From contig NZ_CSTE01000001.1 of the NCBI RefSeq assembly GCF_001368915.1, forward strand, positions 1 to 64,000: 64,000 nucleotides of DNA, given 5' to 3'. This DNA comes from Haloferax massiliensis. GTDB lineage: Archaea > Halobacteriota > Halobacteria > Halobacteriales > Haloferacaceae. The translations under genes and the position numbers were made by a program. This document shows, in pieces, positions 1 to 64,000 of the stretch (its first letter is position 1; each line of letters begins with the position of its first letter). A model generated the notes under the pieces. It was not told the origin of the DNA. It ran no database searches and saw only the letters and a program-made list of their open reading frames with translations.

Positions 1-943
1 CGAGGCCGTCCGGCTCGGCGGGGCGGCGGGCGTAGCGCGTGGTCCCGTCGGCGTACGCGTCCTCCGAGGCGGTCGGGCGCGGGAACGCCCTGAGTTGTCC
101 GGCGCGCTCGACCTCGGAGGCGTAGACGTTCGGGGCCTCGACGCGGACGACCTCCACCTCGCGGCCCGTCTCGTCGCCGGCGATTGACTCGCGGTATCGG
201 AGGGTCCACCGGTACGACCGGTTCGCCGCGGCCCGGCGGTGGGCGGCCGCGAGGCGCGTCGCGTTCTCGACGCCCGCGGTTGTCACGCCGGGGGCGACCG
301 TCCGCGGTTCGGGTGTCGGCGTCGGGTCGGGAGTCGTCGTCGCGGCCGGCGTCGGAACCGGCGGCTGTTGTCCACCGAGCGCCGGCCCGAACTCCAGCAC
401 GCCGCCCGGACCGGCGGTCACGACGACCGCCGCGAGGAGGAGCGCGACGAAGAGAAGCGGGACGACCGGGAGCGACGAGAGCGAGCGAGAAAGCGGAGCG
501 ACGACTGCGCCGCCCGCATCGTCCGCACCCCTCGCACCGACGCCGCCGTCATCGCCCGGCAGGTCGGCGAGGCGGACGCCGAAGTGGTCGGCGACGAGGT
601 CGTCGCCGCGGCCCTCGGGGACACCGTACCGGACGAGGTCGTAGAGGTCGTCGACAGAGATAATCCGGGCGGCGTCGGGGGCCGCGCGCCGGGTCCGTTC
701 CGGGTCGCCGAGCGCGACGACGACTGTCGCGTCGGCCGGAACCGACGGCGACAGGCGGAACCGCGAGCGCGAGACCACCGCGAGTCGCTCGGTTCGGTCG
801 CCTCTGCGGGCGACGACGAGGCGGTCTTCGACGGTCGTCTCCCACCCGCGGGCGGCCCAGAGGTCGGCGAGGAATCGGCGGCGGTCGCTGGGGCCGACGG
901 CGCGAATCAGGTCGCCGAACCGCGAGCGACGGGACTGCCGCAT
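1..943 (-). CDS. Hypothetical haloarchaeal membrane protein, partial (3' end outside window)
   Basis: The reading frame starts at an ATG (941-943 on the complement) and runs off the left edge without a stop, so about 314 codons are visible. The N-terminal ~120 residues are soluble: MRQSRRSRFGDLIRAVG, then a segment around LADLWAARGWETTVED and VVVALGD. This resembles the nuclease-fold-like N-terminus of some haloarchaeal proteins, but no catalytic motif is certain. One strongly hydrophobic helix follows at about residues 155-175 (LPVVPLLFVALLLAAVVV). After it comes a Thr/Pro linker (TPAATTTPDPTPTPEP) and an apparently extracytoplasmic C-terminal domain that continues outside the window. High third-position GC in this frame supports it over the overlapping Arg-rich frames. 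The function is unknown. It is transcribed in the same direction as the transducer gene upstream of it. Confidence 0.6.
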   Translation of the reverse strand, partial: MRQSRRSRFGDLIRAVGPSDRRRFLADLWAARGWETTVEDRLVVARRGDRTERLAVVSRSRFRLSPSVPADATVVVALGDPERTRRAAPDAARIISVDDLYDLVRYGVPEGRGDDLVADHFGVRLADLPGDDGGVGARGADDAGGAVVAPLSRSLSSLPVVPLLFVALLLAAVVVTAGPGGVLEFGPALGGQQPPVPTPAATTTPDPTPTPEPRTVAPGVTTAGVENATRLAAAHRRAAANRSYRWTLRYRESIAGDETGREVEVVRVEAPNVYASEVERAGQLRAFPRPTASEDAYADGTTRYARRPAEPDGL

Positions 944-1034
944 CGCTCGGAATTAGGGCTCGACGGCGAAAGAATCTCCGGGCGGTCGCTGAGGGGCGGC
1001 CCGTTCCGACTCGCACTGACCCGGTCCCACCCGG

Positions 1035-3599
1035 TCAGCGGTCCGCCGAGTCCTCGTACTCCGACAGCCGGGCCGACACCTGTTCGTCCATCGTCGTCAA
1101 TACGGCGTCGAGGTCGCGGCCGCCGAACAGCTCGGACAGCCCCTCGGAGACGATGGTCCTGACGGTCGTGAAGGGGCCGACGCGAGCGCCGCGGGTGGCC
1201 GGCGTGTCGACGGTCTCGGCCAGTTGGTCGAACGCGACCGCGAAGCCGGGGTGCTCGTCGAACCAGCCGTCGTCGCGGAGGAGGTCCCGCGTCCGGCGGT
1301 GGACCGGGAAGTACCCCGTCCGGCGGTGCCAGCGACGCTGTTGTTCGGGCCGGGTGAGCCACGCGATGAACTCGCCCGCGGCGGCCCGTCTCCGGGATTC
1401 GACGCCGTCTGCGACCCACAGCGACGCGCCGCCGACGACAACGCCCTCCCGCGACGACCCGGGGGCGGGGAACCGGCCGACTTCGGCGGTGAACCCGCGC
1501 TCTGCGGCCCCTCGAACGACCGACGCGGCGCTCGAACTGGAGTCCACGAGCATCGCGGCGCGGCCGTCGAGGAACGCCTCGCGGGCGTCTCGGCGGGCCT
1601 CGACGCCGGGGTTGTACAGCAGGTCGTTGCGTTCGAGGTCGCGCCACCACTCGAACACGCGCGTCCCGACCGGGCCGTCGAGGTTCGAGGTGCGGGCGGT
1701 GCCGCTCCGCCCGTTGTCGGCGTCGAAGAGACACTCGCCGGCGGCGGCGAACCACTGCTCGACGAACCAGCTGTAGTTCGCCCACGTCGCGCCGTAGTCG
1801 ACCGCGCCGCTCGTCTGCAGCGTCGCCGCGGCGGAGGTGACCGCGTCGAACGTCGCCGGCGGGTCGTCGGGGTCGAGGCCGGCCCGCTCGAACGCGTCGG
1901 CGTTGTAGTACAACACGGGGTTCGAGGCGTTGAACGGCATCGACCAGAGCGCGCCGTCGTGGCGGTAGTAGTTGGCGATTTCGGGGACGAGTTCGCCCGC
2001 GGACGCCCCGTCGGGGAGCACCGACTCGACGGGGATGAACGCCCCGCTGTCGAGGGCGCGCTGGGTGCCGACCTCGTACAGTTGCGCGATGGTCGGCGGC
2101 GTCCCCGACCGGGCCGCGGCGAGCGTCGCGTCGAACGTGCCGCGGTAGCTCCCCTTCGACGCGGTGTCGACGCGGACGCCGTCGTGTTCGGCGTTGAACT
2201 CGTCGACGAGCGACTCCAGGACCTCGGCCTTGTCGCCGGACATGCCGTGCCAGAACTGGACGACGGTCTGTCCCGACTCGGTCGCCTCGGCGTGGAGGCG
2301 GTAGTCGTCGATGGAGTCTTGGAGGTGGTCGGCCTGGTCGGAAAGCGCGCCTATCTTCGTCACCGCCTCGGAGAGCGACACGGTCTGTCGGCGGGCCGAC
2401 CCGGCGGCGTCGACCGCGAGCGCCGCGGTCTCGTCGCTTATCTCGCCGACGCCGTCGGCCTGGCTCACGACCTCTTGGGAGGTCGCCGCCTGCGAGTCCG
2501 TGGCGTCGGAAATCTCGTGGAGGCTCCCGTTCGTCTCTTCGAGGTCGGAGACGACGCCGTCGAGCGCCGACAGCGCGTCCTGAATCGTCTCGCTTCCCTC
2601 GTCGAGGCGCTGGCTCGTGTCGGTGATGTCGTCGACCGTCGCGGCCGACCGACTGCGAACCGTCTCGATGGTCGATTCGATGTCGGCGGTCGCGGCCTGC
2701 GTCTCCTCGGCGAGCGCCTTCACCTCGTCGGCAACGACGGCGAAACCCGCGCCCGCGTCGCCGGCGCGGGCGGCCTCGATGGAGGCGTTGAGCGCGAGGA
2801 TGTTCGTCTGCTCCGCGATGTCGGAAATCTTGGTCGCGATGCCGGTGATGTCGTCGATGTGGTCGTCGAGTTCCTCGACGCGCTCGACGGTCGCGTCGGT
2901 CCGCTCGCCGATGGCGGTCAACTCGTCGATGGCGGTCTCGGCGGCGCGTTTGCCGCGGTCGCCGCGCGAGACGGCCTCGTCGGTCGCGTGCCTGATTTCG
3001 TCGGCGGAGGCGGCGACCTCCTCGATGGTCGCCGAGAGGTTCCGCATCTCGTCTGCGACCTCCTCGACGCTCTCGCTTTGCCGGCGCGCGCCCGCCGCGA
3101 TGTCGTCGACGGAGTCCGCGACTGACCGGCTCTCCTCGCGGCTCTCCTCGGCGGCGTCGGCCACGATTCGGGTCGACGCCGAGACCTGGTCGGCGAAGGC
3201 GTCGACGTCCCGCATGGCGGCCTGCCACTCCTCGAACAGCTCGTTGAGGAGGCGGGCGTGGCGCGCGAGCGCCGGGTCGTCGGGCACGTCGACCCGGACC
3301 GTCAGGTCGCCGTCGATACAGCGTTCGATAGCCGCGGAGAAGTCGTCGAGGTCGTCGAGCGCGGCGTCGTTCGAGCCCGCCGACGCGGTGGCATCGCCAT
3401 CGGTGGAGCGAGGCTCCCCGGCCCCAGACCCGACGGCGACCGTGGGGGGTCCCCCGCCGTCGCTCCGCGCGTCGTCGCGCGCCGGCGCGTCTGCGGCGTC
3501 CGATTCGGATTCGTCGTCGGTCGCGCGCGAACCGAGCGCGGCCCGGACGGTTGCGCGAACCGACGACGCTCGTCTCCGGAGGTGGCTGTCGTCGTCCAT
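1035..3599 (-). CDS. Soluble methyl-accepting transducer fused to a UgpB-like solute-binding domain
   Basis: An 854-residue two-part protein. Residues ~1-90 are a polar, low-complexity leader with no signal peptide or membrane helix. Residues ~90-440 are a HAMP-like segment ([14 protein letters not shown]) followed by a classic chemoreceptor signalling coiled coil with the conserved hairpin tip ([18 protein letters not shown], then [15 protein letters not shown]) near residues 255-300. Residues ~444-850 match the extracellular solute-binding family of the glycerol-3-phosphate binding protein Ugp[53 protein letters not shown] and [13 protein letters not shown]. Chemoreceptors signal to CheA/CheW, and binding proteins normally lie outside the membrane as separate polypeptides. 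Here both sit in one chain with no predicted membrane segment, so the protein is inferred to be a cytoplasmic receptor that binds its ligand directly. No che genes or ABC permeases are adjacent. Ligand and signalling output are unproven. Confidence 0.9.
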
Positions 3600-3888
3600 T
3601 GGTCCGGAATGTCTCTGGTCGGTGATAAGACCACGCCTTCGGGTATCAAATATGAGAACGTATTCGTGACTGGCGGTGAATCAGTCGACTGCCCGTTCGA
3701 CGGCAGCGTTCCACTGAGTCCGGATTCGTCCGAGAGAATACGGTACGTGTACTCGCCGGTTCTTGGGAGCGGGCGCGGAGCGGTCGCTTCGACGGACGTG
3801 ACAGAAGTTCGAATCGTGGCGCGGGTCCGGCCCGCGGCGTCGCCGCGCGACCGACAGCGCAAAGACCACCGCGCGGCAAGGGCCGACG

Positions 3889-4233
3889 ATGAGCGAGGAG
3901 TCCGACCGTCCGAAGCCGATCGACTTCGGAACCGACGAGAACGCCCCGCCGGTCGACGAAAAGCCCTACAAGATAATCTTCGAGGCGAACAAGTGCTTCG
4001 GGGCCGGCCGGTGCGCGGAGGTCGCGGACAACTGGGAGATGGACCTCGAAACCGGCCTCGCCCGCGCCAAATCCTACTTCATCGGCGAGGACGAACTCGA
4101 CGAGAACGTCGACGCGGCGGAGGTCTGCCCGGCGAAGAAGGGCCGCGGCGTCATCCACGTCATCGACCGCCGGACCGACGAGGAGCTCTCGCCGAACCCA
4201 CACGGCGACGGGACGCTCTCCGTCGACTGGTAA
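3889..4233 (+). CDS. Ferredoxin, single-cluster [3Fe-4S]/[4Fe-4S] type
   Basis: 114 residues. The cluster-binding signature is NKCFGAGRCAEV at about residues 35-46, with a distal Cys-Pro (AAEVCPAKKG) near residue 80. The usual second cysteine of the first motif is replaced by Ala, leaving three cysteines. That pattern is typical of single-cluster 3Fe-4S ferredoxins such as cytochrome P450 or AOR partners. The acidic N-terminal extension of ~28 residues is a halophilic feature. The protein is expected to be a cytoplasmic one-electron carrier. It stands alone, 40 nt upstream of tRNA-Leu, and its redox partner cannot be inferred from its neighbours. The aldehyde ferredoxin oxidoreductase gene is 27 kb away. 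Confidence 0.85.
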   Translation: MSEESDRPKPIDFGTDENAPPVDEKPYKIIFEANKCFGAGRCAEVADNWEMDLETGLARAKSYFIGEDELDENVDAAEVCPAKKGRGVIHVIDRRTDEELSPNPHGDGTLSVDW

Positions 4234-4274
4234 AGCGAAAGCACTTTTCTCCCCCTCGAAGAACGGGAGAGTGC

Positions 4275-4359
4275 GCGGGGGTGGCTGAGCCAGGCCAAAA
4301 GCGGCGGACTTAAGATCCGCTCCCGTAGGGGTTCGCGAGTTCGAATCTCGTCCCCCGCA
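4275..4359 (+). tRNA. tRNA-Leu (anticodon UAA)
   Basis: The cloverleaf folds by eye. The acceptor stem is GCGGGGG (4275-4281) with CCCCCGC (4352-4358) and discriminator A at 4359. The anticodon stem is GCGGA/TCCGC around loop CTTAAGA, with anticodon TAA at 4311-4313. There is a long class II variable arm, and the T arm contains GTTCGAATC. CCA is not encoded. There is no intron. The last 23 nt of the gene, plus the following T, recur 110 bp downstream. Confidence 0.97.
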
Positions 4360-4470
4360 TCGATTCTCTGAACGTAGTGAAGGGAGCGATGCGGCCAGAG
4401 AGATTTGAGCTAGGGAGCGTCGCGAACGGAGTGAGCGGAGCGAGTGGAGTTCGAATCTCGTCCCCCGCAT
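4337..4470 (+). repeat. 24-bp direct repeat of the tRNA-Leu 3' end (att-like)
   Basis: The T-arm/acceptor 3' end of tRNA-Leu (4337-4360) is repeated exactly at 4447-4470; both copies begin GAGTTCGAATCTCG. The 86 bp between them carry no ORF, only short purine-rich repeats such as GAACGGAGTGAGCGGAGCGAGTG-like sequence. Duplicated tRNA 3' ends are the usual mark of tyrosine-recombinase integration (attL/attR). No integrase is present, so this may be a deletion scar or a small tRNA fragment duplication. Confidence 0.8.
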
Positions 4471-4570
4471 GTTCGTCGCCGAGCGGCGCGTCCTCCGTTT
4501 CACCGCCGTGGACCGGTCCGCCGCGGCGGGCGGCGACCACGTTATCTCGGTTCCCCGCCAAGTGATACGA

Positions 4571-5356
4571 ATGGTTTCGACGCGCAGACACCGCTACTCG
4601 GAGGGACAGGGGTTCGGAAACCCGTACGACGGGTTCGACCTCGACCCGCCGACGTACCGGGTGAACGGGCGGCTCGTCGACCCGGCGGACGACCACGCCC
4701 TCGCCGAACTCGTCGACGAGGCGGGAATCGACCCCGAGGCGGTCGACCCGGCGGCGCTCGTCGAGGTCGGACTGGCCTACGTCGCCGTCGAGGAGTACGA
4801 GCAGGCCGTCGACAGCTTCGGACGCGCAATCACCTACGCCGACGAGGACTCGCCGACCGCGTGCGAGGCGTGGGTGAACAGGGGGGTCGCCCACGCGCAG
4901 CTCGGGGAGTACGACGAGGCGGTCGGCGCGTACCGCGAGGCGCTCCGCATCGACGGCGACGGCGAGTACGCCGCGGTCGCCGAGACGAACCTCGCGTACG
5001 CGCTGTGGGAGCTCGGCGACTCGTCGGCCCCGCTCGACCGCGCCGACCGCGCCGTCGAACTCGACCCGCGACTCCCGCAGGCGTGGTACAACCGCGGCTT
5101 CTTCCTCGCCGAGCGCGGCCTCCACGAGGAGGCCGTCCGCTGTTTCGACGCCGCCATCGCCCTCGGGATGCGCGACGCCTCGGTGCGCGGCGAGCGCGAG
5201 CGGTCCGCGGCGTTCCTCGAAGCCGACGCCGTCGAGAGCGAGACCGAAGCGCGGGAAAGCGCCGCTCCGGAACGGGCCCGCGTCGGTGACGAACCCGAGA
5301 CGCGCGAGGTCACCGCCGACGCGACCGGCCCGGAGGTGAGAGAGCGAGGCGAGTAG
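4571..5356 (+). CDS. Tetratricopeptide (TPR) repeat protein
   Basis: Start taken at the ATG at 4571 (MVSTRRHRYSEGQG), giving 261 residues. The longer upstream reading would begin inside the duplicated tRNA fragment and encode non-conserved sequence. The central part has three or four TPR units with typical helical pairs: LVEVGLAYVAVEEYEQAVDS, AWVNRGVAHAQLGEYDEAV, TNLAYALWELGDSSAPLDR and AWYNRGFFLAERGLHEEAV. The C-terminal ~55 residues are acidic and low complexity. TPR arrays are protein-interaction scaffolds; the partner is unknown. The protein lacks a signal peptide and membrane helices, so it should be cytoplasmic. Confidence 0.88.
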   Translation: MVSTRRHRYSEGQGFGNPYDGFDLDPPTYRVNGRLVDPADDHALAELVDEAGIDPEAVDPAALVEVGLAYVAVEEYEQAVDSFGRAITYADEDSPTACEAWVNRGVAHAQLGEYDEAVGAYREALRIDGDGEYAAVAETNLAYALWELGDSSAPLDRADRAVELDPRLPQAWYNRGFFLAERGLHEEAVRCFDAAIALGMRDASVRGERERSAAFLEADAVESETEARESAAPERARVGDEPETREVTADATGPEVRERGE

Positions 5357-5408
5357 GACCGCACCCACAACTATTTTGACAGTTCGAATAATGAGATGTA
5401 ATTAGACC

Positions 5409-5585
5409 GTGACACCCGGACACCTCATCACGCGATTCGACGCCGCGCTCCTCGGCATGGCCGTCTGTCTCCTCGTCGGAGCCGTCGTCGGCGTCGTGTC
5501 CGCCCTCCCGACGCCGCTGGCCGCGGGCGGCGGCGCGACCGGTGCCGCCGCTCTCGCGCTCGGCGTCACCGCGAGCGAACTGTAG
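5409..5585 (+). CDS. Small two-helix membrane protein, 58 residues
   Basis: GTG-initiated ORF. The product begins VTPGHLITRFDAALLGMAV. Two hydrophobic helices follow, about residues 12-30 (AALLGMAVCLLVGAVVGVV) and 35-55 (a Gly/Ala-rich stretch), and it ends ASEL. Codons have high GC at third positions, as in neighbouring genes, and the frame runs from the start right to the TAG at 5583-5585. An AT-rich stretch with ATTTTGACAG lies upstream (5370-5400) and may be its promoter. Small membrane proteins of this kind are common in haloarchaea and mostly uncharacterised. Confidence 0.65.
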   Translation: MTPGHLITRFDAALLGMAVCLLVGAVVGVVSALPTPLAAGGGATGAAALALGVTASEL

Positions 5586-5979
5586 CCGAGCGTCAGCATC
5601 GCCGTCGGACGCGAGCGACGCCGTGACGGCCTCGCCACCGACGGCTCGGTCGGTCACGATTCGGGTTCTGGAACGCGCACTGGGCGGACGTCACTCGATT
5701 CGGATTCCATTCGGGCGCGCGAGAACGCGAGCCGGCGGCTCTCGGACGTGAGTTTCGTGAGAAAGGGATAGGCAGCCGCACGGGATCGGCCCGCGCGGCG
5801 AATGCCGCCCTAGATTGGTCCCCGCTGACGCTTCGGCCCTCCAAAGCGAAGCGTCACCTGAACGGAGTGCGGCGAGATACTTAAACGTGCCGCCATTCGC
5901 CCAAAACCGCCGCAGGCGGGCGATTCGAGGGCGCTCGCGACGCAACGGGCTTTTCTCCCGTCGGCACCTTCGTCCGTGC
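5586..5979. other. 394-nt gene-free stretch with two strong hairpins
   Basis: No convincing ORF. It contains a perfect 10-bp inverted repeat TGACGCTTCG/CGAAGCGTCA (5826-5835 and 5847-5856, 11-nt loop) and a tight hairpin GCGGC-GAAT-GCCGC (5795-5808). A TATA-like GATACTTAAACG at 5876-5887 could drive the downstream gene or a small RNA. Confidence 0.45.
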
Positions 5980-6477
5980 ATGAGCGAAGACGACATCCCC
6001 GGTCGAGTCCGCCGCGCGTTCGGCGACCACGGGTCGTTCGAACCGGTTGACGACCGAACCTTCGAGTCCGTGACGACGCCGTTCGACGGCACCGTCGGCG
6101 TCGCGGCGCGGGACGGCGGCCGCGTCGAGTTCGACGTGGAGGTGCGCGTCCCGATGCTCTCGGCGGTCGCCGACGACGTGGCCCCCGTGGTCGAAGACGG
6201 CTGGTACGAGACGTTCGAACTCCGCCTCGAAGACGTGGGCGGCGTCGTCGCCGGCGACCACGACCTCGACCCCGACGTGACGCGCGCGGGCGATGAGGCG
6301 GTCGTCCGGGCGAGTTTCGCCGATATCAACGAGCGCCGCGGCGTCGACGACGCCGGCGCGGTCATCGACTACGTCGAGGGCACGTTCGTCGAGGGCATCA
6401 TCCCCGGTTACGACTACGGCGAGCCGGTGACGAGTCTCATCCAGAACGCGAGAGACGCCGCCGGCGGGGGCTTCTGA
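5980..6477 (+). CDS. DUF5813-like conserved haloarchaeal protein
   Basis: 165 residues from the ATG at 5980 (MSEDDIPGRVRRAFGDHGSF). Acidic, without signal peptide or membrane helices. Recognisable stretches are FESVTTPFDGTVGVAARDGG, VEFDVEVRVPML and IDYVEGTFVEGIIPGYDYGE, which look like the conserved haloarchaeal family DUF5813 (recalled, not searched). The family has no assigned function. It is monocistronic, with the converging TrkA/RAM operon on its 3' side. Confidence 0.75.
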   Translation: MSEDDIPGRVRRAFGDHGSFEPVDDRTFESVTTPFDGTVGVAARDGGRVEFDVEVRVPMLSAVADDVAPVVEDGWYETFELRLEDVGGVVAGDHDLDPDVTRAGDEAVVRASFADINERRGVDDAGAVIDYVEGTFVEGIIPGYDYGEPVTSLIQNARDAAGGGF

Positions 6478-6543
6478 AAAACGAGCGTATTCGGTTCGAG
6501 CGCGGCTCGGGTGGCTCCGCGGGGCTGGCCCCGTTGTCCGTGC

Positions 6544-6780
6544 TCAGTCCATCGCGATGTACGTCTGGGTGTCTTCGATGCCCGACACCGACTGGATGCC
6601 GCCGGCGATGTCCTTTACGTCCGCGGGCGAGTCCACCTCGACTTTGACGATGAAGTCCACGTCGCCGGCGACGATGTGGGCGCTGACGATGCCGTCGGAG
6701 ACGGCCAAGAGGTCCTCTTTCAGTTGGTCGATGCCGCCGGAGACGGGCGCGGCCTTGACCATAATGTAGGCGTAGACCAT
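6544..6780 (-). CDS. Stand-alone Lrp/AsnC ligand-binding (RAM) domain protein
   Basis: 78 residues beginning MVYAYIMVKAAPVSGG. It is a ferredoxin-like beta-alpha-beta-beta-alpha-beta RAM domain with the signature VSAHIVAGDVDFIVKVEV, but no helix-turn-helix. Stand-alone RAM proteins bind amino acids and form oligomers that can regulate partner proteins. The trkA stop lies at 6783-6785; a second ATG at 6784-6786 overlaps it by ATGA. The start at 6780 was preferred because the paralogue at 7575 begins with the same MV(Y/H)A(Y/F)IMVK. Tight linkage to trkA suggests a role in potassium-uptake control (inference). Confidence 0.85.
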   Translation of the reverse strand: MVYAYIMVKAAPVSGGIDQLKEDLLAVSDGIVSAHIVAGDVDFIVKVEVDSPADVKDIAGGIQSVSGIEDTQTYIAMD

Positions 6781-6782
6781 CG

Positions 6783-7466
6783 TCACGCACCCCCCGCCGC
6801 GGTGGCGACTTCGTCGCCGACGAGCAGCTGTCGCACGTCGTCGAGCACGTCGAAGTCCGCGAGGACGGCCACGCGGTCGCCGGTCTCAAGCGAGTCGTCC
6901 GAAAGCGGGATGCCCATCGGCCCGTCTCTCTTCCCGAACGCGAGGATGCGGGCGTTCGCCGGGAGCGCCACCTCCTCGATGCTGTACCCGTTCATCGGCG
7001 ACTCCTCGGTCACCGTCACGAGGATGACCTGCAGGTGTTGCGCGATGTCGGCGATGGCCCGGATGGAGCCGCCGAGCAGCGCGTTCTTCGCGCCGATAGC
7101 GCCGAGTCGCTCGGGGTAGACGATTACGTCGACCTCCTTGGCGTACTTCTGGTACACCTCCTCGCGGTAGTCCTCGTCGACCCGGAGCACCGTCCGACAG
7201 CCGAAGTGCTTGCCGATCATGCACGCCGCGAAGTTCACGTTGAGGTCGGCGGTGAGCGCGCCGAGGGCGTCGGCCGCCTCGATACCGGCGTCGACGAGCA
7301 CCTCCTCGCGAGAGCCGTCGCCTTCGACCACCTCGAACTCTGCCTCGCGGGCCCGCTTGACCCGGTCGCGGTCCAACTCCACCAGGACGATGTCGTGGCC
7401 CTCCTCGCGGAGGACGCGAGCGGTGCGCAGCCCAACCCGTCCAGCACCAATGATAACGAACCGCAT
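6783..7466 (-). CDS. trkA: TrkA family potassium-uptake regulator (RCK_N and RCK_C)
   Basis: 227 residues from MRFVIIGAGRVGLRTARVL. An N-terminal Rossmann NAD-binding RCK domain carries the GAGRVG dinucleotide motif and the acidic end of beta-2 (VLVELDRDRV). A C-terminal RCK_C/TrkA_C domain follows at about residues 140-220 (VEEVALPANARILAF and SLETGDRVAVLADFDVL). It gates Trk/Ktr-type K+ channels in response to nucleotides. No TrkH-type channel gene is visible nearby. The next gene on the same strand overlaps or abuts the stop and encodes a RAM-only protein, so the two are probably co-translated. Confidence 0.92.
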   Translation of the reverse strand: MRFVIIGAGRVGLRTARVLREEGHDIVLVELDRDRVKRAREAEFEVVEGDGSREEVLVDAGIEAADALGALTADLNVNFAACMIGKHFGCRTVLRVDEDYREEVYQKYAKEVDVIVYPERLGAIGAKNALLGGSIRAIADIAQHLQVILVTVTEESPMNGYSIEEVALPANARILAFGKRDGPMGIPLSDDSLETGDRVAVLADFDVLDDVRQLLVGDEVATAAGGA

Positions 7467-7574
7467 GATAGAGAGGTATGTCGGCGGAGGCAAATAACCT
7501 TCCCCCGGTTCGGCCGAGCGGGGCACGGTCGGTCGAAGCAAGGCTTTTGACGACCGTGGTAGAATATCTCACGC

Positions 7575-7808
7575 ATGGTTCACGCGTTCATCATGGTGAA
7601 GACCGGAGCCGGCGAGTCGGAACAGCTGCTCGGTCCCATCCGCGACTTCGAGACGGTGACCGAGGCCCACATCGTCGCGGGCGCGTACGACATCATCGCC
7701 GAGGTCGACACCGACGCGGTCTACGAGGTGCTGAAGACGGCGTCCAGCCACGTGCAGGGGTTACAGGGCGTCGCCGACACGAAGACGTACATCTCCTTGG
7801 ACGACTGA
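7575..7808 (+). CDS. Stand-alone Lrp/AsnC ligand-binding (RAM) domain protein, second copy
   Basis: 77 residues, MVHAFIMVKTGAGESEQ, clearly paralogous to the RAM-only protein encoded at 6544-6780: both share HIVAGxxDxI followed by an acidic beta strand. There is no DNA-binding domain. It is divergent from trkA, sharing the 108-nt intergenic region 7467-7574, where GCTTTTGACG and AGAATATCTC are possible promoter elements. Two such proteins bracketing trkA suggest a shared ligand-sensing function. The function itself is untested. Confidence 0.85.
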   Translation: MVHAFIMVKTGAGESEQLLGPIRDFETVTEAHIVAGAYDIIAEVDTDAVYEVLKTASSHVQGLQGVADTKTYISLDD

Positions 7809-7823
7809 GGGGGCGGGCGCGAC

Positions 7824-8870
7824 TCAGCGCTCGATGTCGAACGGCCCGTTGCGCTCGACGAACGCGACGTGTTCCTCGCGCTGGCGGGCGAGTTCCGTCG
7901 GCAGCTCCTCGTAAACGTTGTCGAACAGCTCGTCGGTCCCCGGTTCGGGCGTCGCCTCGGCGCGCTCGACGGCCTCGCGCAGTTCCTCGTCGGCGTCGTC
8001 GCGCATGGTCTCGACGGCCGCGTCGTCGACGACGCCGCCCTCGCGGCAGAACGACTCGAAGCGGTCGAGGGGGTCGCGCGTCCGCCACTCGGGGAGGTCC
8101 GGCTCGTCGTCGCGGTAGCGCGAAGGGTCGTCGGCGGTCGTGTGCGGGCCCTGCCGGTATGTGAGGCTCTCGATGAGAACCGGCTCCCCGGCGCGGGCCT
8201 TCTCGAAGCCGCGCTCGACGGCCTCCCTGACCGCCAGCGGGTCGTTGCCGTCGACCTGCATCCCGTCGATACCGTAGGCGTCGGCCTTGGCCGCGATGGA
8301 CTCGCTGGCGGTCTGGCGCTCGCGGGGGAGCGAAATCGCCCAGCCGTTGTTCTCACAGAAGAAGACGACCGGCGCGTCGAAGACGCCGGCGAAGTTCAGC
8401 CCCTCGTGGAAGTCGCCCTCGGAGGTCGCGCCGTCGCCGAAACAGACCAGCGCCGCGTGGTCGTCGCCGCGGTAGTTCGCGGCCATGCCGACGCCCGCGG
8501 CGTGGGGAATCTGGCTCCCGATGGGGACCGCCTGCGGGAACACCGGCACGTCGTGGTCGGAGTTGTATTCAGCGTGGCCGCGGCGAAAGAGGAAGATGTC
8601 GCTCGGCGGGACGCCGCGGGCGAGCTGGAGGGCGTTGGACCGATACGTCGGCAGTAACACGTCGTCGTCGCGCATGGCGTGTGCGGCCCCGATTTGGGAG
8701 GCCTCCTGCCCGCGAAACGGCGGGTAGCCGCTCATCCACCCGCGCCGCTGGAGGGCGAGTGCGCGCTCGTCGAACCGGCGCGCTCGAATCATGTCGCGGA
8801 GGGCGGCGCGGGCGTCGTCCGCGGTGAACCCCGTGTCGTCCAGCCCGCGCTCTGCGATGAGTCGGTGCAT
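7824..8870 (-). CDS. 2-oxoacid (pyruvate-type) dehydrogenase E1 component, alpha subunit, orphan
   Basis: 348 residues. It contains the thiamine-diphosphate signature GDGATSEGDFHEGLNFAG ... FFCENNGWAIS (GDG-X26-NN) at about residues 155-190, and the E1-alpha start motif ERALALQRRGWMSGYPPFRGQEA. E1-alpha decarboxylates 2-oxoacids with TPP and needs an E1-beta subunit, an E2 and an E3. None of those genes is adjacent, so the subunit must pair with a beta subunit encoded elsewhere or act differently. The substrate cannot be assigned from sequence. It converges on the RAM gene with only 15 nt between them. Confidence 0.9.
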   Translation of the reverse strand: MHRLIAERGLDDTGFTADDARAALRDMIRARRFDERALALQRRGWMSGYPPFRGQEASQIGAAHAMRDDDVLLPTYRSNALQLARGVPPSDIFLFRRGHAEYNSDHDVPVFPQAVPIGSQIPHAAGVGMAANYRGDDHAALVCFGDGATSEGDFHEGLNFAGVFDAPVVFFCENNGWAISLPRERQTASESIAAKADAYGIDGMQVDGNDPLAVREAVERGFEKARAGEPVLIESLTYRQGPHTTADDPSRYRDDEPDLPEWRTRDPLDRFESFCREGGVVDDAAVETMRDDADEELREAVERAEATPEPGTDELFDNVYEELPTELARQREEHVAFVERNGPFDIER

Positions 8871-9030
8871 GGCGGTGAGTCACGGTCCTTCGTGATAAAC
8901 GTCACCCGTCTGCGGGGCGGTCGGGGGCGGTCGGAGGCGCTCCGAGTCGGGGGGTCCGACCGACGGCGACGCCGGACGAGCGGGTCGCCGAGAGCGACAG
9001 GCCAAAGACCACCGCCTCCCTAGGTCGGCT

Positions 9031-9351
9031 ATGGTCTCGGTGGTCAACCTCGTGCTCATGGGCGCGCTCATCGTCCTCCACACCCTCATCGCGGCGGTCA
9101 TGACCCGGTTTTTCCGCCTGCGGCTGAACACGCGGTGGGGGTCCGTCCTGTACGCCCTGTTTCTCATCCCGCTCGTGCTGTTCGTCTCGACGCTGGTGTT
9201 CTCCGGGGTCTTCGGCATCGGCGTCGACCTCGGCAGTCCGACGGCGGCGCTCGGCGTGATGATAGGGATGCCGCTCGCGCTCGGCTTCACCATCGACACG
9301 CTCTACGTTCCGCCGCCGGAGGAGTACGAGAACCTCCCGAACTCGCGGTGA
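9031..9351 (+). CDS. Conserved three-helix membrane protein
   Basis: 106 residues with hydrophobic helices at about 5-27 (VNLVLMGALIVLHTLIAAVM), 42-65 (YALFLIPLVLFVSTLVFSGV) and 74-92 (AALGVMIGMPLALGF). It ends in a polar tail, PPPEEYENLPNSR. No family was recognised. It stands alone between two minus-strand genes, convergent with tmk (24 nt between ends). Confidence 0.75.
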   Translation: MVSVVNLVLMGALIVLHTLIAAVMTRFFRLRLNTRWGSVLYALFLIPLVLFVSTLVFSGVFGIGVDLGSPTAALGVMIGMPLALGFTIDTLYVPPPEEYENLPNSR

Positions 9352-9375
9352 GCCGCGAGCGGTCGGGAGTTACTG

Positions 9376-9969
9376 TTACTGTTCCGCGAGAATCTCTTCG
9401 AGCGCCGCCTCGACCGCTTCGAGCACGTCCTCGGGCGACTGCGTCGCGTCGACGCGGACGAACCGCTCCGGCTCGGCATCGATGAGTCGCTCGTAGTTGG
9501 CGCGCACGTCCGCGAGGTACGCCGCCTGTTCGAACTTGTTCGTCGCGCCGCTCCGCGCGGCGGCCGTCTCGGGGTCCACGTCGAGGTAGATGGTCTTGTC
9601 CGGGGGGCGGGTGAAGGCCGCGTGGATGCCCATGATGTACTCCATCGGGCGGCGGAGGTCGCTGTCGCTGAGCGCGGCCGCCTGATAGGCGTACCGCGAA
9701 TCGGAGTAGCGGTCGGAGACGACGAGGTTCCCGTCGGCGAGGGCCGGCCGGACGACCCGCGAGAGGTGGTCGGCGTGGTCGGCGGTAAAGAGGAACAGCG
9801 TGGCCAGCGGGTCGGCGTCGTCGTCGTCGATGGCGCGGTTGACAGCCTCTCCGTACCACGAGTCCGACGTGGGCTCGCGCGTGAAGACGGCGTCGGGGTA
9901 CGCGTCGTGGAGCGCCTCCCAGACGGTCGTCTTCCCGCTCCCGTCGAGCCCTTCGAGCGTGACGAGCAT
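9376..9969 (-). CDS. tmk: Thymidylate kinase (dTMP kinase)
   Basis: 197 residues, the usual size. The P-loop is GLDGSGKTT at residues 7-15. The DR(Y/H) motif is [14 protein letters not shown], and a lid region lies around [12 protein letters not shown]. It phosphorylates dTMP to dTDP with ATP for DNA synthesis and is cytoplasmic. The start ATG at 9969 places the P-loop at the normal distance from the N-terminus. It is a single gene, with the small ORF at 10055 divergent from it. Confidence 0.95.
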
Positions 9970-10054
9970 ACCCTACCAACTCGGCGCTCCCGAAAAAGCG
10001 CGCCGAAGCGCGCCGCCGCAACGATAATGTCAACGCGGACCGATATACGCCGTA

Positions 10055-10300
10055 GTGGCACCCACCTGCGAGCGGTGGGACGACCTCCGACCGAGGGACA
10101 AACAGTACAGCGTCGTCCGCTTCGACGAGCGGGCGTCCCCGACCGACCCGGCGTTCGCGACGAAGCAGTCGGAGGTCGACCACCCGAACGACGCGCCCGA
10201 CGAGTGCCCCGCGGCGGCCGAGGAGCTCGTCGTCTACGACCGAATCGGTCGGATGGTGAAACGCACGGACGGGTCGGTCGCGCCCTCGGTGCTGTTCTGA
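10055..10300 (+). CDS. Small conserved-looking acidic protein, 81 residues
   Basis: GTG start (10055), product beginning MAPTCERWDDLRPRDKQYSV and ending VVYDRIGRMVKRTDGSVAPSVLF. It is rich in Asp, Glu and Pro and has no signal or helix. Codon usage (high GC3) supports coding. A TATA-like CGATATACG lies at 10040-10049, close to the start. The last third vaguely resembles small haloarchaeal proteins with a YDR...AW/MV.SD pattern, but no firm family was recognised. Confidence 0.6.
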   Translation: MAPTCERWDDLRPRDKQYSVVRFDERASPTDPAFATKQSEVDHPNDAPDECPAAAEELVVYDRIGRMVKRTDGSVAPSVLF

Positions 10301-10436
10301 GCGCGGTCGCAGTCGCGGGCGGTGCGGATGCGGACCGCGGCCGAGCGCGAGAACGTCTTTCGCATCTGAGCGTTCGCCGGCGAAATCGACCTCATTCCCC
10401 CGTTAGCTTTACCCTCATTCCGCCGAATATTACGGC

Positions 10437-11342
10437 ATGAAAGTCCTTGTTGTCGGCGGAAGCGGATTCATCGGGAGCCACCTCTGCCGCGAACTGCAGT
10501 CGCGGGGCCACAGCGTGACCGCGATGTCGCGGAGTCCGAACAGCGAGGACCTCCCCGACGGCGTCGAGAAGGCGATGGGGGACGTGACGGACTACGACTC
10601 CATCGCGGGCGCGTTCGAGGGGAAGGACGCGGTCGTCAACCTCGTCGCGCTCTCGCCGCTGTTCGAGCCGAGCGGCGGCAACCGGATGCACGACATCGTC
10701 CACTGGCAGGGGACCGAAAACGTCGTGAAGGCCGCCGAGGCCCACGACGTGCCCCGACTCGTCCAGATGAGCGCGCTCGGGGCCGACACCGACGGCGACA
10801 CGGCCTACATCCGCTCGAAGGGGAAAGCCGAGGGGGCGGTCAAGTCGTCGGGCCTCGACTGGGTCATCTTCCGTCCCTCGGTCGTCTTCGGCGACGGCGG
10901 CGAGTTCGTCTCCTTCACGAAGCGGCTCAAGGGGATGTTCGCGCCCGGCGTCCCGCTGTACCCGCTTCCCGGCAACGGGAAGACGCGGTTCCAGCCCATC
11001 TGGGTCGGCGACCTCGTGCCGATGCTCGCCGACGCCGTCGAGGGCGACGAACACGTCGGCGAGACCTACCGCATCGGCGGGCCGGAAAAGCTCACGCTCC
11101 GCGAGATCACGGAGATGGTGTACGACGCCGAGAACAGGTCCATCACCATCGTCCCGCTCCCGATGGGTCTCGCGGGCGTCGGCCTGACCGTTCTGGGGGC
11201 GGTCCCCGGCTTCCCGATGGGGAAAGACCAGTACCGCTCGCTCCAGTTCGACAACACGACCGACCGGAACGACGTGGGCGTCTTCGGCGTCGACGTGTCG
11301 TCGATGAAGACGCTCGGCACGTATCTCGCCGAGCGAAACTGA
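10437..11342 (+). CDS. NAD(P)-binding SDR protein, complex I NDUFA9-like
   Basis: 301 residues. The N-terminal Rossmann motif is VVGGSGFIGSHLCREL (GxxGxxG). The atypical-SDR pattern continues with MSALGADTDGDTAYIRSKGKAE, where the tyrosine/lysine pair is spaced unusually, and with VIFRPSVVFGDG and YRIGGPEKLTLREI. This arrangement matches the atypical SDR group that includes the NDUFA9 subunit of complex I and related quinone-associated dehydratase-like proteins. The substrate is unknown. A short AT-rich region upstream, with CGTTAGCTTTACCC (10401-10414), probably holds the promoter. It lies 211 nt upstream of cetZ1, with separate transcription likely. Confidence 0.88.
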   Translation: MKVLVVGGSGFIGSHLCRELQSRGHSVTAMSRSPNSEDLPDGVEKAMGDVTDYDSIAGAFEGKDAVVNLVALSPLFEPSGGNRMHDIVHWQGTENVVKAAEAHDVPRLVQMSALGADTDGDTAYIRSKGKAEGAVKSSGLDWVIFRPSVVFGDGGEFVSFTKRLKGMFAPGVPLYPLPGNGKTRFQPIWVGDLVPMLADAVEGDEHVGETYRIGGPEKLTLREITEMVYDAENRSITIVPLPMGLAGVGLTVLGAVPGFPMGKDQYRSLQFDNTTDRNDVGVFGVDVSSMKTLGTYLAERN

Positions 11343-11497
11343 CGGCGCTCCAACCGTTTTCCGAAGTTAAGCGGTCGTGAACTGCGCCCCATTTCGCCGG
11401 TATGAGACGCTCTCCGGGGATAACGTCCGATTAACACCGGTTTCGAGTCGCCGTTTTTCGCCGATAATCTGATGCTGGAAATACACTTCCCCATCAC

Positions 11498-11557
11498 AAC
11501 GCTTATGTCCGCGTTCGTACTGCAATTCACGCAATGGCGAGGGGACTGAACCTATGA
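11498..11557 (+). promoter_or_regulatory. cetZ1 promoter and seven-codon upstream ORF
   Basis: A TATA-like CGCTTATGTC (11500-11509) predicts initiation near 11530. An ATG at 11534 opens a seven-codon ORF (MARGLNL) whose TGA (11555-11557) overlaps the cetZ1 ATG (11554-11556). GAGGGGAC within it could also serve as a Shine-Dalgarno sequence for cetZ1. The placement is read from sequence; transcription start is inferred. Confidence 0.45.
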
Positions 11558-12741
11558 AGCTCGCAATGATCGGATTCGGGCAAGCCGGGGGAAAAGTAGT
11601 CGACAAGTTTGTCGAGTACGACCGGGAGCGCAACGCGGGAATCGTCCGCGCGGCGGTCGCGGTGAACTCCGCGAAGGCTGACTTGCTCGGACTGAAGAAC
11701 ATCCCGAAGGACCAGCGCGTCCTCATCGGCCAATCCCGCGTGAAGGGACACGGCGTCGGTGCGGACAACGAACTCGGTGCCGAAATCGCCGAGGAGGACA
11801 TCGACGAGGTACAGGGTGCCATCGACAGCATCCCCGTCCACGAAGTCGACGCCTTCCTCGTCGTGTCCGGGCTCGGTGGCGGCACCGGCTCCGGCGGCGC
11901 GCCGGTCCTCGCGAAACACCTCAAGCGCATCTACACCGAGCCCGTCTACGGGATCGGTATCCTGCCGGGGTCCGACGAGGGCGGTATCTACACGCTCAAC
12001 GCCGCGCGCTCCTTCCAGACGTTCGTCCGCGAGGTCGACAACCTCCTCGTGTTCGACAACGACGCCTGGCGGAAGACCGGCGAGTCGGTCCAGGGGGGAT
12101 ACGACGAGATCAACGCGGAAATCGTCAACCGATTCGGCGTGCTCTTCGGAGCCGGCGAGGTCCAGGACGGACAGGAAGTCGCGGAGTCCGTCGTCGACTC
12201 CTCGGAGATCATCAACACGCTGGCCGGCGGCGGCGTCTCGACCGTCGGCTACGCCTCCGAGGGCGTCGAACCGCGGAAGAACAAGGGCGGCGGCCTCCTG
12301 TCTCGGCTGACGGGCGGCGACGAGCCCGACGACAACCTCGACACGGCGCACACGACCAATCGAATCACGAGCCTCGTCCGCAAGGCCGCGCTCGGTCGAC
12401 TCACGCTCCCGTGTGAGATCGAAGGCGCGGAGCGCGCACTGCTCGTTCTCGCTGGTCCGCCGGAGCATCTGAACCGGAAAGGCATAGAGCGCGGGCGGAA
12501 GTGGATCGAGGAGCAGACCGGTTCCATGGAAGTTCGCGGCGGCGACTACCCCATCCCGGGCGCGGAGAAGGTGGCGAGTGTCATCCTCCTGTCGGGCGTG
12601 ACGAACGTCCCGCGCATCAAGGAACTGCAACAGGTCGCCATCGAAGCACAGGACAACATCGAAGAGATCCGCCAAGAGAGTGATTCGAATCTGGAGACCC
12701 TCATAAACGATGACGAGGACGAACTGGAGTCGCTTTTCTAA
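11554..12741 (+). CDS. cetZ1: CetZ1, tubulin/FtsZ superfamily cell-shape protein
   Basis: 395 residues, essentially the H. volcanii CetZ1 sequence as recalled. The N-terminal GTPase half has GFGQAGGKVVD (T1), the tubulin signature SGLGGGTGSGGAPVLAKHL (residues ~107-125) and GILPGSDEGGIYTLNAARS. The T7-loop region and C-terminal half follow, and it ends in an acidic tail, NDDEDELESLF. CetZ proteins polymerise with GTP. CetZ1 is required for the rod-shape transition and swimming in Haloferax and locates dynamically at the cell envelope. Its 3' end overlaps the next gene by 32 nt, suggesting co-transcription. The rdfA/sph3 shape genes lie 25 kb downstream. Confidence 0.97.
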   Translation: MKLAMIGFGQAGGKVVDKFVEYDRERNAGIVRAAVAVNSAKADLLGLKNIPKDQRVLIGQSRVKGHGVGADNELGAEIAEEDIDEVQGAIDSIPVHEVDAFLVVSGLGGGTGSGGAPVLAKHLKRIYTEPVYGIGILPGSDEGGIYTLNAARSFQTFVREVDNLLVFDNDAWRKTGESVQGGYDEINAEIVNRFGVLFGAGEVQDGQEVAESVVDSSEIINTLAGGGVSTVGYASEGVEPRKNKGGGLLSRLTGGDEPDDNLDTAHTTNRITSLVRKAALGRLTLPCEIEGAERALLVLAGPPEHLNRKGIERGRKWIEEQTGSMEVRGGDYPIPGAEKVASVILLSGVTNVPRIKELQQVAIEAQDNIEEIRQESDSNLETLINDDEDELESLF

Positions 12742-13504
12742 GCTGGCGCTCGCGCTCGTCGTACTCCTGTCGGCCTTCGCGGGGCAGGCAGGGGCGGTGA
12801 GCGTCGCGTCCGACGACGTCCCCGACGAGGCGCAGGTCGGTACGCAGGTGACCGCGTCGGTCACCCTCGAAGAGCTGTACCGGAGCCCGCAACTCGAATC
12901 GTGGACGCTCGCGGGCCAGACCGACCTGGAGGACGTGACGTGGACCGTCGCGTACTACGACCAGACGGGCGCGAGAGTCGACCAGCAGTCCTTCGACGGG
13001 CAGAACTTCAGCGGCGCGGAAATCGCCACTGCCGACGGGACGAGCGAGGTGGAGGTCACCGTGACGGGAATCGTTCCCGAGGTGGAGTCGTACAGCTACG
13101 ACCCCGCACAGACGTTCACGATAATCTCGCTCGACCAGACCCGCGAGGGCGGCTCCAGTAACGATATCGACTCGTGGACGGTCCACCACTACACCGAGGA
13201 GAGCGCCGCCGCGCGCGACGAACTCGACAGCGCGCGGGACGCGATTCAGCGTGCGAGTGGGGCCAACACGCAGCAAGCCGAACAGACGTTCAACAACGCC
13301 GTCGAAGCGTACAACGGCGAGGAGTTCAACCTCGCGACGAACCTCGCCAACGAGGCCGAGACCAGCGCGAACCAGGCCCGGCAGTCGAGTCAGACGACCC
13401 AACTGCTCATCTACGCGGCGGGCGGCCTGCTCGTCGTCGCGCTCATCGTCGGTGGGTTCCTCTACTGGCGGTCCCAGCAGTCGACCTACGACAAACTGGG
13501 CTGA
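12710..13504 (+). CDS. Signal-peptide-bearing single-pass membrane protein, cetZ1-linked
   Basis: 264 residues. The N-terminus MTRTNWSRFSKLALALVVLLSAFAGQAGA is a Sec signal peptide. It is followed by an extracytoplasmic beta-rich domain (~residues 30-160), then an Ala/Gln/Glu-rich helical stalk (SARDAIQRASGANTQQAEQT and beyond). A C-terminal membrane helix lies at about 235-255 (LLIYAAGGLLVVALIVGGFL), with a short cytoplasmic tail, YWRSQQSTYDKLG. The start codon lies inside cetZ1 (32-nt overlap in another frame), so it is translated from the cetZ1 message. No family was recognised. The architecture is that of a membrane-anchored surface or sensor protein. Confidence 0.85.
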   Translation: MTRTNWSRFSKLALALVVLLSAFAGQAGAVSVASDDVPDEAQVGTQVTASVTLEELYRSPQLESWTLAGQTDLEDVTWTVAYYDQTGARVDQQSFDGQNFSGAEIATADGTSEVEVTVTGIVPEVESYSYDPAQTFTIISLDQTREGGSSNDIDSWTVHHYTEESAAARDELDSARDAIQRASGANTQQAEQTFNNAVEAYNGEEFNLATNLANEAETSANQARQSSQTTQLLIYAAGGLLVVALIVGGFLYWRSQQSTYDKLG

Positions 13505-13510
13505 TTTCCC

Positions 13511-14131
13511 GTGCGAGTCGTCGTTCCCTTCGGGGGACGCGAGCCGAAGACCCGACTCGCCCCGTTTTTCGACGCCGACGAGCGGCGCGACTTTGCGGTC
13601 TCGATGCTCCGCGACGTGCTCGACGCGGTCCGCGCGGCCGGCGGCGACCCCGCGGTCGTCGCGGACGCGCCCGTCTCGGTCGAGGCACCCGTCGCCGTGG
13701 ACGACCGGCCGCTCACGGAGGTCGTCGGCGACGAACTCGACGGATTCGACGGCGACCCCGTCGCGGTCGTCATGGCCGACCTCGCGCTCGCGACGCCCGC
13801 GGCGCTCGCGCGACTGTTCGAGACCGACGCCGACGTGGTCGCCGCGCCCGGCCTCGGCGGGGGAACGAACGCGCTCGTCGTCCGGCATCCCGAGTTCTCC
13901 GTCGACTACCACGGCGCGTCCATCCTCGACCACCGGCGAATCGCCCGCGACGCCGGCTGTTCGTTCGCCGAGGTGGATTCGATGCGACTCGCCGTCGACG
14001 TGGACGAGCCGAGCGACCTCGTCGAGGTGCTCGTCCACGGCGAGGGCCGCGCCCGCGAGTGGCTGGTCGACGCCGGCGTCAGACTCGAACGCGGGACCGG
14101 TCGGGTCGAGGCCGTCCGCGAGCGCCGATAG
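13511..14131 (+). CDS. cofC: 2-phospho-L-lactate guanylyltransferase (F420 biosynthesis)
   Basis: 206 residues from the GTG at 13511. The nucleotidyltransferase N-terminus is VVPFGGREPKTRLAP (the K-T-R-L-A-P motif of CofC). It continues with VAVVMADLALATPAAL, AAPGLGGGTNALVVRHPEFS and YHGASILDHRRIARD. It makes lactyl-2-diphospho-5'-guanosine (or the equivalent phosphoenolpyruvate/3-phosphoglycerate derivative), the side-chain donor for coenzyme F420. It starts 6 nt after the preceding membrane-protein gene, so cetZ1, the membrane protein and cofC may form one transcript. cofG follows on the same strand after 323 nt. Confidence 0.93.
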   Translation: MRVVVPFGGREPKTRLAPFFDADERRDFAVSMLRDVLDAVRAAGGDPAVVADAPVSVEAPVAVDDRPLTEVVGDELDGFDGDPVAVVMADLALATPAALARLFETDADVVAAPGLGGGTNALVVRHPEFSVDYHGASILDHRRIARDAGCSFAEVDSMRLAVDVDEPSDLVEVLVHGEGRAREWLVDAGVRLERGTGRVEAVRERR

Positions 14132-14454
14132 GGCCTTAACGGTACGCGGTGAACGTTAAGGGGCGCGGTCGTCCGTCTGCCCGGCGGGAACTGAGGCGAC
14201 GTGTGCCGCGCGTTCCGCGTCGCGAAGACGGCGCGGGGGGGCGAAGTGGAGTGGAGTCCGAACGTCGCGGCGACGACGCGAGTCTCGGTCGAAACCAACA
14301 CGGGGCGAGCGTCTGACGCCGCTTCGGACGGGCCGGTGACGTGTCTGGCACCAACTATCCGGCCCCGAAGCTCCGACTTCCGTTCTTCGGTCTCGACGCC
14401 GCCGTATCGGCCGGGAGTGACACGCTTTTAGTGATTCGTCACGCACCGGGAGAC
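14132..14454. other. 323-nt intergenic region between cofC and cofG
   Basis: Apart from the inverted repeat directly after cofC, it contains no supported gene. The 3' end carries the cofG promoter, a TATA-like CACGCTTTTAGTG (14421-14433) placed about 25 nt before the cofG ATG at 14455. That spacing fits a leaderless transcript. Confidence 0.6.
14134..14161. terminator. Inverted repeat after cofC (possible terminator or operator)
   Basis: Perfect 8-bp inverted repeat CCTTAACG/CGTTAAGG (14134-14141 and 14154-14161) with a 12-nt loop, starting 3 nt after the cofC stop. It could end the cofC transcript or bind a regulator. Archaeal terminators are usually oligo-T tracts, which are absent here, so the role is uncertain. 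Confidence 0.35.
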
Positions 14455-15621
14455 ATGTTCCCGGGTGCCGACGAGTACGGAGTCGACCTGACTATCGACG
14501 ACGCCGAGGTGGACCGACTGCTCGCCGTCACCCCCGCCGACGCCGACGCGCCGGCGTCGCTTTCGTTCTCGCGGAACGTCTTCGTCCCGCTGACGACCGC
14601 CTGCCGGTACACCTGCACCTACTGCACCTACTACGACGTGCCCGGCGAGGCGACGCTCATGTCGCTCGACGAGGTCCGTGAGGTGGTCCGAACGGGCGCG
14701 GACGCCGGCTGCACGGAGGCGCTGTTTACCTTCGGCGACGCCCCCGACGAGCGCTACACGGCGATTCACCGCCAGCTCGACGAGTGGGGCTACGACGACA
14801 TCCTCGACTACCTCGCGGCGGCCTGCGAGGTCGCGCTCGACGAGGGCCTCCTGCCGCACTCGAACCCCGGCGACCTGACCCGCGAGGCGTTCGCCGACCT
14901 CGCGCCCCTGAACGCCAGCATGGGCGTGATGCTGGAGACGACCGCCGACGTGGCCGCCCACTCGGGGAACCGCCGGAAGACGCCGGGCCAGCGGCTCAAC
15001 ACCATCCGCGCCGCGGGCGAGGTGGGCGTCCCCTTCACGACGGGCATCCTCGTCGGTATCGGCGAGACGTGGCGCGACCGCGCGGAGAGCCTGCTGGCCA
15101 TCCGCGCGCTCCACGAGCGCTACGGCCACATACAGGAGGTCATCGTCCAGAACGTCGTCCCCAACGAGCGGTCGGACTACGAGCGCCCGTCGCTCGACGC
15201 GATGCGCCGGGTCGTTTCGATGGCGCGGGTCGCGCTCCCCGAGGAGGTGTCGGTACAGGTGCCGCCGAACCTCTCGGCGGCGGCCGACCTCGTGGCCTGC
15301 GGCGTCGACGACCTCGGCGGCGTCTCGCCGGTCACGGACGACTACGTCAACCCCGACTACGAGTGGCCCGCGCTGCGGGAGCTCGCCGACATCGCCGACG
15401 AGGCGGGCGTGCCGCTCCGCGAGCGACTGCCGGTCTACGAGCGGTTCCTGCCGGACGGGGCGCTCGGACCGGCCGGCGAAACCGGGGACCCGCCCGCGAC
15501 CGCGCCGGACCGCGAGTGGCTCCGCGACCCGATTACCGAGCGTCTCGACGCCGACGACGTTCACGGGCGGCGGTTCCGAAACGTCGCCCGGGGCGACGGG
15601 CCGCTGTCGATTCCGCGGTGA
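14455..15621 (+). CDS. cofG: 7,8-didemethyl-8-hydroxy-5-deazariboflavin (FO) synthase subunit 1
   Basis: 388 residues from MFPGADEYGVDLTIDDA. An earlier in-frame GTG at 14341 would add 38 non-conserved residues, and the TATA box at 14421-14433 supports the 14455 start. This is a radical-SAM enzyme: CRYTCTYC (CX3CX2C, residues ~49-56) binds the 4Fe-4S cluster. Further CofG motifs are LFTFGDAPDERY, LPHSNPGDLTRE and GILVGIGET. With CofH it joins the tyrosine-derived hydroxybenzyl group to 5-amino-6-ribitylaminouracil to form FO, the F420 chromophore. cofH lies nearby, convergent to it. Confidence 0.95.
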   Translation: MFPGADEYGVDLTIDDAEVDRLLAVTPADADAPASLSFSRNVFVPLTTACRYTCTYCTYYDVPGEATLMSLDEVREVVRTGADAGCTEALFTFGDAPDERYTAIHRQLDEWGYDDILDYLAAACEVALDEGLLPHSNPGDLTREAFADLAPLNASMGVMLETTADVAAHSGNRRKTPGQRLNTIRAAGEVGVPFTTGILVGIGETWRDRAESLLAIRALHERYGHIQEVIVQNVVPNERSDYERPSLDAMRRVVSMARVALPEEVSVQVPPNLSAAADLVACGVDDLGGVSPVTDDYVNPDYEWPALRELADIADEAGVPLRERLPVYERFLPDGALGPAGETGDPPATAPDREWLRDPITERLDADDVHGRRFRNVARGDGPLSIPR

Positions 15622-15660
15622 GAGCGGCGCGGCCGTCGGTCGGCGGTCTGGCGTCGCGTG

Positions 15661-16263
15661 CTACCGACGACGAACGAGAACTGAGTAGAGCGCGACGACC
15701 GTGGCGGTCACGGCGGGCGCGCGCCCCGAGAGCTGTGGCACGCGCTTTCTGACGAGCGTGTAGGCGACGCCGACGGCGAGGCTGGCGAGGAGAATCCCAC
15801 GCGGGCCGTCGCCGAGCGTCAGGAACCCCGGCACCGACAGCGCCGCGGCGAGCGCGAGGTCGCCGGGAGAGCCGTCGTAGGCGGCGAGACGCCGGGGTTC
15901 GACCCAGCCGCCGAGACTGCGGACGTAGACGCCGCGGTCGGTTCGAGCCTCCCACGGGCGGGCCTCGCTGCTGCCGCCGAGGTAGTCGGCCGCGCAGTGG
16001 AGCGCCGCCGCGACGAATCCGGTCGCCGCGGCCGCGGCCAGCGGGTCGCCCGTGACGACCGCAACCGCGCCCGCTCCGACTGAGCCGACGACGAACGCCT
16101 CGACCTGATGGATCGTCTTGCGGTGGACGCCGACGACCATGTCGAGGTCGGGGAAGACGCCGCCGACGAGTGCCGCCGCGACGACGAGCGGTGCGGCGGC
16201 GGGGGCGACGAAAACGACGGCGGCGGCGAGCGCGAGGCTCATCGCCACGTGCGTCGGGGCCAT
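15661..16263 (-). CDS. DUF457-like membrane-bound metal-dependent hydrolase
   Basis: 200 residues from the ATG at 16263 (MAPTHVAMSLALAAA). It has four or five hydrophobic helices, the N-terminal THVAMSLALA and GVFPDLDMVVGVHRKTIHQ motifs, and a central HCAADYLGG. The conserved His and Asp residues match the YdjM/DUF457 family, annotated as inner-membrane metal-dependent hydrolases although the activity is largely unproven. It is paralogous to the next gene upstream (16394-16942; shared PDxDxxVGVHRKT). The two form a tandem pair downstream of cofH. Confidence 0.8.
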   Translation of the reverse strand: MAPTHVAMSLALAAAVVFVAPAAAPLVVAAALVGGVFPDLDMVVGVHRKTIHQVEAFVVGSVGAGAVAVVTGDPLAAAAATGFVAAALHCAADYLGGSSEARPWEARTDRGVYVRSLGGWVEPRRLAAYDGSPGDLALAAALSVPGFLTLGDGPRGILLASLAVGVAYTLVRKRVPQLSGRAPAVTATVVALYSVLVRRR

Positions 16264-16393
16264 CACGGGGCGACCGCCCCCGGACGAAGTCGTCGAAGTG
16301 TCATCGCTTCGCCTACTCGGCGACCGAGACGTATGAGTTTCGTGGTCGAGTCGAACACCCGCGAATCGGGTCACAGCGCCCCGCTCGATGGAC

Positions 16394-16942
16394 TCAGATG
16401 CCGAACCACTCGGGCATCCGCTTTCTGAAGCCGGTGTAGAACAGCGCGACGGCGACGCCGACCGCGACGGCGACGCGGATGCCGCCGGGGAAGGCGAGAA
16501 ACCCGGGGACCGAAAACAGGAGCGTCAGCGCGAGGTCCTCGGGCGCGCCGTCGTAGCGGACGAGATAGCGGGGCCGGAGCCAGCGCTTCGCGGGGTGGAC
16601 GTACACCGCGCGGTCGGAGGTGCGGTCCCACGGCCGGAGTTCGCCGCCCGCGCCGAGCCAGTCGGACGCGGAGTGGAGCGCCGCCGACAGGAAGAAGAAG
16701 GCGGCCGCGACGGTGAGCGACGAGGGGGACGTGATGGCGACGGCTCCGGACACCGCGGCGGCGACGCTGTAGTAGACGGGGAAGTGCAGGGTCTTGCGGT
16801 GGACGCCGACGAAGAGGTCCACGTCGGGGAAGACGCCGCCGGCGAGCGCGCCGACGGCCGCCGCGGTGGCGAGTTCGGGCGCGACCCAGACCAGCGGCGC
16901 GGCGAGGGTCAGCCCCACGGCCGCGTGGGTGGTCACCATCAT
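16394..16942 (-). CDS. DUF457-like membrane-bound metal-dependent hydrolase, paralogue
   Basis: 182 residues, MMVTTHAAVGLTLAAP, with an alternative ATG one codon later. It shares GVFPDVDLFVGVHRKTLHF, the HSASDWLGAGGELRPWD region and the C-terminal FRKRMPEWFG-type tail with the neighbouring gene at 15661-16263, indicating tandem duplication. There are four or five membrane helices, and candidate metal ligands are TH, PDVD, H-KT-H and H-S-D. It starts one nucleotide after the cofH stop, so it is almost certainly co-transcribed with cofH. Any role in F420 metabolism is speculation. Confidence 0.82.
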   Translation of the reverse strand: MMVTTHAAVGLTLAAPLVWVAPELATAAAVGALAGGVFPDVDLFVGVHRKTLHFPVYYSVAAAVSGAVAITSPSSLTVAAAFFFLSAALHSASDWLGAGGELRPWDRTSDRAVYVHPAKRWLRPRYLVRYDGAPEDLALTLLFSVPGFLAFPGGIRVAVAVGVAVALFYTGFRKRMPEWFGI

Positions 16943-16943
16943 C

Positions 16944-18311
16944 TCAGTCGTCGGCGGTCGCCGGGCCGCGGCGACCGTCGAGGAGCGGCGTCCCGTCGGC
17001 GCGGGGGCCGAGCGTCGGGCCGTGCGGGCCGTCGTCGATGTCGATTGGGCGGCGAGTCCGGTAATCGGTCGAGCGCTCGACCGGCCGGCGACCGATGGCG
17101 GTTATCATGTCGACGTAGTCGTCGAACGAGCGGAACTCGCCGAAGCCGCCGCCGACGCGCTTCGTTATCTCCTCGGAGAGAATCGACCCCATCAGGTCGT
17201 CCGCGCCGCAGTTGAGGAGCTTCAGCGCCTTCGCGTTCCCGAACTTCACCCACGACGACTGGATGTGGTCGACGTTGTCGAGATACAGCCGCGCGACGGC
17301 GACCATCAGTTCGTCCTCGTCGTCGGACGCGCCGCCGGTCACGAGGCCGCGGTCGTACAGCGGCGTGTTCTGGTGGATGAACGACAGCGGGACGAACTCG
17401 GTGATGCCGCCGTAGCGGTCCTGCAGGTCCCGAATCACGTCGAGATGGAGCACCCGGTGTTTCTCGGTCTCGACGTGGCCGTACATGATGGTCGCCGTCA
17501 CGTCGAGGCCGGCCTCCATCGCGCCCTCCATCCCGGCGACCCACTCGTCGGTGCCGATTTTGCCGGGGCAGATGACCTCGCGCACCTCGGGGACGAGAAT
17601 CTCCGCGGCGGTGCCGGGCGCGCTGGCGAGGCCCGCGTCGGCGAGGCGGCGATAGACTTCCTCGTAGCTCCAGTCGGTGCCGCGCTTGGCGTGGTGGGCC
17701 TCCTCGGGGGTCATCGAGTGGACGTGCGCGCCGTCGGCCGACATGGCGGAAAGCTGTTCGGCGTAGCTCGCGGGGTCGGTGTCGTACGCCTCGGGCGGCT
17801 TGTAGTTCACCTCGGCGGCGGGGTTGTCGTGGGCTTCGAGAATCTCGCGGTGTTCCTCGTCGAGCACGAGCGCGGGGTGGAGGCCGGAGACGGACGTGAC
17901 CTCGTAGACGCCCATCTCGACCGCGTCGGCGACGATGTCGCGGGACTCGGCGGGCGTCTTCGTGAAGCCGCCGTGGTCGGCGTCGGAGTCGGACTCGAAC
18001 AGGTGGGCGGTGTTCTTGAAGTTACAGAACAGACAGCCGGTGTTGCAGGCCGTCGTCACGTTGTTGTTGAGGTTGGCGACGAACGTCACGTCGTCGCCGA
18101 CCATCTCGGCGCGCCGCCGGTCGGCGGCTTCGAGCACGAGTTCCTTGCGCGCGGCGTCGATTCCCTCGCGGTCGGTCCCCGTCGTGATGAGTTCGACGCC
18201 GTCGTCGACCGTGAGGCGCTCGCCCGCTCGCGCCTTCGCCAAGGCGTTCTCGAACGACTGGTCTGTCTCCGGGACGTGGTCGAACCCGAAGTCGTGGGCG
18301 GCACCGGTCAT
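16944..18311 (-). CDS. cofH: FO synthase subunit 2 (5-amino-6-ribitylaminouracil--tyrosine 4-hydroxyphenyl transferase)
   Basis: 455 residues from the ATG at 18311 (MTGAAHDFGFDHVP); an ATG four codons upstream is the alternative. Radical-SAM cysteines are CNTGCLFCNFKN. Further CofH markers are VSGLHPALVLDEEHREIL, VNYKPPEAYD, LVPEVREVICPGKI, TATIMYGHVETEKHRVLHL and EFVPLSFIHQNTPLY. It generates the tyrosine-derived radical that CofG cyclises to FO. It is transcribed toward cofG, with the two DUF457-like genes in between on the cofH strand. Confidence 0.94.
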   Translation of the reverse strand: MTGAAHDFGFDHVPETDQSFENALAKARAGERLTVDDGVELITTGTDREGIDAARKELVLEAADRRRAEMVGDDVTFVANLNNNVTTACNTGCLFCNFKNTAHLFESDSDADHGGFTKTPAESRDIVADAVEMGVYEVTSVSGLHPALVLDEEHREILEAHDNPAAEVNYKPPEAYDTDPASYAEQLSAMSADGAHVHSMTPEEAHHAKRGTDWSYEEVYRRLADAGLASAPGTAAEILVPEVREVICPGKIGTDEWVAGMEGAMEAGLDVTATIMYGHVETEKHRVLHLDVIRDLQDRYGGITEFVPLSFIHQNTPLYDRGLVTGGASDDEDELMVAVARLYLDNVDHIQSSWVKFGNAKALKLLNCGADDLMGSILSEEITKRVGGGFGEFRSFDDYVDMITAIGRRPVERSTDYRTRRPIDIDDGPHGPTLGPRADGTPLLDGRRGPATADD

Positions 18312-18419
18312 GCTCGTTTGCAACGCGCCACGGTCCTAAAAACGGGGCGGTACCGGAACACCGACCGCGGGACGCCGCGGCGGAGAAAGCATTAGACCCC
18401 CGGTCGTGTTGTGTCCGGT

Positions 18420-18842
18420 ATGGAACACACCCCGTCTTCGGAAACCGAGTCCGCTCTCCGCGACGACCGCGAGAGCCTGCTGTTTTCGGCGCTCGTCGGC
18501 GCGGTCGCCAGCATCGTCCTCTCGCCGCTTCCGGGGTCGACCGTCCTCGGCGGCGCAATCTCCGGCTACCTGACCGGAAGCGACCGCGAACTCGGCGTGA
18601 AATCCGGCGCGGTCTCCGGGCTGTTCGTGAGTCTCGTCGGCGTGGTTCTCGGCGTCGTCGTCCTCGGCTTCTTCGGCATCTTCGCCATCGGCGTCACCCC
18701 GTTCGAGTTGGGATTCGGCCTCGGCATCCTCGGCATCGTCATCGTCGCGCTGTTCGGCCTCGCACTGCTCCTCGTCTACACCGTCGGCCTCGGCGCGCTC
18801 GGCGGCTACCTCGGCGCGTACCTCCACGAGGAGTTCGCCTGA
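18420..18842 (+). CDS. DUF5518-like membrane protein
   Basis: 140 residues from the ATG at 18420 (MEHTPSSETESALRDDRESL). After a polar N-terminus come three or four hydrophobic, Gly-rich helices: LLFSALVGAVASIVLSPL, VLGGAISGYL, GLFVSLVGVVLGVVVLGFF and LGILGIVIVALFGLALLLV. It ends YLGAYLHEEFA. The pattern of glycine-zipper helices with a GGxxSGYL turn resembles the haloarchaeal DUF5518 family, recalled but not searched. The function is unknown. Confidence 0.75.
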   Translation: MEHTPSSETESALRDDRESLLFSALVGAVASIVLSPLPGSTVLGGAISGYLTGSDRELGVKSGAVSGLFVSLVGVVLGVVVLGFFGIFAIGVTPFELGFGLGILGIVIVALFGLALLLVYTVGLGALGGYLGAYLHEEFA

Positions 18843-18866
18843 GTCCGCTCCGCCCCGATTCGGCGC

Positions 18867-20912
18867 TCAGGGCTCGGATTCCACGCCGGTGAACCCGAAG
18901 CGAGCGCCGCCCGCGTCGCTCTCTCCGACCGAGACCGTCCAGCCGTGCGCGTCGGCGACGTTCGAGACGATTGTGAGTCCGAAGCCGATTCCGGCGGTGC
19001 CGGTCGAAAAGCCGGTGTCGAAGATGCGCGAGCGGAGTTCGGGCGGGACGCCCGCACCGTCGTCTTCGACGTAGAAGCCGTCGTCGAGCGCGCCGACGGT
19101 GACGGTGAGGCGGGTCTCGGCGTCGTCGCCGCCGTCGGTAGAGTCGGACCCCGGTCGCTCCGGGGAGCCGTGTTCCACGGGGTCACCAGACGCAGTCTGG
19201 TTGCCCGTCGAACCGTGTTCGACTGCGTTCCGCATCAGGTTCTCGAACAGTTGGTGGAGCCGACCCGCGTCGGCGACGACGGTCCGGTCGGTCGCCACGA
19301 CGAGCGCCGCGTCCCCGGTCTCGACGTGCTCCCAGCACCGCGCTGCGGTCTCCGCGAGGGGCACCGGCGTCGTGGCGAACGCGTCGGTGCCCTGCCGCGC
19401 GAGGACGAGCAGTTCCTCCGTCAGCGCGCTCATCCGGTCGTGCGCCCGCGCCACCGCCGCGAGGTGGTCGTTGTCGACTTCCTCGCGGGCGATGTCGAGG
19501 TGGCCCGTGGCGACCGAAAGCGGGTTTCGGAGGTCGTGGGAGACGGCGCTCGTGAACTCGTCGAGCCGGCGGTTCTGGGCCTCCATTTCGCGTTCGACGT
19601 CCCGTCGCGCCGTGATGTCCGTGTACACCGCGTATATCGTGTCTTCGCCGACCGGGACCGACCGGAGGAGGAAGTCCCGCTCGCCGTTTGCGGTCCGCCT
19701 TCGAACCTCCGTCTGGACGAAGTCGCCGGCGCGGACCATCTCGGTGAGCTTCGCGGCCTCGTCGAGACGGTCGTCCGGCGCGACCACGTCGTCGATGGCG
19801 CGGCCGACGACCTCGGATTCGTCGTAGCCGAACGTCGCCTCGAACGCCGGGTTGACCGCGCGGATGACGGACTCGCCGTCGACGAACTCCGAGTCGATGA
19901 TGCAGTCGGCGCTGTTCTCGAACAGGGCGGCGTACTGGTCGCGTTCGATACGGAGCCGGCGCTCGAAGCTGAGCCGCTGGAGCGCCGCGTTCGTGTGGGC
20001 GACGAGCAGTTCCGCGAGTTCGAGGTCGATTTCGTCGAACGCGCCGGTCTGTTCCGACACCGCCTGAAACACGCCGAACGAGCCGATGGCGACGCTGAGC
20101 CCGGAGCGGTAGTCGCCGAACTCGGGGCGGCCGAACGCGTGGAGCTCCATGTCGACCGCGCGGTGGGACTCGCCGGTGCGGAACGTCTCGCCCATCGCGC
20201 CCGCGTCCTTCGGGACCGGGCGGAGTTCGCGGGCGGTCGGCGTCGACGACTGCGCCCGCGGGACGAACCGGTCCGCCTCGGCCTCGAAGGCGAAACAGAT
20301 GTCGAGGTTCAGGATGCGCTCTGCGGCCTCGACGGTCTCCTCGTAGATGTCGTCGGCGTCGGCGGCCGACGCGAGTCGCATGGCGACGCCGTGGAGCGAC
20401 GTTATCTTGCGCTCGGTGCGCTGAATCCGGCGTTCGAGCCGGGAGACGATGTCGCGTTCGGTGCGCTGGGCCTGCGAACTGCGGTAGCGGGCGACCGACG
20501 CCCGGACGCGGTCGGCGAGGCGGTCGTACGAGATGGATTCGATGTCGTCGGAGAAGCGATGGACGGCGGGGTCGGCGACGAGCGGACCGGCGGGCGAGGC
20601 GGCCGCCGCGTCGTCGTCGTCCGACCGACCGGGGCCGAGGAGGACGACGGGGAGTTCGGGATGGCGGTCGCGGACCAGCGCGACGAGGTCGACGGCGGTG
20701 TGTCGGCCGAACTGGCCGGGAATCAGGAGGCAGTCGACCGTCCGGTCGTCGACGCGGCCGAGCGCGGTTCCGAGGTCGAATTCGACGGTGACGGACACGT
20801 CGTGGCGGTCGAGCGCGGCCGCGACGGCGTCCGCCCGGGTTCGGTCGGGAGCGACGAAGAGAACGGACGGTGCCGTCCTCGCCGGCGCTCCCGGCGAGGC
20901 AAACCGAGTCAT
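18867..20912 (-). CDS. GAF/PAS sensor histidine kinase with N-terminal receiver-like domain
   Basis: 681 residues, no membrane helices. Domains in order: a receiver-like fold (residues ~15-145; VLFVAPDRTRADAVA, CLLIPGQ); a linker coiled coil; GAF (~165-310); PAS (~325-440; ALFENSADCIIDSEFVDGES, VNPAFEATFGYDESEVVGR); HisKA with the phosphorylated His in FTSAVSHDLRNPLSVATG; HATPase_c with the N box NLMRNAVEHGST, DDGAGVPPEL and GIGFGLTIV. In the receiver, the usual phosphoacceptor Asp region reads DRTVDCLLIPG, so it may be degenerate. A low-complexity insert repeats VEHGS inside the ATPase domain, as seen in other haloarchaeal kinases. No cognate regulator is adjacent. Confidence 0.92.
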   Translation of the reverse strand: MTRFASPGAPARTAPSVLFVAPDRTRADAVAAALDRHDVSVTVEFDLGTALGRVDDRTVDCLLIPGQFGRHTAVDLVALVRDRHPELPVVLLGPGRSDDDDAAAASPAGPLVADPAVHRFSDDIESISYDRLADRVRASVARYRSSQAQRTERDIVSRLERRIQRTERKITSLHGVAMRLASAADADDIYEETVEAAERILNLDICFAFEAEADRFVPRAQSSTPTARELRPVPKDAGAMGETFRTGESHRAVDMELHAFGRPEFGDYRSGLSVAIGSFGVFQAVSEQTGAFDEIDLELAELLVAHTNAALQRLSFERRLRIERDQYAALFENSADCIIDSEFVDGESVIRAVNPAFEATFGYDESEVVGRAIDDVVAPDDRLDEAAKLTEMVRAGDFVQTEVRRRTANGERDFLLRSVPVGEDTIYAVYTDITARRDVEREMEAQNRRLDEFTSAVSHDLRNPLSVATGHLDIAREEVDNDHLAAVARAHDRMSALTEELLVLARQGTDAFATTPVPLAETAARCWEHVETGDAALVVATDRTVVADAGRLHQLFENLMRNAVEHGSTGNQTASGDPVEHGSPERPGSDSTDGGDDAETRLTVTVGALDDGFYVEDDGAGVPPELRSRIFDTGFSTGTAGIGFGLTIVSNVADAHGWTVSVGESDAGGARFGFTGVESEP

Positions 20913-21019
20913 GCACCGACATGACGGGGAGGGAGCATCAATTGATTGGTGGGCGCGACCGACGTTCGTGACAGTCGGCCACCACCTATTTGCCGCGTGA
21001 GCCGTGAGCTAGTGGCCCG

Positions 21020-21268
21020 ATGTCCGACGACACCGAAGCGGACGTGACGGACCGCGAACCGAGCGTCGAAGACGACGACGGCCACGGCGTCACGGTCGAC
21101 GGCGGCGGCGACGCCGGCGCGTCGTCGCCCGAGGAGTCCGAGGAAGTCGACGCCGAGCGTCCGGACGAGGGGGAGGAACCGGACGCCGAAGACGAGATGC
21201 GCGAGGAGGAGGCGGCCGAGACGGAGAACGTCGACAACCACCGCGACGACGAACCGTTCTACTCCTGA
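21020..21268 (+). CDS. Highly acidic, probably disordered protein, 82 residues
   Basis: MSDDTEADVTDREPSVEDDD onward: roughly half the residues are Asp or Glu, with no hydrophobic core, ending DNHRDDEPFYS. High GC3 and a clean ATG support it as a gene. The composition points to an intrinsically disordered, salt-adapted protein. No function can be assigned. Confidence 0.55.
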   Translation: MSDDTEADVTDREPSVEDDDGHGVTVDGGGDAGASSPEESEEVDAERPDEGEEPDAEDEMREEEAAETENVDNHRDDEPFYS

Positions 21269-21306
21269 CGGGGCGGTCGCGCGGTCACGAAGTCACGCGG
21301 TCGCGG

Positions 21307-22065
21307 TCAGATTCGTTTTTCGACCTCGGGGAGGAACGCCGCGAGGTCCCCGCGGACGACGCGGTCGGCGCGGTCGTCGTACTGCGTCGCGTCGAAGTTG
21401 ACGACGACGAGCGAGCCGGCCTCGGCGGCGCGGCCGGCGAGACCCGCCGCCGGGTGGACCGTCAGCGACGACCCGAGCGACAGGAACACGTCGGCGTCGC
21501 CGGCGAGGCGGTTCGCCTCGCTGTAGGCGACCCGCGGGAGGTGTTCGCCGAACAGGACGACGCCGGGCTTGAGCAGGCCGCCGCAGTCCTCGCACCGCGG
21601 CGGCGCGTCGCCGGCGCGGACCGTCTCGAACGCGGGTTCGGCGTCGGTTCGCGCGCCGCAGTCCTCGCAGACGACCTCGGCGGCGTTGCCGTGGAGTTCG
21701 ACGACGCGGTCCGAACCGGCCTCGCGGTGGAGACCGTCGGTGTTCTGCGTCACGACCGCGTCGAGGACGCCCCGCGATTCGAGGGCCGAAATCGCCTCGT
21801 GGCCGGGGTTCGGCTCGACGCCGTCGGGGAACATGCGCTCCTGTAAGCGGACGCGGTCGCGCCAGAACCCCGCGGGGTCGTCGACGAAGCGGTCGCGGTG
21901 GAACGACGCCGGGTCGAACTCGGTCTCCCAGATGCCGTCGTCGCCGCGGAAGTCGGGGATGCCCGAGGCCGTGCTCATCCCCGCGCCGGTGAAGGCGACG
22001 GCCGTGTCGGCCTCGCGGAGTCGGCGGGCGACCCACGCGGCGTCTGATTCGAGGGCAGCGTCCAT
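21307..22065 (-). CDS. Sir2-family NAD-dependent protein deacylase
   Basis: 252 residues from the ATG at 22065 (MDAALESDAAWVARRLREAD); a further-upstream start adds 32 non-conserved residues. Sirtuin motifs are AFTGAGMSTASGIPDFRG (NAD binding), VTQNTDGLHREAGSDRVVELHGNA (catalytic His in LHG), a zinc module CEDCG...CEDCG, LFGEHLP, and SLGSSLTVHPAAGL. It removes acyl groups from lysines using NAD+, releasing nicotinamide. It is divergent from purC with a 138-nt shared upstream region. Confidence 0.94.
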   Translation of the reverse strand: MDAALESDAAWVARRLREADTAVAFTGAGMSTASGIPDFRGDDGIWETEFDPASFHRDRFVDDPAGFWRDRVRLQERMFPDGVEPNPGHEAISALESRGVLDAVVTQNTDGLHREAGSDRVVELHGNAAEVVCEDCGARTDAEPAFETVRAGDAPPRCEDCGGLLKPGVVLFGEHLPRVAYSEANRLAGDADVFLSLGSSLTVHPAAGLAGRAAEAGSLVVVNFDATQYDDRADRVVRGDLAAFLPEVEKRI

Positions 22066-22203
22066 AGCCCGACGGACGGGCCAGCCGCGAAAAAGCGATA
22101 CGATTCGCTCGGTGCGCGCGTTTGTGCATACATTCCTCTCGTCATCGGTCGAGATACGCACGGAAGTGGAAGCTTCTTAGTGGGATGAGTCCAGAGGACG
22201 ACC

Positions 22204-23223
22204 ATGACCAGCGTGAAGGACTTCCGCGTCGAGGAGGAGCCGACGGCGACCGACCTCGGGCGGGGCCGCTTCGTCTTCTCGGACCGCTACTCGGTGTTCG
22301 ACTGGGGCGAGATGCCCGACCACGTCCCGAACAAGGGCGCGAGCCTCTGTCTCATGGGCGCGTACAACTTCGAACTGCTCGACGTGAACCACGTCCCGAC
22401 CCACTACCTCGGCGTCGTCGAAGACGGCGAGGTCAAGGAACTCGGCGAGTGCGAGTCGCCGCCGACGGAGATGGCCATCGAACTCACGCAGGTGCCCGAC
22501 CTCCCCCACGAGGACGGCGCGTACGACTACGACGCCTACCACGAGGCCGCCGGCGACAACTACCTCATCCCGCTGGAAATCGTCTTCCGCAACACCGTCC
22601 CCGTGGGGTCGAGCCTCCGGCGGCGCGGCGAGCCCTCGGAGTACGGCCTCGACGCCGACGAGTGGCCCGACGAGGCCGTCTCCCTCCCCGAGCCGGTCGT
22701 GGAGTTCTCCACGAAGTACGAAGAACAGGACCGGTATCTCTCCCGCGAGGAGGCCGACGACATCGCCGGGAAGGTCGACCTCGACCGCCTCGAAGAGCTG
22801 GCGCTCGCCGTGAACCACGTGCTGACCGAGCGCGCCGACAAAGCCGGATTCGACCACGAGGACGGCAAAATCGAGTGTCTCTACCACGACGGCACCGTCA
22901 AGGTCGGCGACGTGGTCGGCACGTTCGACGAAAACCGGTTTTCCTACGGCGGCCAGCAGGTCTCGAAGGAGGTCGTCCGGCAGTACTACAAGCGCGTCCA
23001 GCCCGAGTGGGTCGCGGCCGTGAAGGACGCGAAGGCCGAGGCCATCGAGACGGGCGAGCCGAACTGGCGCGAGAACTGCGCGGTCGAACCCGACCACCTG
23101 CCCGCCGACATCGTCGAGGCGCTGTCGGACCTCTACTGCGCCGGCACCAACGCCTACGTCGACCACGACTGGTTCGACGCGCCGGCCATCGAGGACGCCG
23201 TGGCTCGCGTCCGGGACCTGTAG
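22204..23223 (+). CDS. purC: Phosphoribosylaminoimidazole-succinocarboxamide synthase
   Basis: 339 residues. It begins [21 protein letters not shown] and carries the SAICAR synthetase signatures [54 protein letters not shown] and DGKIECLY. It is the longer archaeal/halobacterial form, about 100 residues more than bacterial PurC. It condenses CAIR with aspartate in purine synthesis. purU, purS and purQ lie within the next 4 kb but on separate transcripts. Confidence 0.95.
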
Positions 23224-23265
23224 TCGACCGCCGAGCGAGCACGCCGTTTTTCGTCTGTTCCATTC

Positions 23266-23481
23266 TCACGACGCGTCGTCACCGACGAGGGACCGCCAAC
23301 CTCGGCGGAGGAGTTGGACGACGCCGAGCGCGAAAAACACCGTCGCGCCGGTCACGACGCCCGGTTCGACGCCGGGAAGGAGCGGGATGAAACCGAGTTG
23401 GTGCGCGATGAGGAGGACTGTCGCCACGAGCCACAGCGCGTAACAGCCGAGCGCGACGCGATGGCGGAGGGAGACGGGCAC
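23266..23481 (-). CDS. Small two-helix membrane protein, 71 residues
   Basis: GTG start at 23481 (VPVSLRHRVALGCYALW). The ATG further upstream would read through the 3' end of purU in another frame. Two helices lie at about residues 9-29 and 40-58, with a basic loop and tail, RRGWRSLVGDDAS. It begins 62 nt after the purU stop on the same strand, so it may be in that operon. The function is unknown. Confidence 0.6.
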   Translation of the reverse strand: MPVSLRHRVALGCYALWLVATVLLIAHQLGFIPLLPGVEPGVVTGATVFFALGVVQLLRRGWRSLVGDDAS

Positions 23482-23542
23482 GGCTCCGAGTCGTGGCGGC
23501 GGCAAAATAGGTCTGATGGGGGTCGCCCCACTCAGCGTCGCC

Positions 23543-24526
23543 TCAGTCCTCGGACGGGTCGGGCGCGAGCGCCTCGCGCTCGCCGAGGGCGTCGATGATG
23601 CCATCGACCGGGCGGTCGGGATTCGACGCCTGCGCTTCGCGGGTGAGGCCGAGCTGGTAGCGCTCGGGGTCGGCGCTCTCGCGGAGGCTGGTGCGCCCGC
23701 GGTGGACCGAGACGTCGTTGTTGAGGTGGAGCTTCACGGCTTCGAGGAGCGCGTCGGCCTCCAGCGGCTGACCGCGCTCTTTTATCTCGTCGATGGTGGC
23801 GTCGTCCGGCACGTCGAAGGCGCGCTGGGCGATGATGGGCCCCTGGTCGAGGTCGGTCGTCACGTAGTGGGCGGTGACGCCGGCGATGCGGACGCCCTCC
23901 TCTTTCGCCTGCCGGTAGGCGGCCGCGCCGGGGAACGCCGGGAGCAGCGACGGGTGGATGTTGATGATGCGGTCCTCGTAGCGGAAGACGACGTTCGGGC
24001 CGAGGATGCGCATATAGCGCGCGAGGACGATGAGGTCCACGTCGTACTGTTCGAGGAGGTCGAGCAGGCGCTGTTCGTTGGCGGTGCCCTTCTGGTCGCC
24101 GATGTCGTGGAAGGGAACGTCGTAGTGGCTCGCCAGCGGTTCGAGCGTGTCGTGGTTGCCGATGACGACCGAGATATCAGCGCCGAGGTCGTCGTTGGCC
24201 CACGCCTCGAACAGCGCTTCGAGGCAGTGGGACTCCTTCGTGACGAGGACGGCGATTTCGCGGGTCTCGCGGTCCGAGGGGAACCGGACCTGCACGTCGA
24301 CGCCGAGGTCGTCGCCGAGGTCGGACAGCGCCTCGCGGAGTTCGTCGCGCGAGCAGGTCATCTCCGCGGTGTCGGCGTGGAGGGTCATCCGGAAGATTCC
24401 CTCGCGGACCGCCTGGTCTAAGTCCTCGACGTTGATTCCGCGCTCGAACAGCAGGGTGGTCACGTTCGCGATGAGTCCGGTCTTGTCTCCTCCGATGACC
24501 GTGATTTCGGTGAGTTCGCGAGTCAT
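23543..24526 (-). CDS. purU: Formyltetrahydrofolate deformylase
   Basis: 327 residues from the ATG at 24526 (MTRELTEITVIGGDKTG). An N-terminal ACT domain (~1-85; GLIANVTTLLFERGINVEDLDQ) is followed by a formyltransferase-fold domain with VVIGNHDTLEPLA, YMRILGP, INIHPSLLPAFPGA and GVTAHYVTTDLDQGPII (catalytic Asn/His/Asp). A C-terminal extension of ~50 residues (TSLRESADPERYQLGL onward) goes beyond typical PurU. It hydrolyses 10-formyl-THF to THF and formate, which PurT-type enzymes can use. The location among pur genes fits this. Confidence 0.92.
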   Translation of the reverse strand: MTRELTEITVIGGDKTGLIANVTTLLFERGINVEDLDQAVREGIFRMTLHADTAEMTCSRDELREALSDLGDDLGVDVQVRFPSDRETREIAVLVTKESHCLEALFEAWANDDLGADISVVIGNHDTLEPLASHYDVPFHDIGDQKGTANEQRLLDLLEQYDVDLIVLARYMRILGPNVVFRYEDRIINIHPSLLPAFPGAAAYRQAKEEGVRIAGVTAHYVTTDLDQGPIIAQRAFDVPDDATIDEIKERGQPLEADALLEAVKLHLNNDVSVHRGRTSLRESADPERYQLGLTREAQASNPDRPVDGIIDALGEREALAPDPSED

Positions 24527-24671
24527 ACCGTCACCTCCAGCTGTTCGAAGCTGAACATACCCGTCCTGCGTCGGCGAACGGTAAACCGCTGTCGTTCTCC
24601 GCAAGCGAATCTCTCGGGAACGACCGTGAATCACCCGCACAAAGGAAAAGCCGATGTGACGGTAAGACCGC

Positions 24672-26093
24672 CTACGCCAGCGGCAGCACCGACGAGACGA
24701 CGAGAACGACGACGAGACCGGTCACGGAGATAATCGTCGTCAGCGCGGTCCACGTCTTCAGCGTCTCAGCCTGCGTGAGGCCGCCGATTTCCTTGACGAG
24801 CCAGAAGCCCGAGTCGTTGTACCACGAACAGATGTTGCCGCCCGCGCCGATGACCATCACCAGATACGCGGTGTTGACCGGAAGCTGGCCGGTGAGCGGG
24901 GCCATGATGCCGGCGGCCGTGAGCATCGCCGCGGTCGCGGAGCCCTGCGCGATGCGGACGATGGCGGCGATGAGCCACGCGGTCACGAGAAGCGGGATGC
25001 CGAAGCCTTCGAGCCCGTTGGCGAGGTACGAGCCGATTCCGGAGGCCGCGAGGAGCGCACCGAACGCGCCGCCCATGGCGGTGATTGCCGCGATGTTACC
25101 GCCGCTTTTGAGCGCCTCGGTGAGTTCGTCTTCCCAGTCGGACCGCGAGAGGTCGGACCAGCGGTAGTACGTGTAGGCCGCGGCGAGCGCGGCGACCGTG
25201 AGCGCGACGTTCTTGTCGCCGATGAACGCGACGAACGGACGGTTGTCGACGACGAACGCGACGAACGGCCGGAGCGGTTCGGCCACCGTCACGCCTTCGA
25301 GGGCGTTGACGACGGTGAGCGAGCCGACGAGCGCGACGGCGATGACGATGGGCGCGGTGGCTTCGAGGAAGCTCGGCAGGGACGACACGTCGCGCTGGGC
25401 GCGCTCCTTCAGTTCGTCCGTGGTCGTTCCCATCGCGTCGCGGAGGGGAATGTCGATGTGACGGTTTATCCAGCGGCCGTAGACGAGACCGCCCATGGTG
25501 GCCGACGGGACGGCGACGGTGACGCCGATGAGCATCGTGGTGCCGATGTCGGCTCCGACCTCGCTGGCGACCGCGAGCGGGCCGGGCGTCGGCGGGACGA
25601 ACACGTGGGCCGTCGCCGCGCCGGCCCCGACGACGACGAGGTAGAGCGCGTAGTTGTCTCCCATCCGAGCCCGCATCGACCGCGCGAGGGGAGCCATGAG
25701 GTAGAACACGCTGTCGAAGAACACGGGGATGGCGAGCACGGTACTGCTCCCCCACAGCGCGATGTCGCTGTTTTCTCTCCCGACGAGCGACTGGAAGGAG
25801 CGGACGATGCGCTGGGCGGAGCCGCTTTCGAGCATCGACTTCCCGATGATGGCGGCCATCAGGATGGGAATCCCGATGCCGGCCATCCCGTTGCCGAACG
25901 CCGTCGCCGTTCTCGTCGCCGCGTCGGCGAGCGCGAAGTCGGGGACGAACGCCGCGTTGACGAGTCCGACCGCGAACGCGGCTATCGCCAACCCGACGAA
26001 CGCGGGGAGGTCTAACACGACCAGTAGCAACACGACCAACGCGAGCCCGATTACGAACGTCAAGAGCGGACTCTGTGCGAACTCGATTGCCAT
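24672..26093 (-). CDS. gntP: GntP-family gluconate/organic acid permease
   Basis: 473 residues with about 12 hydrophobic helices. Family landmarks are IGLALVVLLLVVLDLPAFVG at the N-terminus, PILMAAIIGKSMLESGSA, FVPPTPGPLAVASEVGAD, QGSATAAMLTAAGIMAPL and GGNICSWYNDSGFWLVKEIGG. These motifs are characteristic of GntP H+ symporters for gluconate, glycerate and related hydroxyacids. The exact substrate is not deducible. It has its own AT-rich promoter region (26094-26190) with a short inverted repeat. No sugar-acid catabolic genes are adjacent. Confidence 0.92.
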   Translation of the reverse strand: MAIEFAQSPLLTFVIGLALVVLLLVVLDLPAFVGLAIAAFAVGLVNAAFVPDFALADAATRTATAFGNGMAGIGIPILMAAIIGKSMLESGSAQRIVRSFQSLVGRENSDIALWGSSTVLAIPVFFDSVFYLMAPLARSMRARMGDNYALYLVVVGAGAATAHVFVPPTPGPLAVASEVGADIGTTMLIGVTVAVPSATMGGLVYGRWINRHIDIPLRDAMGTTTDELKERAQRDVSSLPSFLEATAPIVIAVALVGSLTVVNALEGVTVAEPLRPFVAFVVDNRPFVAFIGDKNVALTVAALAAAYTYYRWSDLSRSDWEDELTEALKSGGNIAAITAMGGAFGALLAASGIGSYLANGLEGFGIPLLVTAWLIAAIVRIAQGSATAAMLTAAGIMAPLTGQLPVNTAYLVMVIGAGGNICSWYNDSGFWLVKEIGGLTQAETLKTWTALTTIISVTGLVVVLVVSSVLPLA

Positions 26094-26371
26094 ACGTGAA
26101 ACACCGTATCACCGTGCCGTAAAATTATTATCATATATTACGTATGTAATTGTTATTTTAAACTGCTGGAAAATAATTAATATGGATTCTGTCAAATCAT
26201 CCGAATTGGAGACGCGGGGTCGGGTGCAGAGTTCACGGGCAGACCGCGCGGAATCCGCGAGCTAACGCGGTTTCCGGGAGCGTCGTCACCGGTTCGGCGA
26301 CGATACGCACATCTGTGTATATCAAACACGACCCAAAACCGTTTTTGCACATGACCGCGCATCGCCACCTG
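26094..26371. promoter_or_regulatory. AT-rich divergent intergenic region, gntP/purS, with palindrome
   Basis: 278 nt between divergent genes. Positions 26118-26185 are strikingly AT-rich for this genome. They include ATTAC-GTAT-GTAAT (26137-26150), a 5-bp inverted repeat with 4-nt spacer next to TATATTA, which is a candidate operator/TATA for gntP. On the purS side, CACGACCCAAAACCGTTTTTGC (26325-26348) precedes the ATG. Confidence 0.5.
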
Positions 26372-26623
26372 ATGACCACTTACACCGCGACGGTGACGGT
26401 GCGCCTCAAGCGCGGCGTGCTCGACCCGGAGGCGGAGACGACGAAGCGCGCGCTGGAACGACTCGGGTTCGAGCTCGACGCGCTACGCTTCACCGAACGC
26501 TACGAGGTGGACCTCGACGCGGCCGACGCCGACGAGGCCGAGGCCCGCGCCGACGAGATGGCAGAACGCTTGCTGGCGAACCCGACCATCCACGACTACG
26601 AGGTCGCGGTCGCCGAGGCCTGA
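26372..26623 (+). CDS. purS: Phosphoribosylformylglycinamidine synthase, PurS subunit
   Basis: 83 residues from the ATG at 26372 (MTTYTATVTVRLKRGVLDPE). The motif RLKRGVLDPEAETTKRALERLGF is diagnostic of PurS, followed by the small beta-sheet domain ending YEVAVAEA. PurS dimers bridge PurL and PurQ to channel ammonia in the FGAM synthase reaction. It is followed after one base by purQ. purL is not in the window. An upstream ATG at 26315 would add residues not in the family. Confidence 0.93.
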   Translation: MTTYTATVTVRLKRGVLDPEAETTKRALERLGFELDALRFTERYEVDLDAADADEAEARADEMAERLLANPTIHDYEVAVAEA

Positions 26624-26624
26624 G

Positions 26625-27299
26625 ATGATCGCAGTCGTGCAGTTCGGCGGCTCGAACTGCGACCGCGACGCCGTGCGCGCGCTGTCGGACCTCGGCTTCG
26701 AGGCCGAGCGCGTCTGGCACGAAGACCCCCTGCCCGAGGCGACGACGGGAATCGTGCTCCCCGGCGGCTTCTCGTACGGCGACTACCTGCGCGGCGGCGC
26801 GATGGCCGCCCGCTCGCCCATCATGGAGTCGGTCCGCGAGGCGGCCGACGACGGCGTCCCCGTCCTCGGCGTCTGCAACGGCGCGCAGATCGGCTGTGAG
26901 TCCGGGCTCACCCCCGGCGCGTTCACGACGAACGCGAGCGCCCGCTTCCAGTGCGAACACGTCTACCTCCGCGTCGAGAACGCCGACACGCGCTGGACCG
27001 CGGCGTACGAGGAAGGCGAGGTCATCGAACTCCCCATCGCCCACGGCGAGGGTCGCTTCGAACTCGACGCCGAGCGCTACGAGGCGCTCGAAGCCGACGA
27101 CCGGATTCTGTTCCGCTACTGCGACGAGGACGGCAACGTCACCGACGAGGCGAACCCCAACGGCTCGCTCGGGAACGTCGCGGGCGTCCTCGGCGACAGC
27201 GAGTCTGTCGCGGTGCTGATGCCGCACCCCGAGCGGGCGTCGCTCCCGCAACTCGGCAACACCGACGGTCGGGGCGTGCTGGCTGGCTTCGAGGGGTAG
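26625..27299 (+). CDS. purQ: Phosphoribosylformylglycinamidine synthase, glutaminase subunit
   Basis: 224 residues. Class I glutamine amidotransferase: the nucleophile Cys lies in VLGVCNGAQIG (~residue 84), and the catalytic His/Glu in LMPHPERA near residue 203. Also visible are VQFGGSNCDRDAV and PGGFSYGDYLRGGAMAA. It releases ammonia from glutamine for PurL. It is translationally linked to purS (TGA, one base, ATG). Confidence 0.96.
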   Translation: MIAVVQFGGSNCDRDAVRALSDLGFEAERVWHEDPLPEATTGIVLPGGFSYGDYLRGGAMAARSPIMESVREAADDGVPVLGVCNGAQIGCESGLTPGAFTTNASARFQCEHVYLRVENADTRWTAAYEEGEVIELPIAHGEGRFELDAERYEALEADDRILFRYCDEDGNVTDEANPNGSLGNVAGVLGDSESVAVLMPHPERASLPQLGNTDGRGVLAGFEG

Positions 27300-27417
27300 G
27301 TGTATAAAAAAGACCGTCCGCCGCGGTGGCGGGCGGCACGGGGCCGGTTGGCGAGCGAAGCGGCGTACACGATGAGCGATGTTGGAGTGTCGAGGTTTCC
27401 GGCCCGCGTACCGCGTG

Positions 27418-27534
27418 CTATGGGGCGAGAGCGCAGGGAGCGTCCGTGGCGATCCACGCCTCGGTGTTCTCCTCTTCGCGTATCTCGAACCACCCATCCG
27501 CGTAGTAGACGGTCTTGTACGTGTGTTTCGTCAT
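27418..27534 (-). CDS. Microprotein, 38 residues
   Basis: ATG at 27534 to TAG at 27418. It reads MTKHTYKTVYYADGWFEIRE, then EENTEAWIATDAPCALAP. The pattern of an N-terminal polar stretch and a FEIREEENTEAWIATD core resembles the many tiny haloarchaeal proteins with a YDxxNxxAWIxSD motif (family resemblance from memory). Codon use and GC3 fit a real gene. It is convergent with purQ. Confidence 0.6.
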   Translation of the reverse strand: MTKHTYKTVYYADGWFEIREEENTEAWIATDAPCALAP

Positions 27535-27787
27535 GATGGCGGGCGGTTCGGATGGACACGTCCGAACCACCGAATATGACAACGACTCACACCCTCTTTG
27601 ATACGAATATCCTATTCGACGGTTAGGGGTCAGTTACTCTGAGACGTCACACCCTAACGCGGCCGAATCGGAGGAAACTCGGGGAGATACTGGACGAACA
27701 GTCACCGGTTCGGGACGGGACGGCCCCGTTCGCGGCGGGCGTCGGGCCGCGCGGAGAGATGCGATTCGGGGGCTCAGCGCGCGGCGC

Positions 27788-28870
27788 TCACTTGACGAGC
27801 GGCATGTTGTAGCTCGTCTCGTTGTCGAGGACGAACTCCCACGTCGCCTCGCAGTCGCAGGACACCTGCTCGAAGACGCTCGGGTCCTGTCGGAGGTTGA
27901 AGTCCTTGACCGCCTTGAACACGAGTTCGTCGCAGTCGCCGCAGTTGTGTGCGCCGCGTTCCTGTCCGCCGCCGACGGGGTCGGAGACGACGATGGCGTC
28001 CACGTCGGCCGTCTCGCGGAGCGCGTCGGCGACCGACCAGAGCCACGGCGGGCGATAACCGCCGTTGAAGAACAGCTCGTCGACCATCGTGTAGCGCTGG
28101 ACGTTCGTCGGGTTCATCGAGACGGTGTGGCAGTTGTCGACCGCCGCACACCGGCGGATGGAGGACTTCATGTCGTCGAGCGCCTCGGGCTCCGAGAGGA
28201 ACGGCGGCTTCATCAGGAGGTACGCCTTGACGCCGCCGCCGGCCGCGGCGGCCTCCTCGCAGGCGTCCTCGAAGTCCGCGAAGTCGAAGTACTTGTTCAC
28301 GCAGTCGTGGCGAACGCGGTCGGTGGCGGTTTCGAGGCCGACCGCCACGTCGGTTTCGAGGCCGCGGTCGGTGAAGTCGGCGAGCTTCTCGCGCGTGACG
28401 AAGTCCGGGAGCGACTCGACGACCACGCGGTCGCGGTCGGCGAACGTCTCGGCGATGGCGTCGCGGGTCTCGGCGGGCACCTCGCGCTCGTCGAGGAACG
28501 AGCCGGAGGTGTAAATCTTGATGAGACCGGCTTTCTCGCCGTCGTCCATCTCCTCGGCCTCGTGGTCGAGACAGACCTGAATCTGGTCCATCAGCGCCTC
28601 GTGGGCGACGGTGCCACCCTCGACGGACTCGGCGACGTAGCCGCACATCGTACAGCCGCCGGCGCGCGCCCACCGACAGCCGCCGGTGTTGAGGATAATC
28701 GTCAGCGAGTCGTAGACGCCGTCGGGCGTGTTGTCCTCGTCAATCCACACCCGGGTCGGCTCGTGGGGGTCGTAGGTCTTCTGCTTCCGCGAACGGATGT
28801 CGCGCATCACCTTGTTGTGCGCGTCCATCCCGCGTCCCCGTTCGTAGACCTCGGGGCTCGGCTTACTCAT
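27788..28870 (-). CDS. Archaeosine synthase radical-SAM subunit (RaSEA)
   Basis: 360 residues. The radical-SAM cysteines have the unusual spacing CRWARAGGCTMCGY (CX7CX2C, residues ~65-78), typical of this family. Additional motifs are KIYTSGSFLDEREVP, VVVESLPDFVTREKL, AVGLETATDRVRHDCVNK and MNPTNVQRYT. Two C-terminal Cys pairs follow (HNCGDCDELV and VSCDCEATWEF), consistent with a zinc or second cluster site. With ArcS it converts the lysine adduct at position 15 of tRNA to archaeosine (G+15). No ArcS gene is adjacent. Confidence 0.92.
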   Translation of the reverse strand: MSKPSPEVYERGRGMDAHNKVMRDIRSRKQKTYDPHEPTRVWIDEDNTPDGVYDSLTIILNTGGCRWARAGGCTMCGYVAESVEGGTVAHEALMDQIQVCLDHEAEEMDDGEKAGLIKIYTSGSFLDEREVPAETRDAIAETFADRDRVVVESLPDFVTREKLADFTDRGLETDVAVGLETATDRVRHDCVNKYFDFADFEDACEEAAAAGGGVKAYLLMKPPFLSEPEALDDMKSSIRRCAAVDNCHTVSMNPTNVQRYTMVDELFFNGGYRPPWLWSVADALRETADVDAIVVSDPVGGGQERGAHNCGDCDELVFKAVKDFNLRQDPSVFEQVSCDCEATWEFVLDNETSYNMPLVK

Positions 28871-28948
28871 TGGATACCCGTATCGGACGGGTGCGTAAAG
28901 CGGCTTCGTCTGGGGTCGGCGGGCGGCGGTCGTCGGCCTGTCCCGCCG

Positions 28949-29815
28949 TCACATGTTCCGCGAGATGTAGCGGTCGACGTCGGCGACGAGCGACGGCCGG
29001 AACGTCCAGTAGCCCTCCCACCGCCTCGGTTCGGTCTCCAGCGCGAGGAGGGCGACGGGCTGACCCGGAGCCGCGCCGTCGACGCACCCATCGCCCGGTC
29101 GCCCCCCGTCGGTCGCACCAGTCGCCTCGCTCTCGTCCGCGGTCGACTCGTCCGACTCGACCGAGTCGCCGTCCGGCGGCGTGTAGACGACGAACCACGA
29201 GTCGTAGAAGTCGTCGGAGTAACCGCCGTGCGTCAGCAGTTCGGAGTTCGACGGCGGCGTCCAGTCCGGAATCCCGTAGACGTGCGTCTGCACGTCTGTC
29301 GCGGCGACCTTCCGGTAGACCGCTCGCGTTCCGCGCTCGTCTTCGATGCGCGAGAGGCGCTGGAACGACGACCGGAGTCGCCCCCGCCCGGCGCGCCACG
29401 CGTGCCGCTCGATGTACCGCGAAATCGCCACGAGAAGGAGTTTCTCCTTGTCAGATTCGGGGTAGCCCCGGAGCGAGAACGGCACGTCGTCGAGTCGGGT
29501 GAGCACCGACGGGAGTTCGAACTCGGCGAGGTTCGCCTGTCCCGTCTTGTAGAGGTCGGAGTTCACGAGGAGGATAGAGTTCATCACCTCCTCCAGCGGC
29601 GAGGTCGCGACCACCTCGCGGCCCTCGGGCGTCCGCTCGGAGAGCACGACCACGTCGTCGCCGCGGGCGTCGTCGGACAGCTCGTCGACGTCGACCGGCT
29701 GGTCGGAGAACGTGGTTTCGAGCATTCGCTGGACTGGGTCGGGAGCCGAGCGATTGACCACGGAAAGCGACCGGCTCGCGGCGTCAATCGCGTCGAGGTA
29801 GCTGTCGAGACCCAT
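28949..29815 (-). CDS. DICT sensory domain protein
   Basis: 288 residues. The start MGLDSYLDAIDAASRSLSVVNRSAP is followed by the alternating helix/strand pattern of the DICT domain (VVVLSERTPEGREVVATSPLEEVMNSILLVNSDLY). An acidic, Gly-rich insert (DESTADESEATGAT region) precedes the final VALLALETEPRRWEGYWTFRPSL. DICT domains are haloarchaeal and bacterial light/redox-type sensory modules usually linked to output domains. This one is stand-alone. It is divergent from the lipoprotein gene at 29931. Confidence 0.85.
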   Translation of the reverse strand: MGLDSYLDAIDAASRSLSVVNRSAPDPVQRMLETTFSDQPVDVDELSDDARGDDVVVLSERTPEGREVVATSPLEEVMNSILLVNSDLYKTGQANLAEFELPSVLTRLDDVPFSLRGYPESDKEKLLLVAISRYIERHAWRAGRGRLRSSFQRLSRIEDERGTRAVYRKVAATDVQTHVYGIPDWTPPSNSELLTHGGYSDDFYDSWFVVYTPPDGDSVESDESTADESEATGATDGGRPGDGCVDGAAPGQPVALLALETEPRRWEGYWTFRPSLVADVDRYISRNM

Positions 29816-29930
29816 CTAGTCGTGAGAACGACTGACCGCCGACGAGATAGCTGTTTTGGAGGCCGGAGCCGCGACGGGTTCGGCGGCCGCGGCGACAGGC
29901 GTTCATATGCGTCGCGACCGTAGACGAGGT

Positions 29931-31010
29931 ATGGAGCGCCGCACGCTCCTCTCGCTTCTCGCGGGCGGCGTCGCCGGACTCGCCGGGTGCGGGACGCCGG
30001 ACGGAGAGACGGAGACGCCGACGCCAGAGGAGGGGACCGACGCGCCGACCGCGACGCCGACGACCGAAGCGCGCGTAGAGCGGTCGCTGACGCTCTGGAA
30101 CCCGACGCCGGACCCCGTGTTCACGACCGTCGTCGGCGTCCGCGGCGACCGCGACGTGTTCTTCGAGAACCGCGACCTGCTGCCCGGCGAGCGCGCCGCG
30201 CTGTCGGTCGCGGTCCCGACCGGAGAGACGGCGGTGCTCGTCGAGACGGACTCCGGCCTGCGGGCGCGCTCGACGTGGATCGTCGACCCGGCGTTCGAGG
30301 GGCTGGTGGTCGTCCTCGGACGGGACGCCGCGGCGTTTTGGCGGACCGTCTCGTGCGACGCGCGGGGGGAGTGTTCGCTCGCGGCGTCGCCCCCCGACGG
30401 CGGGCCGAGAATCGACCTCCCGCTCGTCGGCGATGGCTCAGCACGGTGGTACGCGCCCGCGGGCGTCGTCGTCGAAAACCCCGGCCCAGAGACGACCGCG
30501 CGCCTCCGCATCGACCTCGGTGACACGGCGCTGGTCGACCGCGCGTACCGCGTCCCCACGGGAGCGCGGCTGTCGGTGCCGGTGACGTACCGAAGCGGGA
30601 GCTACCGCGTGGTCGTCGAGACCGACGACCGGCGCGTCGAGGCGGCGTGGCCGGTGCCCGACCAGCCGACGAAGTACGTCGACGTGTCGAACGGGACGGC
30701 CGGGTGCGGACCGGCGAACACGACGCTCACGGTCGCCAACCGCGACGGCGAACCCCACCGGCTCGCGCTCCGGGTCGACCCCGCGGACGGCGGCGAGCCG
30801 TTCGACCGCACGCTCGCGCTCGACCCCGGCGAGGTCCGCGAACTCGTCCCCGTGACGACCTCCGGGGGCCACGCCGTCTCGGCGAGCCTCGAAACCGGCG
30901 CGGCGGCCTCGGGAACGTGGTGGTCCTGTCCGCCGCGCGGCCCCGCGAGCGTCGTCGTCGACGCCACCGGAACCCTCGCGCTGCGGGCTGCCGGCCCGCA
31001 ACCGGGATGA
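29931..31010 (+). CDS. Tat-type lipoprotein with repeated beta-sandwich domains
   Basis: 359 residues from the ATG at 29931 (MERRTLLSLLAGGVAGLAGCG). A twin-arginine signal with a lipobox (LAGCG) predicts a membrane-anchored extracellular lipoprotein. A Thr/Pro/Glu-rich linker (TETPTPEEGTDAPTATPT) is followed by three related ~100-residue segments. They share VEN/LWNPTPDPVFTTVVGV-type openings and GERAALSVAVPTGE-type turns, so they look like tandem immunoglobulin-like domains. No catalytic motif is visible. It may be a surface binding protein. The next gene is the aldehyde oxidoreductase, 127 nt downstream, probably with its own promoter. Confidence 0.8.
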   Translation: MERRTLLSLLAGGVAGLAGCGTPDGETETPTPEEGTDAPTATPTTEARVERSLTLWNPTPDPVFTTVVGVRGDRDVFFENRDLLPGERAALSVAVPTGETAVLVETDSGLRARSTWIVDPAFEGLVVVLGRDAAAFWRTVSCDARGECSLAASPPDGGPRIDLPLVGDGSARWYAPAGVVVENPGPETTARLRIDLGDTALVDRAYRVPTGARLSVPVTYRSGSYRVVVETDDRRVEAAWPVPDQPTKYVDVSNGTAGCGPANTTLTVANRDGEPHRLALRVDPADGGEPFDRTLALDPGEVRELVPVTTSGGHAVSASLETGAAASGTWWSCPPRGPASVVVDATGTLALRAAGPQPG

Positions 31011-31062
31011 GTCGCACGGATTGCCGCAATCCCGTGACGGTCCGGCGTCGGTTCGCGCCGGC

Positions 31063-31124
31063 GTAACCACTAGCGGTTACACTGAGGTGGGAATCACTAA
31101 CCCGACAGCGACCGTATATAACTA
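31063..31124 (+). promoter_or_regulatory. Palindrome and TATA element upstream of aor
   Basis: GTAACC-ACTAGC-GGTTAC (31063-31080) is a perfect 6-bp inverted repeat. ACCGTATATAACTA at 31111-31124 is a TATA-like box close to the ATG at 31137. The palindrome has the position and size of an upstream regulator site. Confidence 0.5.
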
Positions 31125-31136
31125 ACGAGGATTACA

Positions 31137-33068
31137 ATGACTGAACTCGGTGGTTATCACGACAGGGTCGCTCGGGTGGACCTGTCGTCAGGCGACATCG
31201 CGTACGAGGGAATCGACGACGAGGACGCAAAGAAGTACATCGGGGCCCGCGGCCTCGGCGTGAAGTACGTCTTCGACCAGGGACCGGACGTGGACCCGCT
31301 GGGACCGGACAACCTCCTCGCGTTCATGACCGGCCCGCTCACCGGCACGCAGACCGTGATGAGCGGCCGAATCGCGGTCGTGACGAAATCCCCGCTCACG
31401 GGGACTGTCACCGACTCGCACCACGGCGGCTGGAGCGGCGCGCGCCTCAAGTGGTCCGGCTTCGACGGCCTGCTGTTCGAAGGCAAGGCCGACCACCCGG
31501 TCTACGCGGTCATCGAAGACGGCGAACTGACGCTTCACGACGCCGAACACGTCTGGGGCAAGGGCGTCCACGAGACCATCGAGACGCTCGAAGGCGAGGT
31601 CGACGGCAGCCTCGGCAAGAACCTCTCGATAATGGCCATCGGCCCCGGCGGCGAAAACGAGGTCAGATACGGCTGTATCATCAACGAGGACGACCGCGCG
31701 TCCGGCCGCGGCGGCACGGGTGCGGTCATGGGCTCGAAGAACCTCAAGGCGGTCGTCGTGAAGTCCGGCACGCGGATGCCGAAGCCCGCCGACGCCGACA
31801 CGTTCAAGCAGGGCTACCAGCAGGCGATGCAGCTCATCCGCGAGTCCGAGGTCACCGCGCCCAACGAGGGCGGCCTGTCGCTGTACGGGACGAACGTGCT
31901 GATGAACGCGGGCGAGGAACTCGACGGCCTCCCGACGAAAAACGGGAAGTACACCTCGACCGCGGCGATGCGAGACGCCGAGGGCGCGGACATCGACTCC
32001 GAGCGCGTCTCCGGCGAGAACGTCCGCGAGAACATCCTCGTCGACGAGCCGACGTGTCACTCCTGTCCCGTCGCCTGTAAGAAGGAAGTCGAGGTGTCGG
32101 TGATGCACAAAGGCGAGGAGCTGAACGTCCGCGGCGAGTCCTACGAGTACGAGTCCGCCTACGCGCTGGGCCCGAACTCCGGACACACCGAGCGCGACGA
32201 AATCGCCGTCATGATCGACCGCTGTAACGACATGGGCGTCGACACCATCGAGATGGGGAACATAATGGCGATGGCCATGGAGATGTCCGAACAGGGCAAG
32301 CTCGACGACCTGAGCGAACAGCTCGACTGGGGCGACACCGAGCGCATGATCGACCTCATCACCGAGGTCGCCAACCGCGACGGCGACCTCGCCGACGCCC
32401 TCGCGGAGGGCGCAAACGGCCTCGCCGAGCGCTTCGACGCCCACGACAACTCGCTGGCCGTCAAGGGCCAGACCATCGCGGCGTACGACCCGCGCTGCAT
32501 GAAGGGCATGGGCATCGGCTACGCCACCTCCAACCGCGGCGCGTGTCACCTCCGCGGCTACACGCCGTCCGCCGAGATTCTCGGCATCCCGGAGAAACAC
32601 GACCCCCACGAGTGGCGCGGGAAGGGCGAACTCGTGGCGCTGTTCCAGGACATGCACGCCATCTCGGACTCGTTCGACATCTGCAAGTTCAACGCGTTCG
32701 CGGAGGGCATCGAGGAGTACGTCCTGCAGTACAACGGCATGACCGGCCGCGACGTGACCGAGGAGGAACTGCTCGAAACCGGCGACCGCATCTACACGTT
32801 AGAGCGGTACTACAACAACCTCGCCGGCTTCGACGGCGCCGACGACTCGCTGCCGGGACGCTTCGTCGAGGGCGACGAGGCGATGCCCGGACAGGGCGCG
32901 TCCGAGGGCCAGCTGTGCGAACTCGACGAGATGAAAGAGGAGTACTACGCTCGCCGCCAGTGGGTCGACGGCGTCGTCCCCGACGAGCGTCTCGCCGAGC
33001 TCGAAATCGACATCGGCCCCGGCACGGGCGTCTCCCGCGGCGACTCGCCCGCGCCCGCCGACGACTGA
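31137..33068 (+). CDS. aor: Tungsten-dependent aldehyde ferredoxin oxidoreductase
   Basis: 643 residues. N-terminal AOR domain: YIGARGLGVKYVFDQGPDVDPLGPD, MTGPLTGTQTVMSGRIAVVTKSPLTG, HHGGWSGARLKWSGFD, IGPGGENEVRYGCIINEDDRASGRGGTGAVMGSKNLKAVV. The cluster cysteines are PTCHSCPVACKKEV and a distal Cys in SDSFDICKFNAF. Pterin-binding residues lie around RGACHLRGYTP. The enzyme oxidises aldehydes to acids with ferredoxin as acceptor and needs a bis-pterin tungsten cofactor. Several AOR paralogues occur in haloarchaea and the substrate of this one is unknown. Confidence 0.95.
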   Translation: MTELGGYHDRVARVDLSSGDIAYEGIDDEDAKKYIGARGLGVKYVFDQGPDVDPLGPDNLLAFMTGPLTGTQTVMSGRIAVVTKSPLTGTVTDSHHGGWSGARLKWSGFDGLLFEGKADHPVYAVIEDGELTLHDAEHVWGKGVHETIETLEGEVDGSLGKNLSIMAIGPGGENEVRYGCIINEDDRASGRGGTGAVMGSKNLKAVVVKSGTRMPKPADADTFKQGYQQAMQLIRESEVTAPNEGGLSLYGTNVLMNAGEELDGLPTKNGKYTSTAAMRDAEGADIDSERVSGENVRENILVDEPTCHSCPVACKKEVEVSVMHKGEELNVRGESYEYESAYALGPNSGHTERDEIAVMIDRCNDMGVDTIEMGNIMAMAMEMSEQGKLDDLSEQLDWGDTERMIDLITEVANRDGDLADALAEGANGLAERFDAHDNSLAVKGQTIAAYDPRCMKGMGIGYATSNRGACHLRGYTPSAEILGIPEKHDPHEWRGKGELVALFQDMHAISDSFDICKFNAFAEGIEEYVLQYNGMTGRDVTEEELLETGDRIYTLERYYNNLAGFDGADDSLPGRFVEGDEAMPGQGASEGQLCELDEMKEEYYARRQWVDGVVPDERLAELEIDIGPGTGVSRGDSPAPADD

Positions 33069-33082
33069 GCTGACCGCCCGAA

Positions 33083-33709
33083 TCACGCCTTTTTCGACCG
33101 ATTGCGAACCGCAGTAGCGACGACTCCCCCGACGAGCGCCGCGGCGGCGACGACGCCGAGACCGACGAACGTCGTCGGCGAGCCGACCGGGAAGTCGAAG
33201 ACCGGCCCAACGAGATGGAACGCGGCACCGACGACCGCCGCGCCGGTGGCGAGCCGAACCGAACCCTCCTCGCGGTACGCCCGCGTCCCGACGCGTCCGA
33301 GCGCGAGGCCGTAGGCGACGAACGGGAGTTCGTACAGCCAGTAAATCACCGGGAAGCCGCCGGCGGCGAAGGTGTAGAGCCGGTAGTAGTCGCCCTCGTA
33401 GACGACGGCGTACAGCCCCTGTCCGGGCGCCGTGTAGTCACTGTAGAAAAAGCGGTCCGGCCAGTCCTCGTCGCCGTAGACGACGTGGGAGCCGTCGGGC
33501 GACTCGACGGCCTGCCGAACCGCGTCCTGTGCGTCGGCGTCGAGTTCGTCGTATCGGAGCACGGGCGTCTCGTCTCGGACCTGCGACGCGTCGATTTCCG
33601 ACGCGGAGAACGACACCTGCTCCGACCAGTCGGCCATCGTCACCGGCGCGCCGACGAGCGAGAGGGCGACGAGGAGCGCGAAGGCCGAGACGACGAGTCG
33701 CCGGGACAT
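33083..33709 (-). CDS. Exported/membrane protein with N-terminal signal and C-terminal helices
   Basis: 208 residues from the ATG at 33709 (MSRRLVVSAFALLVALSLVGAPVTMA). The signal peptide is followed by a soluble ~85-residue domain (SEQVSFSASEIDASQVRDET, VRQAVESPDGSHVVYGDEDWP and AVVYEGDYYRLYTFA). Three hydrophobic helices then lead to a basic tail, RNRSKKA. It is not recognised beyond a conserved haloarchaeal hypothetical. A longer upstream reading is unlikely because codon bias falls outside this frame. Confidence 0.75.
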   Translation of the reverse strand: MSRRLVVSAFALLVALSLVGAPVTMADWSEQVSFSASEIDASQVRDETPVLRYDELDADAQDAVRQAVESPDGSHVVYGDEDWPDRFFYSDYTAPGQGLYAVVYEGDYYRLYTFAAGGFPVIYWLYELPFVAYGLALGRVGTRAYREEGSVRLATGAAVVGAAFHLVGPVFDFPVGSPTTFVGLGVVAAAALVGGVVATAVRNRSKKA

Positions 33710-33759
33710 AGAGGCCCTGAGTGAGCAAAGCGGTGAATGTCTTCTGGGGTCGACGCCGG

Positions 33760-34443
33760 CTACCAGAACTGGCGAAGCGAGGCCGCCGCCCCACCGAGTC
33801 CGCCGAAGACGACGCCGTACACCAGCCCGGAGAACGCCCCCCAAAGCGGGAGGCCGACCGAGTCGCCGTCGAGGTCGGTCGGGTGAAAGCCGGTCGAACC
33901 GACGCGGACGAACCCCTCCGCGTTCGGTGGCGCGTCGCCGAGGCCGACGCGGGCGACGAGCGCGGCGACGGCGACTGCGGCGGCGAAGCCGAAGGCGACA
34001 GACGACCCGGTGGCGAACCCCTCGGCGGGGCGTCGGGACCACGCCGTAAGGCGCGCCGTGACGACGCCGGCGAGAAAGAGGCAGGCGGGCGGGAGCGCGC
34101 CCAGCCAGTACCACGGGTCGGCGGGGCCGTCGAGTCCATCGACGAGGTTTCGGAGGACGACCGCGCGACCGGAGCCGGTCGTCTCGACGAGTCGAACGGG
34201 CAGGCCCATCGCGCCGCCGAACGTCCAGACGGGGACGAACACGGACGGGACGGGTTTTCCGGCGGTCATCTCGGTCGCGGCGTCGAGCGTGGAAAACGAG
34301 CCGTCGGTGGCGAGGGCGACCCAGCCGGCGACCGCGAGCGTGCCGACGACGAACGCGGCGACGCCGGCGGCGAACCCGGTCGGGAGAAGGGCGCGACCCT
34401 CGTCGCTGGGGAGCGAGTAGCGGCGCGGGGACGGGGAGGGCAT
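33760..34443 (-). CDS. Multi-pass membrane protein, 227 residues
   Basis: MPSPSPRRYSLPSDEGRALL, then about five hydrophobic helices: FAAGVAAFVVGTLAVAGWVAL, the VPSVFVPVWTFGGAMGLPV region, ALPPACLFLAGVVTARL, SSVAFGFAAAVAVAALVARV and LPLWGAFSGLVYGVVFGGLGGA. Between them are extracytoplasmic loops. There are no transporter or enzyme motifs. It is followed on the same strand by the signal-bearing protein ending at 33083, possibly as an operon (50-nt gap). Confidence 0.75.
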   Translation of the reverse strand: MPSPSPRRYSLPSDEGRALLPTGFAAGVAAFVVGTLAVAGWVALATDGSFSTLDAATEMTAGKPVPSVFVPVWTFGGAMGLPVRLVETTGSGRAVVLRNLVDGLDGPADPWYWLGALPPACLFLAGVVTARLTAWSRRPAEGFATGSSVAFGFAAAVAVAALVARVGLGDAPPNAEGFVRVGSTGFHPTDLDGDSVGLPLWGAFSGLVYGVVFGGLGGAAASLRQFW

Positions 34444-34518
34444 ACGTGTGGTCGTGGTCGCCCGCGAGACGAGTATCTTGGGGGGCGACGGGTCAAGACG
34501 AGCGGGGGGCGACGGCGC

Positions 34519-34857
34519 TCAGACGACGAACCGGAGAATCCAGAGCGCGCCCATGCCGACGAGGATGGTGGCGAGCACGCGTTCGGTGTACCACGCGGCG
34601 AGCGCGGCCAACGCGCCGGCGAGGAGTTTCTCGTTGCCGACGGAGACCGCGAGGTCGCCGGACGGGGCGAGGAGCGCGGGGAAGACGAGCGCCGCGAACA
34701 CCGCCGCGGGGACGTACTCCAGCGCCGATTCGACCGTCGGCGGCACGTCGTCGATGCGGCCGAACAGGTAGATGAACGAGCCGCGGATGGCGAACGTGAG
34801 GACGCCCGCGAGGGCGATGACGAGCCAGACGGTCGCCGAGTCGTAGCCGGTCGGCAT
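34519..34857 (-). CDS. azlD: AzlD, branched-chain amino acid export small subunit
   Basis: 112 residues with four hydrophobic helices. The AzlD signature is VLTFAIRGSFIYLFGRIDDVPP followed by LEYVPAAVFAALVFPALL. It starts immediately after azlC, with stop and ATG abutting, so the two subunits are co-translated. AzlCD forms a two-component exporter (LIV-E family) for branched-chain amino acids or analogues. Confidence 0.93.
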   Translation of the reverse strand: MPTGYDSATVWLVIALAGVLTFAIRGSFIYLFGRIDDVPPTVESALEYVPAAVFAALVFPALLAPSGDLAVSVGNEKLLAGALAALAAWYTERVLATILVGMGALWILRFVV

Positions 34858-35553
34858 TCAGGCGTCGCCTCCGCGCGATTCGACCGCGAGGCCGGCGAGG
34901 ACGCCGACGACGGCCGCGACGATGATGTCGAGGTGGAACGGGACGCCCGCGACGACGACGCCGGTGGCGACGAGGCCGCCGACCAGACACGACGCGCCGG
35001 ACGCGCGGTCCTTCAGCGTGGGGACGAGCAGGGCGAGAAAGACCAGCGGTGCGGCGAAGTCGAACCCCCACTCCGGCGGGAGTCCGGAGCCGAGGAGCGC
35101 GCCGGCGACGGTCGTCACCTGCCAGACGAGCCACAGCGACGCGCCCGCGCCGAAATAGTACGCGAAGCGGTCGGTCTCGCCGTCGCGGCCGTAGCGGGCG
35201 ATGGACACCGCGTACGCCTGGTCGGTCAGGAGGTACGACGCGAGCGCCTTCGACCGGGCGGTCAGGTCGCGGAAGTACGGCGCGATGGAGGCCGAGTACA
35301 TCATCGTCCGGAGGTTGATGACGACCGCCGTTCCGACGACGATGGCCAGCGGCGCGTCCGCGCCGAGGAGTTCTATCATGGCGAGTTGCGACGCGCCCGC
35401 GAAGACGAGGCTGGAGAAGCCGAGGGCGTGCGCGACCGACAACCCCTGTTCGACGGCCGCGACGCCGGCGACGAGGCCGAACGGCGCGATGCCGAGTTGG
35501 AGCGGCCCCGCGGCCCGAACGCCGTCGAGGAGGTCGGAAGAAACGGTTGGCAT
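34858..35553 (-). CDS. azlC: AzlC, branched-chain amino acid export large subunit
   Basis: 231 residues. AzlC motifs: PLQLGIAPFGLVAGVAAVEQ, SSLVFAGASQLAMIELLGADAPL, NLRTMMYSASIAPYFRD and LTDQAYAVSIARY. Seven or so membrane helices are visible. It is the first gene of the azlCD pair. The substrate specificity is not determined by sequence. Confidence 0.94.
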   Translation of the reverse strand: MPTVSSDLLDGVRAAGPLQLGIAPFGLVAGVAAVEQGLSVAHALGFSSLVFAGASQLAMIELLGADAPLAIVVGTAVVINLRTMMYSASIAPYFRDLTARSKALASYLLTDQAYAVSIARYGRDGETDRFAYYFGAGASLWLVWQVTTVAGALLGSGLPPEWGFDFAAPLVFLALLVPTLKDRASGASCLVGGLVATGVVVAGVPFHLDIIVAAVVGVLAGLAVESRGGDA

Positions 35554-35620
35554 CTGTCGGTAGCAGGTCGTCGTCCCCGAAATAGGCGTCTATCGTCGGG
35601 CGGATTGCCGGCTTTTCCGC

Positions 35621-36061
35621 CTACCGACTGACGACGGCGACCTCGCGGATTTCGAGCGCCGTCTCGAACTCGTCGCGGCGGTCGGCGTCCGCGCCGACGC
35701 GCCGGAGGTGCTCGGCGTGTGCCCGGCGGACGGCGTCGACCTCGCGGTGCGAGAAGTCGAGGTCGAGTCCCTTCGTGTCCCAGTGGCCGAGCGGGACGAG
35801 GTACACCGCCGTCTCGTCGTCCTCGTGGACGCATTCGAACTCCTGTGCGTACTCGCCGGCACGCCCGTCGAGATACGCCTGCGCCCGGTCGAGCAACAGC
35901 GGGAGATTGCTGGCTGGGACGCTCGCCTTCGCGGCCGCGAGCATGATGGCCGTGCCGTCGAGGGCACCGCCGCGGGGCGCGCCGTCGTCGCCGTCCGGCG
36001 CGAGGCGTTCGCTGAGTCGTTCGCGCCCCGGTTGCCGCTCACCGTCTGCTCCCACGGTCAT
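35621..36061 (-). CDS. Conserved haloarchaeal protein of the SAMP3 operon, 146 residues
   Basis: MTVGADGERQPGRERLSERL, then an acidic domain with AIMLAAAKASVPASNLPLLLDRAQAYLDGRAGEYAQ, VHEDDETAVYLVPLGHWD and VDAVRRAHAEHLRRVGADAD. It is soluble, with no known motif. The ATG overlaps the stop of the 85-residue gene (ATGA), and that gene follows samp3 by one base. The three are therefore translationally coupled, and a role tied to ubiquitin-like modification or sulfur transfer is inferred only from this linkage. Confidence 0.75.
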   Translation of the reverse strand: MTVGADGERQPGRERLSERLAPDGDDGAPRGGALDGTAIMLAAAKASVPASNLPLLLDRAQAYLDGRAGEYAQEFECVHEDDETAVYLVPLGHWDTKGLDLDFSHREVDAVRRAHAEHLRRVGADADRRDEFETALEIREVAVVSR

Positions 36062-36315
36062 CCCCCCGCGCGCATCGCTTTCTGCGCGAACCGCTCGACG
36101 AGGTCGTCGAGCGTCTCCTCGTCGCCCTCGAACGAGAGCTGTACCTCGGTGAGTTGGATACTGCTCGTTATCGTGACCTCCTCGGTCTCGATATCGACGG
36201 CCCAGTCGGGACCGACCACGCGGCCGTCGCCGTCGGCTTCGCCCCCGAGTCCTTCGAGGTACTGAATCGCGAGTCGGGTGGAGATGCCGCGAAACGCCCG
36301 CTGTCGGCGCGCCAC
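36058..36315 (-). CDS. Small protein with C-terminal diglycine, SAMP-like candidate
   Basis: 85 residues from a GTG start at 36315 (MARRQRAFRGISTRLAIQYL). It ends FAQKAMRAGG, a C-terminal Gly-Gly as in ubiquitin-like modifiers, and contains alternating beta-strand patterns (WAVDIETEEVTITSSIQLTE, VQLSFEG). I recall that the H. volcanii neighbour of SAMP3 was listed among beta-grasp proteins with a terminal diglycine; that was not checked here. It is in an operon one base after samp3. Confidence 0.78.
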   Translation of the reverse strand: MARRQRAFRGISTRLAIQYLEGLGGEADGDGRVVGPDWAVDIETEEVTITSSIQLTEVQLSFEGDEETLDDLVERFAQKAMRAGG

Positions 36316-36316
36316 G

Positions 36317-36595
36317 TCAGCCCCCCGCGACCGGCGGGAAGACGCTCACGGCGTCCCCGTCGTCGAGCGTCGTGGCCATCCCGTCGAGGTGAACCACCTC
36401 GCGCCCGTTTTTCAGCACGTTCACGTGCGGTTTGACCTCGCCGTCTTCGATGAGTCGCCCGGCGAGGCCGTCGTACTCCGCTTCCAGCGACCGGAGGACG
36501 TCGCCGACCGTCGCGTCGTCGTCGACCCGCCACGAGATGGACTTCTGGCCGACCACCTCCCGAAACGTCGCAAAGAAGCGCAATTCGAGTTCCAT
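36317..36595 (-). CDS. samp3: SAMP3, small archaeal ubiquitin-like modifier protein
   Basis: 92 residues from the ATG at 36595 (MELELRFFATFREVVGQKSI), ending SVFPPVAGG. It is a beta-grasp fold of the MoaD/ThiS type with the C-terminal Gly-Gly required for adenylation by the E1-like UbaA. It matches H. volcanii SAMP3 as recalled. It is conjugated to lysines, including on the molybdopterin synthase subunit MoaE, and cleaved by JAMM proteases. First gene of a three-gene operon. The upstream ATG at 36766 adds sequence without coding signal. Confidence 0.95.
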   Translation of the reverse strand: MELELRFFATFREVVGQKSISWRVDDDATVGDVLRSLEAEYDGLAGRLIEDGEVKPHVNVLKNGREVVHLDGMATTLDDGDAVSVFPPVAGG

Positions 36596-36864
36596 ACCCC
36601 TTTTCGGCGTCCCCGAGACAAAAAGGTACGTCGCGGAGGCGCGAGGAAATCCAAGCATCGTCACCGGAGACAGAAATGCATATAAATCACAATTATGGTG
36701 TCGGGACGTTCTCAACCAACTAAGTCGTTCGGGCCGAGAAACGTTTCGGAAAAACGCACTTCTCAAACGGCTTTGATACCGATTCGGGGTGAATCGAGGC
36801 GAGATGGTCGGTCCGTTCGGCGACGGTCGGCCCGTCCCGAGTTGGTGCCGAGCGGGCCGCCCGA

Positions 36865-37065
36865 TTACCGTCCCGCGTCGCGGACTTCGATGCGGCCGAC
36901 GGACTCGACGGTGACGACGAGGTCGGCGTAGTCGAATTCGAGCGACGCGCCCGATACGCGCGGCGCACCGGGCGTGTCGCAGCCGAACAGGGCGTCGAGG
37001 GCGTCGGTGTCTACGTGCTCTGTGAGCGGCGGTAACTCCGCGTCGCGGCGGGTGTGTTCGTTCAC
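36865..37065 (-). CDS. ddfA: HalOD1-domain protein (probable DdfA-type shape regulator), 5' end unclear
   Basis: The GTG at 37065 gives 66 residues (MNEHTRRDAELPPLTEHVDT to GRIEVRDAGR). The same frame stays open upstream to a TAG at 37231-37233. It encodes typical HalOD1 N-terminal sequence: LRDEFEPTRVWYDCERTEPV, then SEAVVAAV. There is no ATG, GTG or TTG in that upstream part. In-frame ATA (37198-37200), preceded by GAGGAGAC, or ATC (37162-37167) stand where a start would be expected. HalOD1 is a haloarchaeal output domain. By position between samp3 and sph3 this is the H. volcanii disk-determining factor gene ddfA as I recall it. It may be start-lost, use an unusual initiator, or be expressed as the short form. 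Confidence 0.55.
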   Translation of the reverse strand: MNEHTRRDAELPPLTEHVDTDALDALFGCDTPGAPRVSGASLEFDYADLVVTVESVGRIEVRDAGR

Positions 37066-37520
37066 GGCCGCGACGACCGCCTCAGAGACGGGCTCGGTAC
37101 GCTCGCAGTCGTACCAAACCCGTGTCGGTTCGAACTCGTCTCGGAGCTGCGTGTCAGATTTGATGATAGCTTCGTCCCCCCAGTATCGTCTGTTCGATAT
37201 GTCTCCTCTATCTGTTATATTTCTTGCGTACTATCGGTATGTGCCCGCGATGGTGATAAAATAGCACAATACTAAAATTCGGGAGACGGTACTGAACGGT
37301 TCGAGCGGGGCGAATCACCGAGGCGGTCGAGCCGAGGGAGCGGTCGAAACGGTCACGGGACACGTCGCCGCGAGTCTATCGCGCCCGCTGTCTGTGTCAC
37401 GCCGCTCCTGTCGCAGGATGGGGTTCGACGGGAACCGAGCGAGACGCAGTCGGACGGGAGCAAAACGAAGCGGAGACGCGGAACGCGGCGCGGACTGCCC
37501 GCGGTCACGGTCCGGTGGGG
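37066..37520. other. 455-nt region between sph3 and the HalOD1 gene
   Basis: The first ~135 nt (37066-37200) appear to be the unassigned 5' coding part of the HalOD1 gene. The stretch 37190-37290 is AT-rich for this genome and, on the minus strand, has GCTATTTTATCACC, a plausible promoter for the HalOD1 gene. The remainder up to sph3 has no supported gene. Confidence 0.5.
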
Positions 37521-39482
37521 TCAGGCGGTCGGCGTCACGTCGGTGCCCCACGTGACGCGACGGTACGACGCGTCGAGGGCCTGGGCGTCCTCCGGGAGGA
37601 GCGCCGCGACGAGGAACGTCGAGTACTGCTCGAAGTGGTCGACCAGCGCGGCGATGCGCTCGGCGTCGATGGCCTCGACCGAGTCGAGGAGCATGAACGG
37701 GACGGTCTCGTACACCTCGTGGACGAGGTAGCCCGCGAGGGCGAACACGAGGCCGACGACCTCGCGCTCGCTCTCGCTGAGGTGGTCGATGGAGTCCTCG
37801 TACACCGCGCCGGAGTCCGACGCGCGGACGATGTGGAGTTCGAACTGGGTCTTGTCGACCTTGCGACGGCCCTCGCGGACCCGGCGTTCGACCCGCTCCA
37901 GCCAGACGCGCTCGATGTTGTCGTAGCCGAGGAGACCGAGCACCGTCTCCATCTCCTCGTTGAACGACTCGACCGCCGCGGTCGTGAGCGAGCGGATTCG
38001 GGTCCGCGCGGTTTCGAGTTCCTCGTCCACCTGCGCGCGTTCGGTTTCGAGTTCCTCGCGCTCGTCGAACCGGGCGTCGAGCGCGTCGAGGTCGTCGTGA
38101 ACGGACGCGAGTTCGTCGCGCTTCCGGTCGAGCGCGAACTCGACCTCGTTGAGCTCCTTGTGGAGTTCGATGAGGTTCCCCTCGGCCTGTCCGCGGAGGT
38201 CCGACGCGTCGGCTTCGAGCGCTTCGACCCGCTCGGCGAGCTCCTCGCGCCGCTCGGTCAGCGACTCGATCTGCCCGGTCCGGCGGTCGAGTTCGTCTTC
38301 GAGTCGCCGGAGCTTGTCGCGGAGGTTCCGGCGGTCGCGCTCGGCCCGTTCGGCGGCCCGCATCGACCGTTCGAGTTCGTCGAGTTCGCGGCGGAGTTCG
38401 GCGCGCTCCTCGCGTTTTTCGTCTCTGACCTCGCGGAGGCGGTCGGTCGTCCCCCGAATCTGGTCGCGGTCGACCTCGGTGCCGCAGGTCCAGCAGGTGG
38501 TGGTCTCCGACGAGACGAGCCGGTCGGTCACCGAGCCGTCGCCGCCGACCCGGCCGAGCGAGTCCTCGACGAGGTCGGCCTTCCCGTCGAGCACGTCCTC
38601 CGTGTACTGGACGACGGTCTGGAGCTCCGAAATCGTCGAGTTGAGCGACTCGATGCGCGACCGAATCGACTCGATGCGGTCGCTCGCCTCGCCGGGGTCG
38701 ACCGCCTCGGCGTCGAACGAATCGAGCTCCGTCTGTAGCTCGCCGCGCTCCTCGCGGAGCGATTCGACGCTCTCGCGCTCGCTTTGCAGGCGGAAGCGGA
38801 CGGTTTCGAGGTCCGACCGCGCCGACTGGAGATCGGACAGCACCTCGTCCAACGCCGCCTGATTCTCGCGCTGGGTCTCGACCGTCCGGTCTTCGGCCTC
38901 GATTTCGGCTTCGAGGTCGTCGCGCTCGGCTTCGAACTCCTCGATTTCGGCTTCGAGGTCGTCGCGTTTCGATTCGAGCGACCGCCGGTCGGCTTCGAGC
39001 GAGTCGAGCGAGTCGAGTCGCGTTTCGACCTGCGAGCGCCGCGACCGGAGACGCTCGATTTCGGCCTCGATGGCCTCGGTGTCGACCGGGGCCATGATGA
39101 CGTCGTGGAGGTCGCGCTCGGCGACGACCGCCCGACGCGCCTCGTTCGAGCCGAGGAGGAACGCAAAGCGGTCCGCCGTCGTCGTGTCTCGCAGGTACGG
39201 CGTCCCGTCGGTCGAGACCGTACCGTTCTCGCGCGAGAGGATGCGGGTGTACGTCCGGCCGTCGAGTTCGAGTTCGACCGTCCCCTCGTCGGCGTCGCCC
39301 TTGAGACTGACCGCGTCGCTCCCGCACGCTCCCATGAGCGCGCGAAGGAAGGACGTTCGGTTCGTCGCGTTGCGGCCGGTGAGAACGGTGACGCCGGGGT
39401 CGAGTCTGACGGTCCGCTCGTCGATACCGCCGATGTTTCGTATGCGGACAGTCGCTGCCTGAAGTGCCTCTGAATCGTTCAT
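37521..39482 (-). CDS. sph3: Sph3, archaea-specific SMC-related ATPase
   Basis: 653 residues from the ATG at 39482 (MNDSEALQAATVRIRNIGG). An N-terminal ABC half has a divergent Walker A, TGRNATNRTSFLRAL, where the usual GxGKS/T reads NATNRTS. Two long coiled coils (about 150-290 and 350-500) surround a hinge with a single TTCWTCGTEVD. The C-terminal half has the signature LSESEREVVGLVFALAGYL and the Walker B-like FMLLDSVEAIDAER. This is the haloarchaeal SMC-like family partnered with RdfA. In H. volcanii Sph3 is implicated in rod shape (recalled). It is co-transcribed with rdfA (35-nt gap). Confidence 0.93.
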   Translation of the reverse strand: MNDSEALQAATVRIRNIGGIDERTVRLDPGVTVLTGRNATNRTSFLRALMGACGSDAVSLKGDADEGTVELELDGRTYTRILSRENGTVSTDGTPYLRDTTTADRFAFLLGSNEARRAVVAERDLHDVIMAPVDTEAIEAEIERLRSRRSQVETRLDSLDSLEADRRSLESKRDDLEAEIEEFEAERDDLEAEIEAEDRTVETQRENQAALDEVLSDLQSARSDLETVRFRLQSERESVESLREERGELQTELDSFDAEAVDPGEASDRIESIRSRIESLNSTISELQTVVQYTEDVLDGKADLVEDSLGRVGGDGSVTDRLVSSETTTCWTCGTEVDRDQIRGTTDRLREVRDEKREERAELRRELDELERSMRAAERAERDRRNLRDKLRRLEDELDRRTGQIESLTERREELAERVEALEADASDLRGQAEGNLIELHKELNEVEFALDRKRDELASVHDDLDALDARFDEREELETERAQVDEELETARTRIRSLTTAAVESFNEEMETVLGLLGYDNIERVWLERVERRVREGRRKVDKTQFELHIVRASDSGAVYEDSIDHLSESEREVVGLVFALAGYLVHEVYETVPFMLLDSVEAIDAERIAALVDHFEQYSTFLVAALLPEDAQALDASYRRVTWGTDVTPTA

Positions 39483-39517
39483 GTGTCGGATGTTGGTGTG
39501 TTGGAGAGCCCGAACCG

Positions 39518-40162
39518 CTACTCGTCTCCGTCGTGGTCGCAGTCGCAGTGCCCGGATGAGAGGAGCGCCGTCGGGGTCATTCGCGTGTCGCAGTCGGTAC
39601 AGGTGACTCTGATGTCGACTTCGACCTCGTACGCGCCGATGAAGACCTCCTCGGCCTTCACTAGGCGGTCGATAACGTCGATAGTCACGGTGCGAAGTCG
39701 GGACCGGAGCTTTCGAACCGTCGCGAGTCCCGACTCGGTCGCATCCGTCTCGTCGTCGGTGTCGTCGCGTTCGACGTTTCGGTGTCGCTTGAGGTAGTTG
39801 TACACCGACTGGTAGGAGATGATGTCGGCCTCTAACTGCTCGACATCGACGCCGCGCTCGCGGAGCGTGTTCCGCGCGTCGGTGCGGCTCCCCGCGGTCA
39901 CGTCGTCGCTCGTCAGGAGTCGGTAGAAGTTCTCCGCCTCCCCTTCGAGGACGTGCGCGCCGGCCTCGTCGAGCGCGGCCCGGACGAGTCGCTCGTTCAC
40001 GTCGCCTTCCAGTTCGCGGAGGCTCCGTTGTGGTCGCCCCTCGCCGAGCCACGCGTCGACGAGGTCGTCGCCGAGGCCGTCGAGCCCGTACCGGTCCGCG
40101 ATGCGTTCTATCTTCGGACCTCGGCCGCCGCGGCGGGATACCGTCCTTCCAGAGTCTCGCAT
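39518..40162 (-). CDS. rdfA: RdfA, rod-determining factor
   Basis: 214 residues. The N-terminal helical domain has PKIERIADRYGLDGLGDDLVDAWLGEG and LRELEGDVNERLVRAALDEAG. The central LRERGVDVEQLEADIISYQSVYNYL is followed by VTIDVIDRLVKAEEVFIGAYEV. A C-terminal zinc-ribbon-like motif is CTDCDTRMTPTALLSSGHCDCDHDGDE. It matches the RdfA family, whose member at this locus in H. volcanii is required for rod formation (from memory). It is cytoplasmic and likely acts with Sph3. Two palindromes lie in its upstream region. Confidence 0.92.
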   Translation of the reverse strand: MRDSGRTVSRRGGRGPKIERIADRYGLDGLGDDLVDAWLGEGRPQRSLRELEGDVNERLVRAALDEAGAHVLEGEAENFYRLLTSDDVTAGSRTDARNTLRERGVDVEQLEADIISYQSVYNYLKRHRNVERDDTDDETDATESGLATVRKLRSRLRTVTIDVIDRLVKAEEVFIGAYEVEVDIRVTCTDCDTRMTPTALLSSGHCDCDHDGDE

Positions 40163-40353
40163 TGTGGCCTCGCTGGCAAAAGCTTGGGGTGCAACACCCT
40201 AAACGTTACTTATGGATTATCAGAGATGATAAAACTAGAACACAAGCGATTTACACGAGCTACGCTCCGGTTCTCACGGATTTCGGAGAGATACAGAGAA
40301 ACGTCAGCGGGCTGGGAAACCGCGCGCCGCCCGACCGCGGTCGAGTTCGGCCG
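40163..40353. promoter_or_regulatory. rdfA upstream region with two palindromes
   Basis: The 191-nt region between the divergently arranged upstream side of rdfA and the end of the DUF1616 gene contains GGGTG-CAA-CACCC (40187-40199) and TTATCA-GAGA-TGATAA (40217-40232). Both are perfect inverted repeats 25-70 nt before the rdfA start, the usual placement of promoter/operator elements. The second overlaps AT-rich sequence suited to a TATA box. Confidence 0.5.
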
Positions 40354-42447
40354 TCAGTTCTCGCGAACTGTCACCCAGAGGTGGACCTCCCGGTAGGCGT
40401 TGTCGACCGTCGGCGACGCCGGCGGCGCGCCCTCGTAGAGGAGGTACGTCAGTCGCAGGCGCTCGCCCGTCATCGTCGGGCGAACCTCGTGTGGCTCGTG
40501 CCACGTCTCGTTGCGTTCGAGCCGGGGAGTGAACGTCCGGAGCCGCTCGGACTCCACGACGGTCGTCGAGTTGTTCGACACCTCGACGCGCTGGAGCATC
40601 GCGACGACGGTGTAGTTCATCGCCCGATGTTCCCGATTGCCGACGCCGAGGACGAGCGACGCGGACTCGCCGCGGACGAGTTCCTCCGGGTAGCTGTCGG
40701 CGGTGAGTTCGCTGTCACCGTCTTGGGTCAGGAGGTACAGCTCGGTGAACGACTCGCCGTTTTTCGGCACCGCCACCGCGTAGCCGACGCTGGCGGACGC
40801 GAGGACCACGCTCACCACGAGGACGACGTTCAGCATCGCGTCCGTCCGCGACGCCGGCTCGAACAGTTCGTCGCGCGCGGCGGCGACCCAGCGCTCGTAC
40901 GGGACCACGAGCCGCTCGTCCTCGGGGAGCGCCGACCGCCGGGCCGCCGCGAACGCCGTGGCGACGAGCGCGAAGCCGCACACGACGACGAGGATGGGAA
41001 CGAGTCGAATCCCCCACGGCGTGAAGTTGAGGACGAGACCGAAAAGCGGGACGACCGCGATGCTCGTCCCGAACGACAGCGCCACCCGCTCGATGCCGTC
41101 GATACCGTCAATCCGCTCGTGGCCCTCATCGGCGTCTATCGGCGGGCCGCGCTCGGGGAACAGCGCCGCGATGAGCGCGTAGCCGGGGGCGAAAAGCAAG
41201 AACGCGAGGCCGACGGTCGACTGGCCGCTCGCGTCCGTCGCCGCCGCGGTCGCCGGCGACCCGGCGAACGTCGCGGAAAGCGGGTAGTCGGTCACCGGCG
41301 ACCCGTTCACGCGAATCGTCGCGCGGGCCGAGACGGCGTCGGCGTAGCCGTAGGGCGACGCGGACGGCTCCGAGAGGTCCGCGGTCGCGTTCACCTGCGA
41401 GACGGCGACGGGGACGGCCCGCTCCGTCGCCTGATACATCGACGTGTCGTTCGGGAGGTACCGGACCACGAGCGACGAGGTACCGGCCGGAATTCGCGTC
41501 GGCCGGTAGGTCAGTTCGAACGAGCCGTCGGCGTCGACCGCGGCTCGAACCGTCTGCCCGCCGACCGCGAAGCGGGCGGTCGTCGCCTGTACCGGCGTGC
41601 CGTTATCTGCGACGAGCGACCCCGAGAGGACGAGCGGGTCGACAAAGGAGATGTCCCGGTCGTAGTCGTCGACGCCGAGACGGGTGGCGACGAACTCGCG
41701 GGAGACGATCTCCTCGCGCCGTTCGGAGACGTTCGCCTGCACCGCCTCGATTTGGGCGCTGCTGTCGGTCAGGTCGCTGTCGGTTCGGTTCGAAATCGCG
41801 TCGAACGCCGCCAACAGTCGGTCGGACTGCGTTTCGCCGTCCTCGGCGAGGCGCGTCAGTTCGCGGGCGAGTTCGCGGGCGCGCTCGTCGTCTCCCGCCT
41901 GCCTCGCCGCCTCGTACTCGCGGCGCGTCTCGCGGAACTCGCTGACGGTGTCGACGTACTCCCGTTGGGTCTCCCCGACGGTGCGGTACTCCTCGCCCGC
42001 GCCGTCGCCGCCGGCCTCGCCCTCAACGTCGACGTACTTGGCCAGCGAGTCGTCGTAGTCGTCGCCGAGCGCCGCCCTCGCGGCCTCGTACTCGCCTCGG
42101 CTGAGTCGCAGGCTGCTCGCGCTGATGTCGCCGTTGAGCTCGCCCGAGAGGTACGAAAGCAGGCGGTCGAGTTCGTTCTCGTCGCCGACCTCGTCGGGGT
42201 TCTCGTGGAGGACGCCGGTGCTGTTGTTCGTCTCGTTGGCGGTCTGTCGCGGCGGCCCCGCGGCCGGCCCGAGCGCCGAAACGCGGCCGGTGTCCGGGCC
42301 GAGAGACGCCGGTGCGGCCGCCCCGTCCCCGGACGCAGCGGGAACCGCGCCCGCGGAAACCACGGTCACGGGCGCTGTCGCGACGAGACAGGCGACGACG
42401 AACATCGTCCAAAGCAACCGCGCGGGGCGGCCCGATTCTCCACGCAC
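40354..42447 (-). CDS. DUF1616-type membrane protein with Ig-like N-terminal half (apparent chimera)
   Basis: 697 residues. Signal peptide (LLWTMFVVACLVATAPVTVVSA), a helical stretch around residues 105-215, then an immunoglobulin-like region (FVDPLVLSGSLVADNGTPVQ, SFELTYRPTRIPAGTSSL). About residue 409 the sequence passes abruptly from TDASGQ into STVGLAFLLFAPGYALIAAL, the characteristic core of DUF1616 with the PGYAL motif. The first DUF1616 helices are missing. The C-terminal part has two or three more helices and an extracytoplasmic beta domain ending VHLWVTVREN. The join looks like an in-frame deletion that fused two neighbouring genes. Confidence 0.8.
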   Translation of the reverse strand: MRGESGRPARLLWTMFVVACLVATAPVTVVSAGAVPAASGDGAAAPASLGPDTGRVSALGPAAGPPRQTANETNNSTGVLHENPDEVGDENELDRLLSYLSGELNGDISASSLRLSRGEYEAARAALGDDYDDSLAKYVDVEGEAGGDGAGEEYRTVGETQREYVDTVSEFRETRREYEAARQAGDDERARELARELTRLAEDGETQSDRLLAAFDAISNRTDSDLTDSSAQIEAVQANVSERREEIVSREFVATRLGVDDYDRDISFVDPLVLSGSLVADNGTPVQATTARFAVGGQTVRAAVDADGSFELTYRPTRIPAGTSSLVVRYLPNDTSMYQATERAVPVAVSQVNATADLSEPSASPYGYADAVSARATIRVNGSPVTDYPLSATFAGSPATAAATDASGQSTVGLAFLLFAPGYALIAALFPERGPPIDADEGHERIDGIDGIERVALSFGTSIAVVPLFGLVLNFTPWGIRLVPILVVVCGFALVATAFAAARRSALPEDERLVVPYERWVAAARDELFEPASRTDAMLNVVLVVSVVLASASVGYAVAVPKNGESFTELYLLTQDGDSELTADSYPEELVRGESASLVLGVGNREHRAMNYTVVAMLQRVEVSNNSTTVVESERLRTFTPRLERNETWHEPHEVRPTMTGERLRLTYLLYEGAPPASPTVDNAYREVHLWVTVREN

Positions 42448-42664
42448 TACCCGTAGCCAGACGGGGGGAGCTAATGGGTTTTGGCATTCGGCTGACGCTC
42501 CGCGGACGGGCGAGTCACGTGATTCGCAGACTGCGCGGGGTTAACAACCGATTTAACGGTTGATTGACCCCTCGGGTCAGCCCCGACTCGTCGGGGGCCA
42601 CGCGGCCGACAGCGGCCCGCGCCAACACAAACATTCAACTTGGCCGGCACGAATCGAATCCACG

Positions 42665-44110
42665 ATGCTTCCGACCCGCCGGTGGGCCGCGCTCGCAGGC
42701 GTCGCCTGCTTTCTCGCCGTTTACGCGGTCGTTCTCGACGAACCGACGCCGCTCGTCGCCGCCTGCGGCCTCGCCGCGTGGCTCGTCGTCGCGCAGGTCG
42801 ACGCCGTCAGGACGATGCGGGCGGTCGACCGCGACCTCTCGGCGACCGTCTCGGTCGACCCCACGTCGGTCTCCGTCGGCGACCGCGCCGCGGTGACGCT
42901 GACGGCGTCGCTGCCCGAGGCCGTCGACGCGCCGGTCAGGGTCGAACTCGTCGCGCCGCCGAGCGTGAACGCGCCGGAGCGGTCCCGCCGGGCGGTCGCG
43001 TTCGACCCCGGCGACACCGAGGGGTCGGTCACGTGCAGTGTCGAGTTCCCCGTCGCCGGTCGAATCGCGTTCGACGAGGCCGCCGTCGACATCGAGGGCC
43101 GCGCCGGCCTCTTCACCGAGACGGTGACGCTCGACCTCGACGCCCGCTGTCTGGTCGAACCGCCGGCCCCCGAGGGCATCCACGTCGGCCGCGGCGGCGA
43201 ACTGGTCGGCGCGACCTTCGGCGACCACGCCAGCGACCAGACCGGCCCAGGCCACGTCCCCCACGAGACCCGGCAGTACCTCCCCGGCGACACGCTCTCG
43301 CAGGTCGACTGGAAGACCACCGCGCGGATGAACCACCCGTACATCCGCGAGTTCGAATCGGAGTCCGACTACCTGCTGTCGCTCGTGGTCGACTGCGGGT
43401 CGCACATGAACCGCGGGCCGACCGGGCGAACGATGCTGTCGTACGCGCGCGAGGTCGCGCTCGGCCTCGTCGACGCCGCGGAGTCCCACGCGGACCCCGT
43501 CTCGGCGCAGTTCGTCGGGGACGCCGCGACGACGTGGGAGTTCGGCCCCTCCTCGTCGTCGAACGCCTACCAGACGGTCCGGCGGCGACTGCTCTCGATA
43601 GCGCCGACCGCCAGCCCGCACCGCCCGGTCGGCGCGTCCCGGCCGGTCGCGCCGGAAGACGCCCGCAAGCGGAGCCGCCGCCTCGACGGCGACGACTCGG
43701 CGTTCGCGGAGACGCTCCGCCCGTACCTCAAAGACGGCGAGAGCTACGTCTCGCGGGTCAGCGACCGGCCGCTTTTCGACGCGGTGAAGTCCGCGTGCTC
43801 GCGGTCTGACCGACAGGACCACCTCGTGCTCGTGACGGACGACTCGGCGAAAGTCGAGACGTACGAGGCGGTCGTCGTCGCGTCGAAGCGGACCAGTCAG
43901 ACGAGCGTCTTCCTCACGCCGACGACGTTCTTCGACGACGCGGCCGAAGGCGAGACCGTCGACGCGGGCGGCGCGGGCGACGCGACCGGGTTCGTCGCCT
44001 TCGAGGAGTTCAGAAAGCGCCTCGAACGCCTGCCGAACGTCACCGCCTACGAGGTCGCCCCGAAGGGCTCGATTGAACTGGCGACGGGACGGGCCACCGC
44101 AGCGGAGTGA
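42665..44110 (+). CDS. DUF58 domain protein
   Basis: 481 residues from the ATG at 42665 (MLPTRRWAALAGVACFLAV). Two N-terminal membrane helices, a beta-rich middle (VSVDPTSVSVGDRAAVTLTA), then the DUF58 core (TRQYLPGDTLSQVDWKTTARMN, IREFESESDYLLSLVVDCG) and an adjoining vWA-like fold. DUF58 proteins are encoded with MoxR AAA+ ATPases and thought to act with them in assembling or activating envelope complexes. moxR lies 1.6 kb further along on the opposite strand. Confidence 0.9.
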   Translation: MLPTRRWAALAGVACFLAVYAVVLDEPTPLVAACGLAAWLVVAQVDAVRTMRAVDRDLSATVSVDPTSVSVGDRAAVTLTASLPEAVDAPVRVELVAPPSVNAPERSRRAVAFDPGDTEGSVTCSVEFPVAGRIAFDEAAVDIEGRAGLFTETVTLDLDARCLVEPPAPEGIHVGRGGELVGATFGDHASDQTGPGHVPHETRQYLPGDTLSQVDWKTTARMNHPYIREFESESDYLLSLVVDCGSHMNRGPTGRTMLSYAREVALGLVDAAESHADPVSAQFVGDAATTWEFGPSSSSNAYQTVRRRLLSIAPTASPHRPVGASRPVAPEDARKRSRRLDGDDSAFAETLRPYLKDGESYVSRVSDRPLFDAVKSACSRSDRQDHLVLVTDDSAKVETYEAVVVASKRTSQTSVFLTPTTFFDDAAEGETVDAGGAGDATGFVAFEEFRKRLERLPNVTAYEVAPKGSIELATGRATAAE

Positions 44111-44116
44111 ACACCG

Positions 44117-44623
44117 ATGGAGACACCTGTGAACCAGAGCGAACGGACGATTCGAACCGTGTTGGACGCGAACGAACTCACACCGATGGACGCGGCGGGC
44201 GTCCTCTGTTTCACCCTCGCGGTGAGCCTGACGGACGGGCTGTGGGGCGTCGCCGGGGGCGTCCTCGTCCTCGCCGCGGCGGCGGCGAGCGAGGGGCCGC
44301 TCGCGTTCGTCGTCGCTCAACTGACCGCCGTCTCGCTGTTCGGAGACGCGGGTCTCGTCGCGGTCGGAGCCGCGCATCTCGCCGCGTTCCCGCTCCTCGC
44401 GAGCGCCGCGTGCGCGTGGCCGCCGGACCGCGCTCGGCTCGCTCGACTGGCGGCGGGCTACGTCGTCGCCCTCGGGGTCGCGTGGGCGCTCTGGACGACG
44501 CTCCGGTGGGCGTGGCAGGCCGCGCTGGTCGCCGCCGTCCTCGCGGCGGCGGTCGCCTACGGACTCCACCGCTACGAGCGCGTCGCGCTCGGCCTCGTCG
44601 GCGCGACGGAGGCCGAGCGATGA
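44117..44623 (+). CDS. Multi-pass membrane protein of the MoxR/DUF58 cluster
   Basis: 168 residues with four or five hydrophobic helices: AAGVLCFTLAVSLTDGLWGV, GGVLVLAAAAASEGPLAFVV, AAHLAAFPLLASAACAW, LAAGYVVALGVAWALWTTL and AALVAAVLAAAVAYGL. It follows the DUF58 gene by 6 nt. It resembles the haloarchaeal DUF7519 membrane proteins that accompany such clusters (recalled). The function is unknown. Confidence 0.8.
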   Translation: METPVNQSERTIRTVLDANELTPMDAAGVLCFTLAVSLTDGLWGVAGGVLVLAAAAASEGPLAFVVAQLTAVSLFGDAGLVAVGAAHLAAFPLLASAACAWPPDRARLARLAAGYVVALGVAWALWTTLRWAWQAALVAAVLAAAVAYGLHRYERVALGLVGATEAER

Positions 44624-45663
44624 GCGCGGACGACGCCCGCGAGCGGAACCGGGAGTCGGCGTTGAACGGTGAAGCCCGCGCCGTCGTTTCGGCCGCGACC
44701 GACGACGGCGGCGAGCGTCGACCGGACGCCGACGAGGCGGGGAGCGCCCGCGCCGAACTCGTCGACCTCCGGCGCGAGAACGCCCGACTCAGACAGCGCT
44801 ACGAGGAGCTCAGAAGGGGCCGATACCGACAGACCGCCGTCGCGCTGGCCGCGCTCGGCGTCGCCGGCCTGCTCGGCGGCGCGCTGTTTCCGCCCGTCCG
44901 GGAGACGCTCGTCGTCCTCGGCGCTATCGGGCTGTTCGCCGCCGCGGTGACGCGCTATCTGAGCCCCGAGCGGTTCATCCCCGTCGGCGTCGGGTCGGCC
45001 GTGTTCGGCGCGCACGCGCGCAACCACGCCGCCGTCGTCGACGAACTCGGCCTGCAGGACGCGGCCGTCTACGTCCCCGACGCCGACCGCGACGGCGTTC
45101 GCCTGTTCGTCCCGGAGCACCGCGACTACGCGCTCCCCGACGCCGAGGCGCTCCGCGACACCTTCGTCGTCACCGACGACGACGACGCCCGCGGCGTCGC
45201 GTTCGACCCGAGCGGCGGCGGCCTGTTCGACGAGTTCGCACGGAGCCTCGACGGCCCGCTCGGCGACGACCCCGACGCGCTGGCGCGACAGGCGACCGAC
45301 GCCCTCGTGGAACTGTTCGAACTCGCCGAGACCGCGACCGCCGAGACGGACGCCGCGGACGGTCGCCTGACGGTCCGCGTCGAGGACTGCCGGTTCGCCT
45401 CGGCCGAGACGTTCGACACGCCCGTCGCGTCGTTCGTCGCCGTGGTCGTCGCTCACGGCCTCGACGCGCCGGTCGTCACCGAGGTCGCCGCCGGCGAGGA
45501 GATGGACTTCGCCGTCACCTGCCGGTGGGAGGTCGAAGACAGTGACGGCGATAGGGACGGCGACGGCAACAGCGATGAGCCGTCAGCCGACGCGGCGTCG
45601 GAGACGGGAAACGAGGCCGAAGAATCGGTGACCGGAGAAGCAGAAGCCGACGAGCGCCGATAG
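44620..45663 (+). CDS. Acidic membrane-anchored protein of the MoxR/DUF58 cluster
   Basis: 347 residues, MSADDARERNRESALNGEAR. A short coiled coil (ELVDLRRENARLRQRYEELR) precedes two adjacent helices (AVALAALGVAGLLGGALF and VLGAIGLFAAAVTRYL). A large soluble domain follows (GVGSAVFGAHARNHAAVVDEL, VPDADRDGVRLFVPEH), with a very acidic tail (SDGDRDGDGNSDEPSAD). Its ATG overlaps the preceding stop (ATGA), so it is translationally coupled. It converges on moxR. No family with known function was recognised. Confidence 0.78.
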   Translation: MSADDARERNRESALNGEARAVVSAATDDGGERRPDADEAGSARAELVDLRRENARLRQRYEELRRGRYRQTAVALAALGVAGLLGGALFPPVRETLVVLGAIGLFAAAVTRYLSPERFIPVGVGSAVFGAHARNHAAVVDELGLQDAAVYVPDADRDGVRLFVPEHRDYALPDAEALRDTFVVTDDDDARGVAFDPSGGGLFDEFARSLDGPLGDDPDALARQATDALVELFELAETATAETDAADGRLTVRVEDCRFASAETFDTPVASFVAVVVAHGLDAPVVTEVAAGEEMDFAVTCRWEVEDSDGDRDGDGNSDEPSADAASETGNEAEESVTGEAEADERR

Positions 45664-45678
45664 GTCGCCGGGTCGCGC

Positions 45679-46668
45679 TCAGTCGTCGTCGCCCACGACC
45701 GAGGGCGTCGTCGACCCGTCGAGACTGACTTCGGGCGTCGGCACGGTGTCGACGACCTCCTCGACGACGTCCCGGGGGTCGCGCCCGCTGATGTCCGCCT
45801 CGGTCCCGAGGACGAGGCGGTGCGACATGATGATGGGAGCCAGTCGCTTCACGTCGTCCGGAATCACGTAGTCGCGGCCGCGAATCGCCGCGGCGGCCTT
45901 GCCGGCCCGCAGGAAGGCCAGCGAGGCGCGGGGCGACGCGCCGAAATCGACCGCGGCGTGCGTCCGCGTCGCGCCGACGAGGTCGAGGATGTAGTCGAAC
46001 ACCTTGTCGTCGACGTGGACGTCCGTGACGACCTGTCGGGCCTTCCCGATGTCGGCGTCGTCGATGACGTTCGAGATGTCCGAGGGCTTGAGCGACGGCG
46101 AGCGGTCGAACCGTTCGAGAATCTCCCGCTCTTCGGCCCGCTCCGGGAGGTCGACGACGACCTTGAACTGGAAGCGGTCGCGCTGGGCCTCCGGGAGGTT
46201 GAACGTCCCCTCGTACTCGATGGGGTTCTGCGTGGCGACGACCATGAACGGGTAGGGGAGCTTGAGCGTCTCGCCCTCGATTGTCACCTGCCCCTCCTCC
46301 ATCGCTTCGAGGAGCGCGGACTGGGTCTTCGGCGTCGCCCGGTTTATCTCGTCGGCGAGGACGACGTTCGAGAACACCGGCCCCCGCTGGAGTTCGAACT
46401 CGCCGAGGTTCTCGCGGTAGATGTGAGTGCCCGTGATGTCGGCCGGCAGCACGTCGGGCGTCATCTGAATCCGCTGGTAGTCGAGGTTCGCGGCGTGCGC
46501 GAACAGGTTGGCAATCGTCGTCTTGGCCACGCCCGGAACCCCTTCGAGGAGGACGTGCCCGTTCGTCAGTAACGCGATGGTGAGCGCCTCCATCGCGTCT
46601 TCGTTCCCGACGAGGAGTTGCGACGTCTCGTCCAGGATGGCCTCGTAGACCTCTTCGGGAGCACTCAT
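45679..46668 (-). CDS. moxR: MoxR-family AAA+ ATPase
   Basis: 329 residues from the ATG at 46668 (MSAPEEVYEAILDETSQLLV). Walker A is LLEGVPGVAKTTIANLF, Walker B VVLADEINRATPKTQSALLEAMEE, and sensor FMVVATQNPIEYEGTFNLPEAQRDRF. The lid domain contains GASPRASLAFLRAGKAAAAIRG. MoxR ATPases are chaperone-like partners of DUF58 and vWA proteins. A TATA-like element CAGTTATATGTGG on the minus strand (46692-46704) lies about 27 nt before the ATG, so moxR probably has its own leaderless promoter inside the upstream gene. The frame stays open upstream into the DUF4350 gene. Confidence 0.93.
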   Translation of the reverse strand: MSAPEEVYEAILDETSQLLVGNEDAMEALTIALLTNGHVLLEGVPGVAKTTIANLFAHAANLDYQRIQMTPDVLPADITGTHIYRENLGEFELQRGPVFSNVVLADEINRATPKTQSALLEAMEEGQVTIEGETLKLPYPFMVVATQNPIEYEGTFNLPEAQRDRFQFKVVVDLPERAEEREILERFDRSPSLKPSDISNVIDDADIGKARQVVTDVHVDDKVFDYILDLVGATRTHAAVDFGASPRASLAFLRAGKAAAAIRGRDYVIPDDVKRLAPIIMSHRLVLGTEADISGRDPRDVVEEVVDTVPTPEVSLDGSTTPSVVGDDD

Positions 46669-47655
46669 ATAGCACTCACTCGGAACGGCGGCCACATATA
46701 ACTGCGGTCTCGGTCGCCCGGCGAGGCGGGCGGCGGGCCGACCGCGGCGAGCATGCCGAGCGCCTCGACGGGCGACGAGCGCGACCCCGCCGACGGCGAG
46801 GCCGCCGAACAGGAGTTGCAGTCCCGCCGACCCCCGGAGCGCCCGAAGCGCGACCTGCAGGGGCGGGCGCTCCTCGGCGTGCGAGAAGTCCAACACGACG
46901 GTCTGTCGGTCGGCCGCGAGCGCCGCCGCGAACGCCCGGTTGTCCGGCCGGTCGAGCATCGCGTTGATGAACACGCTCGGGTCGCTCACGACGACCACGT
47001 CGCCCGCGCCGAGGCGCTCCGTGGTCACGACGGGATGCGACCGGAGCGTCTCGGCGTCGTCCAGTTCGCCGTCGTCGTCGCGGTCGAGATACGAGAAGTT
47101 CGACGAGCGGACGAGGACGGTGCTCTCGTTCGCCGTCACCGTCGCCGGGTGGTTCAGCGTGAGTTGCGTCACGTTTCGGGTCAGCGGGTCGGCGGCGACG
47201 CGCGTGGCGACCGGGAGCGCGCCGGAGCGGTACTGGTGGCGATCGTCGCGGAGCGGCGTCCGGTCGATGCGCGCCGACGCGCCCAGTCGGGCGAGCAGGT
47301 CGTTGCCGTGCGGTCTGAAGTCGTCGGCGACGACGACGGTCCCGCCGGCGCGGACGAACGACTCGATGCGGGCGGCCTCGGCGTCGGTGTAACCCCGTTC
47401 GGGCGAGATGACGAACGCGACGGTGCCCGCCGGGTCGACCGCGTCGTACTCGGTGGTGTTGTAGACGACCTCGGTCTCTGCGCCCGCGTCGGCCGCGACC
47501 CCGCGGACGCCGGAGCCGCCGTCCCACGCGGCGTTGAACGCGCCGTAGGTGGACGACGAGGTGCCCGCGCCGACGCCGACGCCGACGAGCATCGCGACGA
47601 GGAGCGCCGCGGCCAACAGGTGCGGATAGCCGACCTCGCGGGAGCCGAGACGCAC
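46665..47655 (-). CDS. DUF4350-type membrane protein with apparent 3' frameshift
   Basis: The protein begins MRLGSREVGYPHLLAAALLV. It has an N-terminal helix, a DUF4350 domain (YNTTEYDAVDPAGTVAFVIS, RAGGTVVVADDFRPHGNDLL, VVVSDPSVFINAMLDRPDNR) and a C-terminal helix (GLQLLFGGLAVGGVALVA). Beyond this helix the original frame turns Arg-rich with poor codon bias and never stops before moxR. The frame shifted by one base has strong GC3 (SSPVEALGMLAAVG, then PPPASPGDRDR) and ends at TGA 46665-46667, overlapping the moxR ATG. A one-base change at 46770-46788 (GGG or CCCC runs) is inferred. It could be real, programmed, or a sequencing error. Confidence 0.7.
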
Positions 47656-47931
47656 TCAGAACACCCCCGGCGGGAGGATGTCGAGGACGCGTCTGACCAC
47701 GATGTAGCCGAAGGCGACGAGGCCGCCGCCGATGAGCCACAGGAGCCGTCGCCGCCACGCGGGCGTCACCGCGACCGGCGCGGTGAGTTCGACGACGACG
47801 AGGAAGCCGATGAGGGACACGACGAACACCAACTCGTAGGACAGCGCGTCGAGGAGGACCAAGACGAGGGTCGCGCCGAGCATCCAAGCGAGTTGGGCGC
47901 GGACGAACCGCTCGCGTCGTGCCGTTGCCAT
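47656..47931 (-). CDS. Three-helix membrane protein, 91 residues
   Basis: MATARRERFVRAQLAWMLGA with helices at about residues 12-30, 33-52 and 62-82, and a C-terminal RRVLDILPPGVF. The stop abuts the start of the DUF4350 gene, so the two are coupled. It sits at the head of the minus-strand part of the MoxR cluster. No known motif. Confidence 0.78.
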   Translation of the reverse strand: MATARRERFVRAQLAWMLGATLVLVLLDALSYELVFVVSLIGFLVVVELTAPVAVTPAWRRRLLWLIGGGLVAFGYIVVRRVLDILPPGVF

Positions 47932-48007
47932 GTACGGTCGTGGACGGGGCGGGATAACTAAACTATCGCTTGCGGGGGTCGGTCGACCCCCGGACGCCCC
48001 GCCGCGA

Positions 48008-49315
48008 CTACAGGTGGTCGAGCGGTCGGATGCCGGCTATCTGCCGGCTGACCGCGAGCGACGAGACGAGGCTCATCACGAACGCGATGGCGAAGCCGCC
48101 GACGAGGACCGTCTCCGGGAGGACGACCACGTCGCCGAAGCCGACGAGGAGCCGGGCCAGTCGGTTCAGGCCGCCCGCCGCCGGGAACGAAAGCGCCACC
48201 CCGAGCAGGCCGCCGAGCGTCCCGAGGACGAGCGCCTGCGCCGCGAGCGTCAGCGACAGCGTCGACGACGACGTGCCGAGCGCCTTCAGCGCGGCGAGCT
48301 CCCGCGTTTGGTGGTAGACGTGCGACAGCAGGACGTTCACGCTGAGCGCCAGCCCCGCGAGGAGCGCGAGGAAGACGAGGCTCCCGCCGGCGGCCATGAT
48401 GACCGCCTGGTCGCGCAGAATCTCCGCGAGCTGTTCCTGATTCGTCCGCACGTCGTAGTCCGGATAGTCCGCTTGGATGTCGGCGGCGACCGCCTCGGGG
48501 TCGGCCCCGTCGGCGACGGTGAGCGTCATGAGCGTGGCCGTGTCCGCGCCGGTCGAGCCCGTCACCTCCTGAAGCTCGCTCAGGTGGACCACGACGCTCG
48601 GCGTGCCGAGGAACCGCGAGAACGTCGGCGAGATACCGACGACGGTGAACTCGTTTTCGCGGGCGATGCCCGTGGTGCCGCCGACGTACAGCGAGTCGCC
48701 GACGGAGACGTTCATCATCTCGGCGGTCCGCTGGTCGATGACGACCTCGTGAGTCATCGGCCCGGTGTAGTTGCCGCCGGCGTAGTGGACGTCCGTCTGA
48801 TTGAACCCCGTGCCGTTCGTAATCTGGACCGACCCGCCGCGGGCGGGCGCGCCGACGCCGACGAGCGTCTCGTAGTCGGACTCGTTGGACCTGACGTACA
48901 CCGTCTGGAACGACATCGGCGTGACGAGTTTCACGTCCTCGCGGGCCTCCAGCTCGGCGTCTAACCCGTGGGCGTCGACGATGGTGTTCTCGAAGCCGCC
49001 GACGCCGGTCGGCGAGAACCGGACCGGACCGCCGGTAATCCACACGTCGCGGCCCGCCGCGTCGAACTGCTGTTGGCCCGTCTGCATCACGCCGATTCCC
49101 GTCCCCGCCAAGAGCGTCGCCGCGAGGACCGCGAGCGTGATACCGAGGACGGTCAGGACCGTCCGCCCGCGGGCGTGAGAGAGCTGCGAGAACGCGATTC
49201 CCGCCGACGCGCGGACGCGGGAGAGCCGCGGGAACCGCGACGACTTCGGGGTCGCCCGACGGTTCCCGTTCGCCGTCGCGTCCGAACCCCGGTTCGAGTC
49301 GGCGTCCTCAGTCAT
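48008..49315 (-). CDS. FtsX/MacB-type ABC transporter permease
   Basis: 435 residues. A polar N-terminus (~45 residues) precedes a first helix (GRTVLTVLGITLAVLAATLL). A large extracytoplasmic MacB-type domain follows (~80-290; VWITGGPVRFSPTGV, PMTHEVVIDQRTAEMMNVSVGDSLYV, FTVVGISPTFSRFLGTPSVV). Three C-terminal helices are SLVFLALLAGLALSVNVLLS, TLAAQALVLGTLGGLLGVAL and ETVLVGGFAIAFVMSLVSSL. Its start overlaps the preceding permease by 8 nt. It forms a mechanotransmission-type ABC complex with the neighbouring permease and ATPase, likely acting on lipoproteins or other envelope substrates. Confidence 0.9.
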   Translation of the reverse strand: MTEDADSNRGSDATANGNRRATPKSSRFPRLSRVRASAGIAFSQLSHARGRTVLTVLGITLAVLAATLLAGTGIGVMQTGQQQFDAAGRDVWITGGPVRFSPTGVGGFENTIVDAHGLDAELEAREDVKLVTPMSFQTVYVRSNESDYETLVGVGAPARGGSVQITNGTGFNQTDVHYAGGNYTGPMTHEVVIDQRTAEMMNVSVGDSLYVGGTTGIARENEFTVVGISPTFSRFLGTPSVVVHLSELQEVTGSTGADTATLMTLTVADGADPEAVAADIQADYPDYDVRTNQEQLAEILRDQAVIMAAGGSLVFLALLAGLALSVNVLLSHVYHQTRELAALKALGTSSSTLSLTLAAQALVLGTLGGLLGVALSFPAAGGLNRLARLLVGFGDVVVLPETVLVGGFAIAFVMSLVSSLAVSRQIAGIRPLDHL

Positions 49316-50543
49316 GCGACATCGCCTCCAGAGTGGGCGTCCGCCAGGTGAGCCACGCCGGGTACACCGAGGAGACGAGGCCGATGAGCGCCGCGACCGC
49401 GACGCTGTAGCCGACGAGCACCGGGTCGAACAGCGCGACCTGCACCCCGAGTAGCTCCCGCGTGATGGCGTTCGTCAGGTGGATGCCGCCGATGCCGGCC
49501 GCGACGCCGACGACGCCGCCGACGGTGGCGACGACCACCGTCTCGGCGACGACGAGCAGCATCTGCGAACTCGTCCGGTAGCCCATCGCCGAGAGCACGG
49601 CGAGATTGCGGCGGTCCGCGTTGACTTCGAGCCCCATCATCGTGGCGACGAACAGGACGCCGACGAGGACGGCGACGACGAGCGAGACGGCGGCCATCGC
49701 CAGCGGGAGGCTTGAGGTCGACGCGCCGCGGACGGCGAGACCGGTCTGCGTGACGACCGAGGTCCGCGGGTAGAGCGTCTCGATGTCGGACCGAACGCCC
49801 GCCGAGTCGGTGCTGACGAGCAGTTGGTCCGCGAGGTCACCCTCGGTGGCTCCGGTCATCGTCTGCAGTTCCGAGAGGTGGACGAGCGCGACCGGGACGG
49901 GCCCGACGCCCGACGACAGCGACCCCTCGCGGACGTCGGCGACGGTGAACGCGGCCCGCGAGCCGCCGACGCTCGCGGTCACCTCGTCGCCGGCCGAGAC
50001 GCCGAGCAGCTCCGCGGCGGCGTCGTTGAGGACGAGTTCGCCGGTTCGGGGGCCGTCGTAGCTCCCGTTCGCGTAGTGGGGGTCCCCCGGCGCGAGCGAC
50101 GCCGTCGAGACGCCGACGACCGAGGTCGGTTCCTCGGGCGGGATGATGCCCGCCGCGAGGACGTACTCGTCGGTCGAGCCGTCTTCGGGCGCGAGCGTCA
50201 CCAACTGCGTCTGGACCGGCGTGGCGTAGTCCACCCGGTCGTCGCGGGCGAGCCGGTCGGTTATCGCGTGGGTGTCGCCGAGTTGGGGGCCGCCGACCGA
50301 GACGGCGACCGACGAGGCCGTGCTGGCCTCGGGGACGACCCAGTAGTCGACGCCCTCGCTCTGGATGGCGTTTTCCGCGCCGAGGCCGAGGGCGATGCCG
50401 CTGACGGTCGTCATGAGCGTCACGGCGAGGGCGACGCCGAGGACGCTCAACAGCACCTGCTTCGAGGAGGTGGTCCGCAGCCGACCGAGGACGCGCCGGC
50501 CCGCGAGGCCGACGACGCCGAACAGCCGGTGTCGCCTAGCCAT
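49308..50543 (-). CDS. FtsX/MacB-type ABC transporter permease
   Basis: 411 residues. First helix VLLSVLGVALAVTLMTTVSG, then an extracytoplasmic MacB-like domain (ENAIQSEGVDYWVVPEASTA, GELVLNDAAAELLGVSAGDEV, FTVADVREGSLSSGV, ALVHLSELQTMTGATEGDLAD). Three C-terminal helices follow. It shares fold and motif order with the neighbouring permease (the HLSELQ motif is present in both), so the pair probably forms a heterodimeric membrane part. It overlaps the ATPase gene by 8 nt. Confidence 0.9.
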   Translation of the reverse strand: MARRHRLFGVVGLAGRRVLGRLRTTSSKQVLLSVLGVALAVTLMTTVSGIALGLGAENAIQSEGVDYWVVPEASTASSVAVSVGGPQLGDTHAITDRLARDDRVDYATPVQTQLVTLAPEDGSTDEYVLAAGIIPPEEPTSVVGVSTASLAPGDPHYANGSYDGPRTGELVLNDAAAELLGVSAGDEVTASVGGSRAAFTVADVREGSLSSGVGPVPVALVHLSELQTMTGATEGDLADQLLVSTDSAGVRSDIETLYPRTSVVTQTGLAVRGASTSSLPLAMAAVSLVVAVLVGVLFVATMMGLEVNADRRNLAVLSAMGYRTSSQMLLVVAETVVVATVGGVVGVAAGIGGIHLTNAITRELLGVQVALFDPVLVGYSVAVAALIGLVSSVYPAWLTWRTPTLEAMSHD

Positions 50544-51285
50544 CGCTCACCACGTGGCCGTCGCGGAGGCGGACGACGCGGTCGGCCCGCTCGATGACGT
50601 GTTCGTCGTGCGTGGCGACGACGACCGCCCGCTCCGTGGCGGTCTGTTCGATGTAGTCGAGGACGCGCTGGCCCGTCTCGGTGTCCAACTCGCCGGTCGG
50701 CTCGTCGGCGATGAGCACCGCGGGGTCGGAGACCAGCGCGCGGGCGATGGCGACGCGCTGTTGCTCGCCGCCGGAGAGTTCGCCCGGCTTGTGGCCGGCG
50801 CGGTCGCCGAGCCCTACCTGTTCGAGGAGGTCCTCGGCGCGGGCGCGTCGGTCGCGCTTCGACACGCCGCGCTCGATGAGCGGGAGCGCGACGTTGCCGC
50901 GGGCCGAAAGCGAGGGAAGCAGGTGGAAGTGCTGGAAGACGATGCCGATGGTGTCCCGGCGGAGTTTCGTCCGCCCGCGGTTCGACAGCGACCGGACGTC
51001 GGTGCCCGCGACGCGGACGTCGCCGCGGGTGGGCGTGTCGAGCGCGGCGAGGAGGTGCAACAGCGTGGACTTGCCGCTCCCGCTCGGGCCGGCGATGGCG
51101 ACGAACTCGCCCGTCGAGACCGAAATCGAGACGCCGTCGAGCGCGCGGACCGTCGGGGCGTCGGACCCGCGGGAGAAAAACGAGTCGGAGCCGCGGGTGT
51201 ACTCGCGGACGACCCGCTCGCAGCGGAGGGTCGCCGCCGAGTCCGCCGCGGCGGGAGGACGGTGTTCGGAGACCGAATCAGACAT
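50536..51285 (-). CDS. ABC transporter ATP-binding protein, LolD/MacB type
   Basis: 249 residues from the ATG at 51285 ([20 protein letters not shown]). Walker [20 protein letters not shown]-loop [12 protein letters not shown], signature [15 protein letters not shown], Walker [13 protein letters not shown], and H-loop [10 protein letters not shown]. An insert between the first strands ([14 protein letters not shown]) is unusual but surface-exposed. It heads the three-gene operon. This ATPase class couples to FtsX-like permeases rather than to uptake systems. Confidence 0.94.
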
Positions 51286-51442
51286 ACTGCCACGTGGTCC
51301 CCGACGTGACATATACTTGGTGCGTGGTCGCCGCGCCGGCGGGGCGACGCCGACGCGACTCGACGAACGTCCAGATTCGCGGGGCGGCGTCGGCTCGCGT
51401 CGTCCCCACGGTTGAATAGCCTCGGCGTCGTCCACCTCGGTA

Positions 51443-51970
51443 GTGTTCCCAATCGGCCACCTCGCCCTCGGATATCTCTCGGTCGCGCTCTTCCGGGTCG
51501 GCCGTCGCCGCCCGCTTCCGACCGAGTGGACGCTGGCCGCCGCGCTCGTCGGCTCGCAGTTGCCCGACCTCATCGACAAACCGCTCGCGTACTACGGCGT
51601 CCTCGTCAGCGGCCGCTCGCTCGGTCACTCGCTTCTCGTGATGCTGCCCGTCCTCGTCGTCATCGTCGGCGTCGGCTATCGGCTGGGCTACGACGAGCAC
51701 GCGACCGCCCTCGTCGTCGCGACGCTCTCGCACTACCTCGGCGACACCTACCGGGCGCTTCTCGCCGGCGACTGGAGCGCGATGCAGTTCCTCCTGTGGC
51801 CCCTGTTCCCGGCGACCGACTACCCCGCGGACTCGATTCCGCCGTGGGTCCGCGTCCTCGAATCGCTGGGCGACCCGCGGTACAACCTCCAGTACGCGCT
51901 CGCGGTCGTCGCGTTCGGCATCTGGCTGATCAACCGACTCGACCGTCGGCGAGCGCGAGCGGAGCGCTAG
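51443..51970 (+). CDS. Membrane-bound metal-dependent hydrolase-like protein (DUF457/YdjM type)
   Basis: 175 residues from a GTG start (MFPIGHLALGYLSVALFRVG). Family residues are GHLALGY at the N-terminus, LVGSQLPDLIDKPLAYYGVL, GRSLGHSLLVML and VATLSHYLGDTYRALL. The His and Asp positions match predicted metal ligands. Four or five membrane helices. It is a third, distant relative of the pair at 15.6-16.9 kb. It is divergent from the ABC operon. Confidence 0.85.
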   Translation: MFPIGHLALGYLSVALFRVGRRRPLPTEWTLAAALVGSQLPDLIDKPLAYYGVLVSGRSLGHSLLVMLPVLVVIVGVGYRLGYDEHATALVVATLSHYLGDTYRALLAGDWSAMQFLLWPLFPATDYPADSIPPWVRVLESLGDPRYNLQYALAVVAFGIWLINRLDRRRARAER

Positions 51971-52015
51971 ACCAGCGGGGCGGCGAAGAAAAGCGGCGGG
52001 TGACGCGGGTTCCGA

Positions 52016-53131
52016 TTAGCTGACGAGTCGCCGACCGACCGCGAAGACGACGAGCGCGCCGAACAGGAGGTACGGTGCCGTGTTCGGGACTTCCGAAGAG
52101 GTCGTCGTCTGGGCCGTCGCCGTCGTGGACTCGCTGGGCGTCACGACGCTGTCGGTCGTCGTGGTCGCCGTCGAGTCGGTGGAGTCGTCCGTCGAATCGG
52201 AGGAGTCGTCCGCCGAATCGGAGGAGTCGTCCGTCGAGTCGGAGGAGTCGTCCGTCGAGTCGGAGGAGTCGTCCGTCGAGTCGGCGGTGTCGGTCGCCGA
52301 CGTCGACGTGTCGTCGGAGTCGGACGTGGTCGTCGCGGTGTCGTCCGTGTCACCGTCGTCGTCATCGTCGTCGTCGGGCGTCGCCGTGTCGTCCGAGTCT
52401 GACGACTGTTCGGTCACTTCGACCGTCGAGGCGTCGCTCACGCCGATGAGTTCGTCCTCGCCGAGCGCCTGGTCGTCGCCGCGGACGACCGCGTACAGCG
52501 AGTAGTCGCCGGCGTCCAAGTCGTCGGTGGAGACGGACGCCGAGTAGTGCGTGTCGTTGACCGACGAGGCGTCGACGCGGACGTTCTCGGAGTCGTCCGC
52601 GAGGACGACCTGCACGGCCTCGGCGGATTCGCCCGACTCGACCTCGTCGAGTTCGACGGTCACGTCGAGGTCGTCGGACCGCTCGACGCTCTCGGCGGCC
52701 TGTGTCGAGACCGCGTAGGCGCGAATCACGAGGGGTTCGCCGGCGTAGACTTCCTCGGTCGACTGGTTGCCGACCACGACGGCGTAGGTTCCGGGTTCGA
52801 GTCCACCGGTTCCGAACTCTTCGGTCGCGTCGCCGGTCGCGGGCGCGGACCGCCGGATTCGCTGTTCGGAGTCGAGAATCGTGATCGTGTAGTTGCTGCC
52901 GCTCGGCGCGTCCACGGAGACCGAAACGGTGTCGCCGGCGTCGGCGCGGCCGACTTGGGTGACGGTGAACTCGCCTTGCGAGGTCGAGACGGTTCTGTCG
53001 ACGGTGTCGATGGAGCCGTCGATATCGATATCGTAGTCGCCGTTGGCCCCCACGGCCGGGGGCGCGACGGCCGCGAGAAGCATCGCGGTGACCACGAGAA
53101 CGGAGATCGAGACGCGAGGTCGTAGCATCAT
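52016..53131 (-). CDS. Secreted/surface protein with acidic Ser-Thr-Asp repeat stalk
   Basis: 371 residues. Signal peptide (VSISVLVVTAMLLAAVAPPAVGA), then one or two beta-sandwich domains (TVSTSQGEFTVTQVGRADAGD, TGGLEPGTYAVVVGNQSTEEV). A long acidic Thr/Ser/Asp stalk follows, and a C-terminal helix with basic end (PYLLFGALVVFAVGRRLVS). The stalk includes the tandem 7-residue repeat DSTDDSS. The stalk-helix-Arg layout is that of an archaeosortase-type or membrane-anchored surface glycoprotein, though no PGF motif is visible. Sequons such as NYT and NQS are present. It is transcribed in the same direction as the giant surface gene. Confidence 0.85.
   Translation of the reverse strand: MMLRPRVSISVLVVTAMLLAAVAPPAVGANGDYDIDIDGSIDTVDRTVSTSQGEFTVTQVGRADAGDTVSVSVDAPSGSNYTITILDSEQRIRRSAPATGDATEEFGTGGLEPGTYAVVVGNQSTEEVYAGEPLVIRAYAVSTQAAESVERSDDLDVTVELDEVESGESAEAVQVVLADDSENVRVDASSVNDTHYSASVSTDDLDAGDYSLYAVVRGDDQALGEDELIGVSDASTVEVTEQSSDSDDTATPDDDDDDDGDTDDTATTTSDSDDTSTSATDTADSTDDSSDSTDDSSDSTDDSSDSADDSSDSTDDSTDSTATTTTDSVVTPSESTTATAQTTTSSEVPNTAPYLLFGALVVFAVGRRLVS
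52173..52277 (-). repeat. Five tandem 21-bp repeats encoding DSTDDSS
   Basis: Five near-identical 21-nt units (gagtcggaggagtcgtccgt-like on the + strand), differing by single synonymous or Ala-for-Thr changes. They encode the heptapeptide repeat in the stalk of the surface protein. Copy number could vary in frame. Confidence 0.9.
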
Positions 53132-53243
53132 CGTTCGTTTTGCCCACCTGTGGTAAAAGCTTGTAGGCAGTTCGTCGCACTATCCGCGGGCGTCGCTGGT
53201 CGGGTCGAAAGATGAAGGAGAGACGAACCGCGCGGCGCGGTCG

Positions 53244-60014
<6,771 letters not shown>

Positions 60015-60471
60015 ATCTCACTCAACAAATACGAACGCCATAATACTTTTGAATGTAAAACTTTCTGAAAAATCGACTCGTAGTCACGGACGACCCTCAC
60101 GCGGTCGAAATCACTCCCCGTCGACGCGGGCCCACAGCGTGCCCATCGGCGTCGCGCAACTACTGATACTGTCAGTTACAATAGCGGCGGCATCGGAACC
60201 GCGTCGTCTCACCCGCGGCGAGGGAGCGCCGCGAGGCGACAACGACGGGAGACGTTCGAGTAATCGGCGGAGGTGTAACGGGCATATACCCATCACACTT
60301 CGGGGCGGCCGCCGTCTGAATGCGTCCGCGAGCGCGCGAAGACACCCGTCTCGCTTGTTGGGTAACGATTATCATGTTGGTCGTTGGAGTTGTAGTCGAA
60401 ACTCGACAGGATATCTCAAGAGGTGGGTGAGATACTGCTCGGAGCCGCTACAGAGTGTGGGTTGTCAACGA
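60015..60471. promoter_or_regulatory. Promoter region of the giant surface gene and upstream flank of the first paralogue
   Basis: On the minus strand AAAAGTATTATGGCG (60033-60047) lies about 25 nt before the giant gene's start, a likely TATA box. The rest has no supported ORF. From about 60356 the sequence GTAACGATTATCATGTTGGTCGTTGGA resembles the upstream flank of the second paralogue (61033 onward), so the duplication includes upstream DNA. Confidence 0.5.
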
Positions 60472-60723
60472 ATGGTTAACAAGCGATACGAAGCAGGAGA
60501 GAACGTACCGACGGATATCTGCTCGGCTCCCGCTGCCGAGGATGCGCTGACGTTCGCCGTTCCGGTCGAGGTCTACCACGGCTACGGGAGCGCAAAGCAC
60601 GTCTATCCGACAGAACAGATCGAGCGCATCTCTGACCTGTTCGCCACGGACGGTGACCCCGACGAGATGACCGTCGCAGACGAGGTTCGCCTCTACACGA
60701 TTCCGCACGACGCCCTCCGCTGA
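60472..60723 (+). CDS. Small protein of a tandem paralogue pair, copy 1
   Basis: 83 residues from ATG 60472 (MVNKRYEAGENVPTDICSAP). An in-frame GTG at 60457 would add VGCQR, which the second copy also carries, so the true start may be there. The core TFAVPVEVYHGYGSAKHVYPTEQIERISDLFA and end DEVRLYTIPHDALR are shared with copy 2. Acidic, soluble, not recognised. Copy 2 has an extra 16-residue insert (DEPTFGATVEVGEGEV) absent here. Confidence 0.72.
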   Translation: MVNKRYEAGENVPTDICSAPAAEDALTFAVPVEVYHGYGSAKHVYPTEQIERISDLFATDGDPDEMTVADEVRLYTIPHDALR

Positions 60724-61157
60724 GCGCGACGCCGCGCCCCGGGCGTCTGAGAGGCGAACTGTCCGTGAGCTGACGGTCGACTATCCGGACGAACGCGCGA
60801 CGATGTACCAGTAAGCCGACTAGACAGCTGGCAGACTGTCCCCTCGGCGACGCGTCGGTCCTCGTTCGAGCCGGGAGCTCCGACTTTCGAGTTCGTCCCG
60901 TCTAAACTGGCGAAGAGGCACACTGTGGCGTCAGTCAGCGGTCGAGGGCCAGCGGTTCGGTTCCGACGCAGTGACTCGACGCACGCGAGTCGACGCGCCG
61001 CCAAACGTGTCAACTATACATATAGTCTCGGAGGTTGAGTAATAGTTATCACGGTGCTCGTTGGACATATGGCTGAAACTTGAACAGTGTGTTCCCGAAG
61101 AGTGGGCGGGGAGAGGCACTGCTCAAGATAATGAAAAATAGTGTGGGTTGTCAACGG
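60724..61157. other. 434-nt region between the tandem paralogues
   Basis: No supported ORF. It contains ACTATA-CA-TATAGT (61013-61026), a 6-bp inverted repeat, and then the duplicated upstream segment starting GTTGAGTAATAGTTATCA. The rest looks non-coding. Confidence 0.5.
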
Positions 61158-61448
61158 ATGGTCAAAGAGAGATACGACGCGGGGGACGCGGTACCATCAA
61201 CTATCTGTACAGTTGCCGATGAGAACGACGAGCCGACGTTCGGCGCGACAGTCGAAGTCGGCGAGGGAGAGGTCGCGTTCGCCGTGCCGGTCGAGATGTA
61301 CCGCGGCTACGGGGACGCGAAACATATCTATCCCATCGAGCAAGTCGACGCGGTTTCGGACCTGTTCGCGACGGAGAGCCAGTTCGAGGAGGTGTCGATA
61401 GCGGAGAACGTTCGGCTCTACACGATGCCGCACGAAGCGCTCCGTTGA
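61158..61448 (+). CDS. Small protein of a tandem paralogue pair, copy 2
   Basis: 96 residues from ATG 61158 (MVKERYDAGDAVPSTICTVA); an in-frame GTG at 61143 adds VGCQR. It shares FAVPVEMYRGYGDAKHIYPIEQVDAVSDLFA and ENVRLYTMPHEALR with copy 1, at roughly two-thirds identity by eye. The duplicated block also contains the 15 nt upstream of the ATG (GTGGGTTGTCAACG-A/G). A TATA-like AAGATAATGAAAAATA (61125-61140) lies just before. The function is unknown. Confidence 0.72.
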   Translation: MVKERYDAGDAVPSTICTVADENDEPTFGATVEVGEGEVAFAVPVEMYRGYGDAKHIYPIEQVDAVSDLFATESQFEEVSIAENVRLYTMPHEALR

Positions 61449-61625
61449 GCGCGTCGGTGGGACGTGCCAACGGCGCTGTCGCGCGTGAACGCCACCGCCA
61501 GACCCGTACACTGATGGCCTCGGCGGGGAAACGGCGCGACGAGCGACTGCGCCGTGTGTGACTCCCGTTGGCGAGGCGCTGTCGGAGCGAAGGGTCTACT
61601 TACCTGACCGTACCCATCACGAGCA

Positions 61626-63881
61626 ATGACGCTCGAAGACGACGCCCGAGACTACCATCGGCGTCCGCCCGCGGGGAAAGTGGAGATAGCGACGACGAAG
61701 CCGACGAACACTCAACGCGACCTGAGTCTGGCGTACTCGCCGGGCGTGGCCGCGCCGTGTCTCGACATCGCCGACGACGAGAACGCCGCCTACGAGTACA
61801 CGGCGAAGGGCAACCTCGTCGGCGTCGTCTCGAACGGCTCCGCCGTGCTCGGTCTCGGCGACATCGGGGCGCAGGCGTCGAAGCCGGTGATGGAGGGCAA
61901 GGGCGTGCTGTTCAAGCGCTTCGCCGACATCGACGTGTTCGACGTCGAGTTCGACCACGACGACCCGCAGGCGTTCGTGGAGTCGGTCGCCGCGATGGAG
62001 CCGACGTTCGGCGGCATCAACTTAGAGGACATTCGCGCGCCCGAGTGCTTCGAAATCGAGGAGTCCCTGCGCGACCGGATGGACATCCCCGTGTTCCACG
62101 ACGACCAGCACGGCACGGCCATCATCTCCGGCGCGGCGCTCCTCAACGCCGCCGACATCGCCGACAAGGAGCTGTCGTCGCTGAACGTCACCTTCTCGGG
62201 CGCGGGCGCGGCCGCGACCGCGACGGCGCGGTTCTACGTCTCGCTCGGCATCCCCCACGAGAACATCACGCTGTGCGACATCGACGGCGTCCTCTCGGAG
62301 TCGAGGGCCGAGGCCGGCGAACTCGACGAGTACGCGGAACCGTTCGCCCGCGGCGTCGACGACGGCGACCTCGAAGACGCAATCGAGGGCGCGGACGTGC
62401 TCGTCGGCCTCTCGGTCGGCGGCATCGTGAGTCGGGAGATGGTGCGGTCGATGGCCGACAACCCCATCATCTTCGCCATGGCGAACCCGGAGCCCGAAAT
62501 CGCCTACGAGGACGCGAAGGAGGCCCGCGAGGACACGGTCATCATGGCGACGGGTCGCTCGGACTACCCGAACCAAGTCAACAACGTCCTCGGGTTCCCG
62601 TTCATCTTCCGCGGCGCGCTCGACGTGCGCGCGACCGAGATCAACGAGGAGATGAAGCGCGCGGCCGCCGAGGCGCTGGCGAACCTCGCCCGACAGGACG
62701 TTCCGGACGCGGTCGTCAAGGCCTACGGCGACGGCCCGCTGCAGTTCGGCCCCGACTACCTCATCCCCAAGCCGCTCGACCAGCGCGTCCTCTACGAGGT
62801 GACGCCGGCCGTCGCCGAGGCGGCCATGGAGAGCGGCGCGGCCCGCCGCGAGCGCGACCTCGACGCCTACCGCGAGGAGCTGGAGGCGCGCCTCGGGAAG
62901 TCCCGCGAGATGATGCGCGTCGTCCTCAACAAGGCGGCGACGAACCCCAAGCGGGTCGTCCTCGCCGAGGGCGAAGACGAGAAGATGATTCGCGCCGCGA
63001 GCCAGTTGGTCGAAGAGGGCATCGCCGAACCCATCCTCGTCGGCCGGACGAAGGAGATTCTCCGGACCGCCGAGGAGCTGGGTCTCGACTTCGACCCGAC
63101 CATCGCCGACCCCGAAAGCGGCGAGTGGAACCACTACGTCGACCACCTCTACGAGCGCCGCCAGCGCAAGGGCCTCACCCGGACGGAGGCGGCCGAACTC
63201 GTGCGGGGCGACTCGAACTACTTCGCCAGCGTGATGGTCTCGATGGACGACGCGGACGCGATGCTGACGGGGCTGACTCACCACTACCCCTCGGCGCTCC
63301 GCCCGCCGCTGCAGATTATCGGCACCGCCGACGACGCCGACTACGCCGCCGGCGTCTACATGCTGACGTTCCGGAACCGCGTCATCTTCTGCGCCGACGC
63401 GACGGTCAACCTCGACCCCGACGAGAACGTGCTCGCCGAGGTGACGAAACACACCGCCGAACTCGCGCGGCGCTTCAACGTCGAGCCGCGCGCGGCGCTG
63501 CTCTCGTACTCGGACTTCGGGAGCGTCACGAACGAGGGGACGCGCAAGCCCCGCGACGCGGTCGAACAACTGCACGCCGACCCCGACGTGGACTTCCCGG
63601 TCGACGGCGAGATGCAGGCCGACACCGCCCTCGTCGAGGAGATGTTGACCGACACGTACGACTTCGCTGAACTCGACGACCCCGCGAACGTCCTCGTGTT
63701 CCCGAACCTCGAAGCGGGTAACATCGGCTACAAGCTCCTCCAGCGCCTCGGCGGTGCGGAGGCGATCGGCCCGATGCTCGTCGGCATGGACAAACCCGTC
63801 CACGTCCTCCAGCGCGGCGACGAGGTCAAAGACATCGTCAACCTCGCGGGTGTCGCCGTGGTGGACGCCCAAGCCGAGTAG
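61626..63881 (+). CDS. maeB: Malic enzyme with C-terminal phosphotransacetylase-like domain
   Basis: 751 residues, the MaeB layout. Residues ~1-410 are malic enzyme: [80 protein letters not shown] (metal/malate site) and the NAD(P) motif [13 protein letters not shown]. Residues ~425-751 resemble phosphate acetyltransferase ([40 protein letters not shown]), which in MaeB serves as a regulatory domain, usually binding acetyl-CoA. It converts malate to pyruvate and CO2 with NADP+ (or NAD+) in gluconeogenic and anaplerotic balance. Confidence 0.95.
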
Positions 63882-63983
63882 CGCGCTCCGACCGGAGTAG
63901 CTCGGCGGTCGACGTCACACCGCGGCCGCCCGCTCGGTCGCGCCAGCACGAGAGATTAAATATATTCGGTCGAGTCAGGGAGT

Positions 63984-64000
63984 ATGGTCGAGTTGGGTAC
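63984..64000 (+). CDS. Start of a further gene (partial, at window edge)
   Basis: ATG at 63984 followed by V-E-L-G. A TATA-box candidate GATTAAATATATTC (63954-63967) lies about 25 nt upstream, the spacing of a leaderless haloarchaeal transcript. Only five codons are visible, so the product is unknown. Confidence 0.4.

Follow-up and report, generated by a model that had tools for sequence, protein, structure and literature searches.

The ddfA locus of Haloferax massiliensis

We analysed a stretch of 64,000 nucleotides from the Haloferax massiliensis genome (the window). On its minus strand we observed an open frame at 36865-37230, which runs for 121 open codons (37230 to 36868), ends in a stop codon at 36867-36865 and is preceded by a TAG at 37233-37231. 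Residues 45-117 of this frame match the HalOD1 domain (PF18545; 36880-37098, minus strand; 64 bits against a cut-off of 26.3), and the frame also matches the NCBIfam DdfA model NF053557 (84.5 bits against a cut-off of 70). The two genes by which membership of the DdfA neighbourhood was judged were both found upstream on the same strand. These are sph3 at 37521-39494, for an archaea-specific SMC-related protein (NF045487, 678 bits), and rdfA at 39518-40162, for rod-determining factor A (PF21811, 233 bits). At all the Haloferax loci checked, sph3 adjoins ddfA. The downstream neighbour (36317-36607, minus strand) is a gene for the SAMP1 ubiquitin-like small modifier (NF041918). Because of the HalOD1 and DdfA model matches together with the sph3 and rdfA neighbours, we conclude that this HalOD1 gene is ddfA, disk-determining factor A, and the name that a preliminary description of this DNA had given to the locus is borne out.

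The DdfA model (NF053557, an equivalog) has up to 19 matches listed per haloarchaeal genome, many of them above the cut-off, and the proteins that it names DdfA are probably often just HalOD1 paralogues. As the model is too broad, we rejected it as a proof of orthology.

The start of this gene has been a puzzle before. Schiller et al. 2024 (PMC10869688) reported that the annotation of H. volcanii ddfA (HVO_2176) is too short and that the gene lacks a traditional start codon; GGG was suggested from Ribo-seq, and the in vivo start was left open. When the H. volcanii ddfA deletion was complemented from a plasmid, the gene as annotated failed, whereas an extended form with an added ATG complemented (PMC10869688). 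The requirement of ddfA for disk formation has been shown in H. volcanii only (PMC10869688), and later proteomics was again without detection of DdfA (PMC12240190). The gene examined here is the same gene, with the same rdfA-sph3-ddfA neighbourhood and likewise no traditional start. In contrast to the GGG suggested there, our comparison of 14 species points to AUC/AUU. The puzzle itself is thus already published, and what we propose as new, from sequence comparison, is an AUY start (Y being C or U).

Absence of a canonical start codon

The ddfA frame reaches its first canonical start codon (ATG, GTG or TTG) with a GTG at 37065-37063 (minus strand), which is codon 56 and lies within HalOD1. This confirms the earlier report that the frame has none of these codons before the internal GTG. 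In the window and 6 of its 7 closest relatives, the interval from the TATA box to the conserved WYDC motif contains no ATG, GTG or TTG in any frame, and the sole canonical codon of the seventh in this interval is an out-of-frame TTG. Seven species lack a canonical start in every frame from the TATA box to WYDC. Two species do have one in frame, namely H. marinum, with an ATG five codons (15 nt) before the ATC codon described below, and H. mucosum, with a GTG three codons (9 nt) before it; these species may use their own upstream ATG or GTG as start. The H. marinum ATG (L056, 2950-2970) lies about 30 nt past the TATA box and is possibly a regained canonical start.

The missing canonical start is therefore the state of most of the genus, and no start loss peculiar to the window strain. 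A sequencing or assembly error, which had been named as a possible refutation, is ruled out, since the pattern is common to 14 independent genomes. We also considered a frameshift or transcriptional slippage at the run of six G residues from a start further upstream, and rejected it since neither the window nor most of its close relatives has a canonical start there in any of the frames.

A conserved ATC/ATT codon

Orthologues of ddfA were found in 14 of 15 Haloferax genomes, a set drawn from outside the volcanii group. We made a MAFFT alignment of the DNA upstream of the 14 orthologues and followed the WYDC reading frame through it. We observed that the codon at 37167-37165 (minus strand) is ATC in 12 of the 14 species and ATT in the other two. 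It is the sole column that is near-cognate to ATG in 14/14 species; the runner-up, the column of the internal GTG, reaches 10/14. The chance of one all-near-cognate column is about 2.5e-4 when six divergent lineages and 42 columns are counted (with 8 of the 14 species being close relatives, the sample amounts in effect to about six lineages). The residue encoded by ATY is also the sole invariant position of an otherwise variable 14-residue N-terminus, which extends until TRxWYDC. Although the stretch from ATC to WYDC is two codons shorter in H. marinum, MAFFT aligns its ATC with the ATY of the other species. Measured from the end of the TATA box, ATY stands at 45 nt in 12 species, H. marinum with its shorter stretch among them, and at 44 nt in the other two, H. 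elongans and H. larsenii.

Stop codons limit how far upstream the start could lie. In genome G004 there is an in-frame TAA eight codons upstream of its ATT, and the start in this genome can therefore be no further up than this TAA. Upstream in-frame stops are also present in H. denitrificans, H. elongans, H. larsenii, H. marinum and genome G013. To judge from these sequences, the start of ddfA must be close to the ATY codon. Among the eight close species, variable sites fall in the third codon position in 19 of 30 cases downstream of ATY and in 6 of 19 upstream, a weak difference from few sites (Fisher P = 0.04).

The only Haloferax genome of the 15 without a ddfA orthologue at E <= 1e-12 was G005, an assembly of 720 contigs; this absence may be either a real loss or an assembly gap. 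In G004 (L015), an AUGUGA, that is a start followed immediately by a stop, stands directly before the AUU (GGGGGGATGTGATATT), and termination-reinitiation might occur there.

The nearest homologues beyond Haloferax (about 36-43% identity) have a normal ATG, which aligns within two codons of ATY. This position is evidence independent of the conservation within Haloferax, with the orthology of these homologues not being certain. In a genus of the same family (g47; L071, L075, L076, L078, L083 and L085) we saw closely DdfA-like proteins that carry the motif DWDRREPVS and have normal ATG starts, and no sph3 was found within about 1.5 kb of these g47 genes.

Promoter, leader and G-run

Upstream of the conserved codon lies a BRE/TATA-like promoter block, GTACGCAAGAAATATAACA (37213-37231, minus strand), which is nearly invariant and is present as a single copy in the genome. 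Going by the position of the TATA box, transcription would be expected to start about 22-27 nt downstream, at 37186-37194 (minus strand). A leaderless AUC was considered and rejected, as the TATA box, about 45 nt away, is too distant for the mRNA to begin with this codon.

A run of six G residues (GGGGGG; 37176-37181, minus strand) ends 8 nt before the ATC, and we propose it as a Shine-Dalgarno-like element. For the pairing with the anti-Shine-Dalgarno we used the 16S 3' end AUCACCUCCU (PMC7531240). The predicted pairing of the G-run with AUCACCUCCU ends 4-7 nt before ATY in 14/14 species, and its mean energy is -9.6 kcal/mol, against -6.4 kcal/mol for shuffled leaders. About 4% of random 20-mers of the GC-rich window reach -9.3 kcal/mol, and for this reason we take the pairing energy as supportive only; the constant place of the pairing does more for the argument. 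We read the G-run as a putative ribosome-binding element and AUY as the probable start. Against this reading, a review (PMC7531240) mentions one test in H. volcanii in which the Shine-Dalgarno sequence was non-functional.

Taken together, codon conservation, fixed spacing, the lack of alternatives in most species and the match to the outgroup ATG are the sequence features that point to the ATY codon. We propose, with a probability of roughly three in four, that Haloferax ddfA starts at this genus-conserved near-cognate AUC (AUU in two species) at 37167-37165. The coding sequence as proposed would be 36865-37167 (minus strand), with an AUC start, 100 amino acids and a TAA stop (beginning IIKSDTQLRDEFEPTRVWYDCERTEPVSEAV).

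Other candidate start codons

We evaluated translation from a conserved GGG at 37179-37177 (minus strand), four codons before ATY, in which case the isoleucine would be residue 5. This is the codon type suggested by Ribo-seq in H. volcanii (PMC10869688), and GGG stands at this column in 13 of the 14 species. However, GGG matches AUG at the third base only, it lies within the G-run that is able to pair with the anti-Shine-Dalgarno at a normal spacing from ATY, the codons from GGG to ATY vary without codon structure, and the outgroup ATGs align with ATY and not with GGG. Nor could we reconcile the published H. volcanii offsets (126 nt, 18 nt and GGG at -6; PMC10869688) with a single position in the relatives compared. 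Counting 126 nt back from the internal GTG leads to codon 14 of the frame, which is GGA in 6 of the 8 close species, but the conserved GGG is codon 18. If the GGG of the Ribo-seq study is the same as the conserved one, it lies in the G-run. We read the GGG here as a part of the G-run, and consider it improbable as the start codon.

It is just as improbable, in our judgement, that the start near the G-run, weak or canonical, differs from species to species and that the isoleucine codon is kept for protein function only. The H. marinum ATG (in frame, at -15 nt) and the H. mucosum GTG (at -9 nt) would agree with such starts. The seven species without a canonical start in any frame would not, and H. 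marinum and H. mucosum retain ATY despite their upstream starts.

A short protein from the internal GTG (37063-37065, minus strand) is what automatic annotation would call, this being the first canonical start of the frame, and a short form had also been considered in the preliminary description. We find it very unlikely. The GTG is present in only 9 of the 14 species, it cuts into HalOD1, the residues TRxWYDC upstream of it are conserved, and the H. volcanii form as annotated fails to complement where the extended form works (PMC10869688). The structure predicted from ten sequences for the 100-residue form was of poor quality (mean pLDDT 53), and we gave no weight to its helix at residues 27-38, which a GTG start would cut.

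The preliminary description had itself pointed to an ATA at 37200-37198 (minus strand), one transition away from ATG. This codon is indeed preceded by GAGGAGAC and followed by S-N-R-R, but a recent loss of an ATG there, with initiation at the ATA, is hardly credible. Five close relatives have GTA at this position, so that the ATA is not conserved in the orthologue alignment; in G004 and H. marinum, in-frame stops lie between it and the gene; among the aligned sequences, GAGGAGAC is peculiar to the window; and the codon is probably upstream of the transcript start. Non-canonical initiation as such is very probable; the codon we favour is the ATC/ATT eleven codons downstream of the ATA.

A model for initiation at AUC/AUU

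If ddfA starts at the AUY codon, transcription from the conserved TATA block in H. massiliensis would leave about 20 nt of leader ahead of it, and the G-run, 6-8 nt upstream, would pair with the anti-Shine-Dalgarno and set AUY in the P site. The initiator Met-tRNAi would then initiate at AUY despite the third-position mismatch, a decoding that we infer by analogy, and yield a 100-residue protein with the whole HalOD1 domain. Such a weak start may keep DdfA scarce. This would fit with DdfA escaping mass spectrometry, for which low abundance has other possible causes as well. Counting against the AUY start, UUG gave no detectable activity and GUG gave little in a haloarchaeal reporter with a short leader (PMC4574771).

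The level of DdfA may be set by the stringency of initiation (aIF1 in archaea), in the way that IF3 acts on infC and sigR in bacteria; that aIF1 or the growth phase controls ddfA is a guess. A more tentative extension, which we consider doubtful on balance, is that AUY acts as a translational gate, with initiation stringency (through aIF1 or a growth-phase change) holding DdfA low in rods and releasing it for the density-dependent switch to disks. We know of no earlier archaeal counterpart of the infC/sigR type of control.

Parallels are known from bacteria. The infC gene starts at AUU or AUC and sigR at GUC or GUU, and IF3 sets the level of both (PMC5472188). The AUY start of infC (AUU in E. 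coli, AUC in Streptomyces) is like the one proposed for ddfA, and the C/T exchange at the third base among the ddfA relatives is of the same kind as the variation in infC and sigR. The infC gene differs in being a bacterial translation factor gene, for which IF3 feedback is known. Streptomyces sigR (PMC5472188), a regulatory gene, would resemble ddfA in that its non-canonical start is conserved across the genus, its ribosome-binding site is conserved as well and gene finders misannotate it. The sigR start, however, was proven by mutation and Western blot and is IF3-repressed, whereas that of the archaeal ddfA is a prediction. Within the haloarchaea, Srinivasan et al. 2006, as cited in PMC4574771, described GUC initiation in Halobacterium salinarum. 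It would be similar to ddfA as a case of non-canonical haloarchaeal initiation, and different in that, going by this citation, the mRNA was leaderless, while ddfA would have a natural, genus-conserved AUY with a leader.

The AUC/AUU proposal names one specific codon as the place where ddfA begins, a question to which those who discovered the gene gave no final answer. The model archaeon H. volcanii needs ddfA for disk formation and for its response to a secreted density signal. If the proposal is true, archaea retain AUC/AUU as a natural start across a whole genus, such genes are misannotated by gene finders, and the fidelity of initiation becomes a candidate control point of archaeal cell shape.

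With regard to transcription, we also observed that nine bases of the promoter block (GTACGCAAG) are invariant in the 14 species. This exceeds the apparent need of a BRE/TATA element, and the block may include the site of a regulator.
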